Below the pieces are notes generated by a model, which saw nothing but the letters and a program-made list of their open reading frames with translations, was not told where the DNA came from and made no database searches. Positions 1 through 64,000 of a stretch of 64,000 nucleotides of DNA are shown piece by piece; positions within the stretch are counted from its first letter, which is position 1; every line of letters begins with the position of its first letter. Both the position numbers and the translations under genes were made by a program. The stretch is from NCBI GenBank assembly GCA_015075545.1, contig JABTUC010000001.1, positions 620,001 to 684,000 of the forward strand, written 5' to 3'. Origin of the DNA: Ideonella sp. (GTDB lineage: Bacteria; Pseudomonadota; Gammaproteobacteria; Burkholderiales; Burkholderiaceae_C).

Positions 1-213
1 CTGAAGGAGCTGATGAAGCGCTCGCGCGAACTCGGCATGCAGACCTTCGACCAGTCCCTGTTCGATCTCTACGAGCAGCGGCACGTGTCGTACGAAGACG
101 CGCTGCGCAACGCCGACTCGGTCAACGATCTGCGGCTGCAGATCAAGCTCAACAGCCAGCGCGCGCGCAACCAGGATCTGGCCGCGGGCACCGAGCACTT
201 GACGATCGTCTGA
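1..213 (+). CDS. pilU: Type IV pilus retraction ATPase PilU, C-terminal fragment (5' end outside window)
   Basis: The frame is open from base 1 and encodes the last 70 residues of a PilT/PilU ATPase. The stretch with RSRELGMQTFDQSLFDLYE followed by a Y-E-D-A-L-R segment and a short charged tail is typical of PilU, the accessory hexameric ATPase that works with PilT to retract type IV pili at the inner membrane. The Walker motifs lie upstream of the window. A GC-rich hairpin follows the stop. PilU rather than PilT is inferred from the tail. Confidence 0.85.
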   Translation: MKELMKRSRELGMQTFDQSLFDLYEQRHVSYEDALRNADSVNDLRLQIKLNSQRARNQDLAAGTEHLTIV

Positions 214-221
214 TCGGCGCA

Positions 222-243
222 GCCGCGGCCTCGAAGCCGCGGC
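222..243 (+). terminator. GC-rich hairpin after pilU, possible terminator without T-run
   Basis: GCCGCGGC at 222-229 and 236-243 form an 8-bp stem around a 6-base loop, 9 bases after the pilU stop. No T-tract follows, so termination is only a possibility. Confidence 0.3.
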
Positions 244-303
244 GCAGCGCTCGCCGAGGGCCGCGGCTTAAACTGGCGGCCCTTTTCGTTGCCGGATGCC
301 GCC

Positions 304-1191
304 ATGAAGACCTACGATCCGACCCCCTCGCGCAAGGCCGCATTCCTCGGCCTCGGCGTGATGGGGTATCCGATGGCAGGCCACCTCGCGCGCGCGGGCC
401 ACGAGGTGTGCGTGTACAACCGCACCGCGACCAAGGCGCAGGCCTGGGCCGGGGAGTACGGCGGCCGCACCGCCGCCACGCCGCACGAGGCGGCCGCCGG
501 CGCCGACTTCGTGTTCTGCTGCGTCGGCAACGACGACGATCTGCGCTCGGTGGTGCTCGGCGAGCACGGGGCGCTCGCCGGCATGAAGAAGGGGGCGATC
601 TTCGTCGACCACACCACCGCGTCGGCCACGGTGGCACGCGAATTGAGCGCGGCGGCGCAGACGAGGGGCCTGTCGTTCGTCGATGCGCCGGTTTCCGGCG
701 GCCAGGCCGGCGCCGTCAACGGCATGCTCACCGTGATGTGCGGTGGCGATCAACCCTCGTTCGACGCGATCAAGCCGCTGGCCATGTCATTCGCGCGGGC
801 GGTGACACGAGTCGGCCCGAGCGGTGCGGGCCAGTTGGCGAAGATGGTCAATCAGGTCTGTATCGCCGGCCTGGTGCAGGGGCTGGCCGAAGGCATCGCG
901 TTCGGCCAGCGTGCCGGCCTCGACATGAAGCTGGTGCTCGAGGTGATCGGCAAGGGCGCCGCGCAGAGCTGGCAGATGGACAACCGCGGTACGACGATGA
1001 TCGACGACAAGTTCGACTTCGGGTTCGCGGTCGACTGGATGCGCAAGGATCTCGGCCTCGTGCTCGACGAGGCTCGCCGCAACGGCGCCCATCTGCCGGT
1101 GACGGCGCTGGTCGACCAGTTCTACGGCGACGTGCAGGCCGCGGGCGGCCGCCGCTGGGACACCTCGAGCCTGATCAAGCGGCTGCGCTGA
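304..1191 (+). CDS. NAD(P)-dependent 3-hydroxyisobutyrate dehydrogenase family oxidoreductase
   Basis: 295 residues, the usual length for beta-hydroxyacid dehydrogenases. The N-terminal Rossmann motif GLGVMGYPM lies near residues 16-24, the substrate loop VSGGQAGA near 130-137, and the catalytic lysine motif K-M-V-N-Q at K180. Members oxidise 3-hydroxyisobutyrate, tartronate semialdehyde or similar short hydroxyacids in the cytoplasm; the substrate cannot be told from sequence. An in-frame TTG lies 15 bases upstream, but the ATG at 304 fits the family N-terminus better. The gene stands alone between pilU and a convergent lipoprotein gene. Confidence 0.85.
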   Translation: MKTYDPTPSRKAAFLGLGVMGYPMAGHLARAGHEVCVYNRTATKAQAWAGEYGGRTAATPHEAAAGADFVFCCVGNDDDLRSVVLGEHGALAGMKKGAIFVDHTTASATVARELSAAAQTRGLSFVDAPVSGGQAGAVNGMLTVMCGGDQPSFDAIKPLAMSFARAVTRVGPSGAGQLAKMVNQVCIAGLVQGLAEGIAFGQRAGLDMKLVLEVIGKGAAQSWQMDNRGTTMIDDKFDFGFAVDWMRKDLGLVLDEARRNGAHLPVTALVDQFYGDVQAAGGRRWDTSSLIKRLR

Positions 1192-1203
1192 GCGCCGTGG
1201 CGT

Positions 1204-1875
1204 TCACTTCTTCGCCGGTTCGCCCGACGCAGCGGGAGCCGGCTTGGGCGTCAGATCGGCGAGTTCGGCCTCGCTGATGATCTCGAACACCCGCACCACC
1301 TTCTGTACGCCGCTGACCGAGCGCGCCAGATCGGAGGCGCGGTTGGCTTCACGCTCGGTGACGCGGCCCATCAGGTAGACGTTGCCGCGTTCGGTGACGA
1401 CCTTGATCGCGTTGGCCTGCAGATCCTTCGCGTCGACGAATGTGGCCTTGACCTTGGTGGTCAGGAACGAATCGTTCGAACGCGACGAGATCGAACTGGG
1501 AAAACCCACCGCCAGTTCGTTGACGGTCGAGCGGACATTGTCGATCTGCTGCACCGCCTGTTCGACGGCCGTGCGGTCGGCCTCGGTGGGCACCTCGCCG
1601 GTCAGCAGGACAGTGCGGTTGTAGCTCGTGGCGTTCACGTGCCCGCGGTCGCCGAGCAGCTCGCCCACGCGGCGGCTGGCCTTCAGTTCGATCGCCTGAT
1701 CCTCCACCTGCGCGCCGGTGCTGCGCCGATCGACGTACATCAGCGTGCCGCCGACCATCGCCCCGCCGATCACCAGCGGGGCGCACGCCCCGAGCTGCAG
1801 CGCGGCCAGCACTGCGGCAATCAACAGCTGCGGCCTGCCGCGGCGTGGCAACGATGGGTTTGGTGCTTGGATCAT
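1204..1875 (-). CDS. BON-domain outer-membrane lipoprotein (DolP/YraP-like)
   Basis: 223 residues with a lipoprotein signal: a basic N-terminus, a hydrophobic stretch and the lipobox L-G-A-C at Cys31. Two BON domains follow (roughly residues 65-135 and 140-205). This matches DolP/YraP, a phospholipid-binding lipoprotein needed for outer-membrane integrity. Context supports the call: as in enterobacteria (rsmI-lpoA-yraN-diaA-dolP) it lies next to an SIS-domain gene, yraN and rsmI, although rsmI is divergent here and lpoA is absent. Its ATG overlaps the end of the upstream SIS gene by 4 bases, implying coupling. Confidence 0.85.
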   Translation of the reverse strand: MIQAPNPSLPRRGRPQLLIAAVLAALQLGACAPLVIGGAMVGGTLMYVDRRSTGAQVEDQAIELKASRRVGELLGDRGHVNATSYNRTVLLTGEVPTEADRTAVEQAVQQIDNVRSTVNELAVGFPSSISSRSNDSFLTTKVKATFVDAKDLQANAIKVVTERGNVYLMGRVTEREANRASDLARSVSGVQKVVRVFEIISEAELADLTPKPAPAASGEPAKK

Positions 1876-2468
1876 GTGGGGTCCTGTTCTCCCAGCAATT
1901 GAAGATCGATCGCGTCGCACAGGCAGTGCAGGATCAGCAATTGCATCTCCAGCACCCGCGCGGCGCGCTCGTGCGACACGCTAATCGCCGCATCGGTCTC
2001 GGCAAGTGCGGCCAGCAGCGCACCGCCGCCGGCGCCCATCAAGGCCACCACGACCATGTCGTTGGCGTGAGCCGCCTGCACGGCAGCGAGCGCCGCCTCG
2101 TGCCCGCCATCGACGTCGAGCAGCAGCAGCAGGTCGCCCGGCGCGCCCAGCGTCGCCACCTGCCGCGCCAGCATCGCCGCGGCGCTGCCGGCAAGCGACA
2201 ACTGGCCCGACACCACTGCGTCGGCGCCCAGCGCGATCACCGCCAAGCCCGGCCGCTCGCGCTCGAAGCTGCCCACCAGCCGCGCCGCACACAACGATGC
2301 CAGCGCGGTGGCCGCCCCCACGCCGCACACGAGAACCTTGCCGCCCGCGGTCAGCACGCCGACGACGGCTTGCGAGGCCTCGGCGATCGGCCGTGCCAGC
2401 GGCTCCGCCGATCGGTATTTCAGGTCCGCCGCATCGAAGAACTGCTGCTGGATGCGCTGCTCGAGCAT
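1872..2468 (-). CDS. SIS-domain protein, DiaA/GmhA-like phosphosugar isomerase family
   Basis: 198 residues carrying one sugar-isomerase (SIS) domain; the segment VLVCGVGAATALASL near residues 65-80 is the phosphosugar-binding turn. Family members are either phosphoheptose isomerase GmhA, which makes the heptose of LPS, or DiaA, which binds DnaA at initiation. The position next to yraN and a DolP-like gene favours DiaA. The GmhA-specific catalytic residues were not checked, so only the family is claimed. It overlaps the lipoprotein gene by 4 bases. Confidence 0.78.
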   Translation of the reverse strand: MLEQRIQQQFFDAADLKYRSAEPLARPIAEASQAVVGVLTAGGKVLVCGVGAATALASLCAARLVGSFERERPGLAVIALGADAVVSGQLSLAGSAAAMLARQVATLGAPGDLLLLLDVDGGHEAALAAVQAAHANDMVVVALMGAGGGALLAALAETDAAISVSHERAARVLEMQLLILHCLCDAIDLQLLGEQDPT

Positions 2469-2528
2469 GGGCGCCGATGATAAGTCAGCCGTTCGTGTCG
2501 AAATGAACGCCGCTTTGCAGCGCTTGCG

Positions 2529-2900
2529 TCAGGCATCGAACGCCGCGCGCAGCCACTGCACCCGCTGCCCCTCGATGGCCACAACGTCGAAACGACACGG
2601 CGGCAGCTGCGCCAGTCCTGCCAGGAAGTGGCGCGCCGCCAGCACGATGCGTTGCCGCTTGCGCGCGGTCACGCTCCCCAGCGCACCGCCGAAGACACCG
2701 CTGGCGCGGGAACGCACCTCGACGAACACGATCGTGCCGTCTCGTTCGCGCACGATCAGGTCGATCTCGCCGCCGCGCGCATGCGGGCCGCGTGCCACCC
2801 GATAATTGCGGCACACCAGGATCAGGCCGTGATTCAGCAGGTGCTCGAGCGCGAGCGTTTCGGCCCGGTCGCCCGTTGACTTCGAAGTGGTTGCGGCCAA
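2529..2900 (-). CDS. yraN: YraN (UPF0102) family putative endonuclease
   Basis: 123 residues if translation starts at the TTG at 2900, which has a strong AAGGAGG 4 bases upstream. The core shows G-G-E-I-D-L-I-V followed by IVFVEVRSRASG, the D...E-x-R arrangement of the restriction-endonuclease-like UPF0102 fold. YraN is small and widely conserved; its substrate is not established. The open frame runs far upstream antisense to tldD, so the start rests on the Shine-Dalgarno sequence and the usual family length (about 120). It faces rsmI with 9 bases between the two start codons. Confidence 0.85.
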   Translation of the reverse strand: MAATTSKSTGDRAETLALEHLLNHGLILVCRNYRVARGPHARGGEIDLIVRERDGTIVFVEVRSRASGVFGGALGSVTARKRQRIVLAARHFLAGLAQLPPCRFDVVAIEGQRVQWLRAAFDA

Positions 2901-2909
2901 CCAGCCTCC

Positions 2910-3827
2910 TTGAACCTCGACGCATCGCTCTGCCGACAAGCGGCCGCCACTGCCGCGGGCGCTCAGCACTACCCCGCGCCAGCGCTGTACATGGTGGCCA
3001 CGCCGATCGGCAACCTCGCCGACCTGAGCCTGCGCGCGCTGCACGTGCTGGCGCTGGTCGATCTGGTGGCCTGCGAGGATAGCCGCGTGACGCGGCAGCT
3101 GCTGCACCACTTCGCGCTCGACCGGCCATTGCTTCCGCTGCACCGGCACAACGAGCGCGAAGCGGCCGCGGCCGTGCTGCAGCAACTGGCCCGCGGCTCC
3201 CGGGTGGCCTATGCCAGCGACGCGGGAACGCCAGCGCTGTCGGACCCGGGCGCGGCACTGGTCCGTGCCGTGACGGCCGAGGGCTTTCGCGTGGTGCCGA
3301 TTCCCGGCCCGAGCGCTGTGACAGCCGCACTCAGCGTGGCCGGCGACGCGACGGGCTGCGGTTTCCGATTCTGCGGCTTCGCGCCCCATAGGGGGCCAGA
3401 GCGTCTGCGGGCGCTGCAGGCCGCATGCGCCAGCGCCGACACGCAGGTGTGGTTCGAAGCGCCACACCGCATCGCCACGCTGGCCGCGACCTGGGCGGTG
3501 CACGCCGGCGCGCGCCGCCTCACCGTGTGCCGCGAGCTGAGCAAGCAGTTCGAGAGCGTGGCGACGATGACCGCCAGTGAACTGCCCGCGTGGCTGGGCG
3601 CCGACCCGCAGCGCACCCGCGGTGAGTTCGTGCTCGTGCTCCATGCCACCACCGAAGCCGCGGGCACCGAAACCGACGCAGCAGGCGCGCACGCACTCGA
3701 GATCCTGCTGACCGAACTGCCCTTGAAGCAGGCCGTGTCGTTGGCCTCGCGCATCAGCGGCTCGTCGCGCAAGGCGTTGTACGCGCTCGCGCTTCGAAGT
3801 CGGGCGGACGACGACGCCGGGCGTTGA
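2910..3827 (+). CDS. rsmI: 16S rRNA (cytidine-1402 2'-O)-methyltransferase RsmI
   Basis: 305 residues with all RsmI hallmarks: ATPIGNLADLSLRAL near residues 29-43, CEDSRVTRQLL near 55, SDAGTPALSDPG near 103, and the IPGPSA SAM-binding loop near 130. The enzyme 2'-O-methylates C1402 of 16S rRNA in the decoding centre using SAM. The only in-frame start that leaves room for the usual N-terminal lead is the TTG at 2910, which has no recognisable Shine-Dalgarno of its own: the CCTCC just upstream is the antisense of the yraN ribosome site. The two genes are divergent with almost no spacer. Confidence 0.92.
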   Translation: MNLDASLCRQAAATAAGAQHYPAPALYMVATPIGNLADLSLRALHVLALVDLVACEDSRVTRQLLHHFALDRPLLPLHRHNEREAAAAVLQQLARGSRVAYASDAGTPALSDPGAALVRAVTAEGFRVVPIPGPSAVTAALSVAGDATGCGFRFCGFAPHRGPERLRALQAACASADTQVWFEAPHRIATLAATWAVHAGARRLTVCRELSKQFESVATMTASELPAWLGADPQRTRGEFVLVLHATTEAAGTETDAAGAHALEILLTELPLKQAVSLASRISGSSRKALYALALRSRADDDAGR

Positions 3828-3893
3828 GGCGCGCGCCGGCAGCGCGACCTTCGTCCTCGTGCACCCGGAACAGCCGCTGCCTACAATGCATCG

Positions 3894-5360
3894 ATGATCT
3901 CGCGCGAACCCACGATCGAACGGCTGGCGCACGCGCGGCGCCTGCTGCTCGAGCCCGCCGGGCTCGACGAGGCGGCGCTGCAGGAGGCCCTGGCGTGCAT
4001 CGGCGGCCACCGCGTCGACGACTGCGACCTTTACTTCCAGATCACACGGCACGAGGGCTGGAGCCTGGAAGAGGGCATCGTCAAGAGCGGCAGCTTCGGC
4101 ATCGACCAGGGAGTCGGTGTGCGCGCGGTGGCCGGCGAGAAGACGGCATTCGCTTACTCCGACGACATCTCGCGGTCGGCGCTGCTCGACGCCGCGCGCA
4201 CCGTGCGCAGCATCGCGGCGGCCGGGCAGAGCAAGCGGGTCAAGATCGGCAGCGCGGCCTCGCAGGTGGCGGCCAGCCGTGCGCTGTACTCGGCGATCGA
4301 CCCCATCGCCACGCTCGACAGCACGCAGAAGGTGGCACTGCTGGAGCGCGTGGAGCGTCTGGCGCGCGCGCGCGACCCGCGCATCGTGCAGGTGATGGCC
4401 TCCCTGGCGGCCGAGTACGACGTCGTCTTCGTCGCCCGCGCCGACGGCACTCGCGCGGCCGACGTGAGGCCGCTGGTGCGGGTGTCGATCACCGTGATCG
4501 CCGAGTCCGGCGGCCGGCGCGAGATCGGCAGCGGCGGCGGCGGCGGCCGCTTCGGGCTCGGCTACTTCCAGGACGACGTGCTCGCGCGCTACGTCGACCA
4601 GGCGGTCAATGCCGCGCTCACCAACCTCGAATCGCGGCCCGCGCCGGCCGGCGAGATGAGCGTCGTGCTCGGCCCGGGCTGGCCCGGCGTACTGCTGCAC
4701 GAGGCGGTGGGGCACGGCCTGGAGGGCGACTTCAACCGCAAAGGCTCGTCGGCGTTCTCGGGTCGCATCGGCGAGCGCGTGGCGGCCAAGGGCGTGACGG
4801 TGCTCGACGACGGCACGCTGCCCGATCGCCGCGGCTCGCTCAATGTCGACGACGAAGGCCATGCCACGCAGCGCAACGTGCTGATCGAAGACGGCGTGCT
4901 GCGCGGCTACATCCAGGACGCGCTGAACGCGCGCCTGATGAAAGCCAAGCCCACCGGCAACGGCCGCCGCGAGAGCTACGCGCACGTGCCGATGCCGCGC
5001 ATGACCAACACCTACATGCTCGGCGGCGACAGGTCGAAGGAGGAGATCGTCGCCAGCCTGGAGCGCGGGCTTTACGCCACCAATTTCGGCGGCGGCCAGG
5101 TCGACATCACCAGCGGCAAGTTCGTGTTCTCCGCCAGCGAAGCGTTCTGGGTCGAGAAGGGCCGCATCCTGTATCCGGTGAAGGGTGCCACGCTGATCGG
5201 CAACGGCCCCGATGCACTGATGCGCGTCAGCCTGATCGGCAACGACATGTCGCTCGACACCGGCGTCGGCGTCTGCGGCAAGGATGGGCAAAGCGTGCCG
5301 GTGGGGGTGGGGCAGCCGACCCTGCGCATCGATCGCCTGACGGTGGGGGGCACCGCCTGA
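3894..5360 (+). CDS. tldD: Metalloprotease TldD
   Basis: 488 residues. The zinc site HEAVGHGLEGD starts at residue 269, and the downstream region carries the conserved glycine-rich GGGQVDITSG segment that lines the active chamber. TldD pairs with TldE (PmbA) as a heterodimer that degrades unfolded or flexible peptides, for example in microcin B17 and CcdA processing. No tldE is seen in this window. The ATG at 3894 is followed by the normal N-terminal helix. TldD is followed by the aromatic attenuator, which belongs to the next gene. Confidence 0.93.
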   Translation: MISREPTIERLAHARRLLLEPAGLDEAALQEALACIGGHRVDDCDLYFQITRHEGWSLEEGIVKSGSFGIDQGVGVRAVAGEKTAFAYSDDISRSALLDAARTVRSIAAAGQSKRVKIGSAASQVAASRALYSAIDPIATLDSTQKVALLERVERLARARDPRIVQVMASLAAEYDVVFVARADGTRAADVRPLVRVSITVIAESGGRREIGSGGGGGRFGLGYFQDDVLARYVDQAVNAALTNLESRPAPAGEMSVVLGPGWPGVLLHEAVGHGLEGDFNRKGSSAFSGRIGERVAAKGVTVLDDGTLPDRRGSLNVDDEGHATQRNVLIEDGVLRGYIQDALNARLMKAKPTGNGRRESYAHVPMPRMTNTYMLGGDRSKEEIVASLERGLYATNFGGGQVDITSGKFVFSASEAFWVEKGRILYPVKGATLIGNGPDALMRVSLIGNDMSLDTGVGVCGKDGQSVPVGVGQPTLRIDRLTVGGTA

Positions 5361-5458
5361 TGAGCAACAGCCTGCCTTGTCGTGGCCGCTGGGCATCGGC
5401 ACGGTGGGCGAGCCGGTTCGCGGGCGACCTGCCCACCGAACGTGCTAGAGTGCAGGCC

Positions 5459-5536
5459 ATGCGTCGCGCGCCCTTCTTCTTTGCGTACTTTTGGTTCTCG
5501 CCCGCACCCGGCGGCTGGATGAACGTGCGCACCTGA
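5459..5536 (+). CDS. Aromatic leader peptide of the DAHP synthase attenuator (25 aa)
   Basis: A 26-codon frame (ATG 5459, TGA 5534-5536) starting MRRAPFFFAYFWFSP. Residues 6-13 are F-F-F-A-Y-F-W-F, and another Trp follows at residue 20: eight aromatic codons in 25. The start resembles the E. coli pheL leader (PFFFAFF). The reading is supported by the terminator directly after it, the competing antiterminator segment inside it, and the downstream gene being the first aromatic-pathway enzyme. Its role would be to couple ribosome stalling on uncharged tRNA-Phe, -Tyr or -Trp to read-through. The peptide itself probably has no function. There is no clear Shine-Dalgarno beyond weak purines upstream. 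Confidence 0.85.
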   Translation: MRRAPFFFAYFWFSPAPGGWMNVRT

Positions 5537-5565
5537 AGACGACGCGACCCAGACCAAACCGCCGG
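5508..5565 (+). promoter_or_regulatory. Antiterminator pairing segments of the attenuator
   Basis: CCGGCGG at 5508-5514, inside the leader gene, is complementary to CCGCCGG at 5559-5565, the left arm of the terminator. The right arm at 5571-5577 is again CCGGCGG, so the two identical segments compete for the same partner. This is the classic 2:3 versus 3:4 attenuation arrangement. A ribosome stalled at the aromatic codons (5474-5497) would leave 5508-5514 free to pair. Confidence 0.75.
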
Positions 5566-5583
5566 TGACCCCGGCGGTTTTTT
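5558..5583 (+). terminator. Intrinsic terminator of the DAHP synthase attenuator
   Basis: ACCGCCGG (5558-5565) pairs perfectly with CCGGCGGT (5571-5578) around a 5-base loop, and a run of six T follows at 5578-5583. It lies 21 bases after the leader-peptide stop and about 40 bases before the DAHP synthase start. Confidence 0.9.
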
Positions 5584-5624
5584 CTTGCCCGCCCGAAGCC
5601 CCGCATCGACCGCTCTCCAGAACC

Positions 5625-6773
<1,149 letters not shown>

Positions 6774-6789
6774 TCGCGTCGATCCGGCA

Positions 6790-7368
6790 TCAGGCCGGTC
6801 CGTCGCGTTCGAGCTTGCGGCTGCGCCAATAGACGTCGTCGCCGCCGAGGCCGTCGAGGTTGGCGCGATTGAGCGTGCGCGCGAGCACGAACAGCAGATC
6901 GCTCAGGCGGTTCAGGTACTGGCGCGGCGGTGCGTTGATCGCGTCGGTCTCGCCCAGCGCAACCACGGCGCGCTCGGCGCGTCGCGCCACTGTGCGCGCA
7001 ACATGCGCGATCGCCGCGCTGCGCGTACCACCGGGCAGGATGAACTCGGCCAGCGGCGGCAGGCTGGCGTTGTAGCGCTCGAGTGCCTGGTCGAGCTGGC
7101 TGACCGCGTCGTCGGTCAGCAGCGCTTGCCCAGGCCACGACAGCTCGCCGCCGAGGTTGAACAACTGCTGCTGCACCTGCTGAAGCAGAGCGCGCACGTC
7201 GTCGGGCAGCGGCTCGCTCAGCAGCACGCCGAGCTGCGAGTTCAGTTCGTCGACATCGCCCATCGCGGCGACACGGCGATGGCTCTTGGCGACGCGCGCG
7301 CCACCGGTCAGGCCGGTGGTGCCGTCGTCGCCGGTGCGGGTGGCAATCCGGGTCAGGCGCTTGCCCAT
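6790..7368 (-). CDS. Cob(I)yrinic acid a,c-diamide adenosyltransferase (PduO type)
   Basis: 192 residues from the ATG at 7368, whose MGKRL start matches the family; another ATG lies three codons upstream. Motifs are TRTGDDGTTGL (ATP binding, residues 9-19), RRAERAVVAL and YLNRLSDLLFVLAR in the C-terminal helices. It transfers the 5'-deoxyadenosyl group of ATP to cob(I)alamin to make coenzyme B12. It is convergent with DAHP synthase (16-base gap) and divergent from the FAD oxidase gene. No cobalamin riboswitch is seen upstream. Confidence 0.9.
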   Translation of the reverse strand: MGKRLTRIATRTGDDGTTGLTGGARVAKSHRRVAAMGDVDELNSQLGVLLSEPLPDDVRALLQQVQQQLFNLGGELSWPGQALLTDDAVSQLDQALERYNASLPPLAEFILPGGTRSAAIAHVARTVARRAERAVVALGETDAINAPPRQYLNRLSDLLFVLARTLNRANLDGLGGDDVYWRSRKLERDGPA

Positions 7369-7458
7369 CCTCGGCATCGTAACCGCCGGGGGCACGCCGC
7401 GCCGCGTCTTCCTACAATGCGCCAGCTTCCCGGCCCGGGAATTATCGAAAGGCATGCC

Positions 7459-8877
7459 ATGAACGCGCCCGATCTCGATGTGCTGGTGAAGGTGCAGCGC
7501 CGCCCGGTGCCGCCGGCCTTCCTCGACGCCCTGGCCCAGCGCTTCGGCGATCGCTGCAGCCGCGCGCAGGCGGTGCGCGAGCAGCACGGCCGCGACGAAT
7601 CGCCGTTCGACGTTCCGCCTCCCGATGCCGTGGTGTTCTGCGAGAGCACGCGCGACGTCGCCGACGCGGTGAAGCTGGCGGCACAGCACGCAGTGCCGAT
7701 CATCCCGTTCGGCGTCGGCTCGTCGCTCGAAGGCCATCTGCTCGCGGTGCAGGGCGGCATCACGCTCGATCTGCAGCGCATGAATCAGGTGCTGCGCATC
7801 AATGCCGAGGATCTGACGGCCACCGTGCAGCCCGGCGTCACGCGCAAGCAGCTCAACGAGGCGGTCAAGCATCTGGGGCTGTTCTTCCCCATCGACCCCG
7901 GCGCCGACGCGTCGCTCGGCGGCATGGCCGCCACCCGCGCCTCGGGCACCAACGCCGTGCGCTACGGCACGATGCGCGAGAACGTGCTCGCGCTCGAGGT
8001 GGTCACCGCGGCCGGCGAGGTGATCCGCACCGGCACCCGCGCCAAGAAGTCGAGCGCCGGCTACGACCTGACGCGGCTGTTCGTCGGCAGCGAGGGCACG
8101 CTCGGCGTGATCACCGAGGTGTCGCTGAAGCTCTACCCGCTGCCAGAGGCGATTTCGGCGGCGATCTGCCACTTCCCCAGCGTCGCCGCGGCGGTCGACA
8201 CGACGATCGCGGTGATCCAGATGGGCGTGCCGATCGCGCGCGTCGAGTTGCTCGACGCCAACGCGGTGCGCGCCGTCAACAAGCACGACAAGCTCGCGCT
8301 GCGCGAAACGCCGATGCTGTTGATGGAGTTCCACGGTAGCGACGCCGGCGTCGCCGAGCAGGCGACCACGGTGCAGGGCATCGCGAGCGAGCACGGCGGC
8401 GAGGCGTTTCAGTGGGCGAGCACGCCCGAGGAGCGCACGCGGCTGTGGACGGCGCGCCACCGCGCCTACTTCGCAGGCATGGCCGCCAACCCCGGCTGCC
8501 GCACGGTCACCACCGACGCCTGCGTGCCGATCTCACGGCTGGCCGAGGCGATCGCCGAATCGGTGCGCGAGGCCGACGAGTCGGGGTTGTCGTACTACAT
8601 CGTCGGCCACGTCGGCGACGGCAACTATCACGTGGCGTATCTCGTCGACCCCAAGAACGGCGCGCAGTTCGACACCGCCGAGCGGCTCAACCTGCGCCTG
8701 GTGCAGCGCGCGCTGCGGCTGGAAGGCACCTGCACCGGCGAGCACGGCGTCGGACTGCACAAGCAGGGCTTCCTGGTCGACGAGACCGGCGAGGGCGGCG
8801 TCGAGATGATGCGCACGGTCAAGCGCGCGCTCGACCCGTTAAACATCCTGAACCCGGGCAAGATCTTCTCGCTCTGA
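7459..8877 (+). CDS. FAD-binding oxidase, GlcD / D-lactate dehydrogenase family
   Basis: 472 residues. The N-terminal FAD_binding_4 domain shows PFGVGSSLEGH and a following DPGADASLGGM segment; the C-terminal oxidase domain has VGDGNYH and GEHGVG near the end. Family members oxidise D-2-hydroxyacids such as D-lactate or glycolate and pass electrons to quinone or cytochrome c. A GlcE/GlcF partner is not present, so a stand-alone D-lactate dehydrogenase is more likely than glycolate oxidase. The ATG at 7459 has an AAAGG just upstream. Confidence 0.87.
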   Translation: MNAPDLDVLVKVQRRPVPPAFLDALAQRFGDRCSRAQAVREQHGRDESPFDVPPPDAVVFCESTRDVADAVKLAAQHAVPIIPFGVGSSLEGHLLAVQGGITLDLQRMNQVLRINAEDLTATVQPGVTRKQLNEAVKHLGLFFPIDPGADASLGGMAATRASGTNAVRYGTMRENVLALEVVTAAGEVIRTGTRAKKSSAGYDLTRLFVGSEGTLGVITEVSLKLYPLPEAISAAICHFPSVAAAVDTTIAVIQMGVPIARVELLDANAVRAVNKHDKLALRETPMLLMEFHGSDAGVAEQATTVQGIASEHGGEAFQWASTPEERTRLWTARHRAYFAGMAANPGCRTVTTDACVPISRLAEAIAESVREADESGLSYYIVGHVGDGNYHVAYLVDPKNGAQFDTAERLNLRLVQRALRLEGTCTGEHGVGLHKQGFLVDETGEGGVEMMRTVKRALDPLNILNPGKIFSL

Positions 8878-8898
8878 CCTCGCCGCCGCGGCACGCTG

Positions 8899-8938
8899 GC
8901 GCGGGCGAACTCGTCGCTCACCGGTGGTGCGCCCGCGC
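8899..8938. terminator. Possible bidirectional hairpin between convergent genes
   Basis: GCGCGGGCG (8899-8907) is complementary to CGCCCGCGC (8930-8938) across a 22-base loop, placed between the convergent ends of the FAD oxidase gene and spoVR. No T-tract is present on either strand, so this is weak. Confidence 0.25.
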
Positions 8939-8947
8939 TGGGCGCTC

Positions 8948-10516
8948 TCAGTCTGCCTCTTCGGGCGCGGCCACCGACCAGGTTCCCGTCACCTCGTTGG
9001 CCGCGTTGACGCTCTCGAGCTGAACGCCGAAACCCCAAAGGCGCGCCACGTGCTTGAGCACTTCCTGGACACTGTCGGCCAGCGGCCGGTCGTTGTGCTG
9101 GAAGTGGCGCAGCGTCAATGAGCGATCGCCGCGCAGGTTGACGTTCCACACCTGGATGTTGGGCTCACGCGACCCGAGGTCGTACTGGCGCGACAGCGCC
9201 TCGCGCACCCGCCGGTAGCCGGTGTCGTCGTGGATCGCGGCGACTTCGAGCTCGCTCTCCTTCTCGTCGTCGACGATCGTGAAGAGGCGAAACTCACGCA
9301 TCAGCTTCGGGCTCAGGTACTGGCCGATGAAGCTCTCGTCCTTGTAGTTGCGCATCGCGTGGTCGAGCGTCGGCACCCAGTCGGCACCGGCGATCTCGGG
9401 AAACCACTGGCGGTCTTCGTCGGTGGGTGCTTCGCAGATGCGCTTGAGGTCGCAGTACATCGCGAAGCCCAGCGCGTAGGGGTTGATGCCGCTGTAGGCC
9501 GGATGCCCGACCGGCGGCTGGTAGATCACGTTGGTGTGCGACTTCAGCCACTCCATCATCACGCCGTCGGTGAGGTAGCCGTCGTCGTACATCTGATTGA
9601 GGATGTGGTAGTGCCAGAAGGTGGCCCAGCCTTCGTTCATCAGCTGGCTCTGGCGCTGCGGATAGAAGTACTGCGCCACCTTGCGCACGATGCGCACGAT
9701 CTCGCGCTGCCAGGGTTCGAGCAGGGGTGCGTTCTTCTCGATGAAGTACAGCAGGTTCTCCTGCGGCTCCTCGGGGAAGCGGCGGCTCTCGGCGGCATCG
9801 CCGCCCTTGCCCGCGCGCTTGGGCAGCGTGCGCCACAGATCGTTGACCTGCCGCTGCGCATAGGCCTCGCGCTCCTTGCGCTCGCGCAACTCCTGCGCCA
9901 GCGACTTGCGGCTCGGGCGGCGGTAGCGATCGACGCCATGGTTGGCCAGCGCGTGGCACGAATCGAGGAACAGCTCGACCGCGTCGAGGCCGTGGCGCTC
10001 CTCGCACTCGGCGACGTAGTTCTTGGCGTAGACCAGGTAGTCGATGATCGACGACGCGTCGGTCCACATGCGAAACAGGTAATTGCCCTTGAAGAAGCTG
10101 TTGTGGCCGTAGGCGGCATGCGCAATGACCAGCGCCTGCATCGCCATCGTGTTCTCCTCCATCAGATAACTGATGCAGGGGTTGGAGTTGATGACGATCT
10201 CGTAGGCCAAGCCCATGTGGCCGCGACGGTAGTTCTTCTCGGTGGCGATGAACTCCTTGCCGTAGCTCCAATGGCGATAGTGCACCGGCATGCCGACGCT
10301 GGCGTAGGCGTCCATCATCTGCTCGGCGGTGATGACCTCGAGCTGGTTCGGATAGGTGTCGAGGCCGAAGCGTTGCGCGGTACGCCTGATGACGGTGTGG
10401 TACTGGTCGACCAGCTCGAACGACCAATCGCTGGGGTCGGGCAACGGCTCGGTGGCCCTGCTCGACGGCAATGGACCGCGCCGCGGTCTGGCGTGATTCA
10501 CCGCCGCCTCATTCAT
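8948..10516 (-). CDS. spoVR: SpoVR family protein
   Basis: 522 residues, the normal length for SpoVR/YcgB. Recognisable family segments include HYRHWSYGKEF, the INSNPCISYLMEENTM region and MNEGWATFWHY. SpoVR is needed for spore cortex formation in Bacillus, but in Gram-negatives it is a stress-response protein of unknown biochemistry, always linked to prkA and yeaH. Here it is the last gene of that trio, and its ATG overlaps the yeaH stop (ATGA at 10513-10516). Confidence 0.93.
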   Translation of the reverse strand: MNEAAVNHARPRRGPLPSSRATEPLPDPSDWSFELVDQYHTVIRRTAQRFGLDTYPNQLEVITAEQMMDAYASVGMPVHYRHWSYGKEFIATEKNYRRGHMGLAYEIVINSNPCISYLMEENTMAMQALVIAHAAYGHNSFFKGNYLFRMWTDASSIIDYLVYAKNYVAECEERHGLDAVELFLDSCHALANHGVDRYRRPSRKSLAQELRERKEREAYAQRQVNDLWRTLPKRAGKGGDAAESRRFPEEPQENLLYFIEKNAPLLEPWQREIVRIVRKVAQYFYPQRQSQLMNEGWATFWHYHILNQMYDDGYLTDGVMMEWLKSHTNVIYQPPVGHPAYSGINPYALGFAMYCDLKRICEAPTDEDRQWFPEIAGADWVPTLDHAMRNYKDESFIGQYLSPKLMREFRLFTIVDDEKESELEVAAIHDDTGYRRVREALSRQYDLGSREPNIQVWNVNLRGDRSLTLRHFQHNDRPLADSVQEVLKHVARLWGFGVQLESVNAANEVTGTWSVAAPEEAD

Positions 10517-11802
10517 GCCGCAGCCGCCGCGCCCTCTTTCTTGAAGAGGTCGCGGAACACCGGGTAGATCTGCGAGGCCTCGGTGGCCTTGCGCATCGCG
10601 AAGTGGGGATGGCCCTCGGCGAGCTGCGAGTACTCCTCCCACAGATTCTGTTCTTCCTCGGCCACCTGAACGTAGGCAAAGTAGCGCACCAGCGGCAGCA
10701 GCTTGTCGGCGAGCAGCTCGCGGCAGCGGCCCGAGTCGTGGTGCCAGTTGTCGCCGTCGCTCGCCTGTGCGCCGTAGATGTTCCACTCGCCTGGCGAGTA
10801 GCGCGCGCGAATGATCTCTTCCATCAGCACGAGCGCACTGGAGACCACGGTGCCGCCGGTCTCGCGGGCGTGGAAGAAGTTCTCCTCGTCGACTTCCTGT
10901 GCCTGCGTGTGATGGCGGATGAAGACGAGTTCGATCTTGTCGTAGTGCCGTGTCAGGAACAGATACAGCAGGATGAAGAAGCGCTTGGCCAGATCCTTGC
11001 GCGCCTCGTCCATCGAACCCGACACATCCATCAGGCAGAACATCACCGCCTTGGTGGTGGGCACCGGCACCCTGATGCGATTGCGAAAGCGCAGGTCGAT
11101 CGGATCGAGGTACGGAATGCGCTCGAGCCGCGCCCGCAGCATCTCGATCTGCTCCTCCAGCTCTTGGATTTCGCGTTCCTTCACCGCATCGTTGCGATCG
11201 CGGTGGCGCTTGAGCAGCGCCAGTTGCTCCTCGAGCTCGCGCAACTCCTTGCGCCAGGTGGAGCCTATCGCGATGCGCCGACCGATCGCGCCGCGCATCG
11301 AGCGCACCACGTGCAAGTTGTTGGGCGTGCCGTCGGCGGTGAAGCCGGCGCGCTGGCTCTTCCACTCAGGCGTCTCGGCCAGCTGGGTGCGAATCAGGTG
11401 CGGCAGCGCCAGGTCTTCGAAGAAGACCTGCATGAACTCCTCTTTGCTGAGCGCGAAGGTGAAGTCGTCCTCGCCTTCGCCGGAATCGCTCGCCTGACCT
11501 TTGCCCGAACCGCCGCCACCACCGCCCTTGGGCCGCTCGATGCGGTCGCCGCGCACGTAGTCCTTGTTGCCGGGGTGCACGACCTCACGTACGCCGCCCT
11601 GGCCGTGGTGGAACACCGGCTCGGAGACATCCTTCTTCGGGATGCGAACCTCCTCGCCACGCTCGATGTCGCGGATGCCGCGGCCGTCGACCGCGCGCTT
11701 GACCGCCTCGCGGATCTGGTCCTTGTAGCGACGCAGGAAGCGCTCGCGATTGCCGATCGACTTGTTCTTGCCGGCCAGCCGACGATCGATGATCTGCAGC
11801 AT
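10513..11802 (-). CDS. yeaH: YeaH/YhbH family protein (DUF444)
   Basis: 429 residues from ATG 11802, which has an AGGA 6 bases upstream; an in-frame GTG at 11820 was not chosen. The protein has a basic N-terminal region and a von Willebrand A-like segment with a DVSGSMDEA metal-site motif. DUF444 proteins act with the PrkA kinase and SpoVR in nutrient and stationary-phase stress; the molecular role is unknown. It is the middle gene of the prkA-yeaH-spoVR operon, 24 bases after prkA. Confidence 0.92.
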   Translation of the reverse strand: MLQIIDRRLAGKNKSIGNRERFLRRYKDQIREAVKRAVDGRGIRDIERGEEVRIPKKDVSEPVFHHGQGGVREVVHPGNKDYVRGDRIERPKGGGGGGSGKGQASDSGEGEDDFTFALSKEEFMQVFFEDLALPHLIRTQLAETPEWKSQRAGFTADGTPNNLHVVRSMRGAIGRRIAIGSTWRKELRELEEQLALLKRHRDRNDAVKEREIQELEEQIEMLRARLERIPYLDPIDLRFRNRIRVPVPTTKAVMFCLMDVSGSMDEARKDLAKRFFILLYLFLTRHYDKIELVFIRHHTQAQEVDEENFFHARETGGTVVSSALVLMEEIIRARYSPGEWNIYGAQASDGDNWHHDSGRCRELLADKLLPLVRYFAYVQVAEEEQNLWEEYSQLAEGHPHFAMRKATEASQIYPVFRDLFKKEGAAAAA

Positions 11803-11826
11803 CGGTGTTCCTGAGGGCACCCTTCG

Positions 11827-13749
11827 TCAGCTACTCTTGCGCACTCGCAGATACCACTCGCACAGCAGCCGCACCTGCTTGCCGGTGTAGCCCTTCTCGA
11901 TCATGCGGTTGACGAAGTCCTCGTGCTTCTTGGCCTCGTCGGCGCTCGCCTTGGCGTTGAAGCTGATCACCGGCAACAGCTCCTCGGTGTTGGAGAACAT
12001 CTTCTTCTCGATCACCGAGCGCAGCTTCTCGTAGCTGGTCCACACCGGGTTCTTGCCCTGGTTGTTGGCACGCGCGCGCAGCACGAAGTTGACGATCTCG
12101 TTGCGGAAGTCCTTCGGGTTGGCGATGCCGGCGGGCTTCTCGATCTTCTCCAGTTCGGCATTCAGCGCCGAGCGGTCGAACACCTCGCCGGTGTCGGTGT
12201 CGCGGTACTCCTGGTCCTGGATCCAGTAGTCGGCGTAGGTGACGTAGCGGTCGAAGATGTTCTGCCCGTACTCGCTGTAGCTCTCGAGGTACGCGGTCTG
12301 GATCTCCTTGCCGATGAACTCGGCATAGCGCGGCGCGAGCTGCTCCTTGATGAAACCGACGTACTTCTGCTCCATCTCCTGCGGAAACTGCTCGCGCTCG
12401 ATCTGCTGCTCGAGCACGTACATCAGGTGCACCGGGTTGGCGGCGACTTCCTGGCTGTCGAAGTTGAAGACCTTGGACAGGATCTTGTACGCGAAGCGGG
12501 TGGAGATTCCACTCATGCCCTCGTCGACGCCGGCGTAGTCGCGGTACTCCTGGTAGCTCTTGGCGCGCGGATCGGTGTCCTTCAGGTTCTCGCCGTCGTA
12601 GACCTGCATCTTGGAGAAAAGCGAGGAGTTCTCGGGCTCCTTCAGGCGCGTGAGGATCGCGAACTGACTCATCATCTTCAGCGTGCCCGGAGCGCACTTG
12701 GCCTCGGCCAGCGATGAATTGCGGATCAGTTTCTCGTAGATCTTGATCTCTTCCGACACACGCAGGCAGTACGGCACCTTGACGATGTAGACGCGGTCGA
12801 GGAAGGCCTCGTTGTTCTTGTTGTTGCGGAACGTCTTCCACTCGCTCTCGTTGCTGTGCGCGAGGATGATGCCGTCGAACGGGATCGCGCCGAAGCCTTC
12901 GGTGCCTTTGAAGTTGCCTTCCTGCGTGGCCGTGAGCAGCGGGTGCAGCACCTTGATTGGCGCCTTGAACATCTCGACGAACTCGAGCAGGCCCTGGTTG
13001 GCCAGGCACAGCCCGCCGGCGTAGCTGTATGCGTCGGGATCGTCCTGCGCGTAGGTCTCGAGCTTGCGGATGTCGACCTTGCCCACCAGCGAGGAGATGT
13101 CTTGGTTGTTCTCGTCGCCGGGCTCGGTCTTGCACACGGCAATCTGCTTGAGCACCGAGGGGTACCGCTTGACGACGCGGAACCTGCGGATGTCGCCGCC
13201 ATACTCCTCGAGCCGCTTGACTGCCCAGGGAGACATCACGCGGTTGAGGTAGCGGTTCGGGATGCCGTATTCCTTCTCCAGGATAGGGCCGTCCTCTGCG
13301 AAATCGAACAGGCCGAGCGGCGATTCGTTCACCGGCGAACCCTTGAGCGCGTAGAACGGCACGTGCTCCATCAATTGCTTCAGGCGCTCGGCGATCGAGC
13401 TCTTGCCGCCGCCCACCGGACCCAGCAGGTACAGCACCTGCTTCTTCTCCTCGAGGCCCTGCGCGGCGTGACGGAAGTAGGACACCACCTGTTCGATGGA
13501 GTCTTCCATGCCGTAGAACTCGGCGAACGCCGGGTAGATCTTGATGACCTTGTTGGCGAAGATGCGCGACAGGCGCGGGTCGTTGCGCGTATCGATCATC
13601 TGCGGCTCGCCGATCGCTTTCAGCATGCGCTCGGCCGCGGTGGCATAGGCCAGCGGGTTGCGCTTGCATTCAGCCAGGTACTCTTCGAGCGAGAGCTCTT
13701 CTTCTCGCGTGCGCTCGAAGCGCGCTGCAAAGCTGCTGATCACGTCCAT
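11827..13749 (-). CDS. prkA: PrkA family serine protein kinase
   Basis: 640 residues. It has an AAA-type nucleotide site (Walker A GPVGGGKS at residues 110-117) and the C-terminal PrkA kinase region. In E. coli the homologue YeaG is an RpoS-linked kinase that helps cells adapt to sustained nitrogen starvation. The ATG at 13749 was chosen because AAGGAGGT lies 4 bases upstream; the open frame extends further but without another good start. It heads the prkA-yeaH-spoVR operon. A long hairpin sits in the presumed 5' untranslated region. Confidence 0.94.
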   Translation of the reverse strand: MDVISSFAARFERTREEELSLEEYLAECKRNPLAYATAAERMLKAIGEPQMIDTRNDPRLSRIFANKVIKIYPAFAEFYGMEDSIEQVVSYFRHAAQGLEEKKQVLYLLGPVGGGKSSIAERLKQLMEHVPFYALKGSPVNESPLGLFDFAEDGPILEKEYGIPNRYLNRVMSPWAVKRLEEYGGDIRRFRVVKRYPSVLKQIAVCKTEPGDENNQDISSLVGKVDIRKLETYAQDDPDAYSYAGGLCLANQGLLEFVEMFKAPIKVLHPLLTATQEGNFKGTEGFGAIPFDGIILAHSNESEWKTFRNNKNNEAFLDRVYIVKVPYCLRVSEEIKIYEKLIRNSSLAEAKCAPGTLKMMSQFAILTRLKEPENSSLFSKMQVYDGENLKDTDPRAKSYQEYRDYAGVDEGMSGISTRFAYKILSKVFNFDSQEVAANPVHLMYVLEQQIEREQFPQEMEQKYVGFIKEQLAPRYAEFIGKEIQTAYLESYSEYGQNIFDRYVTYADYWIQDQEYRDTDTGEVFDRSALNAELEKIEKPAGIANPKDFRNEIVNFVLRARANNQGKNPVWTSYEKLRSVIEKKMFSNTEELLPVISFNAKASADEAKKHEDFVNRMIEKGYTGKQVRLLCEWYLRVRKSS

Positions 13750-14201
13750 GCGGACCTCCTTCATCGGACCGATGCCTCGACACGACCTTGGTGCCGTCGA
13801 CATCTGGGAAGTTCTGATGGAGTCCCGGCTGTACGGGCCCAGGCTCCATCAGAGCTTTCCGGTCTGCAACGCTCGAGGCGTCAGCCCCTCGTGCAACTCA
13901 GCATAGCGATCCTGCTCGACCCGACGCCCCGAGTAAAGCCCGCATTCGTGCCTTGTTCGATTCGCACGTCGATCACCCGTGCCGCCGCGTCGATCCGATG
14001 GTAGTGCCTTCAACGCAAGTGTGCGACCTGCGGCTGACCCGCCCGGCAACATGGTGGGGCTCACTATGCGCCGGCTGCGCTCGCGCTCGGCGGCGAGATC
14101 CGCATTCCACCGCTTGCAAGGCGGCGCGGCGTGACGTAGCACACGCGAGGTGTTGTGGTTTGTCAAGACATCCGTGCTGCGAGAGGCGCCGGGAATCTCG
14201 G
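13750..14201. other. Intergenic region upstream of prkA and downstream of parB
   Basis: About 450 bases without a credible gene. It holds the prkA ribosome site, a 10-bp inverted repeat at 13813-13853, and on the minus strand CTATGCT at 13900-13906. CTATGCT resembles the extended -10 of RpoS promoters and would suit a stationary-phase operon, but no start site can be proved. The rest shows nothing I recognise. Confidence 0.4.
13813..13853 (-). repeat. 10-bp inverted repeat in the prkA leader region
   Basis: TCTGATGGAG (13813-13822) and its exact complement CTCCATCAGA (13844-13853) flank a 21-base loop that can itself form CCCG/CGGG. It lies 64-104 bases upstream of the prkA start. No T-run follows on either strand, so it is more likely an RNA structure or operator than a terminator. 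Confidence 0.55.
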
Positions 14202-15095
14202 TCACCTCTCGACCACGCCGAGCTTGTCGAGCAAGCCTGCGAGCTCCTCGAACGATCCGAACGAAATGGCGATCTCACCGCGGCCGCCTGCGCCGCGACG
14301 CTTCAGCCGGACCTGCACCGCGGCGGTCAGGCGATCGGCCAGTTGCTCCTCGATGCGCACGATGTCGCGCGACTTGTCGGCAGCTTGTGTCGACCGCCCG
14401 TTCACTGCAGCGCCACCGCCGGCCCGACGGGCGACCAGGCGCTCGGTCTCGCGCACCGACAGGTGTTTGGCAACGATCTCGTTGGCGCACAGGATCTGCT
14501 CGGAGGCAGACAGGGCCAGCAGCGCGCGGGCGTGGCCCATTTCGAGGTCGCCGGCCATCAGCAGCTTCTGCACCGGCTCGGCCAGGTTGAGCAACCGCAT
14601 CAGGTTGCTGGCCGCGCTGCGCGATCGTCCCACAGCCTGGGCGGCCTGGTCGTGGGTGAGCCGGAACTCATCGATCAGCCGCTGCAGACCCTGCGCCTCT
14701 TCCAGCGGGTTGAGATCCTCGCGCTGGATGTTCTCGACCAGCGACATCACGGCGGCTGTCTCGTCCGGCACATCGCGCACCAGCACCGGCACATCGTCGA
14801 GGCCAGCCAGCCCTGCGGCCCGCACACGCCGCTCGCCGGCGATGATCTCGTAGCTGCCTGCCCCGAGCGGCCGCACGAGCACAGGCTGCATCAGCCCCTG
14901 GCTCTTGATGCTCTGCGCGAGCTCCATCAGCGAGCCCTCGTCCATGCGAGTGCGCGGCTGATAGCGGCCGGGCCTGAGCTGGGCGAGGCGCAGGCTGCTC
15001 GGCCGCTGCGCCTGTGCGGCCGACGCCTCGGTCACCTTCGGCCCGAGCAGCGCCTCGAGCCCCATGCCCAATCCCTTCGGTTTCTTGCTCACCAT
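14202..15095 (-). CDS. parB: Chromosome partitioning protein ParB
   Basis: 297 residues. The N-terminus KGLGMGLEALLG is the ParA-stimulating peptide, the IAGERRVRAA motif near residue 86 is the ParB/CTPase box, and a helix-turn-helix with GRSRSAASNLMRLL follows. ParB binds parS, loads as a CTP-dependent clamp and spreads to organise the origin region. Two parS-like sites occur at 17823-17838 and 18780-18795. Unusually, parB is separated from parA by argC on the opposite strand and a GNAT gene, so it must have its own promoter, probably in the 99-base gap before argC. Confidence 0.95.
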   Translation of the reverse strand: MVSKKPKGLGMGLEALLGPKVTEASAAQAQRPSSLRLAQLRPGRYQPRTRMDEGSLMELAQSIKSQGLMQPVLVRPLGAGSYEIIAGERRVRAAGLAGLDDVPVLVRDVPDETAAVMSLVENIQREDLNPLEEAQGLQRLIDEFRLTHDQAAQAVGRSRSAASNLMRLLNLAEPVQKLLMAGDLEMGHARALLALSASEQILCANEIVAKHLSVRETERLVARRAGGGAAVNGRSTQAADKSRDIVRIEEQLADRLTAAVQVRLKRRGAGGRGEIAISFGSFEELAGLLDKLGVVER

Positions 15096-15194
15096 GGTCG
15101 GTCATTGTCGACCATCGAGGGGCCGCACCCGCGCACGGGCATTGATGAATGACGATATCCTTTGGCACCGCGAAGTGGAGTGCAGGGTTCCGCG

Positions 15195-16145
15195 ATGAGC
15201 TACACCGTCTACGTCGATGGTCAGGAAGGCACCACGGGGCTGCAGATCAACGAGTTGTTGGCGAGGCGCCGCGACATCGAGGTACTGCGCATCGCCGACG
15301 AGTTGCGCAAGGACAGTCGCGAGCGTGCCCGGCTGTTGAACGCCGCCGATGTGGTGTTCCTCTGCCTGCCCGACCAGGCGGCACGCGAGGCGGCTGGCTG
15401 GGTGACCAATCCTCGCACTTGCGTGATCGATGCCAGCACGGCGCATCGCGTCGATCCGGCCTGGGTTTTCGGTTTGCCGGAACTGGCACGCGAACAGCGC
15501 GACCGGCTGCGTCGCAGCAAGCGGATCAGCAACCCCGGGTGCCATGCGACAGCATTTATCTTGTTGATACGCCCACTGGTCGACGCCGGTCTGATCGATC
15601 CGCGGTTGGGTTTGGCCGCCATGTCGATCACGGGCTACTCCGGCGGTGGCAGAAAGCTGATTGAGCAATACCGGGCCGAGCCGTTGTCGCAACGCCTACA
15701 GTCGCCGCGGCCGTATGGCCTGGGCCTGGCGCACAAGCATGTTCCCGAGATGACGCGCTGGTCGGGTTTGCAGACCCGCCCTGTCTTCATGCCAGTCGTC
15801 GCCAATTTCTACAAGGGCCTTGCAGTAAGTGTGCCCTTGCACTTATCTGTATTGAGCAAGGGTGTTGACGCGGGCCGTCTGCACGATGTGCTGGGCGAGC
15901 GGTATGCCGGCGAACGATTCATCAGGACGATGCCGCTGTCGGATGTGGCCGCGCTCGATTCCGGCTACTTCGATGTTCAGGCGTGCAATGACAGCAATCG
16001 TTGCGAGATTTTCGTGTTCGGTAGCACCGACCAAGCTATCTTGATCGCCCGGCTCGACAACCTGGGTAAAGGAGCGAGCGGTGCCGCAGTGCAGTCGATG
16101 AATCTGCACCTGGGGCTCGACGAGGCTCTGGGGCTCGTCGCTTGA
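15195..16145 (+). CDS. argC: N-acetyl-gamma-glutamyl-phosphate reductase, short (type 2) form
   Basis: 316 residues, the short ArgC type. It has an N-terminal NADP-binding region beginning VYVDGQEGTTGLQI and the catalytic Cys116 in SNPGCHATA. The enzyme reduces N-acetylglutamyl-5-phosphate to the semialdehyde, the third step of arginine synthesis. It is transcribed toward the GNAT gene and splits parB from parA. No other arg gene is present here. Confidence 0.92.
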   Translation: MSYTVYVDGQEGTTGLQINELLARRRDIEVLRIADELRKDSRERARLLNAADVVFLCLPDQAAREAAGWVTNPRTCVIDASTAHRVDPAWVFGLPELAREQRDRLRRSKRISNPGCHATAFILLIRPLVDAGLIDPRLGLAAMSITGYSGGGRKLIEQYRAEPLSQRLQSPRPYGLGLAHKHVPEMTRWSGLQTRPVFMPVVANFYKGLAVSVPLHLSVLSKGVDAGRLHDVLGERYAGERFIRTMPLSDVAALDSGYFDVQACNDSNRCEIFVFGSTDQAILIARLDNLGKGASGAAVQSMNLHLGLDEALGLVA

Positions 16146-16170
16146 GAGCCGCCGACGGCCGGTCGGCGAA

Positions 16171-16953
16171 CTACCCGACCGGTTCAGCCGCCGCTCGGTA
16201 GTGGTACGAGTAGCCGTCGGCGAACCCGAGCCGGCTGTAAACCGCACGCGCCGGATGATTGGCCGCATCGACCTGAAGGTAGCCGATGCGAGCACCGCGC
16301 TGCCGAGCGCGGTCGAGCAGCAGCGCGCAAAGCTTGCGCGCCCAACCTTGGTTGCGCGATTCGCTGGGGGTGAAGATATCGTACAGGCCCACCATGTCAG
16401 CCTCCGCGGCCGTCTGCCCGCAGGCCAACGGCATGCTCTGCCCGTCGACGCGCAACGCCCAACCTTCGAACGGCACCGGCGACAACTCGAGCCGCTGGGC
16501 GTGCGCTTGCTGCTGCGACAGGGATGAACCCCGAAGTTGCCCCACGGTCTGGGCGAAGGCCGCGTTTCCCAGCCGCTGCAGACTCACTCCGGCGGGCAAC
16601 GGCTCGACCAGCAGGGCCGCGAGATCCGGGTTCACCATGACGCGGGTATCGTCGAATGCCACCAGGCCTCGTGAGTCGAGCCAGGCGTCGAGTTGCGGCG
16701 GCTGCGACCGTGGGGTCACGCGCACGATGAGCGGCAACTGCGCCTGATCGAAGACCTCCTGGCACAACACCAGTCTCTCCTGAAGCGCCAGTTGACCCTG
16801 GGAAACGGCGTTCACGCAGCGTGCCCGCTTCGCCTTGCCAGGCGAGAACCGCACCAGCCAGCCATCGATCCAGCGCTGCTGCGGGGGCGCACTCGCATTC
16901 AAGCCCGCGTCTTCCACGCGGGACAGCAGCGCCGGGAAGACAGAATGCGTCAT
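16171..16953 (-). CDS. GNAT family N-acetyltransferase
   Basis: 260 residues. The C-terminal half is a GNAT domain with the acetyl-CoA loop E-S-R-N-Q-G-W-A-R-K-L and the late NHPARAVYSRLGF motif; the N-terminal half is less conserved. Substrate unknown. Its start overlaps the parA stop (TGATG at 16951-16955), so it is translated with parA, but a role in segregation is not implied. Confidence 0.85.
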   Translation of the reverse strand: MTHSVFPALLSRVEDAGLNASAPPQQRWIDGWLVRFSPGKAKRARCVNAVSQGQLALQERLVLCQEVFDQAQLPLIVRVTPRSQPPQLDAWLDSRGLVAFDDTRVMVNPDLAALLVEPLPAGVSLQRLGNAAFAQTVGQLRGSSLSQQQAHAQRLELSPVPFEGWALRVDGQSMPLACGQTAAEADMVGLYDIFTPSESRNQGWARKLCALLLDRARQRGARIGYLQVDAANHPARAVYSRLGFADGYSYHYRAAAEPVG

Positions 16954-17762
16954 CAGGCGAGTTGCTTGACGCGTGCGACCATCTCGCGGGCGAACTCGAG
17001 GTAGGCCTGGGCGCCTTTCGACGCGGGGTCGAAGACCACCCCCGGTTGCCCGTAGCTCGGCGCCTCGGCGAGACGAACATTGCGCGGTATCACGGCGTCG
17101 AACACCTTGTCACCGAAGTGCCCCTTCAACTGCTCGCTGACCTGTTGCTGCAAGGTGATGCGCGGGTCGTACATCACTCGCAGCAGGCCGATGATCTGCA
17201 ACTCCGGGTTCAGGTTGGCATGCACCTGGCGGATCGTGTTCACCAGGTCGGTCAGGCCCTCGAGTGCGAAGTACTCGCATTGCATGGGCACGATCACGCC
17301 GTGCGCGCTGCACAGGCCGTTCAGCGTGAGCAGGCTGAGGCTCGGCGGGCAGTCGATGACCACGATGTCGTATTCGTCGGCCACAGGTTCCAGGGCTTGT
17401 CGCAGCCGTTGGTCGCGCCGCTCGAGCCCGACCAGCTCAACCTCTGCTCCGGCTAGCTCCCTGTTTGCCCCCAGGACATCGTAACCACCCACTTCGGAAC
17501 GCTGGCGCGCTTCGACAATGGTCGCCGTCTCGAGCAGAACGTCGTAGATCGACAAGCTCAGCGAGCGCTTGTCGACACCGGATCCCATCGTGGCGTTACC
17601 CTGTGGGTCGAGGTCGACCAGCAGGACGCGCTGCCCAACTCTGGCCAGCCCGGCAGCCAGGTTCACCGTCGTCGTGGTCTTGCCGACTCCACCCTTCTGA
17701 TTGGCAACGCAGAAGACCCGAGCTCGCTGCATCGGTGGTCGATCCATGAGGCCTGCTGTCAT
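16953..17762 (-). CDS. parA: Chromosome partitioning ATPase ParA (Soj)
   Basis: 269 residues. The deviant Walker A KGGVGKTTTTVN lies at residues 23-34, with VLLVDLDPQGN and VVIDCPPSL following. ParA forms ATP-dependent dimers on DNA and moves ParB-parS complexes. The ATG at 17762 overlaps the rsmG stop (TGATG), which decides the start; internal ATGs at 17747 and 17732 are possible alternatives. The neighbourhood mnmG-rsmG-parA is the common origin-proximal order. Confidence 0.95.
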   Translation of the reverse strand: MTAGLMDRPPMQRARVFCVANQKGGVGKTTTTVNLAAGLARVGQRVLLVDLDPQGNATMGSGVDKRSLSLSIYDVLLETATIVEARQRSEVGGYDVLGANRELAGAEVELVGLERRDQRLRQALEPVADEYDIVVIDCPPSLSLLTLNGLCSAHGVIVPMQCEYFALEGLTDLVNTIRQVHANLNPELQIIGLLRVMYDPRITLQQQVSEQLKGHFGDKVFDAVIPRNVRLAEAPSYGQPGVVFDPASKGAQAYLEFAREMVARVKQLA

Positions 17763-18433
17763 CACGTGGATCTGCACATCCAAATCAGGTTGCGCTCGGC
17801 GTTCAACCCAGGCACCGTGACAGGTTCCACGTGAAACGCTTGCACGCCTGCCGCCAATCCGGCGATCTCGCTCGAAGGCGATCGACCCTTCATCGCAACC
17901 CACACGCCGTTCGCAGCCAGCAGGTGTTCGGTCGCGGTGACCAGCCCATCGAGCGACGCGAAGGCCCGCGACACCACGACGTCGAACCGCTCGGCCGGCT
18001 GGAACCGTTCGAGCCGCACATGATGCATCACCAGGTTGGCGATACCGGCCTCGTTGGCCGCTTGGCGGGCAAACGCCATCTTCTTTGCCACGGCATCCAC
18101 GGCGGCGACCAACCAGTCAGGCCGCATCACTGCCACGACCACGGCTGGGAATCCCGCTCCCGAGCCCGCATCGAGCACCCGCAGCGACCTTCCCTTCGCA
18201 TATCGGGTCAGAGGCCCCACCAGAGTCATGCTATCGAACACGTGCTGAACCAGAAAATCTGATGGCGACCCTTGCCCACTCAGGTTGTGCACCCGATTCC
18301 AGCGCTCGAGACCGGCGAGGTACGAGAGCAACTGGGTAGCTTGGGCAGCGCTGATCGAGAGACCCAGGCGGCGCGTGCCCTCCACCAACCGCCGCATGAG
18401 TTCCGGATCATGGCTCGGGCTTGATTGAGGCAT
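17762..18433 (-). CDS. rsmG: 16S rRNA (guanine-527 N7)-methyltransferase RsmG
   Basis: 223 residues. The SAM site VLDAGSGAGFPAVV lies near residue 73. It methylates N7 of G527 in the 530 loop of 16S rRNA; loss gives low-level streptomycin resistance in many bacteria. The ATG at 18433 starts 7 bases after the mnmG stop. A parS-like 16-mer is embedded near the 3' end. Confidence 0.94.
   Translation of the reverse strand: MPQSSPSHDPELMRRLVEGTRRLGLSISAAQATQLLSYLAGLERWNRVHNLSGQGSPSDFLVQHVFDSMTLVGPLTRYAKGRSLRVLDAGSGAGFPAVVVAVMRPDWLVAAVDAVAKKMAFARQAANEAGIANLVMHHVRLERFQPAERFDVVVSRAFASLDGLVTATEHLLAANGVWVAMKGRSPSSEIAGLAAGVQAFHVEPVTVPGLNAERNLIWMCRST
17823..17838. promoter_or_regulatory. parS: parS-like ParB binding site within rsmG
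   Basis: GGTTCCACGTGAAACG matches the parS consensus TGTTTCACGTGAAACA at 13 of 16 positions, keeping the central CACGTGAAAC half intact. It lies inside the rsmG coding sequence, about 60 bases from parA. Confidence 0.6.
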
Positions 18434-18440
18434 TTCGGCT

Positions 18441-20408
<1,968 letters not shown>

Positions 20409-20472
20409 TGGCTGCCGACTCCATTACGAAGTCCCGCATTGTAGGAAGGCGCGCGCCTGCGCGCCCGGGGAC

Positions 20473-22632
20473 TCAGTGCGACTTCTGCGAGGCGATGGCG
20501 GTGGCGACGGCGCGCAATTCGTGCGACACGTTGCCCTCGGCAAGCACCACGACCCGGTCGGCGCTGGCGATCGTCTCGGGGCGGTGGGCAACGATCACGC
20601 GGGTCAGCTTCAACTGACGCACGGCCTGATTCACGAGCCGCTCGCGCTCGATGTCGAGGGCGCTGGTGGCCTCGTCGAGAAACAGCACGCGCGGCCGCTT
20701 GTACAGCGCACGCGCCAAGAGAACGCGCTGCTTCTGGCCACCCGACAGCGTGGACCCCATCTCGCCGATCAACGTGTAGTAGCCCATCGGCAGAGCGGCA
20801 ATCTCGTCGTGCACCGCCGCCAATCGCGCGCATTCGACCACGCGCTCCATGTCGGGCCGCGGATCGAAGAAGCTGATGTTGTCGGCCACCGCGCCGGCAA
20901 ACAGCGGCTCGTCCTGCATCACCGTGCCGACCATCGCCCGCCACGCGGCCGAGCCCATCGCTTCGAGCGGCCGCCCACCGACCAACACCTCGCCCTGCAC
21001 CGGCGCCAGGATGCCCAGCATCAGCTTGATCAACGTGGTCTTGCCGCAGCCCGACGGGCCGACGATGGCGATCGATTCACCCGGCTCGATGCTCAGACTC
21101 ACGTTGCGCAGCACATCGCCTTCGCTGTCGGAGTAGCGAAAGCCCACGCCGCGCAACTCGATGCGCGGCGCCGCGGCGGCGTTGTCGACCGGCTGCAATC
21201 CGGGCGCCTGGGCGTGTACTGCTTCCGGCTCGCTGAGCACGATGTCGGCGAGACGCTCGCCCTGCACCTTGAGCATGCCGAGCTCGGCCCACTTGTCGAT
21301 CAGCGCACCGACGCGTTGCGAGAACTGCTCCTTGTAGGCAACGAACGCGAGCAACATGCCCACCGTGAAGGTCTGATCCAGCACGAGTGACGCGCCGATC
21401 CAGATCACGAGTACGCGCTCGAGGCCGAACAACCCTCGGTTGGCAACGGCCAGAGTCACCTCGAGCCGGCGCACCACCATGTCGGCATTCATCGCGTCGA
21501 CCACCAAGTTCATGAAGCGAGCGCGCCGATCGGTCTCGGCCGCGAACAGCTTGATCGCCATCACGCCGCGCAAGGACTCGAGGAAGTGGCTGGTCTTCTT
21601 GGCATCGTGCACCAGCGCCTCCTCGGTGGCACGGCGCATCGGCGCGAACAGCACCCAGCGCAGCAGCGCGTAGACGACGACGAACCCGAGCACCACGGCG
21701 CTCAGCAACAGGCTGTACAACGCCATCATCGCCAGCGTCGTCACCACCAGGGCGCCGTCGAGCAGCACCTCGAGAAAGCTGGTGGTCAGGGTCTTCTGGA
21801 TCTGCTGCACGGCGAAGAAGCGCGACCAGATGTCACCCATGTGCCGCCGCTCGAACCACGCCAGCGGCAGGCGCAGCAGATGGGCGAACACATTGCCCAG
21901 CCACTGCAGGTTGAGGGTCGCCGACAGGTGCAGCACCGCCCACGACCGTATCGCCGCGGTCGCCACCTGGATCGTCACCAGCAGCGCGAAACCGATGCCC
22001 AGCGTCACCAGCAGGTCGCGATCGGCCGTCACCAGAACGTCGTCGACCACCCACTGCAGATAGAACGGGCTCAGCAGCACGAAGAACTCGAGCACCAGCG
22101 CCAGCGCGACGATCTGCGCCAGCGACCGCTTGAGTCCCACCACCCGCCCCAGCAACTGGCGCATCGTGATGCGACGCTGCTCGTCGCGACGCTCGAACCC
22201 TGCGTCGGGGGTCAGCTCCATCGCCGCGCCGGTGAAGTGCCGCGACAGCCGAGCCCATTTCACCCAGTGGGCGCCGCGCGCGGGGTCGTGGATCAATACC
22301 GCGTCGCGGCCGATCTTGACCAGCACGACGAAGTGATTGAAGTCCCAATGCAGGATCGCGGGGAGCGGCAGTTGCCCGAGCTGCTCGGGCTCGGCACGCA
22401 CCGCGCGCGTCTGCAGCTTCAACGCGTGAGCCATGGTGGCCAGGTCGGCCATCGTGGCGCCCTTGAGCGACAGGTTGAAGCGCTGACGCAGCGCCGGCAG
22501 GTCGACGTGCAATCCGTGGGCGGCAGCGACCATCGCCAGACACGCCAAGCCGCATTCGGCGGCCTCGTTCTGCAGGATCACCGGGGTCCCGAGGCCGCCG
22601 AAGCCGATGCGCAACGAGCGGGCGACGGTCAT
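20473..22632 (-). CDS. Peptidase-containing ABC exporter (PCAT, C39 peptidase) of a double-glycine peptide
   Basis: 719 residues in three parts. An N-terminal C39 peptidase has oxyanion Gln21, catalytic Cys27 in ECGLACLAM, His100 and Asp116. A six-helix transmembrane domain spans roughly 165-440. An ATPase domain has Walker A GPSGCGKTT at about 525, LSGGQ at about 629 and VLFLDE at about 649. Such transporters cut peptides after a Gly-Gly motif and export them across the inner membrane. All catalytic residues are present. It follows hlyD by 10 bases, and the 50-residue Gly-Gly peptide gene just upstream is the obvious substrate. The outer-membrane partner would be a TolC encoded elsewhere. 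Confidence 0.93.
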   Translation of the reverse strand: MTVARSLRIGFGGLGTPVILQNEAAECGLACLAMVAAAHGLHVDLPALRQRFNLSLKGATMADLATMAHALKLQTRAVRAEPEQLGQLPLPAILHWDFNHFVVLVKIGRDAVLIHDPARGAHWVKWARLSRHFTGAAMELTPDAGFERRDEQRRITMRQLLGRVVGLKRSLAQIVALALVLEFFVLLSPFYLQWVVDDVLVTADRDLLVTLGIGFALLVTIQVATAAIRSWAVLHLSATLNLQWLGNVFAHLLRLPLAWFERRHMGDIWSRFFAVQQIQKTLTTSFLEVLLDGALVVTTLAMMALYSLLLSAVVLGFVVVYALLRWVLFAPMRRATEEALVHDAKKTSHFLESLRGVMAIKLFAAETDRRARFMNLVVDAMNADMVVRRLEVTLAVANRGLFGLERVLVIWIGASLVLDQTFTVGMLLAFVAYKEQFSQRVGALIDKWAELGMLKVQGERLADIVLSEPEAVHAQAPGLQPVDNAAAAPRIELRGVGFRYSDSEGDVLRNVSLSIEPGESIAIVGPSGCGKTTLIKLMLGILAPVQGEVLVGGRPLEAMGSAAWRAMVGTVMQDEPLFAGAVADNISFFDPRPDMERVVECARLAAVHDEIAALPMGYYTLIGEMGSTLSGGQKQRVLLARALYKRPRVLFLDEATSALDIERERLVNQAVRQLKLTRVIVAHRPETIASADRVVVLAEGNVSHELRAVATAIASQKSH

Positions 22633-22642
22633 CCTCGCGGCC

Positions 22643-23893
22643 TCAGAGACGGCCGGCCACGCCCAGCACCGGCGCGAACAACCACTCGACGAGACGGCGC
22701 CGTTCGAGCATCACGTCGGCGTCGAGCTGCATGCCGGCGGCCAGCGGCTGCTCGCGTCCATACGCCATCACCGACTGCCGCTCCAGGCTCACCGTCACCC
22801 GGTACAGCGGCTCGTCGGGCTTCACGGCCAGCGGCAACGCCGCCAGCTCGCCCGCTTGCAACGGCGTGCTCGACACCTGAATCACCGAACCATCCTGGTG
22901 GCCGAACTTCTGGTACGGGAACGCCGCCACGCGCATGCGCACCGCCTGGTGCGGGCGGATGAAGCCCAGTGCGCTCGAAGGCGCGTAGAGCTGGGCCTGC
23001 AGCCGCGTGTCCGCCGGCACCAGGCTGGCCAACGCCACGTCGGGCGACACGGTCTGCCCGGGCTCGGCCAGCACCGAAGCCAGCGTGCCGTCCTGCGGAG
23101 CACGAATCAGCAGTTCGTGCCTCGCTTCGTTCTCGGCCGACTCCTGCGCCAGCGCCTGGGCCGCGCGCTGCAACTCGCCCGCACGCGTCTGCTCTTGCAG
23201 CGGCAGCTCGCGGCGCTGGCCTTCGAGGGCAGCGATCTCGCGCTGCAGCGTGCTGCGCTGACGCTCGAGCGCAACGAGCTGCGCCCGCAGCGCGAGCACC
23301 TCCTCGCCCTTGCTGTTGACCTGCGCGCCCGACACGAAGCGCTCGTCGCGCAGCGACTCCAGTCGCGTCAAGGTCTGTTGCGCCAGCGCCAGCCGCTGAC
23401 GCTGCAGTTCGGCCTCGGTGCCGATCTGAGCCATCTCCTGGCGCAGTCCGGCCAAGCGTTGCGCCAGCGCCGCTTCCTGCTCGCGGCTCAGCCGCTGCCG
23501 TGCCTGCAAGGTCTCCTGCAGACTCTCCTGGCGCGCACGCAGACTGCTCTGCACCCGCTGCTGCGCCGTGCCGTCGCCCACGTATTGGTCGAGCGTCAGC
23601 ACGAACAACACGTCGCCGGCATGAACCGCCTGGCCTTGTTCGACCCGCCGCTCGGCGACGGTGGCCAGCTGTGGTGCCACCAGCCGGATCCAGCCGCGAT
23701 CGGGCACCAGTACGCCCGACACGTGCGCCTTGCGCGTGTACTCGCCCAGCACCAGCCAGGTGCCGATCGCCACCGCGGCGGCGATCAACACCAGCACCAT
23801 CACCGACAACGATACCGGGCGCACCAGTCGCACCTCGCCCAGCCACTGCTGGCGGTGCGCCTCGAGGGCCTCGTGCCGGAACAGCGGCTTCAT
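22643..23893 (-). CDS. HlyD-family periplasmic adaptor of the peptide exporter
   Basis: 416 residues. One N-terminal membrane segment (about residues 27-48) is followed by a lipoyl-like half, a long alpha-helical hairpin rich in Gln/Arg/Glu (roughly 100-260), the second lipoyl half and a beta-barrel. This is the membrane-fusion protein that bridges an inner-membrane ABC exporter to TolC. It precedes the exporter gene by 10 bases and is separated from the peptide gene by a 102-base spacer that holds a strong hairpin. Confidence 0.92.
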   Translation of the reverse strand: MKPLFRHEALEAHRQQWLGEVRLVRPVSLSVMVLVLIAAAVAIGTWLVLGEYTRKAHVSGVLVPDRGWIRLVAPQLATVAERRVEQGQAVHAGDVLFVLTLDQYVGDGTAQQRVQSSLRARQESLQETLQARQRLSREQEAALAQRLAGLRQEMAQIGTEAELQRQRLALAQQTLTRLESLRDERFVSGAQVNSKGEEVLALRAQLVALERQRSTLQREIAALEGQRRELPLQEQTRAGELQRAAQALAQESAENEARHELLIRAPQDGTLASVLAEPGQTVSPDVALASLVPADTRLQAQLYAPSSALGFIRPHQAVRMRVAAFPYQKFGHQDGSVIQVSSTPLQAGELAALPLAVKPDEPLYRVTVSLERQSVMAYGREQPLAAGMQLDADVMLERRRLVEWLFAPVLGVAGRL

Positions 23894-23921
23894 GACGAAA
23901 GCGGCCCCACAAACGCAGAAC

Positions 23922-23942
23922 GGCCCGGATGTACCGGGCCGC
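23922..23942 (-). terminator. Hairpin between peptide precursor and exporter genes (possible partial terminator)
   Basis: CGGCCCGG (23922-23929) and CCGGGCCG (23935-23942) form a perfect 8-bp stem with a 5-base loop. On the minus strand only scattered T follow (TTCTGCGTTT), so it would terminate weakly or stabilise the upstream RNA. Its position would let the short precursor be made in excess over the exporter. Confidence 0.5.
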
Positions 23943-23995
23943 CGACTTGCCGGCCGGAGGGGGGAAGCGCCGGCGCGTCGAGGAAACTCGGTGCG

Positions 23996-24148
23996 CTACC
24001 AGCCGCCCTTGGGCGACCCCTGGCCACCAGCCACCTGCGCCAGTTGGTGCGGCTCGAGCGGCTGCAGGGCCTTCTTCGGCTCGGCCGCGGCGGCACGCTT
24101 GCCGGCGAACAGGGTCTTGAGCAACGAGGTCTTGCGGGTCTGCTGCAT
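23996..24148 (-). CDS. Double-glycine leader peptide precursor with predicted 8-residue product
   Basis: A 50-codon gene with a GGAG 7 bases before ATG 24148. The N-terminal part is basic (M-Q-Q-T-R-K, K-R-A-A-A-A), and residues 31-42 read LEPHQLAQVAGG. This fits the double-glycine leader pattern exactly: Leu at -12, Leu at -7, Val at -4, Gly-Gly at -2 and -1. Cleavage would release QGSPKGGW. The product has no Cys and only one Ser, and no modifying enzyme or immunity gene lies nearby, so an unmodified secreted peptide is most likely. Role is unknown: signal, toxin or other. Adjacent genes supply the matching C39 exporter and adaptor, and a lux box lies 86 bases upstream. Confidence 0.82.
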   Translation of the reverse strand: MQQTRKTSLLKTLFAGKRAAAAEPKKALQPLEPHQLAQVAGGQGSPKGGW

Positions 24149-24224
24149 GGTGGTCTCCGTTCGGAAATTCGCGCCTGGCCTAAGGCGCATGACGGAGATT
24201 GCAGCAGCCGATGCTCGACCATGA

Positions 24225-24244
24225 AACTGTCAACTCTTACAGGG
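24225..24244 (-). promoter_or_regulatory. lux box upstream of the peptide gene
   Basis: CTGT (24227-24230), 8 bases, then ACAG (24239-24242): the same CTGT-N8-ACAG dyad as the Vibrio fischeri lux box. On the minus strand TGCAAT (24198-24203, 4 of 6 to the -10 consensus) lies about 34 bases from the box centre. That suits a class II promoter with the box overlapping -35 and a start near 24190. Confidence 0.72.
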
Positions 24245-24286
24245 TGACAGATGACACGAATCCGTGCCCAATGGAGCGGGTTTGCG

Positions 24287-25000
24287 TCAGCGGATCAGGC
24301 CCAGACGCAACGCCTTGAGCACCGCCTGGTGCTTGTTGACGCAGCCGAGCTTGCGCATCGCGTTGTTCACGTGCAGGACGGCCGTGCGCTCGGTGATGCC
24401 GAGGATCGACCCGACCTCCCACGCCGTCTTGCCTTCCATCGTCCAGCGCAGCGCCTCCAGTTCGCGCGGCGTCAGCGATGGCGCGTCGGGGCTCGACGCC
24501 GCCGGCACCAGCACCCGCAGCGCCGCATCGAGCGCGTGCACCGCGAACAACTGCAGATCGGCCACCACGCGCGTCAACTCGTGGCGGTCGCTCGGCAGCG
24601 CGCGGTCGCGGTCGACGCCGAGCATGAAGTGCTTGCCCTCGGGCAGGTGCAGCGCCATCGCGATACCGGTGTGGTACCCGTAGCGCGCCTGCTCCTCCCA
24701 CAACTCGCCCTGCCCCTGCGAGGTGTAGGTGCCCTGGTCCCAGATGATCGGCAAGCTCTGCCGGCGGCAATGCTGCATCACCGGGTCGCGCCGCATCGCA
24801 CTGGGATCGTTGAAGACACCGAGAAACTCCCTCGGGGTGTTGTCGACGACTGCGAACTCGCTGCGATCGATGCCCCGATCCACCACAGCCATTGCCGATA
24901 CCGTCTCGAATCCCAAAGCGCGCCCGAAGCGGACGACCTCGTCGCGGAACTCGTCACGGTTCCGAGCCTGCAACACCGATGAATAACCGCCTTGCAGCAT
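24287..25000 (-). CDS. LuxR-family quorum-sensing regulator with autoinducer-binding domain
   Basis: 237 residues. The N-terminal domain (about 15-165) keeps the acyl-homoserine-lactone pocket landmarks Asp72-Pro73 and Trp87 (TraR D70, P71, W85) and a Gly at 112. The usual Trp57 and Tyr61 positions are Phe59 and Phe63. The C-terminal LuxR helix-turn-helix starts at LTPRELEAL (residue 177) with the conserved Glu180, Leu184 and Gly190. No luxI synthase is in the window, so it may be a solo receptor. It is transcribed toward the peptide gene and diverges from the RsaM-like gene, with a lux box between. The start ATG has no clear Shine-Dalgarno. Confidence 0.92.
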   Translation of the reverse strand: MLQGGYSSVLQARNRDEFRDEVVRFGRALGFETVSAMAVVDRGIDRSEFAVVDNTPREFLGVFNDPSAMRRDPVMQHCRRQSLPIIWDQGTYTSQGQGELWEEQARYGYHTGIAMALHLPEGKHFMLGVDRDRALPSDRHELTRVVADLQLFAVHALDAALRVLVPAASSPDAPSLTPRELEALRWTMEGKTAWEVGSILGITERTAVLHVNNAMRKLGCVNKHQAVLKALRLGLIR

Positions 25001-25037
25001 GTGATCGAGTCGGCGTCAACGCGCCGCGCACACGCAG

Positions 25038-25057
25038 ACCTGAAAGGTCTTACAGAT
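25038..25057 (+). promoter_or_regulatory. lux box between luxR and the RsaM-like gene
   Basis: ACCTGAAAGGTCTTACAGAT agrees with the V. fischeri lux box ACCTGTAGGATCGTACAGGT at 15 of 20 positions, including ACCTG and ACAG. A weak -10 (AACACT, 25080-25085) lies about 35 bases from the centre toward the plus-strand gene. No comparable hexamer is seen toward luxR, so activation of the rightward gene is more likely. Confidence 0.7.
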
Positions 25058-25114
25058 TTCAAACGGTTGCCGCTTGTCGAACACTAGCCGACACAGCCAA
25101 CAACGAGTCGCATC

Positions 25115-25513
25115 ATGCACACCAAGACCCACGCCTGTCCCCCCTGGACCGTTCGCGCCTGGCCACCGCTATTGTGGCAGGTTGACAAGCTGCAGCCACT
25201 GCGGCTGCAGCACCTGGGCACGCGCGTCACGAACCCGGGCGACCAGATCTCGCGCACGTCCGGGCAGACCATCTGGGCGGCGGCGGCCGACGATGGCCAG
25301 GCCGGCATGGCCTGGGACTGGATCCAGCTGTCGGCCGGGGTGGTGGCGATGGCCGACCCGCTGTCGGTGATCACCAACGTGCACCTGGTCGGCGCCGACG
25401 GCGACTCGCTCGGCCCGCTGGAGTCGCTGCGCCGCCTCAACGAGGTGGTGCACGCGCTGCCGTGGCAGGGCGAAGTCGAGCGCGTGCTCGGGGTCGCCGT
25501 GTCAGCGGCGTAG
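25115..25513 (+). CDS. RsaM-like (DUF4902-like) quorum-sensing modulator, tentative
   Basis: 132 residues, no signal peptide. The segment G-M-A-W-D-W followed by a beta-rich stretch, the TNVHLVGADGDSLGP region and a terminal ALPWQGEVERVL resemble RsaM/DUF4902 proteins. Those are small regulators found beside luxI/luxR genes in Burkholderia and Pseudomonas, where they repress or fine-tune AHL signalling. The identification comes from remembered family features, not a search. The divergent LuxR gene and the lux box between them support it. It ends 11 bases from the convergent natB gene. Confidence 0.55.
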   Translation: MHTKTHACPPWTVRAWPPLLWQVDKLQPLRLQHLGTRVTNPGDQISRTSGQTIWAAAADDGQAGMAWDWIQLSAGVVAMADPLSVITNVHLVGADGDSLGPLESLRRLNEVVHALPWQGEVERVLGVAVSAA

Positions 25514-25524
25514 CGCCGCCGAGT

Positions 25525-26688
25525 TCAACGCGTCGCCGCCGCCCGCAAGCGGCGCGCGACGATGCCCAGGCAGATGGCCGTTCCCGCGGCGGCCACCGCC
25601 AGCGGCAGCAGCAGGTCGGGCGCCGAGAAGGCGTCGCCTCGCAGAACGCGACTCATCAGCGTCACCTGCGCCAGCGCCGGCAGCCACAGGTGCCAGGGCC
25701 GCTCGCCGCTGTCGTTGAACAGCGTCACCAGCGGCAACAGCGACACCAGCAGGATGACGACGGTGTTGCTCGCCTGCGCTTCCTTGAAGGTCTTGGAGCC
25801 GATGGCGATGGCCATCATCAGCGCCGACAGCATCGCCGCCAGCGGCAGCAGCAAGGCCAGGAACAGGCCCGTCTCGCGCAGGCCGAAGCGAAACAGCGCC
25901 GCCAGCGTGTCGCTGCGCATCAGGCTCTGCGCCGGCATGAAGCTGAGGCAACTCAGCACCGCGATCAGCATGCCGACGCTGGCGACCGCCGCCCACTTGC
26001 CGATCACCAGGGCGACCGGCGATGCCGGCGTGGTCAGCAACGGCTCGAGCGAGCCGCGTTCGCGTTCGCCGGCGGTGGTGTCGAGCGCCGCGTTGAGCGC
26101 GCCGTACAGCACGGCCATCAGCACGAAGAACGGCAAGATGCCGGTCAGTTGCGCGGCACGCGCGCGCGGGTTCGCGAGATCGCGCTCCTCGATCCGCGTC
26201 GGCTGCAGCAGCGCCGGCGCGACACCGCGATAAGCCAGCCGCTGCAGTGCCAACTCCTGGTTGAAGGCCGTCAACGTGCGCTGCAGCCGCCGCACCGACG
26301 CGGCGGCCCGCGTATTGGCGCTCGAGGTCACCACCTCCAGCAGCGGGCGCTCGCCGCGCGCCAGCGCCGCCTCGAACTCCGGCGGCACCACCACCACCGG
26401 GTCGGCCAGGCGCCGCTGCACCAGCTCGCGCTCGTAGTCGACCGGCGCCGCCCTGATCTGCAGGGTTTGTCGCTCGAGGAAGTTGCGCAGGCTGGGCGCA
26501 TGTTCGATGCCGGCGACCACGACGTCGAGCGCCTCGGCGCGCTCCTCGCTGCTGGCCACCAGCACCGACAGGCCGAACAGCAGCACGGGCCCCATCAGCA
26601 CCGACGACAGCACCACCGCCAGCAGCGTGCGGCGATCGCGCAGCGCGTCGCGCAGCTCCTTGGCGAACACGGTCCAGGCGTCGCTCAA
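25525..26688 (-). CDS. ABC-2 type permease, NatB-like
   Basis: 387 residues. One membrane segment lies near residues 23-45, then a large extracytoplasmic domain, then five or more membrane segments from about 180 to 375. The cytoplasmic loop T-A-G-E-R-E-R-G-S-L-E-P-L-L is the NatB/ABC-2 coupling motif. NatAB systems export sodium in Bacillus, but many homologues carry other or unknown substrates. Its ATG overlaps the natA stop (26685-26688). The opposite frames here are shadows. Confidence 0.85.
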   Translation of the reverse strand: MSDAWTVFAKELRDALRDRRTLLAVVLSSVLMGPVLLFGLSVLVASSEERAEALDVVVAGIEHAPSLRNFLERQTLQIRAAPVDYERELVQRRLADPVVVVPPEFEAALARGERPLLEVVTSSANTRAAASVRRLQRTLTAFNQELALQRLAYRGVAPALLQPTRIEERDLANPRARAAQLTGILPFFVLMAVLYGALNAALDTTAGERERGSLEPLLTTPASPVALVIGKWAAVASVGMLIAVLSCLSFMPAQSLMRSDTLAALFRFGLRETGLFLALLLPLAAMLSALMMAIAIGSKTFKEAQASNTVVILLVSLLPLVTLFNDSGERPWHLWLPALAQVTLMSRVLRGDAFSAPDLLLPLAVAAAGTAICLGIVARRLRAAATR

Positions 26689-27449
26689 GCGCCGGGCCCC
26701 CCACCGTCGCCGAAGGCCAGGCTGACGAAGGCCTGCTCGAAGTCGTCATGCCCGCTCGCGCGGCACAACTCGTCGACGCTGCCCTCGGCCACCGCACGCC
26801 CGTGCGCCATCACCACCACGTGGTCGCACAGGCGCTGCACCTCCTGCATGATGTGGGTGCAGAACACGATGCACTTGCCGTGCTCGTCGCGCAGCCGGCG
26901 CAGCGCCAGGCGCAAGCCGCGGATCGACTGCACGTCCAGGCCGTTGGTCGGCTCGTCGAGCACGATGTTCGGCGGGTCGTGCACCAGCGCGCGCGCCAGC
27001 GCGGTCTTCATGCGCTCGCCCTGGCTGAAGCCGGCGGTGCGTCGATCGAGCAAGGGCTCGAAGTCGAGCGTGCGCGCCAGCATCTGCGCACGCGCCGCTG
27101 CGGCGTCGCCTGCGATGCCGTGCAATCGGGCGTGGTAGACGATGTTCTCGCGCGCCGTCAGCCGCGGGTACAGGCCGCGCGCGTCCGACAGCACCCCCAG
27201 CCGCGCCAGCGCCGCGCGCGGCCGTGCCGCCACGTCGATGCCGTCGACCTCGATACGGCCGTCGTCGGGCGCGAGCAATGCCGCCGTCATGCGCAACAAG
27301 GTGGTCTTGCCGGCGCCATTGGGGCCGAGCACCGCGGTGATGCAGCCATCGTCCGCCGCGAACGTCACGCCCGCCACGGCTTCGACGATCCGCCGACCGC
27401 GACCGCGCCCTTGCACGAAGCGCTTGTGCAGTCGCTCGACCCGGATCAT
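26685..27449 (-). CDS. ABC transporter ATP-binding protein, NatA-like
   Basis: 254 residues with Walker A GPNGAGKTT near 43, an unusual signature FSQGERMK in place of LSGGQ (common in NatA-type exporters), and Walker B IVLDEPTNGLD. It would power the NatB-like permease. Its start overlaps the hydrolase stop by 4 bases (27446-27449), forming a coupled three-gene operon hydrolase-natA-natB. Confidence 0.9.
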   Translation of the reverse strand: MIRVERLHKRFVQGRGRGRRIVEAVAGVTFAADDGCITAVLGPNGAGKTTLLRMTAALLAPDDGRIEVDGIDVAARPRAALARLGVLSDARGLYPRLTARENIVYHARLHGIAGDAAAARAQMLARTLDFEPLLDRRTAGFSQGERMKTALARALVHDPPNIVLDEPTNGLDVQSIRGLRLALRRLRDEHGKCIVFCTHIMQEVQRLCDHVVVMAHGRAVAEGSVDELCRASGHDDFEQAFVSLAFGDGGGPGA

Positions 27450-28915
27450 CGGGCCGGCCCCGTCGCGGCCTGGCCGAGCGGCACGAACACGCGGGGCCGC
27501 GGCAGCGCCTGCGCGCAGCGCGCGTCGACCCGCAGCGCCGTGTCATCGTCGTTTGCCTCGATGAACCGCACCACCGCGTCGCGCAGGCACGGCAGCGTCA
27601 TGACGCCATGACCGGCGTTGGGCACGACCGTGTGTCGCGCCTTGGGCCCCAGCGCGCGCGCGATCCGCTCGCCGTGGCGCGGCGGCGTCGCCGGATCGGC
27701 CGCCCCCGACAGCAGCCAGGTCGCCGCCGGCGCGGGGGGCGTGGCATAGAACCCTGCGGGCACGTCGCCACGCGGCCAGGCCGCGCAGACCTGTTCGTAG
27801 AAGTGCGCGAAGGCATTGCCGAACTGAGCGCCCGGGGTATCGGTCGAGCGACCCAGTCGCGGCACGTCCTCGGCGCACACCACCGAGAAATGCATGCCGC
27901 TGTACAGCATGGCCCCGGGGCTCGTCATCGCCGCGGCCAGCCCGGCCAGGGCCTCGAAGCGGCCCGCCGCCGCTTCGGCGATGGCCGCCGGCAGCACGGC
28001 CGCCAGTGCCGGGACATACAGCGGCGAACGCACCATGCCCAGCACTTCGTCGCGCATCAGCCGCACCGATTGGCGCTGGCCCGTCAGCGGGTCGACAAGT
28101 TGCACCTGCTGCGGCAGCGCGTCGAGCACACCCTGCCACGATGCGCGCAGGCGCGGATGGCGCGCACCACAGTCGGCGTCGGCCGCGCACCAGTCGAACA
28201 AGGCGTCGAGCGCGGCCTGATTGTCGGTCGAGAACGACGCCGGCAGCGCCATGTCGGCCGCCGCCACGCCGTCGAGCACCGCGCGGCGCACCGAGCGCGG
28301 AAACTGCCGCATGTACTCCAGCGCCGCGCGCGTGCCGTACGAGGCCCCCACGAGGTCGATGGTCGGCGCGCCGAGCGCGGCGCGCACCGCCTCGACATCG
28401 CCCATCGCGATCGACGTGGTGAAGCGCCGCAAGTCGCCGTACGGCAGACGCATCAGTTGCTCGCGGCACGACGCCAACTGCGCCAATTGCCGCTGCGGGT
28501 CGAGTTGCTCGGCCAGCGGGAGCAGCACGCGGCCATCGTCTGCGCAGCGCAGCGGCGCGCTGCGGCCGGTGCCGCGCTGGTCGATGAACACGAGGTCGCG
28601 CCGGTTGTTCAGCCGCCCGAACTGCGCCGCCAGCGGACCGGCCAGTTCGGTCGCGCTCTGCCCCGGGCCGCCGGCGAAGAAGAACACCGCGTCGGGCAGC
28701 TTGTGCTGCGCCAGCGCTGGCAGCACCGCGAAGTGCACGTCGATCTTCGTGCCATCGGGCTGCGCGGGATCGAGCGCACGCCGCACGCTGCCACACAGCG
28801 CGTCGTGGGTCACGCCTTCGAGGCGGCACGGCGCCAGCGAGGCCGGTTGCGCGGCCACCGCGAACACCAGGCCGGCCAGGCCCACGGCACCACGCAACCT
28901 CCACCGATTCGTCAT
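27446..28915 (-). CDS. Secreted alpha/beta hydrolase, TAP-like / proline iminopeptidase family
   Basis: 489 residues with an N-terminal signal peptide (hydrophobic 10-22, then AAQPA). The oxyanion segment FFFAGGPGQSATE is near residue 78, the nucleophile elbow GASYG at 190-194 (Ser192), and a C-terminal TAP-like domain ends with a G-H-G-V-M-T-L-P catalytic-His segment. Family members release amino acids or peptides from N-termini. It is probably periplasmic. The first gene of an operon with a NatAB-type exporter. Confidence 0.85.
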   Translation of the reverse strand: MTNRWRLRGAVGLAGLVFAVAAQPASLAPCRLEGVTHDALCGSVRRALDPAQPDGTKIDVHFAVLPALAQHKLPDAVFFFAGGPGQSATELAGPLAAQFGRLNNRRDLVFIDQRGTGRSAPLRCADDGRVLLPLAEQLDPQRQLAQLASCREQLMRLPYGDLRRFTTSIAMGDVEAVRAALGAPTIDLVGASYGTRAALEYMRQFPRSVRRAVLDGVAAADMALPASFSTDNQAALDALFDWCAADADCGARHPRLRASWQGVLDALPQQVQLVDPLTGQRQSVRLMRDEVLGMVRSPLYVPALAAVLPAAIAEAAAGRFEALAGLAAAMTSPGAMLYSGMHFSVVCAEDVPRLGRSTDTPGAQFGNAFAHFYEQVCAAWPRGDVPAGFYATPPAPAATWLLSGAADPATPPRHGERIARALGPKARHTVVPNAGHGVMTLPCLRDAVVRFIEANDDDTALRVDARCAQALPRPRVFVPLGQAATGPAR

Positions 28916-29037
28916 CGGCGCGCATTGTCCACGCGCGGCACGGACGGCGCGCGCATGCCCCGCTGCCCGGCCGCGAATTTCAATCCCAGCTATGCTCCCG
29001 CATACCTTCGCTGCGCATTGAACAGGAGAACTCATCC

Positions 29038-29646
29038 ATGAAGCTCTACTACAGCCCCGGAGCCTGCTCGCTGAGCCCGCACATCGTGCTGCGCGAGCTG
29101 GGGCTGCCGTTCGAAGCCGTGCTGGCGAGCACCAAGACGCACAAGCTGGCCGACGGTACCGACTACTACACCATCAACCCCAAGGGCTACGTGCCGCTGC
29201 TCGAACTCGACGACGGCCAGCGCCTCAGCGAGGGCCCGGTGATCGTCCAGTACCTGGCCGACCTGGCGCCCGCCAAGGGCTTGATCGCACCGGTCGGCAC
29301 GATGGCGCGCTACCGTCAGCTCGAATGGCTGAACTTCACCACCAGCGAGATACACAAGTCGTACTCGCCGCTGTTCAACCCGGCGATGCCCGAGGAAGGC
29401 AAGGCGGTCTACCGCAAACGCCTGCGGGGGCGCTACGAATACCTCAATCAACAGCTCGAAGGCCGCTCGTATCTGATGGGCGACGCCTTCTCGGTCGCCG
29501 ACGCCTACCTGTTCACCGTGACGAACTGGGCGCCCAAAGTCGGCGTCGACATCGTCGACCTCGCCCACCTCCAGGCGTACCAGAAACGGGTGGCGGCACG
29601 CCCCGCCGTGCAGGCGGCGATGAAGGCCGAAGGCCTGCTCGCGTAG
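29038..29646 (+). CDS. Glutathione S-transferase, beta class (GstA-like)
   Basis: 202 residues. The thioredoxin-like N-terminal domain begins MKLYYSPGACSLSPHIVLRE, with Cys10 in the position of the beta-class catalytic cysteine, followed by cis-Pro in KGYVPLLEL. The helical C-terminal domain carries the SVADAYLFTV motif. It conjugates or reduces with glutathione in the cytoplasm, for detoxification or redox repair. AGGAGA lies about 7 bases upstream of the ATG. Alone on its strand. Confidence 0.92.
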   Translation: MKLYYSPGACSLSPHIVLRELGLPFEAVLASTKTHKLADGTDYYTINPKGYVPLLELDDGQRLSEGPVIVQYLADLAPAKGLIAPVGTMARYRQLEWLNFTTSEIHKSYSPLFNPAMPEEGKAVYRKRLRGRYEYLNQQLEGRSYLMGDAFSVADAYLFTVTNWAPKVGVDIVDLAHLQAYQKRVAARPAVQAAMKAEGLLA

Positions 29647-29662
29647 CGCGCGGCGCGCCGGA

Positions 29663-31252
29663 TCAGGCGCTCGCCTTGGCCGCCGGCTTGAACGTGCGGC
29701 CACAGGCCGCGCGCTCGCTCGCGCCATCGAGCTTGCTGCACACCGGCTCGAGCCGGGTGCGCAGGCGGGCGATCACCGCGTCGTGGCGGCCGTCGCGGTT
29801 CCAGCTGGCGAGCAGCTGATCCACCCGCGCCAGCGAGCGAGCGCTGCGGCCGTCGAAGGCGCCCGGGTCGAGCGCCGCCTGGTCGATCAGGCTCATGACC
29901 GTGCGCTCCAGCCGGGCCTCGTCGCCCGGGGCCAGATCGACCAGCGCACTCACGTACTGCGCACCCCACTGCAGGCGCGTGGCCGGCCCCTCGCTGCGCG
30001 CGAACGCCTGTTCGTACCAGCGCAGCGCCTCGGCGTTGCGGCCGAGCTTGCGCGCGTTGCCGGCAAGCTGACTCATCAGGTAGTACGGCGAGTGGCTCTT
30101 GGCCAGGTTGGTCTTCAACAGCGCGTCGGAGTCCGACCACAGCCCCGCCTGCCCGAGGATGTACGCCGCCGCGGTGATCACCGCCTGGCGCTCGTAGCCG
30201 TCGGTGACTTCGCGGTCGGCCGCCGCGCTGGCGTCGCGCACCTGCTTCAGCAGCGACCCGGGCATCCGTGGGTGGCGATCCGTCTTCGGCCGCTCGATGC
30301 GCGCCAGATCGACGCGGGCGCCCAGTGCCGTCAGACGATCGGCGCGCGACAGCGTGGCATCGGCCTGCAAGCGCTGCAGCGCGGCATCGAACGCGCCGAC
30401 CACGGCCTTGCGCTCGGCGCTGCCCGGAGTCGACAACGCCTTGGTGATTTCCGAGGCGTAGTTGGCCAGCACGTCCATCTGCGCGCGCACCACCGGCGGG
30501 TCGGTCAGCCAGCCGCGCACGCGCTGGCGCAGTGCGGCATCGGCCTTCACGCCTTTGCCGTCGTCGCTGTCAGCCAACGCCTTCAGCATCAGGCGAGTGG
30601 CGCTGTCGGCCTCGCTGCGCGGACACGCCGCCGACAGGCCGGCCAGCACGCCCGGGCGTTCGGCGGGCGGCAGCAGTTGCGCCTCGTCGCTGATCCACGA
30701 ATAGAAGGCCAGCATCCGCCACTCGGCGCCCGGCAGCGGTTTGCCGGCGCGGGCGTCGGCCAGCACGTCCTTGGCGGCACGGCCACCGGCCAGGCCCGAC
30801 TCCAGCAGCCGCAGCACCTGTGGCGGATCGGCTTCGCCGGGCAGCCGCATCAGCTCGACGCCGTCGTCGCGCATCAGCACCATCGTCGGATAGCCGCTGA
30901 CCTTGAAGCGCGAGCCCAGCCTCTGCGCGCCGGGCAGGTCGCCGTCGATCTCCACCGCCACCAGCGACTTGCTGCGCTCGATGAAGTCGTGCCGGTTGAA
31001 TAGCGTGGCCTTCAGTTGATTGCACGGCGGGCACCATTTAGCGCCCCAGTACAGCAGCACCGGCTTGCCGCTGGCGCGTGCCTGCGCGAACGCGCGCTCG
31101 ATGTCGGCGTCGTTGGCCGCAGGCAGCCAGGCTACGCCGTCGGCGGCGGCCCGCGCCGCCCCGGCGAGAACCAGGACGAGGCAAGCGGCCAGCGCTGCCC
31201 GAGTTGCCGCGGCGAAGCCGCGGCTGGCGATGGCGGCAATCGGTGTACGCAT
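29663..31252 (-). CDS. Secreted thioredoxin-domain protein with helical repeat C-terminus
   Basis: 529 residues from ATG 31252. A signal peptide with an Ala-rich hydrophobic core (residues 17-38) precedes a thioredoxin fold with the active site WCPPC at 73-77 and a cis-Pro region SGYPTMVLM. The remaining 350 residues are helical and resemble tetratricopeptide-like repeats without a named domain. Periplasmic disulfide chemistry, possibly reductive, is expected; partner unknown. Confidence 0.8.
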   Translation of the reverse strand: MRTPIAAIASRGFAAATRAALAACLVLVLAGAARAAADGVAWLPAANDADIERAFAQARASGKPVLLYWGAKWCPPCNQLKATLFNRHDFIERSKSLVAVEIDGDLPGAQRLGSRFKVSGYPTMVLMRDDGVELMRLPGEADPPQVLRLLESGLAGGRAAKDVLADARAGKPLPGAEWRMLAFYSWISDEAQLLPPAERPGVLAGLSAACPRSEADSATRLMLKALADSDDGKGVKADAALRQRVRGWLTDPPVVRAQMDVLANYASEITKALSTPGSAERKAVVGAFDAALQRLQADATLSRADRLTALGARVDLARIERPKTDRHPRMPGSLLKQVRDASAAADREVTDGYERQAVITAAAYILGQAGLWSDSDALLKTNLAKSHSPYYLMSQLAGNARKLGRNAEALRWYEQAFARSEGPATRLQWGAQYVSALVDLAPGDEARLERTVMSLIDQAALDPGAFDGRSARSLARVDQLLASWNRDGRHDAVIARLRTRLEPVCSKLDGASERAACGRTFKPAAKASA

Positions 31253-31413
31253 GGCGGCGATTGTGCGCGGGACGCGTGGCCCGCGCACGCCCGTTGACGG
31301 GGGTTCGGCGGCGCCGGTCCCGCAGGCGTCGATCGCAGTTCGCGATACCGGCGCGGTTACCGGTTGTCCGACGGCAGAATCGCCGCCGGCCCGATTCGGC
31401 CGAAGGGATCTCT

Positions 31414-32184
31414 ATGACCGAGCTGCTGATCGATCCGCAGACCTGGATCGCGCTGGCGACGCTGACCGCACTGGAGCTGGTGCTGGGCATCGACAACATC
31501 ATCTTCATCTCGATCCTGGTCGACAAACTGCCGCCGGCACGGCGCGAGGCCGCGCGCCGCATCGGCCTGGCGATGGCGATGTTCATGCGCATCGGGCTGC
31601 TGCTGGTGCTGGCGTGGATCGTCGGCCTGGTGACACCGCTGTTCACCGTGCTCGATCAGGGCGTCTCCGGCCGCGACCTGATCCTCATCCTCGGCGGACT
31701 GTTCCTGATCTGGAAGAGCACCAGCGAGATCCACCAGTCGCTCGAAGGCGAGGAAGGTCACGCCTCGAGCGTCGTGAAGGCGACGTTCGCCGCGGTGATC
31801 GTGCAGATCATGCTGATCGACATCGTGTTCTCGCTCGACTCGATCATCACCGCGGTGGGCATGGTCAGCCGTGTCGAGGTGATGGTGGCCGCAGTGGTGC
31901 TGAGCGTGGTGCTGATGATGTGGTTCGCCGGCCCGATCGGCCGCTTCGTGTCGGACCACCCGACCATCAAGATGCTGGCGCTGTCGTTCCTGGTGGTGAT
32001 CGGCGTGGTGCTGATCGCCGAAGGCTTCGGCCACCACGTGCCCAAGGGCTACGTCTACTTCGCGATGGCATTCTCGGTTTGCGTGGAGCTGCTCAACATC
32101 CGCATGCGCCGGCGCGCCAGGCGGCCGGCGCACCTGCACGCAGCCTACGCCGCACTGCCCGAGCAGAACGAAACGCCGCGCTGA
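31414..32184 (+). CDS. TerC family integral membrane protein
   Basis: 256 residues with about seven membrane helices. The paired acidic motifs GIDNIIFISIL near residue 24 and FSLDSIITAVGM near 137 are the hallmark of TerC/Alx proteins, which export manganese or act with exoenzyme metal loading. GAAGGGA lies upstream of the ATG. I looked for a yybP-ykoY manganese riboswitch in the 160 bases upstream and saw none. Confidence 0.88.
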   Translation: MTELLIDPQTWIALATLTALELVLGIDNIIFISILVDKLPPARREAARRIGLAMAMFMRIGLLLVLAWIVGLVTPLFTVLDQGVSGRDLILILGGLFLIWKSTSEIHQSLEGEEGHASSVVKATFAAVIVQIMLIDIVFSLDSIITAVGMVSRVEVMVAAVVLSVVLMMWFAGPIGRFVSDHPTIKMLALSFLVVIGVVLIAEGFGHHVPKGYVYFAMAFSVCVELLNIRMRRRARRPAHLHAAYAALPEQNETPR

Positions 32185-32217
32185 GCGCAGCGCCCTCGAC
32201 GCTGCGCCCGCGATCGA

Positions 32218-32946
32218 TCAGTCCGTCGCGGGCGGCGCGCCGAGCCACCCCTGCGCGTCGTCTTCCGCGGGCTCGGGCGTCGCGCGGGCCAGCGCCATCC
32301 AGACCGCGAACGGCAACTGCAGCGGCCGCTTCGGCGCCGGCCGCAGCACCTCCAGCGCCGACTCGCGCGCCACCATCACGCCGTACTCGGCGGGAATCTC
32401 CGCGGGCTCGCCGATGCCTTCGCGCAGCACGTACCAGCACTGGCTGCTGTTTTGCAGGTAGGCCTCGCCCTTCTGCGGCCGGCGCAAGTCGGCCAGCAGG
32501 TCGGCGCGCCGCACCTTGACCTCGTGCGCCACCGGCTCGACGTAGTCTGCCACCGTGGTGTGGCGAATCGAATAGACGTCGGGCAGCGCCATCGCCCACG
32601 CCGCGTCGTCGCCCATGCCCACCTTGGCGCGCAGCGCCAGGCCACGCCACACGACGCGACCCGCGCGTTGCATCTCGCGCGCGACGCGCGCCACCAGCGC
32701 CTCGTGGGCGTCGCGCGCGGCGCGGTTGCGCTGCAAGGTGGCTGCCAGCAACGCGATGCCGGCATCGGTGACACGCAGCGATTCGCGGCCGTCGCCGTCG
32801 CGCTGCCGCTGCAGCAGGCCGGCGGCCAGCAGCTCGACCTCGATCAGATCCTGGCATGGCCAGCCGGCCGAGCGCCAGACTTCGCGCAGCCGGCGCCGGT
32901 GCGGCGCGCCGAGGACGCGAGTCTCGTCGGCAGGCGATGCGCCCAT
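32218..32946 (-). CDS. Conserved hypothetical protein with PD-(D/E)XK-like nuclease signature
   Basis: 242 residues, no signal peptide or membrane segment. The first 75 residues look like a winged-helix region (L-L-A-A-G-L-L-Q-R, L-R-V-T-D-A-G-I-A-L). The second half contains L-P-D-V-Y-S-I-R at 121-128 followed by H-E-V-K-V-R at 141-146, giving Pro-Asp...Glu-x-Lys, and QNSSQCWYVLREG. This resembles MmcB-type DNA repair nucleases. Function is inferred only from that pattern. Confidence 0.6.
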   Translation of the reverse strand: MGASPADETRVLGAPHRRRLREVWRSAGWPCQDLIEVELLAAGLLQRQRDGDGRESLRVTDAGIALLAATLQRNRAARDAHEALVARVAREMQRAGRVVWRGLALRAKVGMGDDAAWAMALPDVYSIRHTTVADYVEPVAHEVKVRRADLLADLRRPQKGEAYLQNSSQCWYVLREGIGEPAEIPAEYGVMVARESALEVLRPAPKRPLQLPFAVWMALARATPEPAEDDAQGWLGAPPATD

Positions 32947-33068
32947 CAGCTCGCCCGCGCCCGGCCTCGCGAAACGGTGCAGCCCGACGCCGAAGGTGCA
33001 ATCCGGTTGAACGCCGCGTTCGATCCCCTGCAGCCCACGAGGCGCGCCGCCCGTGCCACCATGCCGAC

Positions 33069-33929
33069 ATGAAAACCGCCACTGTGCACAACGAACGTTC
33101 GGTCGAGCGGCTCGTGGTCGGCCAAGCCACGCGCGATGGCGCCGGCGTCAAGCTCACCCGTGTGCTGACCCAGGATCTGCAGCATCGGCTCGATCCGTTC
33201 CTCATGCTCGACGCCTTCGGCACCGACTCGCCCGAAGACTACATCGCCGGCTTTCCGGATCATCCGCACCGCGGCTTCGAGACCGTCACCTACATGATCG
33301 CCGGGCGCATGCGCCACCGCGACTCGGCGGGGCACGAGGGCTTGCTGACCAACGGCGGCGTGCAATGGATGACCGCCGGCCGCGGCGTGATCCACAGCGA
33401 GATGCCCGAGCAGGAAGACGGCCGGATGGAAGGCTTTCAGCTCTGGCTGAACCTGGGCGCGAACGACAAGATGCGGCCGGCCTGGTATCGCGACATCCCG
33501 AGCGCCGAGATCCCCGATCTGCGGCTGCCCGGCGCCACGGTCAGGGTGATCGCCGGCGAGAGCCACGGCGTGCAAGGCGCGATGCGGCGCGACCGCACCG
33601 AGCCGCTGTACCTCGACCTTCATCTCGACCCCGATGCCCGCTTCGAACAGCCGCTGCCAGCCACGCACAACGCGTTCGTCTACGTCTACCGCGGTGCCTT
33701 GCGGATCGGCGAACGTCGTGTCGACGTGCAGCGCATGGCGGTGCTGGCCAACACGCCGGGCAGCGACGGCGTCGTGCTGCAGGCGCTCGACGCGCCGGCG
33801 CGGGCGCTGCTCATCGCCGGTGCACCCCTGCGCGAGCCGATCGCGCAGTACGGGCCATTCGTGATGAACACGCGCGAGCAACTGATGCAGGCGGTGGCGG
33901 ACTACCAGCAGGGGCGCTTGGCAGCCTGA
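33069..33929 (+). CDS. Pirin family protein
   Basis: 286 residues of a bicupin. The metal ligands are visible in DHPHRGFETVTY (His-x-His, near residue 57) and GVIHSEMPEQE (His and Glu, near 102). Pirins bind iron; bacterial ones include quercetinases and regulators of pyruvate metabolism, so the activity is uncertain. The ATG at 33069 follows directly on the divergent hypothetical gene by 122 bases. Confidence 0.92.
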   Translation: MKTATVHNERSVERLVVGQATRDGAGVKLTRVLTQDLQHRLDPFLMLDAFGTDSPEDYIAGFPDHPHRGFETVTYMIAGRMRHRDSAGHEGLLTNGGVQWMTAGRGVIHSEMPEQEDGRMEGFQLWLNLGANDKMRPAWYRDIPSAEIPDLRLPGATVRVIAGESHGVQGAMRRDRTEPLYLDLHLDPDARFEQPLPATHNAFVYVYRGALRIGERRVDVQRMAVLANTPGSDGVVLQALDAPARALLIAGAPLREPIAQYGPFVMNTREQLMQAVADYQQGRLAA

Positions 33930-33975
33930 CGCGCGTGGGCGGCGGGTGGGACGAGGAGCCGTCGCTCACCGTGCC

Positions 33976-34257
33976 TCAATCGACGACCTTGACGCCCTTC
34001 CAGAACGCCACCCGACCCTTGATCTGCCGCGCCGCTTCGCTCGGCTCGGGGTAGTACCACACCGCGTCGGGGTTCAGCTCGCCGTTGACCAGCAGGCTCT
34101 TGTAGTGCGCCTGACCCTTCCAGGCGCAACTGCTGCGGTGGTTGCTGAAGGTGGTGTATTGCGTCTTCAGCGCGCTTTCGGGGAAGTAGTGGTTGCCTTC
34201 GACCACGACGGTGTCGTTGCTCTCGGCGATCACCACGCCGTTCCAGATCGCCTTCAT
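33976..34257 (-). CDS. DUF427 domain protein
   Basis: 93 residues from ATG 34257. The core HYFPESAL, then KGQAHYKSLLVNG and AVWYYPEPSEAA are typical of the small beta-rich DUF427 family (nucleotidyltransferase-like tunnel fold, biological function unknown). Convergent with the pirin gene. Confidence 0.88.
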   Translation of the reverse strand: MKAIWNGVVIAESNDTVVVEGNHYFPESALKTQYTTFSNHRSSCAWKGQAHYKSLLVNGELNPDAVWYYPEPSEAARQIKGRVAFWKGVKVVD

Positions 34258-34374
34258 GTGCGTTCCCTGCAGCCGTAGCCCATCGTAGCCCGATGCCGGG
34301 CGGCACGAAGAGCAAGGGGCATGCGCGTGCTGCGCATGCCCCTGGCAGACCATCGACGCGGCGCTATTTCGGCG

Positions 34375-34524
34375 TCAGGCGCGCGTCTGGGCGGCGGCGG
34401 CGAGCTGCTGCGTCTGCACCGCGTGTTCGCTGCGTGCCAGGCCGTCGAGCGCCAGCAGGGTGCACACGGTGACCAGTGCCGACAGCGCGAGCGAAACGGC
34501 CTGGGCGGTCAAGTTGCGGGTCAT
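34375..34524 (-). CDS. Small membrane protein, 49 residues, unknown function
   Basis: The ATG at 34524 has a well-placed AGGAG 7 bases upstream. The peptide begins MTRNLTAQAVSLALSALV and has one hydrophobic segment (about 7-25), then a polar Gln/Ala tail. It could be a single-pass membrane protein or an uncleaved export signal. No family recognised. Confidence 0.55.
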   Translation of the reverse strand: MTRNLTAQAVSLALSALVTVCTLLALDGLARSEHAVQTQQLAAAAQTRA

Positions 34525-34663
34525 GTCGGTGCTCCTGGTGCGGTTGCGTCGTCGATGGACGGCACTGTAGGCAGCGCCCCGGGGCCACGCGAGCGCAATG
34601 CGACCGGCGGCCCGGGCGCGCGACGGGCTGCGTCTGCGGCCGACAAGCCGGGCGCCGCGCCCG

Positions 34664-34876
34664 CTACGCCGCTTCGAACGGCAAGCCATCGGGCAGGCGA
34701 TCGATGAATTCGGTCACCTGCAGGCCGCTGGCCAAGTCGAGGCTGGAGTCGAACCAGCCGCAGCGGCTGAACGACTCCTGCGGCGGTGCCCTGTCCTCGA
34801 TGATCGGGATCAGCGCCAGCTCGCGCAGTGGCGTGCGCACCAGCGACGCGGCCGGGCAACGGGTGGTGAAATGCAT
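34664..34876 (-). CDS. Small hypothetical protein, 70 residues
   Basis: GAGGAG sits 7 bases before ATG 34876. The protein is soluble and acidic, with a mid-region CGWFDSSLDLASGLQVTEF. The pattern of short aromatic and acidic stretches resembles small conserved Burkholderiales proteins, but I cannot assign a family. It may be transcribed with the 49-residue gene 139 bases downstream. Confidence 0.5.
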   Translation of the reverse strand: MHFTTRCPAASLVRTPLRELALIPIIEDRAPPQESFSRCGWFDSSLDLASGLQVTEFIDRLPDGLPFEAA

Positions 34877-35003
34877 CGCAGCGCTCCTCGGGGTCGTTGC
34901 GATCGATGGTCGCGGCGGTGTGGCGCGCGGACCATCGCCTAACGGGCTGGATTGCGAGGGCCACCGCCGGGGTGTCCCTCCGGCGGGGGTGCCGCGGAGG
35001 CGG

Positions 35004-35930
35004 TCAGCCGCTGGCGCTGCTGGCCGCCTTGGGCGCCGGCGGGCCGAAGCGTTGCGTCGGCTTGGCCGCCGCGGCGTAGATCGGCTCGACGCGCGGCAGC
35101 AGCGCCTCGATGTCGTGGATGCGCGTCTCGCTCGACGGGTGCGTCGACAGGAACTGCGGCGGCGCGCCCTTGCTGGCGGCCATCATCTTTCGCCACAGGG
35201 TGACGCCGGCGCGGGGGTCGTAGCCCGCCTTGGCCGCCATGATCATGCCCAGGCGGTCGGCCTCCGATTCGTCGTCGCGGCTGAAGCGCAGGGTCAGCAA
35301 CTGGCCGCCGAGGTCGCCGGCCATGCGTCCGGCACTACCCAGGCCCAGCAGCGCGGCGCCGAGCTCGATGCCCAGTCGCGTGGCCGTGGTCTTGCCCATG
35401 CGCTCGCGGGCGTGCTCGAGCAGGGCGTGCGAGATCTCGTGGCCCATGATGGCCGCCACCTCGTCGTCGTCGAGCTGCAGCTTGGCGAGGATGCCCCAGT
35501 AGAACGCGATCTTGCCGCCGGGCATGCAGAAGGCATTGAGCTCCTGCGAACCGATCAGGTTGACTTCCCAGTGCCAGCTCTCGGCCGCCGGGTTGCACTC
35601 GTCGGTGAACGGGATGATGCGCTGCGCGATATAGCGCAGCCGCAGCACCTGCGGATGCTCCTTCGGCCCCAGCGCGCGCTTGCCCGACGCCTGCTGCAGC
35701 ATCTGCCGATACTGCTGCCCGGCTGCCTGCTCGATCTGCTGCGCCGACACCATCTTGGTGAACGAGCTGCGCTTGCATTCGGGGATCGTGGTCGCCGCGG
35801 CGACGCCCGGCAACGCCGCACCGGCCAGCAACCCCGCGAGCACGCGGCGGCGATCGTGCAGCGCACAGCACGCCGCGCGCGACGGCAAGGCGCCGTTGCT
35901 GTCTTCTCGGGCGACGAGGGGACTGCTCAT
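35004..35930 (-). CDS. M48 family zinc metalloprotease, secreted
   Basis: 308 residues. An N-terminal RRRVLAGLLAGAALPG segment could be a Tat or Sec signal. The zinc motif HEISH is at 164-168, with the third ligand in DDESEADRLG near 218. It resembles the periplasmic LoiP/BepA-like proteases that maintain the outer membrane. No tetratricopeptide domain is seen, so it is closer to LoiP. Substrate unknown. Confidence 0.88.
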   Translation of the reverse strand: MSSPLVAREDSNGALPSRAACCALHDRRRVLAGLLAGAALPGVAAATTIPECKRSSFTKMVSAQQIEQAAGQQYRQMLQQASGKRALGPKEHPQVLRLRYIAQRIIPFTDECNPAAESWHWEVNLIGSQELNAFCMPGGKIAFYWGILAKLQLDDDEVAAIMGHEISHALLEHARERMGKTTATRLGIELGAALLGLGSAGRMAGDLGGQLLTLRFSRDDESEADRLGMIMAAKAGYDPRAGVTLWRKMMAASKGAPPQFLSTHPSSETRIHDIEALLPRVEPIYAAAAKPTQRFGPPAPKAASSASG

Positions 35931-36000
35931 GCGAGGCTTGCGATCCGCTGCGGTGTCCGGATCATTCTAGGCAGCGCTGTCGGGCAGCGCCGGCGTCGGG

Positions 36001-37575
36001 TCACTGCGGCGCGACCTCGAGCGCGCGCACCGGTGCGCGCATCCACCACAGCATCGCCAAAGCCGGTAATGCCAGCACCATCGAGACGACAAAGAACGCC
36101 GGCCAGCCGATCGTCTCGGCCAGCACGCCTGCCAGCGGCCCGACCCAGACACGGCCGACCGAGGCGAATGCACTCAGCAGCGCGAACTGCGTCGCGGTGA
36201 AGCGCTGGTTGCACAGCGCCATCAGCAGGGCGACGAACGCCGCGGTGCCCATGCCGCCCGAGATGTTCTCGGCGGCGACCACCAGCAGCAGCCCGCCGTC
36301 GACCGGCGTGGCCTGCGCCAGATGCACGATGCCGAGGTCGAACGCCGGGATCGTCAGCCCCGGCAACTGCCCCTTGCCATGGGTGGCCAGCCACCAGAAG
36401 CCGACGTTGCTCGCGAGCTGCAGCACGCCGAACAGCATCAGCGCGCGCCACAGGCCGAGCCCGAGCATCAGCGCACCCCCCAGCAGCGCGCCGCCGATCG
36501 TCAGCCACAGGCCGATCACCTTGTTGACCACGCCGACCTCGGCCGAACCGTAGGCCATCACCTGCAGCAGGAACGGTGTCATCAGCGAGCCCGCGAACGC
36601 GTCACCGAGCTTGTAAAGCACGATGAACACCAGGAAGCCGACGGCGCCGGGCTGCGCGAAGTAGTTCGACAGGCCCGACAGCAGCGTCTCGAAGTGCGCC
36701 TTGCGTGCGGCCCACGCGGCCAGCGGCAGCGTCGCCGCGATGCCCAGCAGCAGCGTCGCGAGGTCGACCCAGCGCGCCTGCAGCGCGGCTTCGGCCGTGC
36801 TCGCACGCAGCAGCGGCGCGAGCAGCGCGCGCGCGATCGCGCCGCCGAACTGCTGCGTCAGGCCGTAGCCCACCGCCACCGCGAGCAGCACCGCGACGAA
36901 CCCCACGACGTCGTGGCGCGCCACCGCCTGCTTGCCCGAGACCACCGGCAGCCGCGGCAACGCCAGCAGCGAGAACAACGCGCCGCCGACCATCAGCCAT
37001 GCCATCGTGCGGTAGACCTCGCTCCAGGTCCAGCCGCCGCCTTGCGTCGCGTCGGTCCAGATCAGCGCGATGCCGCCGGAAACGATCATCGCCAGCCGGT
37101 AGCCCAGCACGTACAGCGACGATGCGAGTCCGCGCTCGCTGGGCAGCACCAGCTCGGTCCGGTAGGCGTCGACCACCACGTCCTGCGAGGCCGAAACGAA
37201 CGCCACCGCCAGCGCCAGCAGCGCGAACACCTGCAGCGCCTGCTTCGGCGGCGTGGCCGCCAGCGCCAGCAGCGTCGCCGCCAGCGCGAGCTGCGTCGCG
37301 ATCAGCCAGCCGCGCCGCCGGCCGAGCTGCGGCAGCAGCTCGAAGCGATCCATCAGCGGCGCCCACAGGAACTTGAAGGTGTACGGCAGCCCCACCAGGC
37401 TCAGGAAGCCGATGGTCGCGATGTCGATGCCTTCCACGCTCAGCCACGCCTGCAGCGCCTGGCCGGTGAGCGCCAGCGGCAGCCCCGAGGCGAAGCCGAG
37501 CACCGTGACGACGGCCAGCCGCTGCAACGCCGCCACGCGCGAATGGGCACGCGGCGGGGTGGGCGACTCGGGCAT
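36001..37575 (-). CDS. ampG: AmpG family muropeptide transporter (MFS)
   Basis: 524 residues with about 12-14 membrane segments. The first helix region VLGFASGLPLALTGQALQAW and LPYTFKFLWAPLMDRF are signatures of AmpG, the permease that brings GlcNAc-anhydroMurNAc peptides back into the cytoplasm for cell-wall recycling. The ATG at 37575 starts the family-typical short hydrophilic tail. Confidence 0.9.
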   Translation of the reverse strand: MPESPTPPRAHSRVAALQRLAVVTVLGFASGLPLALTGQALQAWLSVEGIDIATIGFLSLVGLPYTFKFLWAPLMDRFELLPQLGRRRGWLIATQLALAATLLALAATPPKQALQVFALLALAVAFVSASQDVVVDAYRTELVLPSERGLASSLYVLGYRLAMIVSGGIALIWTDATQGGGWTWSEVYRTMAWLMVGGALFSLLALPRLPVVSGKQAVARHDVVGFVAVLLAVAVGYGLTQQFGGAIARALLAPLLRASTAEAALQARWVDLATLLLGIAATLPLAAWAARKAHFETLLSGLSNYFAQPGAVGFLVFIVLYKLGDAFAGSLMTPFLLQVMAYGSAEVGVVNKVIGLWLTIGGALLGGALMLGLGLWRALMLFGVLQLASNVGFWWLATHGKGQLPGLTIPAFDLGIVHLAQATPVDGGLLLVVAAENISGGMGTAAFVALLMALCNQRFTATQFALLSAFASVGRVWVGPLAGVLAETIGWPAFFVVSMVLALPALAMLWWMRAPVRALEVAPQ

Positions 37576-37613
37576 CGGCCGATTCTAGGGACCGCCCGCA
37601 ACGGGGCTTTCGA

Positions 37614-38453
37614 TCAGCGCGACGCGGCGGCCGGCGGCATCGGCGCCTGGTCCTGCCGGGCGATGGCCTGCGCCAGCGCCAGCAGGCGCTCGCGCGGCAG
37701 TGCCCCCACCAGCGCGTAGCCGCAGCGGCCCTCGACCCAATAGAACAGGCTCAAGTCGCCCTGGCGCTCGAAGCGAAACGCTGCCGGCGCATCGGGCTCG
37801 CCGGCCTTGCGCAGGTAGACGGTGACGCGCATGCCCATGGTGTCCTGGTACATCAGCTGCGCGCTCGGGCCCGAGGCATCCGGCAACAGGCGGCCGCCGA
37901 CCAGCTCGAAGCCCTGGTCGCGCAGATCGAACAGCTTCACCGGCACCGACAGCCGCCGCGTCAGCCAGCGCGACAGGTGCGTCTCCTGCTCGCGCTGCTG
38001 GGCGGCGTCGCCGTCGCGCACGCTCACCTCCACCGGATGCCGCACCTCGGGTGCGTACACCGCGTGTGCCACCGCGGCGCGCTGCGCCCAGCGCGGGCCA
38101 TTGGCCACCCGCTCGGCCGCTGCGCCGCCGCGCCACCAGGCGCCGATGGCGACGCCAGCACCGAGCAGCACCACCGCCGCTGCCGCCTGGCCCCAGCGGC
38201 CCCAGGCAAAGCCGCGCCGCGGACCGCTGCGCCGCCACACCGTCTGCGTGAGTCGCTCGGGCAGTGGCTCGTCGAGCGTCGCCGCGAAACGAGCGCGCAG
38301 CGCGTCGCGATCGACCGCCCACAGCCGAACGCGCGCGGCGTCGTCGGGGTGCGTCTGCAGCCAGGCCTGGATGCGGGCGCACTCGCTGCCCTCGACCTCG
38401 CCATCGAGCCAGGCCGACAGCAGCGTGTCGTCGGGGCGCTGATCGCCGCTCAT
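37614..38453 (-). CDS. Anti-sigma factor, membrane-anchored
   Basis: 279 residues. The N-terminus LLSAWLDGEVEGSECARI resembles the anti-sigma N-terminal helix bundle; a single membrane segment (about 87-107) follows, then an extracytoplasmic domain. Its start overlaps the sigma gene stop (ATGA 38450-38453), the usual pairing of an ECF sigma factor with its regulator. The signal it senses is unknown. Confidence 0.82.
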   Translation of the reverse strand: MSGDQRPDDTLLSAWLDGEVEGSECARIQAWLQTHPDDAARVRLWAVDRDALRARFAATLDEPLPERLTQTVWRRSGPRRGFAWGRWGQAAAAVVLLGAGVAIGAWWRGGAAAERVANGPRWAQRAAVAHAVYAPEVRHPVEVSVRDGDAAQQREQETHLSRWLTRRLSVPVKLFDLRDQGFELVGGRLLPDASGPSAQLMYQDTMGMRVTVYLRKAGEPDAPAAFRFERQGDLSLFYWVEGRCGYALVGALPRERLLALAQAIARQDQAPMPPAAASR

Positions 38454-38989
38454 ACCACTCGCCTCAAACCGCGCTGCCCGTCGCCCTTGGGACGATCGCC
38501 GCCGTCGAGCAACTGCCGCAGGATGGCGCGCGCCCGCGAGACGCGCGACATCACGGTGCCCACCGGTATGCGCAGCACGTCGGCACACTCCGCATAGGTG
38601 AGCTGCTCCACCGACACCAGCAGCAACGGCTCGCGTTGCTCGGGCGACAAGCGCGTCAGCGCTGCCACCAGGTCGATGCGCAGGCCGACGTCGACGCCGG
38701 GGTCGGCGCCTTGCGCGTCCTGGTCGGCGCTGGCCCGCTCGGGGTCGACCACCGACAGCCGCGCGTCGCGGCGGCGCTGATCGAGATGCGCGTTGTGCGC
38801 GATCGACAGCACCCACACCAGCAGATCGCGCCGCTGGTCGAACTGGTGCCAGTGCGCAAGCGCACGCTCCAGCGTCGTCTGCACCAGATCGTCGGCGGCC
38901 GGGTGGTCGAACACCAGCGAGCGCGCATAACGCCGCAATCGCGGGATGACCCCGAGCAACTGATGGCGGAACACGTCGTCGGCCTGCAT
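38450..38989 (-). CDS. ECF RNA polymerase sigma factor
   Basis: 179 residues from ATG 38989. Region 2 includes DDLVQTTLERALAHWHQF and WVLSIAHNAHLD; region 4 includes SPEQREPLLLVSVEQLTYAE and GTVMSRVSRARAILRQLL. Proteins of this type redirect RNA polymerase to envelope or oxidative-stress genes when the anti-sigma lets go. It diverges from trxC, and a redox link is possible but unproved. Confidence 0.9.
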   Translation of the reverse strand: MQADDVFRHQLLGVIPRLRRYARSLVFDHPAADDLVQTTLERALAHWHQFDQRRDLLVWVLSIAHNAHLDQRRRDARLSVVDPERASADQDAQGADPGVDVGLRIDLVAALTRLSPEQREPLLLVSVEQLTYAECADVLRIPVGTVMSRVSRARAILRQLLDGGDRPKGDGQRGLRRVV

Positions 38990-39174
38990 GAGCCTAGACG
39001 GTGTCTCGCCGTGGCGGCCGCACGCCTGGCGGCGCAGCAAAGGCCGATGACGCGACCACGGGAACGGCGGGCTTGTGCATCCTTGCGGGGCTTACGAGGG
39101 CTGGCGGCGGATTATTCCGCCGCGGCCTCGGCCTTGGTGCTTGAAGGCGGACAAAGCGCTCGCATCTCGTAGCG

Positions 39175-39606
39175 ATGGACCAGCCCTCCCCGATCCACGT
39201 GGTGTGCGCGCATTGCGGCACCAAGAACCGCCTCGCCGCCGGGCGCGCTGCCGATCACCCTGTGTGCGGCCGTTGCGGCGCCGAGCTGCTCGCCGGCGTG
39301 CCGGTGGAACTGACCGACGCCAACTTCGACGCGGTGACTGCGGGCACCGAGCTGCCCGTGGTGGTGGACTTCTGGGCCCCCTGGTGCGGCCCGTGCCGCG
39401 CGATGGCACCGCAGTTCGAACAGGCGGCCTCGTCGCTGCGCGGCCGCGCGCTGCTGGCCAAGGTCAACAGCGACGACAACCCGCGCGCCGCTGCGCGCCT
39501 GGGCATCCGCAGCATCCCGACGTTGGTGCGGTTCGAGCAAGGCCGCGAGGTGGCGCGCAGCAGCGGCGCGCTGCCCGCGGCGCAGATCGTGCGCTTCGGC
39601 TCCTAG
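39175..39606 (+). CDS. trxC: Thioredoxin 2 (TrxC), C-terminus cut at an IS junction
   Basis: 143 residues. An N-terminal zinc ribbon (Cys11, Cys14, Cys31, Cys34) precedes the thioredoxin fold with active site WCGPC (Cys71, Cys74) and the cis-Pro S-I-P-T. TrxC is a cytosolic, oxidative-stress-linked thioredoxin. The protein ends IVRFGS, whereas relatives continue a few residues beyond I-V-R-W. Its TAG stop is made of the TA target of the adjacent IS630 element plus the first base of its end. The fold should still be functional. Confidence 0.9.
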   Translation: MDQPSPIHVVCAHCGTKNRLAAGRAADHPVCGRCGAELLAGVPVELTDANFDAVTAGTELPVVVDFWAPWCGPCRAMAPQFEQAASSLRGRALLAKVNSDDNPRAAARLGIRSIPTLVRFEQGREVARSSGALPAAQIVRFGS

Positions 39607-39627
39607 TGTAGTGAGTTATAAATTCGT
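39606..39627 (+). repeat. IS630 left inverted repeat
   Basis: Begins GTGTAGTGAGTTATAA. It pairs with the right end at 40745-40766, with mismatches only at positions 5, 14, 17 and 22. Confidence 0.85.
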
Positions 39628-39683
39628 TGAACTAATCGCATTGCCGATGGTCTGTCGTGTAGCGTTGCACGACGAGGACGGCG

Positions 39684-40769
39684 ATGAGAGGAAGACCGAA
39701 GGCGCAACTGGTGTTGAGCGATAGCGAACGCGAGCAGCTGATGGCGCTGACGATGCGTCGCAAGACGGCGCAAGCGCTGGCGCAGCGCGCTCGCATCGTG
39801 CTGGCCTGTGCCGATGGCGCGGACAACAAGGTTGTGGCCGCACGCCAGCGCGTGACGGCGCAAACGGTGTCCAAGTGGCGCGCGCGGTTCGTCGAGCATC
39901 GGCTCGATGGTCTGCTCGATGCGCTACGGCCAGGCGCGCCGCGCACCATCGACGATGCCAGGGTTGACGCCGTGATCGCCAAGACTCTCGAGTCCGTCCC
40001 CGAGGCGGCCACGCACTGGAGCACGCGGGCGATGGCCCGCGAGATGGACATGACGCAATCGGCCGTCAGCCGCATCTGGCGCGCCTTCGGTCTGCAGCCG
40101 CACCGGCAAGAGAGCTTCAAGCTGTCCACCGACCCGCTGTTCGTGGACAAGGTGCGCGACATCGTCGCTCTGTACCTGGACCCGCCGGTCAAGGCGATGG
40201 TGCTGTGCGTGGACGAGAAGAGCCAGATCCAGGCGCTGGACCGCACGCAGCCGGTGCTGCCTCTGGCCCCCGGCATCCCCGAGCGACGCACGCACGACTA
40301 CATGCGCCACGGCACGACCACGCTGTTCGCAGCGCTGGACATTGCCACCGGCGAGGTGATCGGCCAGTTGCATCGGCGCCATCGCGGCAGCGAGTTCTTG
40401 CAGTTCCTGCGCACCATCGATGCCAACGTGCCGGCCGAGCTGGATGTGCATCTGGTGATGGACAACTACGGCACGCACAAGACGCCCACCATCAAGTCCT
40501 GGTTCGCTCGGCACCCACGATTCCACGTCCACTTCACGCCCACCTCGGCGTCCTGGCTCAATCAAGTCGAACGCTGGTTCGCCACGCTGACCGACAAGTA
40601 CATCCGTCGCGGCACCCACCGCTCGACTCGGCAACTCGAGCAAGCCATCCGGCACTACCTGGACGTTCATAACGCCAACCCCAAGCCGTTCGTTTGGACC
40701 AAGTCTGCCGATGACATCCTCGCCAGCATCGAAAGATTTTGTCTGCGAACTTCTAACTCACGACACTAG
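39684..40769 (+). CDS. IS630 family transposase
   Basis: 361 residues. An N-terminal helix-turn-helix half is followed by the DDE catalytic domain: Asp177 in VLCVDEKSQ, Asp260 in LVMDNYGTH and Glu296 in WLNQVERWF. All three acidic residues are present, so the enzyme may be active. The TAG stop (40767-40769) uses the TA target duplication and one flanking G, so the reading frame is completed by host sequence. Confidence 0.94.
40745..40766 (-). repeat. IS630 right inverted repeat
   Basis: On the minus strand it begins GTGTCGTGAGTTAGAAG and is the partner of the left end. It supplies the TGA that ends the truncated YdaU-like gene. Confidence 0.85.
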
Positions 40770-41465
40770 TTTGCCGAGGAACGGACGGCCCTTCTCGCCC
40801 AACAGTGCCACACCCACGGCCCAAGCCCGCTCCTTGGCCGACATGGCGGAAGCTGGCGCCGCGACTGCGGCGGAAGCTTTAGCTTCCGAAGGTATTACTA
40901 CTTGGGTACTGGGTAGTGGGTACTGGGTAGCCGTTGCAAGCGTTGCTGATGCCGTTGCAGGCGGCGTTTCACCCTTTGCGGATACAGGCAAGCCTGGTGT
41001 TTCAGTTGACGTTGCAGGCACAACCGCGGCGGGCAGTGCAGCCACCATGTCGCGCAACTCGCTGATGCCGATGTTCCAAGGTGCGTGTTGGTCGGCATCA
41101 GTGAGGCGTCGGAACAGCTCACTGCGTTCCTGGCGATGGCGCCGAACGCGGTTCTGCTCGTTGGCCTTCTTGACCTGCCTCTCGGGTTCGGACTCCTTGA
41201 AGCGCGCGATCTCGCTGTCGACACGCGCTTGATGCCAACCGTCGTCGCGCAGCTCGAAGAACTCGCGCAGTACGGTCTCTACCGCAGCGCGCTCATCGTC
41301 GGTGCGTGCACCGACCAGTCGCTGTGCCGCCGCGATGTCGGCAGGGATTGGCCGTTCGCTGGCGTAGCACTTACGCAGCAAACGCATGTAGGCGGCGTCC
41401 TCGATAAACGTCAGGTGCCCGGTCGCTTCGGCGTAGTCGCCGCAGTGAAACTCGAAGAAGTTCAT
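40758..41465 (-). CDS. YdaU-like phage protein (DUF1376), C-terminus truncated by IS630
   Basis: 235 residues from ATG 41465. The N-terminus [20 protein letters not shown], then Y-M-R-L-L-R-K-C-Y and a charged region with [16 protein letters not shown] are typical of YdaU/DUF1376 proteins next to phage replication genes. The last residues after GRPFLGK are encoded by the IS end, so the original C-terminus is missing. The start overlaps the preceding gene (ATGA 41462-41465). Confidence 0.8.
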
Positions 41466-41896
41466 GCGAGCCCTTCTGTGGCTTCGCCACCAGGCCCGCG
41501 CAGGAAGTCGGCCGCCTCGTCCAGCGCGTCCTGCGTGCGGTTCGTGTCGTCGAACGCCATGCGCCGCGCGCGATCGGCTTCGTCGATCACTGCGGCGTTG
41601 GTGGCCTGCGATGGCATCGTCCCCGCGTACCCAGTGACCGTGTTGAGCCAAGCGGCGACTTCATCAAGCGTCTGAAGTTCGCGCGTGAGGTTCCACTTCG
41701 TGGCGATGTAGACCGGCACGCCACCGTCGCCTTCGAGCTCGTGCAACGTGATGCCGGAGATGGCGGCGATCGCACGCACGGTCTCGAGCCGCTTGCGCTC
41801 CGGACCCTCAGCACCGACAATGGGCGCGTTCTGTGTACTCTTCTCTGCGTCCAGCCCGGTTGCCGCCGGGCTGTCGCGTTTCTGGGAGGCGCTCAT
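41462..41896 (-). CDS. Hypothetical phage-module protein
   Basis: 144 residues, acidic overall, no membrane segment. Residues 50-90 contain a G-V-P-V-Y-I-A-T-K-W-N-L-T-R-E-L stretch and the C-terminus is rich in Asp, Glu and Ala. No family recognised. It overlaps both neighbours by 4 bases (41462-41465 and 41893-41896), which strongly supports coding. Confidence 0.6.
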   Translation of the reverse strand: MSASQKRDSPAATGLDAEKSTQNAPIVGAEGPERKRLETVRAIAAISGITLHELEGDGGVPVYIATKWNLTRELQTLDEVAAWLNTVTGYAGTMPSQATNAAVIDEADRARRMAFDDTNRTQDALDEAADFLRGPGGEATEGLA

Positions 41897-42102
41897 GCCA
41901 CACCGCCAAAGAAGTCACCGCGTCGTGTCGGCCACACCACCGCGAAGACGCCGACGCCGCCCACCGCACCAGATGGCCGCCAAGGCCCTCGGATCACATC
42001 CAAGGTCAGCTTGCGGCCTAGCCGCGGCCAGAACCGCCGTGGCTCAGTCCTCTGCGTTGCCGCTGCGCCCGGCGCCAGGATCGTGAAGGAGAACACCGTC
42101 AT
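41893..42102 (-). CDS. Small hypothetical phage-module protein
   Basis: 69 residues, basic. It contains R-R-F-W-P-R-L-G-R-K-L-T-L-D-V-I, a segment seen in small proteins beside AlpA genes as far as I recall, but no family is assigned. The 4-base overlap with the next gene and a purine-rich GAGAGGG before the ATG support it. Confidence 0.5.
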   Translation of the reverse strand: MTVFSFTILAPGAAATQRTEPRRFWPRLGRKLTLDVIRGPWRPSGAVGGVGVFAVVWPTRRGDFFGGVA

Positions 42103-42125
42103 GGCGTGCCCTCTCGGCTCGGTCT

Positions 42126-42374
42126 TCAGAGCTTCGGCATCTTGCTGGCGCGCTCGGCGACGAGCTTGCGCACCAACTGTCGGAGCTGTTCTGGGGTGGC
42201 GCCGGCGATGCGGGCGTCCATCACCTGAGCCACCTCGCTCGACAGAAAAGCGACGGCCCTCTTGGACAGCTGGATCGGAGGAGTCAGGGTCTCGTCGCGC
42301 ACACTGTCGTGGATGGCGGTGCGCTGCAGGCCGATTAGTGACGGCATCTCAGCGGGGCGAATGAAGGTGTCCAA
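42126..42374 (-). CDS. AlpA-like phage regulatory protein
   Basis: 82 residues from TTG 42374, which has GGAG 8 bases upstream. The layout F-I-R-P-A-E-M-P-S-L-I-G-L, then P-I-Q-L-S-K-R-A-V-A-F and S-E-V-A-Q-V-M-D-A-R-I follows the AlpA/MerR-like winged helix used as phage excision or late-gene regulators. A longer version starting at TTG 42401 is possible but less likely. Confidence 0.68.
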   Translation of the reverse strand: MDTFIRPAEMPSLIGLQRTAIHDSVRDETLTPPIQLSKRAVAFLSSEVAQVMDARIAGATPEQLRQLVRKLVAERASKMPKL

Positions 42375-42421
42375 GGTGTGGTCTCCGATGGCCGCACACA
42401 ATCGCGGCGTTCGGCGACACC

Positions 42422-43255
42422 TTATGGCAGCGTCAGTCGCTCGGGGCGATATGGGAAGCTAGGCGGGAAACTGGGAAGCCTAGATGGGAAACTAAATGGC
42501 CTTCGTGCTTCAGCGGCTTCGTTTTGGATGGTCTTCCTGGTGACGCGCAGCGGATTCCCAGCCAGGTCTCGCCACTCGAGCGGCTCGTCCGTTGACGGGC
42601 CCCTTAGAAGACCTGTACCCGGCAGGCGAAGCAAGAACCTGACGATCTCCTCAACGCTGGCCTTGCCACGCTTGGATTGCGTGTCCATGGTTGCGATGTG
42701 GGTGCGCACGAGGGCCCTCCAGGCTGCTCTCGCATCAGTGGGGCCCACCCTCGGTTGCCCCGGCAGCGGCGCGTGGTCCTGGCCACCTCTCAGGCGTGCA
42801 AGGAGCGCCTCTACTAGCTCTGGCGCGTGCGACGATCTCTTGCGAAGCACGTCGACGGCTGGATCCTTCAAGCCCTTCCAGACCACCGCGATGGGCCTTC
42901 GGCGCTGGTCTTCTTGGTCGTCTTCTGGGTCGACCCGGTAGGTGACTTCCGCATCGATGTATTGCCACGCGAACTGGGGCACCAGCAACTCAAGGTCGAC
43001 GAACTGCACTGCTGTGAACTTGGCCGGCAGGAGCGGCTCGATGGACGGTCTGCCATTCGGATGACGACTCACGACCTCGAGCTCCGGATCAGTGTCGTCC
43101 ATGTCGTCACGCTCGGCTTGGCTCAGCGCCCACCAAATGCTGCCGTCTTCGCGCACCTCGAGCAATTTGGACAGCCCTTTGAGACTACCGCCGCAGAGCG
43201 CCCGTATCTCGTCGATCCCGTAGAGCTTCGGCTGGTTCGTGTTGTACCGGTCCAT
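42422..43255 (-). CDS. Hypothetical protein in phage-like module
   Basis: 277 residues from ATG 43255. The N-terminus contains YGIDEIRALCGGSLKGLSKL, which could be a small DNA-binding helix pair, followed by an acidic loop (D-D-M-D-D-T-D-P-E) and a central Q-F-V-D-L-E-L-L-V-P-Q-F-A-W-Q-Y-I segment. The last 20 residues are a Pro/Ser/Phe-rich low-complexity tail made from a short DNA repeat. No family recognised. Confidence 0.6.
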   Translation of the reverse strand: MDRYNTNQPKLYGIDEIRALCGGSLKGLSKLLEVREDGSIWWALSQAERDDMDDTDPELEVVSRHPNGRPSIEPLLPAKFTAVQFVDLELLVPQFAWQYIDAEVTYRVDPEDDQEDQRRRPIAVVWKGLKDPAVDVLRKRSSHAPELVEALLARLRGGQDHAPLPGQPRVGPTDARAAWRALVRTHIATMDTQSKRGKASVEEIVRFLLRLPGTGLLRGPSTDEPLEWRDLAGNPLRVTRKTIQNEAAEARRPFSFPSRLPSFPPSFPYRPERLTLP

Positions 43256-43433
43256 CGTCAATCCGTCGCTTGCCGCACCGCTGCGGCGCTCCACGGAAGT
43301 TTCCGCTGCATTCCGGAAGAATCAAGCCCGTGGCACATCGCCGATGCGTCGACGCTGATCCACCCGCGAAGCACGCCATGGGCGATCCGGGGACCTGTAG
43401 GCTTGAGTTGCGCGGCGCCCGCAGGCCGGCGGG

Positions 43434-43808
43434 TCAGGCGATCGCCACGTCCCTTGGGTCTCGTGCCCAGTGCCGCGGATCTTCGCTGCACGGCCGGTAG
43501 GCAACGATCGCCGCGTCGCCCAGCTCCGCCTGCAGCCGGCGCGCGAGCGCGATGCCCTGAGCGTGGAACTCATCCCATCCACAAGCGGGCGCGTCGCCGT
43601 TCAGGGGGTTGGTGCGCTCGAACTGAAGCTGCCACTGCGCGAACGCCTGATCGAGTTCGCTCGAGATCGGGTGCCTGCCCTGCCAGGTGTTGGTCATGCC
43701 GCCGAATGTGTCGGCGCAGTTCGGGCCGACCACCATCGACGTGTCATCGGCCGCCGTGACCCAGGCGTAGGCGCCGCCGTAGTCGGCCATGATCGTGTAC
43801 TTGAGCAT
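43434..43808 (-). CDS. Hypothetical protein in phage-like module
   Basis: 124 residues beginning MLKYTIMADYGGAYAW; AGG lies just before the ATG. It has several Trp and Asp residues and a C-terminal helix with ALARRLQAELG. No domain recognised. It stands alone between gaps of 178 and 73 bases. Confidence 0.5.
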   Translation of the reverse strand: MLKYTIMADYGGAYAWVTAADDTSMVVGPNCADTFGGMTNTWQGRHPISSELDQAFAQWQLQFERTNPLNGDAPACGWDEFHAQGIALARRLQAELGDAAIVAYRPCSEDPRHWARDPRDVAIA

Positions 43809-43881
43809 ATGCCTGGGTTTCGCTGTCCAGCGATCAGACGCAGAACAGCGCGCTTTGAGGGGCCACTCGAAGTGGCCTCCC

Positions 43882-44073
43882 TTAGCCCTCGATGCTCAGC
43901 GGGCACAGGTTGATGCCGACGTTGAGCACCGTACCGTTGCTGTACTTGCAGAAGTTGTTGCCGGACTTGTCGGTCCACTGTGCGACAAGGAAGTGGAGCA
44001 TGGCTTGGGCCGTTGCCGCCCACAGCAACAACACGATTGCGAGCACCTGTCCTTGCGACCGAAGTCTGCTCAA
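43882..44073 (-). CDS. Small secreted protein, TTG start
   Basis: 63 residues from TTG 44073. A hydrophobic signal segment (V-L-A-I-V-L-L-L-W-A-A-T-A-Q-A) precedes a short mature part with two Cys (F-C-K-Y and N-L-C-P-L). The mature part looks like the small Cys-pair proteins of phage-like regions. The start is uncertain because no ATG or good ribosome site is present. Confidence 0.45.
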   Translation of the reverse strand: MSRLRSQGQVLAIVLLLWAATAQAMLHFLVAQWTDKSGNNFCKYSNGTVLNVGINLCPLSIEG

Positions 44074-44279
44074 GATTGCATTCTCACTGTTCTGCCAAGG
44101 TTCTAACTCAGAATGCGGTTGAGTAGGGACGGTGCTGACGCCTAACCCAAGTCTCGCAGACGCGGGGACTATCTGGGGGCTCTCCGCCGAGACTCAGATC
44201 AATCTGGCAAGCTTTCATGCGGGTTGGCGGCGTTCATTCGAACGACGCTCCCTCCGCCACTTGGGCTGGTGCGCGCACC

Positions 44280-46505
44280 ATGGACGAGGACCGTGAGCTG
44301 CGTGCGCTGCTGAGCGCATCGGCCGTCTTCGCCACGCTCGACGAAGCCGACCGCACGCGCCTGGCGGGCGCGCTGCGGCGCGAGACTGCGCTGCCGGGGC
44401 ACGTGTTGCTGCGTCAGGGCGAGGCCAGCGCCGCCTTGTTCGTCGTTGCGCGCGGACGGCTCGACGTGCGGCTGCGGCGCGACGACGGCAGCGAAGCCGT
44501 GATCGACACCGTCGGTCGCGGCGACGTGGTCGGCGAGTTGCAGATCATCGTCGGTGGTGTGGCATCGGCCACCGTGGTGGCTGCAGACGCGGCCGAGGTC
44601 TACCGGCTGCAGCGAGACGACTTCGACCGGCTCTGCGTCGCCTCGCCCGCGCTGCTGGAGCCTTTGGCACGCATCGCCGCGCGGCGCCTGCTGCGTCGCC
44701 AGATGCTGGCGGTGCTGCCCGCACTGCTGGGCGCGCTCGATGACGCCGACCTCACCGCACTCGAGCGTCGGGTCAGCTGGCGTACGCTGCGGCGCGGCGA
44801 CGTGCTGTTTCGCAAGGGCGACCCCGGCGATGCCTGGTACGTGGTGACCAGCGGCCGCCTGGCGGTGGTGGAGCCCGCCCGCGACGGCCAGCCCGAGCGT
44901 CTGCTGTCCGAGGTGGGGCGCGGTGAAGGCGTGGGCGAGATGGCGCTGGTCACCGGTCAGAGCCGCTCGGCGACCGTCTATGCGCTGCGCGACGCCGAAC
45001 TGGCGCGCTTTCCGGTCGAATTGGTGACCGAGCTGATGGCGGCCCGGCCGCAAGTGACGCACGCGATGCTGCGTGCGCTCGCGCTGCGCGTGATGCAACA
45101 AGGCGGCGTGTCGCGGCGCGACGAGGGTGGCGGCCTCGCGATCGCGCTGGTACCGGCCACGCCGGGTGTCGATCTCGCCGGCCTGGCGCAGCGGCTCCTG
45201 CGCGCGCTCGGCCGCCTCGGCTCGGCCCGCGTGGTGGGCAGCGCACAGTTGCATGAAGTGGGCCTCGGCCAAGGCGCAGCCGACCGTCCGCAGCTGCACC
45301 CAAGCTGGATCCGTGTCGGCGCCTGGCTCGACGAACAGAGCGCCGCCCACCGCTTTCTCGTACTGGTGGTCGATCCGGTGGCCAATGCCTGGGGCCTGCG
45401 AGCGATAGGGCATGCCGACCGGGTGATCCTGGTCGGCGACGCGCTGGGCGACCCGAGCCCCGGTGCGCTGGAGCAGGCCTTGTTGCCCGCCGCTGCCGAG
45501 CGGCCCGATGCACGGCGTCTGCTGGTGCTGCTGCACGCCAGCGGCGCGCGCGCGCCAACCGGTACCGCGCGCTGGCTCGATGCGCGCACCGTCGAGGCCC
45601 ATCTGCACCTGCGGCTCGACCGCGACGACGATGTCGACCGGCTCGCGCGCCGCCTCGCGGGGCGCGGGGTAGCGCTGGCGTTGTCGGGCGGCGGCGCACG
45701 CTGCTGTGCCCACATCGGCGTGGTGCGGGCGATGCATGAGCACGGCGTGCCGATCGATCTGCTCGCCGGCACCAGCGCGGGAGCCATGGTGGGCTATCTG
45801 GCCGCCGCGGGCGCGAGCCACCAGGAGATGCGCCATTCGGTCGATCGCCTGGCGCGCGCGCGGCCGTTCAAGGGCTACACGCTGCCGCTGTTCTCGCTGC
45901 TCCGCGGCGAGCGGCTGAGCCGCGCGCTGCACGAGCAGTGCGGCGACACCCAACTCGAGGATCTGTGGCTTCCGCTGGTGGTGGTGTCGAGCAACCTCAC
46001 GCAGCGTTCGGCGCATCTGCATACGCGCGGGCCGGTCTGGGAGGCGCTGCGCGCGAGCGGCTCTCTGCCGGGTCTGATCGAGCCTGTGATTCGCGACGGG
46101 CAACTGCTGGTCGACGGTGCGCTGGTCGACAACCTGCCGGTGGGCGTGGCCCGCGAGCGGCTTGCCGGCCACGTGATCGCCGTCGACGTGACGGCCGACC
46201 TCGACGTGCGCACCCCCGCCAGCGCCTACCCTTCACCGTGGCTCGAATTGGCTGCGCGGCTGGTACGGGGCCGTACGCGTGCGACCCCGCCGGGCATGCT
46301 GGAGGTGATGATGCACAGCCTGCTGCTGGCCAGCCTGGCGCATACCCGGCGCATGCGCCTCGAAGCCGATCTGTGCCTGCGCCCCGATCTGTCGCCATTC
46401 GGGTTGCTGGCGTTGCGACGCCATGCGGAGATCATCGACGCCGGGTATCGACACGCGCAAGAGCACCTGCCGGCGCTCGTGCAGGCTGCTCAATGCCGGT
46501 CGTAG
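44280..46505 (+). CDS. Patatin-like phospholipase with two cyclic-nucleotide-binding domains (NTE-like)
   Basis: 741 residues from ATG 44280; an ATG at 44217 in frame would add 21 residues, and neither has a clear ribosome site. Two cNMP-binding domains (about 10-125 and 135-255) precede a linker and a patatin domain with the oxyanion stretch S-G-G-G-A-R near 468, the nucleophile GTSAG near 496 and the Asp of DGALVDN near 611. Such proteins hydrolyse phospholipids at the membrane. The oxyanion stretch continues with Cys-Cys where Gly is usual. The last 16 bases overlap the convergent calcium-repeat gene. Confidence 0.9.
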   Translation: MDEDRELRALLSASAVFATLDEADRTRLAGALRRETALPGHVLLRQGEASAALFVVARGRLDVRLRRDDGSEAVIDTVGRGDVVGELQIIVGGVASATVVAADAAEVYRLQRDDFDRLCVASPALLEPLARIAARRLLRRQMLAVLPALLGALDDADLTALERRVSWRTLRRGDVLFRKGDPGDAWYVVTSGRLAVVEPARDGQPERLLSEVGRGEGVGEMALVTGQSRSATVYALRDAELARFPVELVTELMAARPQVTHAMLRALALRVMQQGGVSRRDEGGGLAIALVPATPGVDLAGLAQRLLRALGRLGSARVVGSAQLHEVGLGQGAADRPQLHPSWIRVGAWLDEQSAAHRFLVLVVDPVANAWGLRAIGHADRVILVGDALGDPSPGALEQALLPAAAERPDARRLLVLLHASGARAPTGTARWLDARTVEAHLHLRLDRDDDVDRLARRLAGRGVALALSGGGARCCAHIGVVRAMHEHGVPIDLLAGTSAGAMVGYLAAAGASHQEMRHSVDRLARARPFKGYTLPLFSLLRGERLSRALHEQCGDTQLEDLWLPLVVVSSNLTQRSAHLHTRGPVWEALRASGSLPGLIEPVIRDGQLLVDGALVDNLPVGVARERLAGHVIAVDVTADLDVRTPASAYPSPWLELAARLVRGRTRATPPGMLEVMMHSLLLASLAHTRRMRLEADLCLRPDLSPFGLLALRRHAEIIDAGYRHAQEHLPALVQAAQCRS

Positions 46506-46906
46506 CGGTTCGGGATGCCGTCGCGATCGCGATCGTGGCGGCGGTTGTCGAAATGGTCGCGCCGGTTTGGGATGCCGTCGCCGTCGCGATCCCACGCGGG
46601 GTTGTACAGGCGGTCGCGGCGATTCGGAACGCCGTCGCCGTCGCGATCCCAGGCAGTTGGCTGCGAATGGCCGTACGCAGTGCGGCCATAGTAGCCACCG
46701 TACCGGTAAGGCGTCGGCTGCACGACCACCGGTGCGGGCCGGATCACGGCCGGCGCAGGCGCCAGCATCGGCACCGGCAGCAATGGCGCGGGCAGACCGA
46801 TCGAGATCGACCAACCGACGCGGCTTTCGTGCGCCTGCGCGGCGCCGACACCGAGCGCACCGGTCGCAACCAGCGCGGTGGCCACCAACAGCTTGCTCTT
46901 GCTCAT
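46490..46906 (-). CDS. Secreted protein with thrombospondin type 3-like calcium repeats
   Basis: 138 residues from ATG 46906 (AGGAGA 7 bases upstream). A signal peptide ends near A-A-Q-A-H at about residue 26; a Pro-rich region follows, then from about residue 90 three tandem copies of D-R-D-G-D-G-x-P-N-R-x-D. The Asp spacing matches calcium-binding thrombospondin type 3 repeats. Probably periplasmic or exported; role unknown. It overlaps the patatin gene end by 16 bases. Confidence 0.78.
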   Translation of the reverse strand: MSKSKLLVATALVATGALGVGAAQAHESRVGWSISIGLPAPLLPVPMLAPAPAVIRPAPVVVQPTPYRYGGYYGRTAYGHSQPTAWDRDGDGVPNRRDRLYNPAWDRDGDGIPNRRDHFDNRRHDRDRDGIPNRYDRH

Positions 46907-47041
46907 GGATCTGTCTCCTGCGGAGTTGCCGACCACGACGGTCGCGCCTCCACAACGAGGCGAGCCGATGCGCCGAGCACGCTCGCAAGTCAACGCTTCG
47001 TAAAGCTGTGCGAAGCAGCAGGCCGGGGTGCGGCAAGCACG

Positions 47042-47068
47042 AAAAAAGGGCGCCGTTGCGGCGCCCTT
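47042..47068 (-). terminator. Intrinsic terminator of the livK-like gene
   Basis: On the minus strand AAGGGCGCCG, loop CAA, CGGCGCCCTT forms a 10-bp stem (47046-47068) followed by a run of T (six A at 47042-47047 on the plus strand). It lies 22 bases past the livK stop. Confidence 0.92.
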
Positions 47069-47090
47069 GCGTGGCAACGAGCCGGGGCCG

Positions 47091-48221
47091 TCAGTTCAGC
47101 GGCACCTTCTTGCCATCCTTGTACATGTACAGCGACATCGCCGGATTCTTCAACTCGCCGTCCTTGTCGAACGAGATGTTGGCGGTGACGCCCTTGTAGT
47201 TGATGGCCTTCAGCTTGGGCAGGTAGACCTTGGGGTCGGACGACCCGGCGTCGACCATCGCCTGCACCAGCACGTGCACCCCATCGTAGGTGTAGGGCGA
47301 GTAGACCTGGAACTGCTTCGGGTACTTGGCGTCGTAGCGCGCCTTCCAGGCCGTGCCGCCTGGCATCTTGGCCAGCGAGGAGCCACCCTCGGCGCACACC
47401 ACCCCACCCAGCGTCTTGGCACCGCCGGACAGTTCGATGATCTTGTCGGTGCAGATGCCGTCGCCGCCGAAGAACTTGACGTTGGACAGGCCAAGTTGCT
47501 CCATCTGGCGCAGCATCGGGCCGCCCTGGGTGTCCATGCCGCCGTAGAAGATGCCGTCGGGGTTCTTGGACTTGATGGCGGTGAGGATCGCCATGAAGTC
47601 GGTGGCCTTGTCGGTGGTGTACTGCTGGTCGACGATCTGGATGCCCTTGGTCTTGGCGGTGGCCGCGAACACCTCGGCGACGCCCTGGCCGTAGGCGGTG
47701 CGGTCATCGATCACCGCGATGCGCTTCAGGTGCAGGTTGTTGGCCGCGTGCAGCGCCAGGCCGGCGCCGAGCGCGTTGTCGTTGGCCAGAATGCGGAAGA
47801 TGTACTTGAAGCCCTGCTGCGTGAGCTTGGGGTTGGTGGCCGACGGTGTGACCATCGGGATGCCGCACTTCTCGTAGATCGCCGATGCGGGAATCGTGGT
47901 GCCGGAGTTGAGGTGGCCCACGACGCCGGCGACCTTGGCGTCGCACAGCTTCTGCGCGGCGGCGGTGCCCTGCTTCGGGTCGGCGGCGTCGTCCTCGGCC
48001 GCGAGTTCGAGCTTGACCTTCTTGCCGCCGATCGTCACGCCCTTGGCGTTGAGATCGTCGATCGCCATGCGGGCGCCGTTCTCGTTGTCCTTGCCGTAGT
48101 GCGCCTGCGGCCCGGACATCGGCGCGACGTGCCCGATCTTGACCACCATCTCCTGCGCCGACGCGGCGCCGGCGAATAGCGCTACCGACGCCGCGGCGAT
48201 CACACTGAATTTCAATAGCAT
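47091..48221 (-). CDS. Branched-chain amino acid ABC transporter substrate-binding protein (LivK-like)
   Basis: 376 residues with a cleavable signal (LLKFSVIAAASVALFAGAASA). The mature protein starts near V-V-K-I-G-H-V-A-P-M-S-G-P and has the type I periplasmic-binding fold of LivK/LivJ, with two internal Cys and the GGDGICTDKI segment. It captures Leu, Ile, Val or related amino acids in the periplasm. TTGGAGG precedes the ATG by 8 bases. The permease and ATPase genes are not in the window; a strong terminator follows. Confidence 0.92.
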   Translation of the reverse strand: MLLKFSVIAAASVALFAGAASAQEMVVKIGHVAPMSGPQAHYGKDNENGARMAIDDLNAKGVTIGGKKVKLELAAEDDAADPKQGTAAAQKLCDAKVAGVVGHLNSGTTIPASAIYEKCGIPMVTPSATNPKLTQQGFKYIFRILANDNALGAGLALHAANNLHLKRIAVIDDRTAYGQGVAEVFAATAKTKGIQIVDQQYTTDKATDFMAILTAIKSKNPDGIFYGGMDTQGGPMLRQMEQLGLSNVKFFGGDGICTDKIIELSGGAKTLGGVVCAEGGSSLAKMPGGTAWKARYDAKYPKQFQVYSPYTYDGVHVLVQAMVDAGSSDPKVYLPKLKAINYKGVTANISFDKDGELKNPAMSLYMYKDGKKVPLN

Positions 48222-48334
48222 GTCTTGAGCCTCCAAGTGGGTAAGTTGAGAGCGTTTACCCGGGGTTTTTCTCAACGGGCGACACGATACCCCAATCCAC
48301 CCCCCTGTCTCATCGGGAATCCTCGGGTCGTTGC

Positions 48335-48353
48335 CGCCCGGCCGAGCCGGGCG
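48335..48353 (-). terminator. GC hairpin after the pepA-holC operon, possible terminator
   Basis: CGCCCGGC (48335-48342) pairs with GCCGGGCG (48346-48353) around CGA. It lies 48 bases beyond the last gene of the operon. No T-run follows on the minus strand, so strength is unknown. Confidence 0.35.
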
Positions 48354-48400
48354 CTCGCGACAGCCCACACGGCTGCGCGAGAGGCTCCACAACGCGGCAG

Positions 48401-48769
48401 TCAGGGCGCGCGATGACGCCCGAGCTCCTCGTTGACGGCCTGCTCGACCGCCTCGCGCAGGCGATGGGCCAGCTCCTTGCGCGCTTCGTCGGCAACGACG
48501 TTGTAAACGCGTGCAACCAGCGGCGCCAGCGCTTCGCGCAGCCGGTGCTCGAACAGGAAGTCGATGCGCGGCTGCAACCGCTCGATCACGCGCTCGGCGA
48601 TGCGCGACTCCTGCAGCCACACCTCGGCCAGCAGCGCGTCGGGCGCGATCTCGGCGTCGCGCGGCGGCCCCGGGGCGGGCGGCGGCGGCGCTGCGGCCGG
48701 CGGCACCTCGCCGATCACCTCGGTCAGCGTCGGCACCCGCTGCGGCGGCTTGGGTGGGGGGCTGTTCAT
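48401..48769 (-). CDS. Hypothetical protein following holC
   Basis: 122 residues. The first 45 are Pro-rich (P-P-P-P-A-P-G-P-P); the rest is an amphipathic helical region with R-V-I-E-R-L-Q-P-R-I-D-F-L-F and E-L-A-H-R-L-R-E-A-V-E-Q-A-V. It resembles the short conserved proteins (DUF2486-like) found after holC in Burkholderiales. Its ATG overlaps the holC stop (48766-48769). Confidence 0.68.
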   Translation of the reverse strand: MNSPPPKPPQRVPTLTEVIGEVPPAAAPPPPAPGPPRDAEIAPDALLAEVWLQESRIAERVIERLQPRIDFLFEHRLREALAPLVARVYNVVADEARKELAHRLREAVEQAVNEELGRHRAP

Positions 48770-49215
48770 GCGGAGGCGTCGGCCGCGGTGCCGGTCACCT
48801 TCTGCGGCGACAGGCCCTGATCGGCGTAGTGTCGCCAACGCAGGCGCCCTGCCAGTACAGCGTCGGCGTCGCGGCCGACGATCTCGACGATCCGGCCGAA
48901 GCGGCTCGGGTCGGCCACCGGTTGCTCGCCGAGGTTGACCACCACGTCGGCCTGCGGCCATGCAGCGGCCGCGTCGGCCAGCCAGATCGGCGTATGGCCA
49001 AGCAGCGCAGGATCGGGCCGCTCGCCGCCGCGCAGCCGCGCATGCGGCACGAACTCGAGCTGCTCGAAGGTCCAGAGCAGGACGTTGAGCCGGCCCAGGC
49101 GATCGGGGTCGCCGGACACCACCACCTCGAGCCGCTGGCGATACGCCTTGCGCAGCAGCCGGCAGCCGTAGGCCAGGGGGTCGGCGACGTCGGTGTGGAA
49201 CTCGAGCCGAACCAT
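48766..49215 (-). CDS. holC: DNA polymerase III chi subunit
   Basis: 149 residues. The fold starts L-E-F-H-T-D-V-A-D and includes AYGCRLLRKAYRQ and LWTFEQLEFVPHAR, the usual chi pattern; H-T-P-I-W-L-A follows. Chi links the clamp loader to single-strand binding protein. The order pepA-holC is the standard one, with pepA 28 bases upstream. Confidence 0.92.
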   Translation of the reverse strand: MVRLEFHTDVADPLAYGCRLLRKAYRQRLEVVVSGDPDRLGRLNVLLWTFEQLEFVPHARLRGGERPDPALLGHTPIWLADAAAAWPQADVVVNLGEQPVADPSRFGRIVEIVGRDADAVLAGRLRWRHYADQGLSPQKVTGTAADASA

Positions 49216-49243
49216 GACCAGACTCCACTTCGCAGCGCGCCGA

Positions 49244-50710
49244 TCAGGCGCCGTCGGCCTGCGCCAGCACGTAGTGGGTCAGCAGGCCCACCGGCCGGCC
49301 GGTGGCGCCCTTGTGGGCGCCCGACTTCCACGCCGTGCCGGCGATGTCGAGGTGTGCCCATCGCAGCTTGTCGGTGAAGCGCTTCAGGAACATCGCGGCG
49401 GTGATCGCGCCTCCGGCGCGCGGGCCGACGTTGGCCACATCGGCGAAGTTGCTCTTCAACGCGTCGTCGTACTCGGGGTCCAGCGGCATGCGCCAGCACG
49501 GGTCGAGTGCGGCGTCGCCGGCGCGCGTCAGCGCCTCGGCCAGCGCGTCGTGCGGGGTGAACAGGCCGCTGCGGTGGTGGCCGAGCGCGACCACGCAGGC
49601 ACCCGTGAGGGTGGCGATGTCGACCACGACGCGCGGCTTCAGGCGTTCGGCGTACGCCAGCGCGTCGCACAGGATCAGTCGCCCTTCGGCGTCGGTGTTG
49701 AGGATTTCGATGGTCTTGCCCGCCAGGCTCGTGACCACGTCGCCCGGCTTGACGGCCTGGCCGCTCGGCAGGTTCTCGCAGGTCGGGATCAGCCCCACCA
49801 GATTGACGCGGGTCTTCAACTGCGCCACCGCGCGCAGCGTGCCGAGCACGCTGGCAGCGCCGCCCATGTCGAACTTCATCTCGTCCATCTCGGCGGCCGG
49901 TTTGATCGAGATGCCACCGCTGTCGAAGGTGATGCCCTTGCCCACCAGCACGACCGGCGCGTCGCCGGCAGCGGCGCCGCGGTAGCGCAGCACGATGAAG
50001 CGCGGCGGCTGCTGCGACCCTTGCGCCACCGCCAGCAGCGCGCCCATGCCGAGCTTCTCGATCTCCTTGCGGCCCAGCACTTCGACCTCGAGCTTCATCG
50101 CCTTGGCCAACTCCTGCGCCTGCTCGGCGAGGTGCGCCGGCGTGCAGTGGTTGCCGGGTCGGTTGGCGAGTTCGCGCGCCAGCGTGACGCCGGCGACGAT
50201 GGCTGCGCCAAGTCGCACGCCGGCGTCGACCGCGGCCTCGTCGGCGCGCGTGCACAGCAAGGTGGCACGCGTCAGCTTCGGGGTCGGGCCCGCGCTCGGC
50301 TTGGTGTGGCGATACAGATAACTGACGTCGCCGCCCGCAGCGGCCAGCGCCTCACCGTGGGCTTCACGCAGCACGCCAGCGCCGGCGATCCAGACGGCAA
50401 CGTGCCTGCCGCCGAGCCCCTTGAGCTGCGCCAGCCCTGCAGCGAAGGCGCCCTTCACGCTGCGCGGGGTGGAATCGGCAGCCACCGCGAAGGCGACGCG
50501 CGGCGACTTCACGCCACGAACCTGTCCGAGATAGAGCGTGCGGCCGGCCTCGAGCACCAGGTCGCCTTGCTTCAGCGCAGCCTGCAAGGCCTTGCCCAGC
50601 GCCGCTGGCAGGTCGGCCGGCGCCTTGGAACCGACCAAGACCACAAGCAAGGCATCGGCGCTCACCGATGCGACCGCGGCGACCGTGATCGCCTGATGTC
50701 TGAAGTCCAT
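49244..50710 (-). CDS. pepA: Leucyl aminopeptidase (cytosol aminopeptidase)
   Basis: 488 residues from ATG 50710. The metal-binding motifs are [16 protein letters not shown] and [10 protein letters not shown]; the zinc-bound residues in both are intact. PepA trims N-terminal residues and, in some bacteria, also acts as a DNA-binding regulator. It diverges from lptF with 27 bases between the two starts, the arrangement found in many proteobacteria. Confidence 0.95.
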
Positions 50711-50737
50711 AATCAACCCAGGTTCTGAGGCTCGGAG

Positions 50738-51838
50738 ATGTTATTCGATTCGAAGCTGCGCCAGGAGTTGGCGCGCGGATTCGGCGCCACGCTGGTCGTC
50801 ATCCTGACCATCGTGATCACGATGATGCTGATTCGCGTGCTCGGCCAGGCGGCCAACGGCGCGGTGGCACCGGCCGACGTGGTGCTGCTGATGGGCTATG
50901 CGGCGCTGAGCCACCTGCCGACGATCCTCGCGCTGAGCCTGTTCATCGCGATCGTGGTGACTCTCGGGCGCATGTACCGCGACAGCGAAATGGCGATCTG
51001 GTTCTCCAGCGGCGTCGCGCTGACGCGCTTCGTCGCGCCGGTGCTGCGCGTCAGTTGGCCGGTGTTGCTGGTGGTGGCGGTGCTGGTGCTGTTGGTGTGG
51101 CCATGGGGCAATCGCAGCAGCGCCGAACTGCGCGAGCGCTATGAGCAGCGCTCCGACCTGTCGCGCGTGACCCCCGGGGTATTCCAGACCTCGCGCGACG
51201 GGCGCCGGGTGTTCTTCATCGACAAGCGGTCGGACGAATCGATGAACGCGCGCGGCGTCTTCGTGCTGGCCAGCGGCGAGCGCGACGACTCGTTGACCTC
51301 GGCGCGCAGTGCGCATCTGGAAACCATCGGCAGCGACCGCTTTCTGGTGCTCGACACCGGCCAGCGCAATCAGACCGACCGCCAGACCGGCGAGCATGCG
51401 CTGGCCAGCTTCGTGCGCTACCAGTTGCTGGTCGGCGAGCAGCAGGTGCAAAGTGCGTCGAGCCGTTCGCCGAAGACGATCGCCACCGTCGAATTGCTGC
51501 TCAACCCGACGCCGCGCAATCAGGGCGAGCTAGTCTGGCGCCTGGGGCTGGTGTTCGGCGCCGTCAACCTGGTGTTGCTGGCGATCGGGCTGGCAGCCAT
51601 CAATCCACGCCGCGCGACCAACTGGAACCTGCTGTTCGCACTGCTGGGCTTCGTCGTCTACTACAACCTGATCAACCTGTCGCAGGCCTGGGTGTCGAGC
51701 GGCCGCTTCGAGCTCGGGCCGGCGTTGGCGATGGTGCACGGCGGCGCACTGGCGCTGGCGCTGTCGCTCGTCTGGTGGCGCGATCACGGCACGGTGTGGC
51801 GCCCATGGCGGCTGGGCGGTGGGCAGGCGCCGTCGTGA
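50738..51838 (+). CDS. lptF: LPS export ABC transporter permease LptF
   Basis: 366 residues: three membrane segments, a periplasmic jelly-roll domain (about 130-265), then three more segments. LptF and LptG form the inner-membrane channel that extracts LPS with LptB. The stop overlaps the lptG start (GTGA 51835-51838), so the two are coupled. GGAG lies directly upstream of the ATG. Confidence 0.93.
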
Positions 51839-52950
51839 GGACCGTGCGCCGACTGCTGTACCGCGACATCGTCTGGTCGGTGGCGTTCGTCGCCGTGGCG
51901 TTCCTGTCGCTGTTCTTCTTCATCGACTTCGTCGACGAACTCGACAACGTCGGGCGCAACGGCTTCACGCTGCTGCATGCGGCGATCGCGGCGACGCTGG
52001 AAGTGCCTGGGCACCTGTACGAGCTGTCGCCGATCTGCGTGCTGATCGGCACCATCTACGCGATGGCGCGGCTGGCGCAGTCGTCGGAGTACACCATCTT
52101 GCGCACCGGCGGGCTGGGGCCGGTGCGCGCGCTCGGATTGCTGGCCCTGCTGGGCTTGTTCTTCGGCGCCGTCACCTTCGTCGTCGGCGATTACTTGTCG
52201 CCGCTGTCGGAGCGCGAGGCGGTGCAGTTGAAGGCGTCGTTCCGCGGCGGCCTCGCGCTGGGCAGCACCGGCGCCTGGCTGAAGGAGCGCCGCGCCGGAC
52301 CCGATGGCGAGCGTGCGATCTCGATCAACGTCGCGCGCACGGCAGCCAACGGCGAGCTCGAAGGCATCCGCATTTTCGAGCAGGACTCCGATGGTCGGCT
52401 GCGCACGCGCATCGACGCGCGCCGTGCCCGCGTCGACGCCGACTCGGTATGGCAGCTCGCGGACGTCGAGCGCACCGATTGGCCGACGCCCGAGCAGGCG
52501 GCCGCGGGGGCCGAGGTCAGGGTTCAGCGCCATGCAACGGTGCGCTGGCCCAGCTCGCTGTCGGCGTCGGTGGTGGCCGCTGCCGTGCTGCCGCTGAGCA
52601 CGATGTCGACCGCCGAGCTGTGGCGCTACAGCGCGCATCTGGGCGATCAGGAGCAAGCCTCGCAGCGCCAGGAAATCCTGTTCTGGAAGCGTGCGCTGTA
52701 CCCGTTTGCCTGCCTGGTGATGGTGGCGCTGGCGCTGCCGTTCGCCTACCTGCACGCGCGTGCCGGCGGCCTCAGCCTGAAGGTGTTCGGGGGCATCATG
52801 CTCGGCATCAGCTTCGTGCTGCTGAACAACGTGTCGGGGCACCTGGGCATGCTGCGCAACTGGGCGCCGTGGGTCGCGGCGTCGGCGCCGGGCCTGGTCT
52901 ATCTCGCGCTGTCGCTGGCGGCGTTCACCTGGCTGGTGCGGTTCAGATGA
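51835..52950 (+). CDS. lptG: LPS export ABC transporter permease LptG
   Basis: 371 residues from the GTG at 51835. The N-terminus [11 protein letters not shown], a first membrane helix with FFIDFVDEL, YTILRTGG coupling region and a C-terminal trio of helices are typical of LptG. It works with LptF and LptB. The GTG was chosen because it overlaps the lptF stop and matches the family N-terminus. The cbiX ATG overlaps its stop. Confidence 0.93.
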   Translation: MRTVRRLLYRDIVWSVAFVAVAFLSLFFFIDFVDELDNVGRNGFTLLHAAIAATLEVPGHLYELSPICVLIGTIYAMARLAQSSEYTILRTGGLGPVRALGLLALLGLFFGAVTFVVGDYLSPLSEREAVQLKASFRGGLALGSTGAWLKERRAGPDGERAISINVARTAANGELEGIRIFEQDSDGRLRTRIDARRARVDADSVWQLADVERTDWPTPEQAAAGAEVRVQRHATVRWPSSLSASVVAAAVLPLSTMSTAELWRYSAHLGDQEQASQRQEILFWKRALYPFACLVMVALALPFAYLHARAGGLSLKVFGGIMLGISFVLLNNVSGHLGMLRNWAPWVAASAPGLVYLALSLAAFTWLVRFR

Positions 52951-53339
52951 TCGACGCGACGGCGCCGCGCGGCCTGGTGCTGTTCGCCCACGGGGCGCGC
53001 GACCCCGCGTGGGCAGCGCCGTTCGAGGCCGTGCTCGCGCGCGTACGGCTGCTGCGGCCCGACGCGCGGGTGATGCTGGCGTTTCTCGAGATCATGCTGC
53101 CCGACCTCGCCGACGCTGCGGCCCGGCTGGTGGCGCAAGGCTGCCGCCAGATCACGGTGGTGCCGCTGTTCCTGGGCACCGGCGGCCACGTGCGGCGCGA
53201 CCTGCCGCAACGGCTGAGCGCGCTGAAGGCGCAATACCCTGGAGTCGACTGGCTGCTGATCGAGCCGATCGGCGAGCATGCCGAGGTCATCGAAACCATC
53301 GCGCGCGTGGCCGCCGGCGCCGCAACGTTCGGTTCCTGA
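52947..53339 (+). CDS. Sirohydrochlorin chelatase, CbiX short form
   Basis: 130 residues, the small CbiX type that acts as a dimer. The N-terminal FAHGARDPAW carries the metal-binding His; the second His is in GTGGHVRRDLP near residue 80. It inserts iron or cobalt into sirohydrochlorin for siroheme or B12. Overlap with lptG (ATGA 52947-52950) and the cysB gene 13 bases downstream suggest a role in siroheme for sulfite reduction. Confidence 0.87.
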   Translation: MIDATAPRGLVLFAHGARDPAWAAPFEAVLARVRLLRPDARVMLAFLEIMLPDLADAAARLVAQGCRQITVVPLFLGTGGHVRRDLPQRLSALKAQYPGVDWLLIEPIGEHAEVIETIARVAAGAATFGS

Positions 53340-53352
53340 TCGCCCACAGGCC

Positions 53353-54297
53353 ATGAATCTGCACCAGTTCCGCTTCGTCCAGGAGGCCGCGCGCCGCAAC
53401 CTGAACCTCACCGAGACCGCCAAAGCGCTGTACACGTCGCAGCCCGGCATCAGCAAGGCGATCATCGAGTTGGAGGAGGAACTCGGCGTCGAGATCTTCG
53501 CGCGCCACGGCAAGCGGCTGCGGCGCATCACCGAGCCCGGGCAGTTGGTGCTCAAGGCGGTGGAAGTGATCATGCGCGAAGTGGCCAACCTCAAACGCAT
53601 TGGCGAGGAATACTCCAAGCAGGACGCGGGCACGCTGTCGATCGCCACCACCCACACGCAGGCGCGCTACTTCCTGCCCGAGCCGGTGGCGGCGCTGCGC
53701 AAGCGCTACCCGAAAGTGCAGGTGGTGCTGCACCAGGGCACGCCGGCGCAGGTGGCGCGCATGCTGCAGGACGACTCGGCCGAGATCGCGCTGGCCACCG
53801 AATCGCTCGCCGACGCCGAAGGCCTCGTTTCGCTGCCGTGCTACGAGTGGCAACACGTGGTGGTGGTGCCGGCCGGGCATCCGCTGGCCGGCGTCGAGCG
53901 GCCGACGATCGAGCAGATCGCTGCCGAGCCGCTGGTCACCTATCACTCCACGTTCACCGGGCGCTCGCGCATCGATGCCGCGTTCGCGCGGGCGCGGCTG
54001 AAGCCGCTCATCGCGCTCGAAGCCATCGACTCGGACGTCATCAAGACCTATGTGCGGCTCGGCATGGGCATCGGCATCGTTGCCGAGATGGCGGTGCGCG
54101 ACGATCCGGCGGGCGGCGATCTGGCCTGGCACCGGGCGGGGCATCTGTTCGGCAGCAACCTGACGCGCGTGGCCTTCAAACGCGGGGCTTATCTGCGGCA
54201 GTTCGTGCTCAGCTTTGCCGAGTTGCTGTCGGATCGCCTGACGCGCAGCTTGATCCAGCGCGCGATGAGCGGCGCCGGCGTCGACTACGATCTGTGA
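53353..54297 (+). CDS. cysB: CysB family LysR-type transcriptional regulator
   Basis: 314 residues. The winged helix contains MNLHQFRFVQEAARRNLNLTE-type N-terminus, then YTSQPGISKAI. The effector domain has TTHTQARYFLP and VTYHSTFTGRSRID, the sulfate/O-acetylserine-binding features of CysB. It activates sulfur assimilation genes. Its closeness to the chelatase gene fits that job. Confidence 0.92.
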   Translation: MNLHQFRFVQEAARRNLNLTETAKALYTSQPGISKAIIELEEELGVEIFARHGKRLRRITEPGQLVLKAVEVIMREVANLKRIGEEYSKQDAGTLSIATTHTQARYFLPEPVAALRKRYPKVQVVLHQGTPAQVARMLQDDSAEIALATESLADAEGLVSLPCYEWQHVVVVPAGHPLAGVERPTIEQIAAEPLVTYHSTFTGRSRIDAAFARARLKPLIALEAIDSDVIKTYVRLGMGIGIVAEMAVRDDPAGGDLAWHRAGHLFGSNLTRVAFKRGAYLRQFVLSFAELLSDRLTRSLIQRAMSGAGVDYDL

Positions 54298-54326
54298 CCC
54301 CGAGCCGCAACCTGCCGTCGCCCCGC

Positions 54327-55487
54327 ATGAACGTCGCGCGTACCCCTGCCGTCACCAGCCGCCTGCCCCAGGTGGGCACCACCATCTTCACCGTGATGTC
54401 GGCGCTGGCCACGCAGCACGGCGCCGTCAACCTCGGCCAGGGCTTTCCCGATTTCGATTGCGACCCCGCGCTCGTCGACGCGGTGAACCGGGCGATGCGC
54501 TCGGGACTCAACCAATACCCGCCGATGGCCGGCGTGCCGGTGCTGCGCGAGGCGATCGCGCGCAAGATCGAGGCACTCTACGGCGGTGCCTACGACCCGG
54601 GCGACGAGATCACCGTCACCGCCGGCGCGACGCAGGCGATCCTGACGGCGATCCTCGCCGCGGTGCACCCGGGCGACGAGGTGATCGTGCTCGAGCCGTG
54701 CTACGACAGCTACGTTCCGAACATCGAGCTGGCAGGTGGGCGCGTCGTGCGCGTGGCGCTCGCTGCCGGTACGTTCAGGCCCGACTTTCCCGCCATCGCC
54801 GCGGCGATCACGCCGCGCACGCGCGCGATCCTCGTCAACACGCCGCACAACCCGAGCGCCACGGTATGGACGCGCGCCGATCTCGACGCGCTGGCCACCC
54901 TGCTGCGACCGACCGACGTGCTGCTGATCGCCGACGAGGTGTACGAGCACATGGTGTACGACGGCGTCGCACACGCCAGCGTCTGCGCTCATCCCGAGCT
55001 GGCGGCGCGCGCGTTCGTGGTGTCGAGCTTCGGCAAGACCTATCACGTCACGGGCTGGAAGGTCGGCTACGTGGCCGCACCGCGCGCCCTGACCACCGAG
55101 TTCCGCAAGGTGCACCAGTTCAACGTATTCACCGTCAACACGCCGGTGCAGCATGGCCTGGCCAGCTACATGGCCGACCCCGGGCCCTACCTCGGGCTGG
55201 CGGCGTTCTACCAGCGCAAGCGCGATCTCTTCCGCAACGGCCTGGCGCGCACGCGGCTGCGCCTGCTGCCGAGCCAGGGCAGCTACTTCCAATGCGTCGA
55301 CTACTCGGCGATCAGCGATCGCAGCGAAGAGGATTTCTGCCGCTGGCTCACCACCGAGATCGGCGTGGCGGCCATCCCGCTGGCGCCGTTCTACGAAGAC
55401 GGCCGCAATCAGCGACTGGCGCGCTTCTGCTTCGCCAAGCGCGACGAAACCCTCAGCTCGGCGCTGGAGCGCCTGGCCCGCCTGTAG
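54327..55487 (+). CDS. PLP-dependent aminotransferase (methionine aminotransferase YbdL-like)
   Basis: 386 residues of fold type I. GQGFPDFDCDP near the start, NTPHNPSA for the phosphate/substrate contact, ADEVYEHMVYD and the lysine motif SSFGKTYHVTGWK are visible, matching YbdL/kynurenine aminotransferase-type enzymes. Likely substrates are Met, His or Phe. It is convergent with the FimV-like gene with 4 bases between the ends. Confidence 0.9.
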   Translation: MNVARTPAVTSRLPQVGTTIFTVMSALATQHGAVNLGQGFPDFDCDPALVDAVNRAMRSGLNQYPPMAGVPVLREAIARKIEALYGGAYDPGDEITVTAGATQAILTAILAAVHPGDEVIVLEPCYDSYVPNIELAGGRVVRVALAAGTFRPDFPAIAAAITPRTRAILVNTPHNPSATVWTRADLDALATLLRPTDVLLIADEVYEHMVYDGVAHASVCAHPELAARAFVVSSFGKTYHVTGWKVGYVAAPRALTTEFRKVHQFNVFTVNTPVQHGLASYMADPGPYLGLAAFYQRKRDLFRNGLARTRLRLLPSQGSYFQCVDYSAISDRSEEDFCRWLTTEIGVAAIPLAPFYEDGRNQRLARFCFAKRDETLSSALERLARL

Positions 55488-55491
55488 AGCG

Positions 55492-57543
55492 CTACTTCGA
55501 CTTCGGCGGCGGCAGGTCTAGGAAATCGCTGCGCTGATCGTCGTCGCGGCGGAACACCTGCGTGTCCTCGTCGATCGGCATCGGCTTCGTCAGATCGACG
55601 TCGATCGCGCCGTAGAGACTCTCGGGCCCGCTATCGGCCGTGCGCCGTGATGGCTGCAGCGGCTGGATCGACGACGGCTCGCCGTCGCGGCTCAGCTCGG
55701 CCAGGCCGGTCGACGTGAACAGGTGCGGGCGCGCTGTCGTCGGCTCGAACTCGGCGCTGCGGTCCCCCAGTGGCAGCAGCACGTCGATGGCCGTCGGTGG
55801 GCCGCCTTGATGGTCGAGCAGGTCGCGCGCCATCGAGTACAGGAACAGCACCTCGCGATACGCCGGCAGCTCGAACAGCTCGCCGCCGTCGCGGCGGAAC
55901 ATCAGCGCCTCCAGCTCGGCCATCGCATCGAGCGGTTCGCGCCAGCGCGCCACCAGCCGTTGCGTCACGGCCGGGTACTCGTCGAGCGCACGGCCATGCT
56001 GGAGATCGGAATCCCAGTCGGGTGCGTAGGCGTTGAAGCGGTGGTTGAAGCGCTCGCGCGTGCGCTCGTAGGACTCGCGATCGCCCTGCCGGCGATAGAT
56101 CTCGAGCAATTTCAGGTAAGGCAGCGGGCTGGTGCCGCCGCTGCTGCGGATGTGGCCCATCAGCAGGTCGATCGCCGCTTCGTCCTGCCCGAGCACGACG
56201 AAGAATTCGGCCTGCTGCTCGAGGTCGATCAACTCCTCGATCGACACGTCGCGGGGTTCCTGCTGCGAAGCGAACAGCGAGTCGCGGAACGCAGGCTTGC
56301 GCATCGTCGCCGGCTTCACGATGACCGTTGCCTCGGGTTTCACCAGCGGCGGTGGCGCCACCTGCGGCGGCAACGTCATCGGGTGCAGCGTCGGTGGATT
56401 GGGCGGGGGTTTGGCCGCAGCACGGCTGGCTGCCCACCACGCGGCTTCACGCTCGCGCTGCAGCCGGCGCATGCGAAGCCACAGCCACAGCGCCAACACG
56501 GCCAGCAGCACCATGCCGCCCACCAGCCACGGCGTGAGGCGACCGGCGGTCTCTGCCCTCGCGAGCTTCGAGCGGATCGCCGCCGCCTGCTCGCGGTCGC
56601 GCTCGGCATCTGCACGCAGCTTCTCCAGCCCCTGCTCGAGCGCGCGCAGGCGTTCGGCCGCGGCGGCGGCGTTGGCAATGGCCGCGCTGGCTGCCTGCTC
56701 GGCAATCGCCGCGCTGGCAGCCATGGCTGCCACCCGCAACTGCGCCTCCTGCACCGCGGCAACCGCCGACGCGGCCGCGCTGCCGCGGGCGATCGGCTCC
56801 AGCGGGTCGAGTTTCAGGCGTGGACCGGACGCCGCAAGGGCTCGCGCAGGGGCCGCGCCGCCGCGGGCGGCGGCCGCGGCGGCGGGCGCCTCGGATGTCG
56901 CGGGCGCGGCAGCCACTGCGCGCGCTGCGGGTCGTCGTGCGGTGGGCCGCATCGCCGCAGCGGAGCGTGCCGGCGCATGGCCCGCTGTCGGACGCGACGA
57001 TCGCACGGGCTGGCTGGCCGCCGCGGCGGGCTCTGCCATGCTGCCGCCGGGCGGCGCGCCATCGGCGCGCGGTGCCGATGCAGCGGCCTCGCGGCGCGTC
57101 GGCGTCGTGGCAACGGTGGGTTCGACGCTCGACGGTGCGACCGCTTCGGGTGCTGCCGCCACGGTGACCAGCGGCGGGTCGGCGAACACGGTGAAGCGCC
57201 GCTCGAAGCGGCCTGCGCAGCCCAGCGTCAGCGTGACGGTGACCACCGGCTCGTCGATCGCCACCGTCGTGTAGACGCGCACCACCCGCTCGTCGGGGAT
57301 GCTGCCCTGTTCGATGCTGGTGCGCAGCGACGACGGCGCGATCCGCTGATCGCCTTGAGACGCTTCGGCCGTGACGCAGGTCGAGTTCAGCGACTCGTCG
57401 CTGTCGATGCGAACCCTGATCGGGAAGTTCAGCGGCGCGCCGAGCGTCGCGTTGGATGGTGCACCGACGATGCCCAAGCCATGCACGGGCATGCTCGCGG
57501 CGATGGCCAGCGAGCCCACCGAGACGATGCGGCGAGCACTCAT
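55492..57543 (-). CDS. FimV-like type IV pilus hub protein
   Basis: 683 residues. A signal peptide and an N-terminal beta-rich domain are followed by a long Ala/Pro-rich region (about 130-260), a coiled coil with E-R-L-R-A-L-E-Q-G-L, one membrane helix (about 338-357) and a cytoplasmic C-terminal domain with EQQAEFFVVLGQDEAAIDLL and YLKLLEIYRRQG tetratricopeptide-like repeats. The overall order matches FimV, but no LysM motif was recognised and it is shorter than P. aeruginosa FimV. It is not beside leu/trp genes as usual, so a paralogue is possible. Confidence 0.75.
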   Translation of the reverse strand: MSARRIVSVGSLAIAASMPVHGLGIVGAPSNATLGAPLNFPIRVRIDSDESLNSTCVTAEASQGDQRIAPSSLRTSIEQGSIPDERVVRVYTTVAIDEPVVTVTLTLGCAGRFERRFTVFADPPLVTVAAAPEAVAPSSVEPTVATTPTRREAAASAPRADGAPPGGSMAEPAAAASQPVRSSRPTAGHAPARSAAAMRPTARRPAARAVAAAPATSEAPAAAAAARGGAAPARALAASGPRLKLDPLEPIARGSAAASAVAAVQEAQLRVAAMAASAAIAEQAASAAIANAAAAAERLRALEQGLEKLRADAERDREQAAAIRSKLARAETAGRLTPWLVGGMVLLAVLALWLWLRMRRLQREREAAWWAASRAAAKPPPNPPTLHPMTLPPQVAPPPLVKPEATVIVKPATMRKPAFRDSLFASQQEPRDVSIEELIDLEQQAEFFVVLGQDEAAIDLLMGHIRSSGGTSPLPYLKLLEIYRRQGDRESYERTRERFNHRFNAYAPDWDSDLQHGRALDEYPAVTQRLVARWREPLDAMAELEALMFRRDGGELFELPAYREVLFLYSMARDLLDHQGGPPTAIDVLLPLGDRSAEFEPTTARPHLFTSTGLAELSRDGEPSSIQPLQPSRRTADSGPESLYGAIDVDLTKPMPIDEDTQVFRRDDDQRSDFLDLPPPKSK

Positions 57544-57712
57544 GCAGTGGGCGCTGGTACGTCGGATCTGAGGCGCTGCGTTGCGATCGAAAAGACGCGC
57601 GGGACTCTAGCATGAAGACCCTCGCCGGCCATCGTGAAGCGCTGGCACGGCAGGCGCCGGGTGAGAGAATCTTCTCTGTTATGCGTCACGTTGCAGTGAA
57701 GGGTTGCGGGCC

Positions 57713-58492
57713 ATGGCTTCGGTGCTGCTGAGCGAACGCCGCGGCGCCGCGCAGGTGCTGACCATCAGCGACCCGGCGACGCGCAACACACTGTCGCCGC
57801 AGGTGTACGAAGCCGGCAGTCGTGCGCTGCAGGCGGCGGCTGCCGATGCCGGCGTGCGCGCGGTGGTACTGCGCGGCGACGGTGCGCACTTCTGTGCCGG
57901 CGGCGACTTGCAGCGCCTGGCCGCATCGCGTGAAGGCCCGGCCGACACCGTGCGCGCGAACATCGACCGCTTCCATGCCTTCGTGCTGGCGATTCGCGAT
58001 TGCCCCAAACCGGTGATCGCCGCGGTCGAAGGGCATGCCGCCGGCGGCGGCTGCTCGCTCGTGCTGGCGTGCGACCTCGTGGTGGCCGCCAGCGGGGCGC
58101 GTTTCACGATGTCGTATGGCCGTGCCGGCCTGTCGCCCGATGGCGGCGGTACCTTCCACCTGGCTCAGGCGCTGCCGCGTGCGCTGGCGCTGCAACTGAT
58201 GTGGCTGCCCGAGCCGATCAGCGCGCAGCAATGGCATGCCTGGGGCCTGGTCAACGCGCTGTGTGCCGATGGGCAGGCGCTGCCCGAGGCGCTGGCCTTG
58301 GCCGAGCGCCTCGGGCGCATGGCAGGCAACGCGATCGCCAGCGCGAAGGCGCTGGTGAATCACGCGCGAACCCGCACGCTGGGCGAGCAACTGCACGCCG
58401 AGCGCGAGCAGTTCGTGCCGAACCTGCAGCACCGCAACGCCGCCGAGGGGCTGAGCGCGTTCTTCGAGAAGCGGGCGCCGCGCTTCGACTGA
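57713..58492 (+). CDS. Enoyl-CoA hydratase/isomerase family protein
   Basis: 259 residues of crotonase fold. The oxyanion-hole stretches HFCAGGDLQRLAA and GHAAGGGCSLVLACDLV are both present. The acidic catalytic residues are less obvious, so the exact reaction (hydration, isomerisation or oxepin-CoA hydrolysis) is open. It starts a plus-strand group of acyl-CoA catabolism genes with a regulator, a kinase-like gene and an acyl-CoA dehydrogenase. Confidence 0.88.
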   Translation: MASVLLSERRGAAQVLTISDPATRNTLSPQVYEAGSRALQAAAADAGVRAVVLRGDGAHFCAGGDLQRLAASREGPADTVRANIDRFHAFVLAIRDCPKPVIAAVEGHAAGGGCSLVLACDLVVAASGARFTMSYGRAGLSPDGGGTFHLAQALPRALALQLMWLPEPISAQQWHAWGLVNALCADGQALPEALALAERLGRMAGNAIASAKALVNHARTRTLGEQLHAEREQFVPNLQHRNAAEGLSAFFEKRAPRFD

Positions 58493-58591
58493 AGCAACCT
58501 CGACACGCAGAGCCCGACTCCGGCACAGGCCCGGAGGCCATGGACAATAGGCCCGGCGGCGCGCAGACGAGCGCGCACGCCGCGAACCCCC

Positions 58592-59296
58592 ATGCGCATG
58601 CCGGCCCTGAGCAGCGAGGAACTGAAGTGCATCGAATCGGGTGCCTGGTTCGCGCGCCTGTCGGCGGGCCTGCGCGGCGACATCCTCGAGCGCGCGGCGA
58701 TCAAGCGCTACCCCGACGACGCCCGGCTGGGCACGCGCGGCGGGCCGGCCGAGCAGTGGTGCGGCGTTGCGCGCGGCGCGGTGCGGGTCTCGAATGTCAC
58801 GCTGTCGGGCAAGCAGGTGGTGCTGACCTACGTCGAGCCCGGCACCTGGTTCGGCGACATTGCCCTCTTCGACGGCCTGCCACGCACGCACGACGCGAGC
58901 GCGCACGGCGAAACGACGCTGCTGGTGGTTCGCAAGGCCGACTTCAAGGAGCTGCTGGCCCGGCACGTCGAGCTTTACGACGCGCTGCTGCGGCTGAACT
59001 GCCGCCGCCTGCGGCTGATGTTCAACCTGATCGAAGACTTGAACAGCCGCCCGCTGAGCGCGCGGCTGGCCAAGCAGATCCTGCTGCTGGTCAAGAGCTA
59101 CGGCGTCATGCACGGCAGCGAGATCCGCATCGCACTGCAACTCGCACAGGAAGATCTGGCGCAGCTGCTGGGCGCCTCGCGCCAGCGCGTCAACCAGGAG
59201 CTGAAGGTGTTCGAGCGCCAGGGTGCGGTGCGGGTCGAGCCGACGCGGCTGGTGGTGCTGTCGCGCGACAAGTTGCTGGCTCTGGCCGAACGCTGA
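58592..59296 (+). CDS. Crp/Fnr family transcriptional regulator
   Basis: 234 residues: a cyclic-nucleotide-type sensor domain (about 20-140) with GTWFGDIALFDG, a dimer helix and a C-terminal winged helix with LAQLLGASRQRVNQELKVF. No cysteine cluster for an iron-sulfur site is seen, so it is not FNR proper. It likely controls the adjacent acyl-CoA genes, by position only. Confidence 0.88.
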   Translation: MRMPALSSEELKCIESGAWFARLSAGLRGDILERAAIKRYPDDARLGTRGGPAEQWCGVARGAVRVSNVTLSGKQVVLTYVEPGTWFGDIALFDGLPRTHDASAHGETTLLVVRKADFKELLARHVELYDALLRLNCRRLRLMFNLIEDLNSRPLSARLAKQILLLVKSYGVMHGSEIRIALQLAQEDLAQLLGASRQRVNQELKVFERQGAVRVEPTRLVVLSRDKLLALAER

Positions 59297-59305
59297 AGGA
59301 GCGCC

Positions 59306-60391
59306 ATGGAATCGATGGAGCAGTTCATCGGCACGCAGGCGGTGTCGGCGCGTCATGCCTTCGACATCGCGGCACTGCAGCACTACCTGCACGGCGAACT
59401 GGCGGGCTTTGCCGGCCCGCTCGCGGTCGAGCAGTTCAAGGGCGGCCAATCCAACCCGACCTACAAGCTCGTGACGCCGCAGCAGACCTACGTGATGCGC
59501 ACCAAGCCGGGCCCTGCAGCCAGATTGCTGCCCTCGGCGCACGCGATCGAGCGCGAGTTCCGCGTCATGCGCGCGCTGGCCGGCAGCGCGGTGCCGGTGG
59601 CGCGCATGCACCTTTTGTGCGAAGACGAATCGGTGATCGGCCGCGCGTTCTACGTGATGCAGTTCGTCGACGGGCGCGTGTTGTGGGAGCAATCGCTGCC
59701 GGGGCTCGCGCCATCGGATCGCGGCGCGATCTACGACGAGATGAATCGCGTGATCGCCGCACTGCACAGCGTGAGCCCAGGGCACATCGGGCTGGCCGAC
59801 TACGGCAAGCCGGGCAACTACTTCGTGCGTCAGATCGCTCGCTGGACCAAGCAGTACCAGCTTTCGGCGCTGCAGCCGATCGCCGAGATGGATCGCCTGA
59901 TCGATTGGCTGCCGGCGCACCTGCCGCCGTCGGCGCTCGACGAATCGCAGGTATCGATCGTGCACGGCGACTTCCGGCTCGACAACCTGATCTTCGAGGC
60001 ACAACAGCCGCGCATCGCGGCCGTGCTCGACTGGGAGCTGTCGACGCTCGGGCATCCGTTGGCCGATTTCAGCTACCACTGCCTGGCGTGGCACATCGAG
60101 CCCGGCGTATTCCGCGGCATCAGCGGGCTCGATCTGACGGCGCTCGGCATACCGAACGAGCGCGACTACGTGCGCCGCTACTGCGAGCGCACCGGACGCG
60201 CCGACCCCGACGCCGTGATGGCCCACTGGAACTTCTATCTCGCGTACAACCTGTTCCGTCTCGCGGCGATCACCCAGGGCATCGCCAAACGCGCTGCCGA
60301 CGGCACCGCCGCCAGCGCGCAGGCGCAAAGTTCAGGCCAGGCGACGAGCGCCCTTGCCCGCATGGGCTGGGCGCAGGCGCAGCGCGGCTGA
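59306..60391 (+). CDS. Phosphotransferase family protein (ACAD10-like APH domain)
   Basis: 361 residues with the aminoglycoside-phosphotransferase fold. The catalytic loop is SIVHGDFRLDNLIF and the metal-binding DWELSTLGHPLADF follows. Such proteins sit beside acyl-CoA dehydrogenases and are thought to phosphorylate hydroxy-acyl-CoAs (as in ACAD10/11), allowing their breakdown. GGAG lies 5 bases before the ATG; 9 bases separate it from the regulator. Confidence 0.9.
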   Translation: MESMEQFIGTQAVSARHAFDIAALQHYLHGELAGFAGPLAVEQFKGGQSNPTYKLVTPQQTYVMRTKPGPAARLLPSAHAIEREFRVMRALAGSAVPVARMHLLCEDESVIGRAFYVMQFVDGRVLWEQSLPGLAPSDRGAIYDEMNRVIAALHSVSPGHIGLADYGKPGNYFVRQIARWTKQYQLSALQPIAEMDRLIDWLPAHLPPSALDESQVSIVHGDFRLDNLIFEAQQPRIAAVLDWELSTLGHPLADFSYHCLAWHIEPGVFRGISGLDLTALGIPNERDYVRRYCERTGRADPDAVMAHWNFYLAYNLFRLAAITQGIAKRAADGTAASAQAQSSGQATSALARMGWAQAQRG

Positions 60392-60445
60392 CGTCGGGCC
60401 CTCGCCGCAGAGACCGCATACTCACCACCCAGGAGGAGCACCGCC

Positions 60446-61678
<1,233 letters not shown>

Positions 61679-61685
61679 GCGCGGT

Positions 61686-62408
61686 CTACTCGAGCCGGCT
61701 GTCGCGCGGCCACACCGACGGCCGGGTCGACGCAACCGGCAGTGTCGAATCGCGCCATTCACCGGCGACCCGGCGCGCCTCGTCGATGGCCACCCCGAAC
61801 AGCCCGAGCCACCGCTCGATGCGCTCGGGGCGCGGGTCGCGCATGGCCAGCCGCATGCCGAGGCGCCCGCGGGCGATCGACAGCACGAAGGCGTCGTTCT
61901 CCGACAGATCCCGCCCCGAATCGAGCAGCGCCTCGGACAACGGGCCCGCCAGCCACGCCAGCAGCCACGACTTGGCGCTGGCGACGCCGCCGAAGCGCAG
62001 CCCGAGGCGTCCCAGCTCGCTGGCGCTGAGCTTGGTGTACATCACCAGCCAGCGGATCTCGGTGGGCGTTTGCGTGTCGACGCGCGTCTGCACGCCCTGC
62101 ACGTACTCGTCGTAGACCCGGGCTTCCGACGACAGCATCAGCACGCGATTGAGCACCATGGCCTGAAGGTCGCGGTGCAGGCCCAACTCGGCGATGAAGC
62201 GCAGCTCGCTGCCCGCGATGTAGGAGCGATGCGACGCGCCCCACTCGATGCGCCAGGGCACGCTGCCGTGCGCACCGTCGATCACGAAGCCGCCGTCGTC
62301 GCGCACGCGGCGCCACTGGGCCTGGCGCACGTGCGCCCATTGCTCGATGCTCTGCAGGCGTGGCTGCGATGTCGACGCGGGCCACAAGCGCTTGATGAGA
62401 GCGAGCAT
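61686..62408 (-). CDS. Hypothetical protein, single domain, unknown function
   Basis: 240 residues from ATG 62408 (an in-frame TTG at 62429 is less likely). The N-terminus has a short hydrophobic start, then W-A-H-V-R-Q-A-Q-W and GSHRSYI-type (here GASHRSYIAGSELR) motifs. No membrane segment or catalytic motif stands out. It is convergent with the dehydrogenase and divergent from the GST. Confidence 0.68.
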   Translation of the reverse strand: MLALIKRLWPASTSQPRLQSIEQWAHVRQAQWRRVRDDGGFVIDGAHGSVPWRIEWGASHRSYIAGSELRFIAELGLHRDLQAMVLNRVLMLSSEARVYDEYVQGVQTRVDTQTPTEIRWLVMYTKLSASELGRLGLRFGGVASAKSWLLAWLAGPLSEALLDSGRDLSENDAFVLSIARGRLGMRLAMRDPRPERIERWLGLFGVAIDEARRVAGEWRDSTLPVASTRPSVWPRDSRLE

Positions 62409-62446
62409 GGGGTAGAGTGCGCGCGGCAACGACAGCAGGAGCGGCG

Positions 62447-63139
62447 ATGATCGAAGTGTATTCCTGGGCCACGCCCAACGGGCACAAAGTGCACATCATG
62501 CTCGAGGAATGCGCGCTGCCCTACCACGTCACACCGGTGGACATCGGCGCCGGCGATCAGTTCGAGCCTGCCTTCCTGGCGATCAGCCCGAACAACAAGA
62601 TCCCGGCGATCGTCGACCCCGACGGGCCCGACGGCAAGCCGATCTCGCTGTTCGAGTCGGGCGCGATCCTGTTGTACCTGGCCGGCAAGACCGGGCGCTT
62701 CCTGCCGCCGGACACGCGCGGCCGCTATGGCGTGCTGCAGTGGCTGATGTTCCAGATGGGCAGCGTCGGTCCGATGCTCGGGCAGGCGCATCATTTCCGC
62801 ATCTATGCGCCCGAGAAGATCGGCTACGCGATCGACCGCTACACCAACGAAGCCCGGCGCTTGTACCGCGTGATGAACGATCGGCTCGCCAGGTCGCGCT
62901 ACATCGCCGGCGACGATTACTCGATCGCCGACATCGCGATCTTTCCGTGGCTGCGCAGTTGGAAGAACCAGGGCATCGACTGGGCCGACTATCCGCACCT
63001 GAAGGGCTGGTTCGACGAGATCGCGGCGCGGCCCGCGGTGATGCGCGGGGTCGAGGTGCTCGCCGATCGGCGCCGCCCGCTGGTCGACGACAAGGCGCGG
63101 ACGGTGCTTTTCGGGGCCGAGCAGTACCAGCGCCACTGA
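62447..63139 (+). CDS. Glutathione S-transferase family, YfcG/YghU-like disulfide-bond oxidoreductase
   Basis: 230 residues. The N-terminal W-A-T-P-N-G-H-K-V segment is the TPNG signature of the Nu-class (YfcG/YghU) proteins, which reduce disulfides with two bound glutathiones. SPNNKIPAIVDPD and the helical C-terminus with YSIADIAIFPW follow. AGGAG lies 5 bases before the ATG. Confidence 0.9.
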   Translation: MIEVYSWATPNGHKVHIMLEECALPYHVTPVDIGAGDQFEPAFLAISPNNKIPAIVDPDGPDGKPISLFESGAILLYLAGKTGRFLPPDTRGRYGVLQWLMFQMGSVGPMLGQAHHFRIYAPEKIGYAIDRYTNEARRLYRVMNDRLARSRYIAGDDYSIADIAIFPWLRSWKNQGIDWADYPHLKGWFDEIAARPAVMRGVEVLADRRRPLVDDKARTVLFGAEQYQRH

Positions 63140-63190
63140 GCGCGCCGGCCGCTTTGGCCCGTGGCGGCTGCATAGAATCGCTGCGCACGG

Positions 63191-63267
63191 CTGCCCGTAG
63201 CTCAGTTGGATAGAGCAGCTGCCTTCTAAGCAGCAGGCCGGGGGTTCGAATCCCTCCGGGCAGGCCA
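63191..63267 (+). tRNA. tRNA-Arg (anticodon TCT)
   Basis: A 77-base cloverleaf. Acceptor CTGCCCG/CGGGCAG, D-stem GCTC/GAGC, anticodon stem GCTGC/GCAGC with loop CTTCTAA (anticodon TCT), T-stem GGGGG/CCCTC around TTCGAAT, and an encoded CCA at 63265-63267. It reads AGA and, by wobble, AGG codons. Confidence 0.96.
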
Positions 63268-63437
63268 AGGGCAAGTTGTCCGACGGAGCGGGCGCCGACG
63301 GTCGCACCACCGACAATAAGATCCCCCGATGGAATCGAACGATTTTTCCGCGTTTCTTTTCCAGTAGTGCACCGATAGCATCGGCGCGCATGCGGCGGGC
63401 AAGGCTCAGCCGCTCGTCCATCCAAGGAGAAGCGTCG

Positions 63438-64000
63438 ATGCCACAAAGCCCGAGCCGCGCCCAACCGAGGCGCACCGTCGTTGCCGGCCTGGCGGCCGCG
63501 CTGGTCGCGCCAGCGATCGGGATTTCCGTGCGCGCGCAGGGCAAGCAGGTGGTCGTTCGCACCGGCGGCGGTGGCTACGACGAAGCCAAGCGGGCCTCGG
63601 TGTACGAGCCCTTCACTCGCGAAACCGGCATCGAGATCGTGCTCGTTGCCGCCAACGCCACCAAGATGCTCGCGCTGGCGCGCGCCGGTTCCGACGAGAT
63701 CGACGTCTACGACACCAACGACGAGACGCTGCTGCAGATCTCGCGCGCCAATGGGCTGGCGCCGATCGACTATGCGGGCTTCAAGTTCACCGACCCGGCC
63801 GATCTGCCGGCGGCGCTGCGGCAGCCGCAGTACGCCGGGCACTCGTACTTCGCCACCCTGCTGGGCTTCAACACCAGCCGCATCAAGCCGGGCTCCGAGC
63901 CGGCCAACTGGGCGCAGTTCTTCGACGTGCAGCGCTTCCCGGGTGCGCGCTCGATGCCCAACCCGTCGCTGGGCGAGCCGACGCTCGAGTTTGCGCTGAT
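63438..64000 (+). CDS. Extracellular solute-binding protein, N-terminal part (3' end outside window)
   Basis: At least 187 residues, open to the window end. AAGGAG lies 8 bases before ATG 63438. A twin-Arg start (P-R-R-T-V-V-A-G-L) precedes a hydrophobic stretch ending A-R-A-Q (here V-R-A-Q), suggesting a Tat or Sec signal. The mature part begins VVVRTGGGGYDEAKR and continues F-T-R-E-T-G-I-E-I-V as in type 2 (PotD/spermidine-putrescine or similar) binding proteins. Ligand unknown. Confidence 0.85.
   Translation, partial: MPQSPSRAQPRRTVVAGLAAALVAPAIGISVRAQGKQVVVRTGGGGYDEAKRASVYEPFTRETGIEIVLVAANATKMLALARAGSDEIDVYDTNDETLLQISRANGLAPIDYAGFKFTDPADLPAALRQPQYAGHSYFATLLGFNTSRIKPGSEPANWAQFFDVQRFPGARSMPNPSLGEPTLEFAL

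What the first reader, a model, noticed from the sequence alone, without database searches (positions are those of the whole stretch)
20473..25513. Quorum-sensing-linked export locus for a tiny Gly-Gly peptide
A LuxR receptor, an RsaM-like gene, two lux boxes, a 50-residue Gly-Gly precursor, an HlyD adaptor and a complete C39-peptidase exporter lie in five kilobases. Seen: the gene order, the boxes, the catalytic residues. Known: C39 exporters cut after Gly-Gly; LuxR proteins bind CTGT-N8-ACAG. Inferred: density-controlled secretion of an 8-residue peptide. No modification or immunity gene is present, which argues against a classic bacteriocin and for a signal or other small effector. I do not recall such a set being described.
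Basis: partly seen in the sequence, partly recalled or inferred. Interest (0 to 1): 0.85.

Follow-up and report, generated by a model that had tools for sequence, protein, structure and literature searches.

The report
LuxR-linked short-peptide signalling locus
A quorum-sensing-type switch with no known signal-making enzyme sits, in many related bacteria, next to a gene for a tiny peptide ending in tryptophan; the peptide is probably secreted and may itself be the missing signal.

Summary
In detail: C39 exporter, HlyD, 50-residue Gly-Gly precursor, LuxR, RsaM and an exact lux box. The locus is syntenic in 5 of 6 held same-genus genomes. It belongs to a family-wide module: RsaM homologues occur in 105 of 399 family genomes; in 83 of 95 readable RsaM-LuxR loci a small ORF with a P-x(2-4)-W core follows luxR (strict rule 77, controls 2 and about 4). 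Cores are often tandem, kept by synonymous change. Exporter-linked precursors carry GG/GA leaders (61 of 61); eleven loci without a linked exporter encode leaderless mini-ORFs with the same ending, so the core follows LuxR, not the exporter. The LuxRs mostly lack the lactone-binding Trp (W in 6 of 82); luxI was found in 0 of 6 genus genomes and 11 of 76 other system genomes. Best reading: the peptide is this LuxR's own signal. The module rests on comparison; the ligand is inferred, and AHL control of a secreted effector is not excluded. Ten searches of open papers showed no description.

The parts
20473..22632 (-). C39-peptidase ABC exporter, 719 aa; predicted to cut after Gly-Gly and export the peptide
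   Evidence: Pfam Peptidase_C39 1.9e-35, ABC_membrane 7.2e-36, ABC_tran 6.3e-32; 79-91% identical orthologues in 4 other genus genomes
22643..23893 (-). HlyD-family adaptor, 416 aa
   Evidence: HlyD_3 2e-15; 69-91% in 4 other genus genomes
23910..23979 (-). conserved two-stem-loop RNA element between precursor and hlyD; first loop exposes CUUCCCCCCUCCG (complementary to a Shine-Dalgarno site)
   Evidence: 88-97% identical in the 4 other genus genomes with the locus; folds in all five; covariation slight; strong model matches only in the genus
23996..24148 (-). 50-residue Gly-Gly precursor; predicted product QGSPKGGW, core SPKGGW
   Evidence: translation; relatives in 4 other genus genomes; family-wide core P-x(2-4)-W
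24227..24242 (-). lux box 1, CTGTAAGAGTTGACAG, before the precursor
   Evidence: identical in the five genus loci; at least 13 of 14 fixed positions in 63 of 83 peptide loci
24287..25000 (-). LuxR-family receptor-regulator, 237 aa, with F60/F64 (LasR numbering) in the ligand site
   Evidence: Autoind_bind and GerE; residues; model pLDDT 90.8, nearest QscR
25040..25055 (-). lux box 2, CTGTAAGACCTTTCAG (one base off CTGT-N8-ACAG), between luxR and rsaM
   Evidence: conserved in the five genus loci with one variable base
25115..25513 (+). RsaM homologue, 132 aa, divergent from luxR
   Evidence: DUF4902 below cut-off; profile and fold both pick 4o2h

Best explanation
A self-contained short-peptide signalling module. 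LuxR (modulated by RsaM) binds box 1 and switches on the precursor together with hlyD and the C39 exporter. The C39 domain cuts after Gly-Gly and the peptide leaves as QGSPKGGW (core SPKGGW). The peptide, taken back into the cell or acting on the producer, is the LuxR's own ligand in place of an acyl-homoserine lactone: an encoded peptide autoinducer read by a LuxR-family receptor. Some lineages lack both exporter and leader and encode the bare C-terminal peptide. SHOWN by sequence comparison: the module, its conservation, the core motif, the leader-exporter link, rarity of luxI, the altered ligand site. INFERRED: LuxR-box binding, cleavage, secretion, re-entry and peptide-LuxR binding. I hold the module claim at about 0.95 and the autoinducer step at about 0.5; the confidence below is for the whole mechanism.
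For: (1) P-x(2-4)-W ORF directly after luxR in 77 of 95 loci by a strict rule against 2 of 95 reverse complements and a mean of 4.15 of 95 in 20 shuffles; 83 of 95 with six added by eye. (2) The peptide stays with LuxR when the exporter is not linked: 22 of 31 such loci have it, 11 of them read by me as leaderless (e.g. MICLPRVGW, MQVLLPRNAW). The sister group of the window's genus on the LuxR tree (G011, G356, G296; the eight rows together 97/90) has no exporter of this type in the genome and keeps LPRAGW/LPRNAW. (3) GG leader goes with a C39 exporter in the genome: 10 of 10 GG-type genomes without a linked exporter against 3 of 10 leaderless ones (Fisher 0.003). (4) Tandem cores in 23 of 83 precursors; 30 of 33 copy pairs have identical residues and 22 of these differ only by synonymous bases. 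(5) Lux box before the peptide, 13 or 14 of 14 positions in 63 of 83; near-unique in genus genomes. (6) Position 60 is W in 6 of 82 peptide-linked LuxRs, W60 and Y64 together in 0 of 82, against 4 of 4 LuxRs beside luxI in the same family keeping both. (7) luxI in 0 of 6 and 11 of 76 system genomes. (8) Precedent for a LuxR answering a peptide: PipR (passages of PMC4981722).
Against: No binding or expression data. No peptide importer is among the recurrent neighbours I found. Asp73, Pro74, Trp88 and Gly113 of AHL receptors are kept in 80, 82, 78 and 82 of 82, and the model's nearest solved structures are AHL receptors. W57Y/F also occurs in a Burkholderia LuxR-solo group of unknown ligand (passages of PMC4338825). 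Core and ligand-domain distances do not clearly co-vary beyond the DNA-binding domain: partial r 0.169, 1 of 2000 permutations, on 82 loci, but 0.097, 156 of 2000, after thinning to 59. Four of 95 loci have no recognisable peptide and 7 have W-less ends. Three leaderless genomes still have an exporter. PF00765 does not cover other AHL synthase families, which were not searched.
Confidence: 0.5

Rival explanations
1. AHL-controlled secretion of a peptide effector: LuxR senses AHLs, its own species' or its neighbours', and the Gly-Gly peptide is the output (antimicrobial, host-directed or metal-binding), not the LuxR ligand.
For: AHL-receptor fold with most pocket residues kept; canonical lux box; luxI in 11 of 76 system genomes; C39 exporters commonly serve bacteriocins (general knowledge).
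Against: Lactone-contacting Trp replaced in 76 of 82; no luxI in the genus; leaderless forms without exporter keep the same core; no immunity or modification gene among recurrent neighbours of at least 120 aa.
Confidence: 0.22
2. LuxR senses an unknown non-AHL ligand and the peptide is a secreted product of another use (as RaxX is for Xanthomonas), merely co-regulated with its exporter.
For: Altered ligand site; GG-leader/C39 export of non-signal peptides is known (RaxX, passages of PMC6637879); in G098 two further near-boxes precede other export genes.
Against: Does not explain why the peptide stays next to luxR in exporter-less, leaderless lineages.
Confidence: 0.14
3. The short peptide acts inside the producing cell, as a ligand or partner of LuxR or RsaM, or in cis as a regulatory leader peptide; export is a later addition or a disposal route.
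For: Leaderless mini-ORFs of 9-31 residues directly after luxR.
Against: 61 of 61 exporter-linked precursors have an export leader; up to five tandem cores with spacers fit processing and release better than a cis-acting leader peptide.
Confidence: 0.12
4. Chance ORF: the small gene is not real.
For: Short ORF without Pfam or NCBIfam match.
Against: 77 of 95 against 2 and about 4 of 95 in controls; synonymous-only change between tandem cores.
Confidence: 0.02

Closest known systems
Divergent rsaM-luxR solo arrangement, type 6a of the RsaM review (PMC10710839; passages and section 4 read)
   Same: RsaM divergent from a LuxR without linked luxI, in genera such as Pelomonas, Kinneretia, Albitalea, Xenophilus
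   Different: The review mentions no peptide (word absent from its main text) and, in the section read, no exporter; here a tryptophan-ended peptide gene follows luxR in 83 of 95 loci
PAB LuxR solos, PipR of Pseudomonas sp. GM79 (PMC4981722; passages read)
   Same: LuxR-family protein with an altered ligand site, no AHL response, answers peptide-like compounds
   Different: PipR's signal comes from plants or hydrolysates and its neighbours are an importer and peptidases; here the candidate peptide is encoded beside luxR with an exporter
RRNPP peptide quorum sensing of Bacillota (PMC10075063; passages read)
   Same: Two adjacent genes: a small propeptide and its candidate intracellular receptor
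   Different: Receptor here is LuxR-type, not RRNPP; leader is Gly-Gly with a C39 exporter; Gram-negative host
RaxX-RaxAB of Xanthomonas (PMC6637879; passages read)
   Same: Small precursor with a double-glycine leader removed by an ABC exporter with an adaptor
   Different: RaxX is a longer, sulfated peptide with a linked sulfotransferase; the passages seen name no LuxR or RsaM

Membership tests
AHL quorum-sensing LuxR/LuxI pair | LuxR with autoinducer-binding and GerE domains | tested here: met
   Autoind_bind 1.6e-24, GerE 2.1e-15
AHL quorum-sensing LuxR/LuxI pair | cognate LuxI (PF00765) | tested here: not met
   0 of 6 genus genomes (its 14 control genomes did not ring); the same search finds luxI in 10 of 100 family genomes over cut-off. 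The window genome is 85% complete.
AHL quorum-sensing LuxR/LuxI pair | WYDPWG ligand motif | tested here: not met
   window LuxR has F-F-D-P-W-G; W60 and Y64 together in 0 of 82
AHL quorum-sensing LuxR/LuxI pair | response to AHL | not testable with these tools
   needs a reporter assay
LuxR solo | LuxR without LuxI nearby or in the genome | tested here: met
RsaM | RsaM sequence and fold | tested here: met
   profile hit to 4o2h E 3.5e-5; fold E 5.2e-6; single-sequence Pfam score below cut-off; 24 of 33 relatives match DUF4902 at E 0.01
Double-glycine (C39) exported peptides | GG leader with consensus hydrophobic positions and a C39 exporter | tested here: met
Double-glycine (C39) exported peptides | cleavage and export shown | not testable with these tools
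   needs mass spectrometry
Bacteriocin or modified RiPP locus | linked immunity or modification gene | tested here: not met
   none among recurrent neighbours (mnmG, ABC-2 pair, alpha/beta hydrolase, GST, thioredoxin-like); neighbours under 120 aa were not clustered
RRNPP quorum sensing | RRNPP (HTH-TPR) receptor | tested here: not met
   receptor is Autoind_bind plus GerE

The most novel reading that the evidence does not exclude
A new class of Gram-negative quorum sensing: a LuxR-family receptor whose autoinducer is a ribosomally made, tryptophan-ended peptide encoded next to it (xPxxxW, released from Gly-Gly precursors by a C39 exporter or made directly as a 9-31 residue ORF), under RsaM modulation, in 34 genera of one betaproteobacterial family among those sampled.
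Probability: 0.5. Interest if true: 0.95.

Novelty: new variant of a known kind. Interest (0 to 1): 0.85.

Why it matters
LuxR proteins without luxI are common in Proteobacteria and most have no known ligand. This module offers an encoded candidate ligand for one large group, with a natural set of variants (more than 80 cores, leaderless and tandem forms) that makes peptide-receptor specificity directly testable. If true, the LuxR family would read encoded peptide autoinducers as well as lactones, and RsaM would have a role outside AHL circuits. It also points to a family of very short peptides, down to 9 residues, that gene finders are likely to miss.

Tried and rejected
G358 (L010, L017): a weak match to the peptide (E 1.5e-4) lies inside a FleN/MinD-like ORF with no locus around it; dropped. 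RNA-model hits outside the five genus loci (at most 35.6 bits against 90-102), one of them in G098, were taken as noise and not inspected one by one. Rfam gave nothing useful for the element. Covariation of the element is slight. CCTCC occurs in the space between peptide and hlyD of a few other genera, but by eye not in that two-hairpin arrangement. The Mantel test is inconclusive after thinning. Exporter paralogues of G098 and G336 (50-53%) lie beside other, larger Gly-Gly ORFs, not this peptide. The plasmid collection holds no LuxR relative at E 1e-40. In 300 genomes of the order the RsaM profile matched 3, two of the same family; the third, G509, has W and Y at the ligand site, no HlyD or C39 match in 16 kb, and no box or peptide that I could see within 480 nt of luxR.

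Rows dropped or added: one search lists 125 RsaM places; I examined 105 (5 genus loci, all 83 of the next tier down to E 4.4e-28, 17 of 37 weaker ones). Four had no LuxR of 70 bits in the stretch (L140, L145, L157, L184) and 6 had under 330 nt after luxR, leaving 95. Six peptides (L147, L166, L167, L168, L173, L176) were added by eye to the 77 of the strict rule; in L168 and L176 the core is not C-terminal. I changed the script's leaderless set: G090 moved out (leader ends GS), G011 moved in (short ATG start). L207's core (PPPPPTW) is doubtful. L171 counts as exporter-linked only through a 37% HlyD and is doubtful; its RsaM-side LuxR has a GPYTTW peptide not in the 83. Where a locus has several LuxRs, searches take the best-scoring one, which may not be the adjacent one. 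Several weaker-tier LuxRs have long branches. Neighbour counts are lower bounds: its ORF picker found LuxR itself in only 59 of 83 loci.
Full report
Observation. The window carries, on the minus strand, luxR (24287-25000), a 50-residue Gly-Gly precursor (23996-24148), hlyD (22643-23893) and a C39-peptidase ABC exporter (20473-22632), with an rsaM-like gene (25115-25513) divergent from luxR. An exact lux box precedes the precursor and one with a single departure lies between luxR and rsaM. RsaM is below the Pfam cut-off alone, but profile and fold searches both pick the solved RsaM homologue 4o2h.

Genus level. Of 6 held genomes of the genus, 5 have the whole locus in the same order between mnmG and an ABC-2 transporter pair. 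The sixth, G273, is 82% complete and has only a 33% exporter hit. Predicted products are QGSPKGGW, QGLPKGGW, GGLPRGGWG, VGETNLPKSGW and ATESPKGTW. Box 1 is identical in all five. Allowing one mismatch it occurs once in each of four genomes and three times in G098, where the two further, one-mismatch sites lie about 80 nt before an HlyD gene and about 40 nt before an exporter of 33% identity, at two other loci; the reversed pattern gives none. By its boxes, then, this LuxR looks devoted to export loci; binding is not shown.

Family level. RsaM relatives occur in 105 of 399 sampled family genomes, 40 of 141 genera; in 300 genomes sampled from the order the profile matched 3, two of them of the same family. 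I examined 105 of the 125 places listed. In 95 loci with a LuxR and at least 330 nt after it, a strict rule (Shine-Dalgarno-like site, at least 9 aa, ending P-x(2-4)-W with up to 3 more residues) finds an ORF in 77, against 2 of 95 reverse complements and 1-9 (mean 4.15) of 95 in 20 shuffles. With six more added by eye it is 83 of 95, in 81 genomes. The core profile over the 83: W 83, P at -5 77, K or R at -4 53, G or T at -2 69. Of the 12 others, one (L171) has GPYTTW behind its RsaM-side LuxR, seven have related W-less ends (LPRVGG twice, LPRNGG, FPRVGF twice, LPRLGG, VPRFGG) and four have nothing I recognise. The 76 system genomes outside the window's genus belong to 33 genera.

Leader, exporter, core. 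Sixty-four loci have an HlyD gene on the same strand after luxR; 61 of them have the peptide, all 61 with a GG/GA leader. The leader consensus is L-12, L-7, V-4, G-2, G/A-1 over 72 precursors. Of 22 peptides in the 31 loci without a linked exporter I read 11 as GG-type and 11 as leaderless, the shortest being MICLPRVGW and MQVLLPRNAW. A C39 exporter (E at most 1e-100) is found elsewhere in 10 of 10 GG-type genomes and 3 of 10 leaderless ones (Fisher 0.003; related genomes are not independent). On the LuxR tree the leaderless state needs at least 5 changes, and the sister group of the window's genus (G011, G356, G296; the eight rows together 97/90) has neither exporter nor leader but keeps LPRAGW/LPRNAW. 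So the core stays with LuxR when export is absent. Twenty-three of 83 precursors carry two to five cores; in 30 of 33 copy pairs the residues are identical, and 22 of these 30 differ only by synonymous bases.

Receptor. [quoted passage not shown] passages of PMC4414361) is W in only 6 of 82 peptide-linked LuxRs (Y 44, F 31, M 1); residue 64 is variable; Asp73 is kept in 80, Pro74 and Gly113 in 82, Trp88 in 78. Four of four LuxRs beside luxI genes in the same family keep both W and Y (read by eye). luxI (PF00765) was not found in 6 genus genomes and is over cut-off in 11 of 76 other system genomes, close to the family sample (10 of 100). Other synthase families were not searched. The model of the window LuxR is confident (pLDDT 90.8) and nearest to AHL receptors such as QscR, so the fold does not decide the ligand.

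Mechanism. The simplest account of a peptide that stays beside LuxR with or without export machinery, behind LuxR's presumed box, with an altered ligand site and usually no lactone synthase, is that the peptide is LuxR's ligand. That a LuxR-family protein can answer peptides has precedent in PipR, which needs an importer and answers Ser-His-Ser at high concentration (PMC4981722, passages). The step is inferred. Co-variation of core and ligand domain is inconclusive. AHL-controlled effector secretion and an intracellular role remain possible.

Known work. The divergent rsaM-luxR solo arrangement is described as type 6a, in a paper whose main text does not hold the word peptide (PMC10710839, passages and section 4). 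The in silico section of the LuxR-solo review names no such subgroup (PMC10134790, outline, passages, section 10). Passages only were read of PMC4338825, PMC10075063, PMC5872303 and PMC6637879. Ten searches of the open-access library listed no paper describing the module; subscription papers and preprints were not searched. I rate the system a new variant of LuxR-solo signalling; if the peptide proves to be the ligand it would be a new class.

Noticed in passing
window 23910-23979 (-): Two-hairpin RNA element between precursor and hlyD with an anti-Shine-Dalgarno C-rich loop, 88-97% conserved in the 4 other genus genomes with the locus; possible attenuator or released small RNA.
   Followed up: partly
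L053 8763-9408, 10833-10848; L218 1501-1516 (G098): Two further one-mismatch lux boxes in G098 stand just before an HlyD gene and before a 33% exporter; near the first lie larger Gly-Gly ORFs.
   Followed up: partly
window 27446-29035 (-): Alpha/beta hydrolase with a TAP-like domain, a neighbour in at least 42 of 83 loci; a peptidase-like enzyme near a peptide locus, perhaps only by conserved synteny.
   Followed up: no
L196, L199, L204, L209, L211: A more distant LuxR group, most with Tyr at LasR position 88, is followed by tiny ORFs ending LPRNGG, FPRVGF, LPRLGG or VPRFGG, without Trp.
   Followed up: partly
L135, L136, L156, L171: Three or four LuxR-like genes in a row or close together near one RsaM.
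   Followed up: no
window 16953-20408: ParA-like gene, rsmG and mnmG lie just outside the locus; mnmG is a neighbour in at least 46 of 83 loci, so the module sits in a conserved chromosomal slot.
   Followed up: partly
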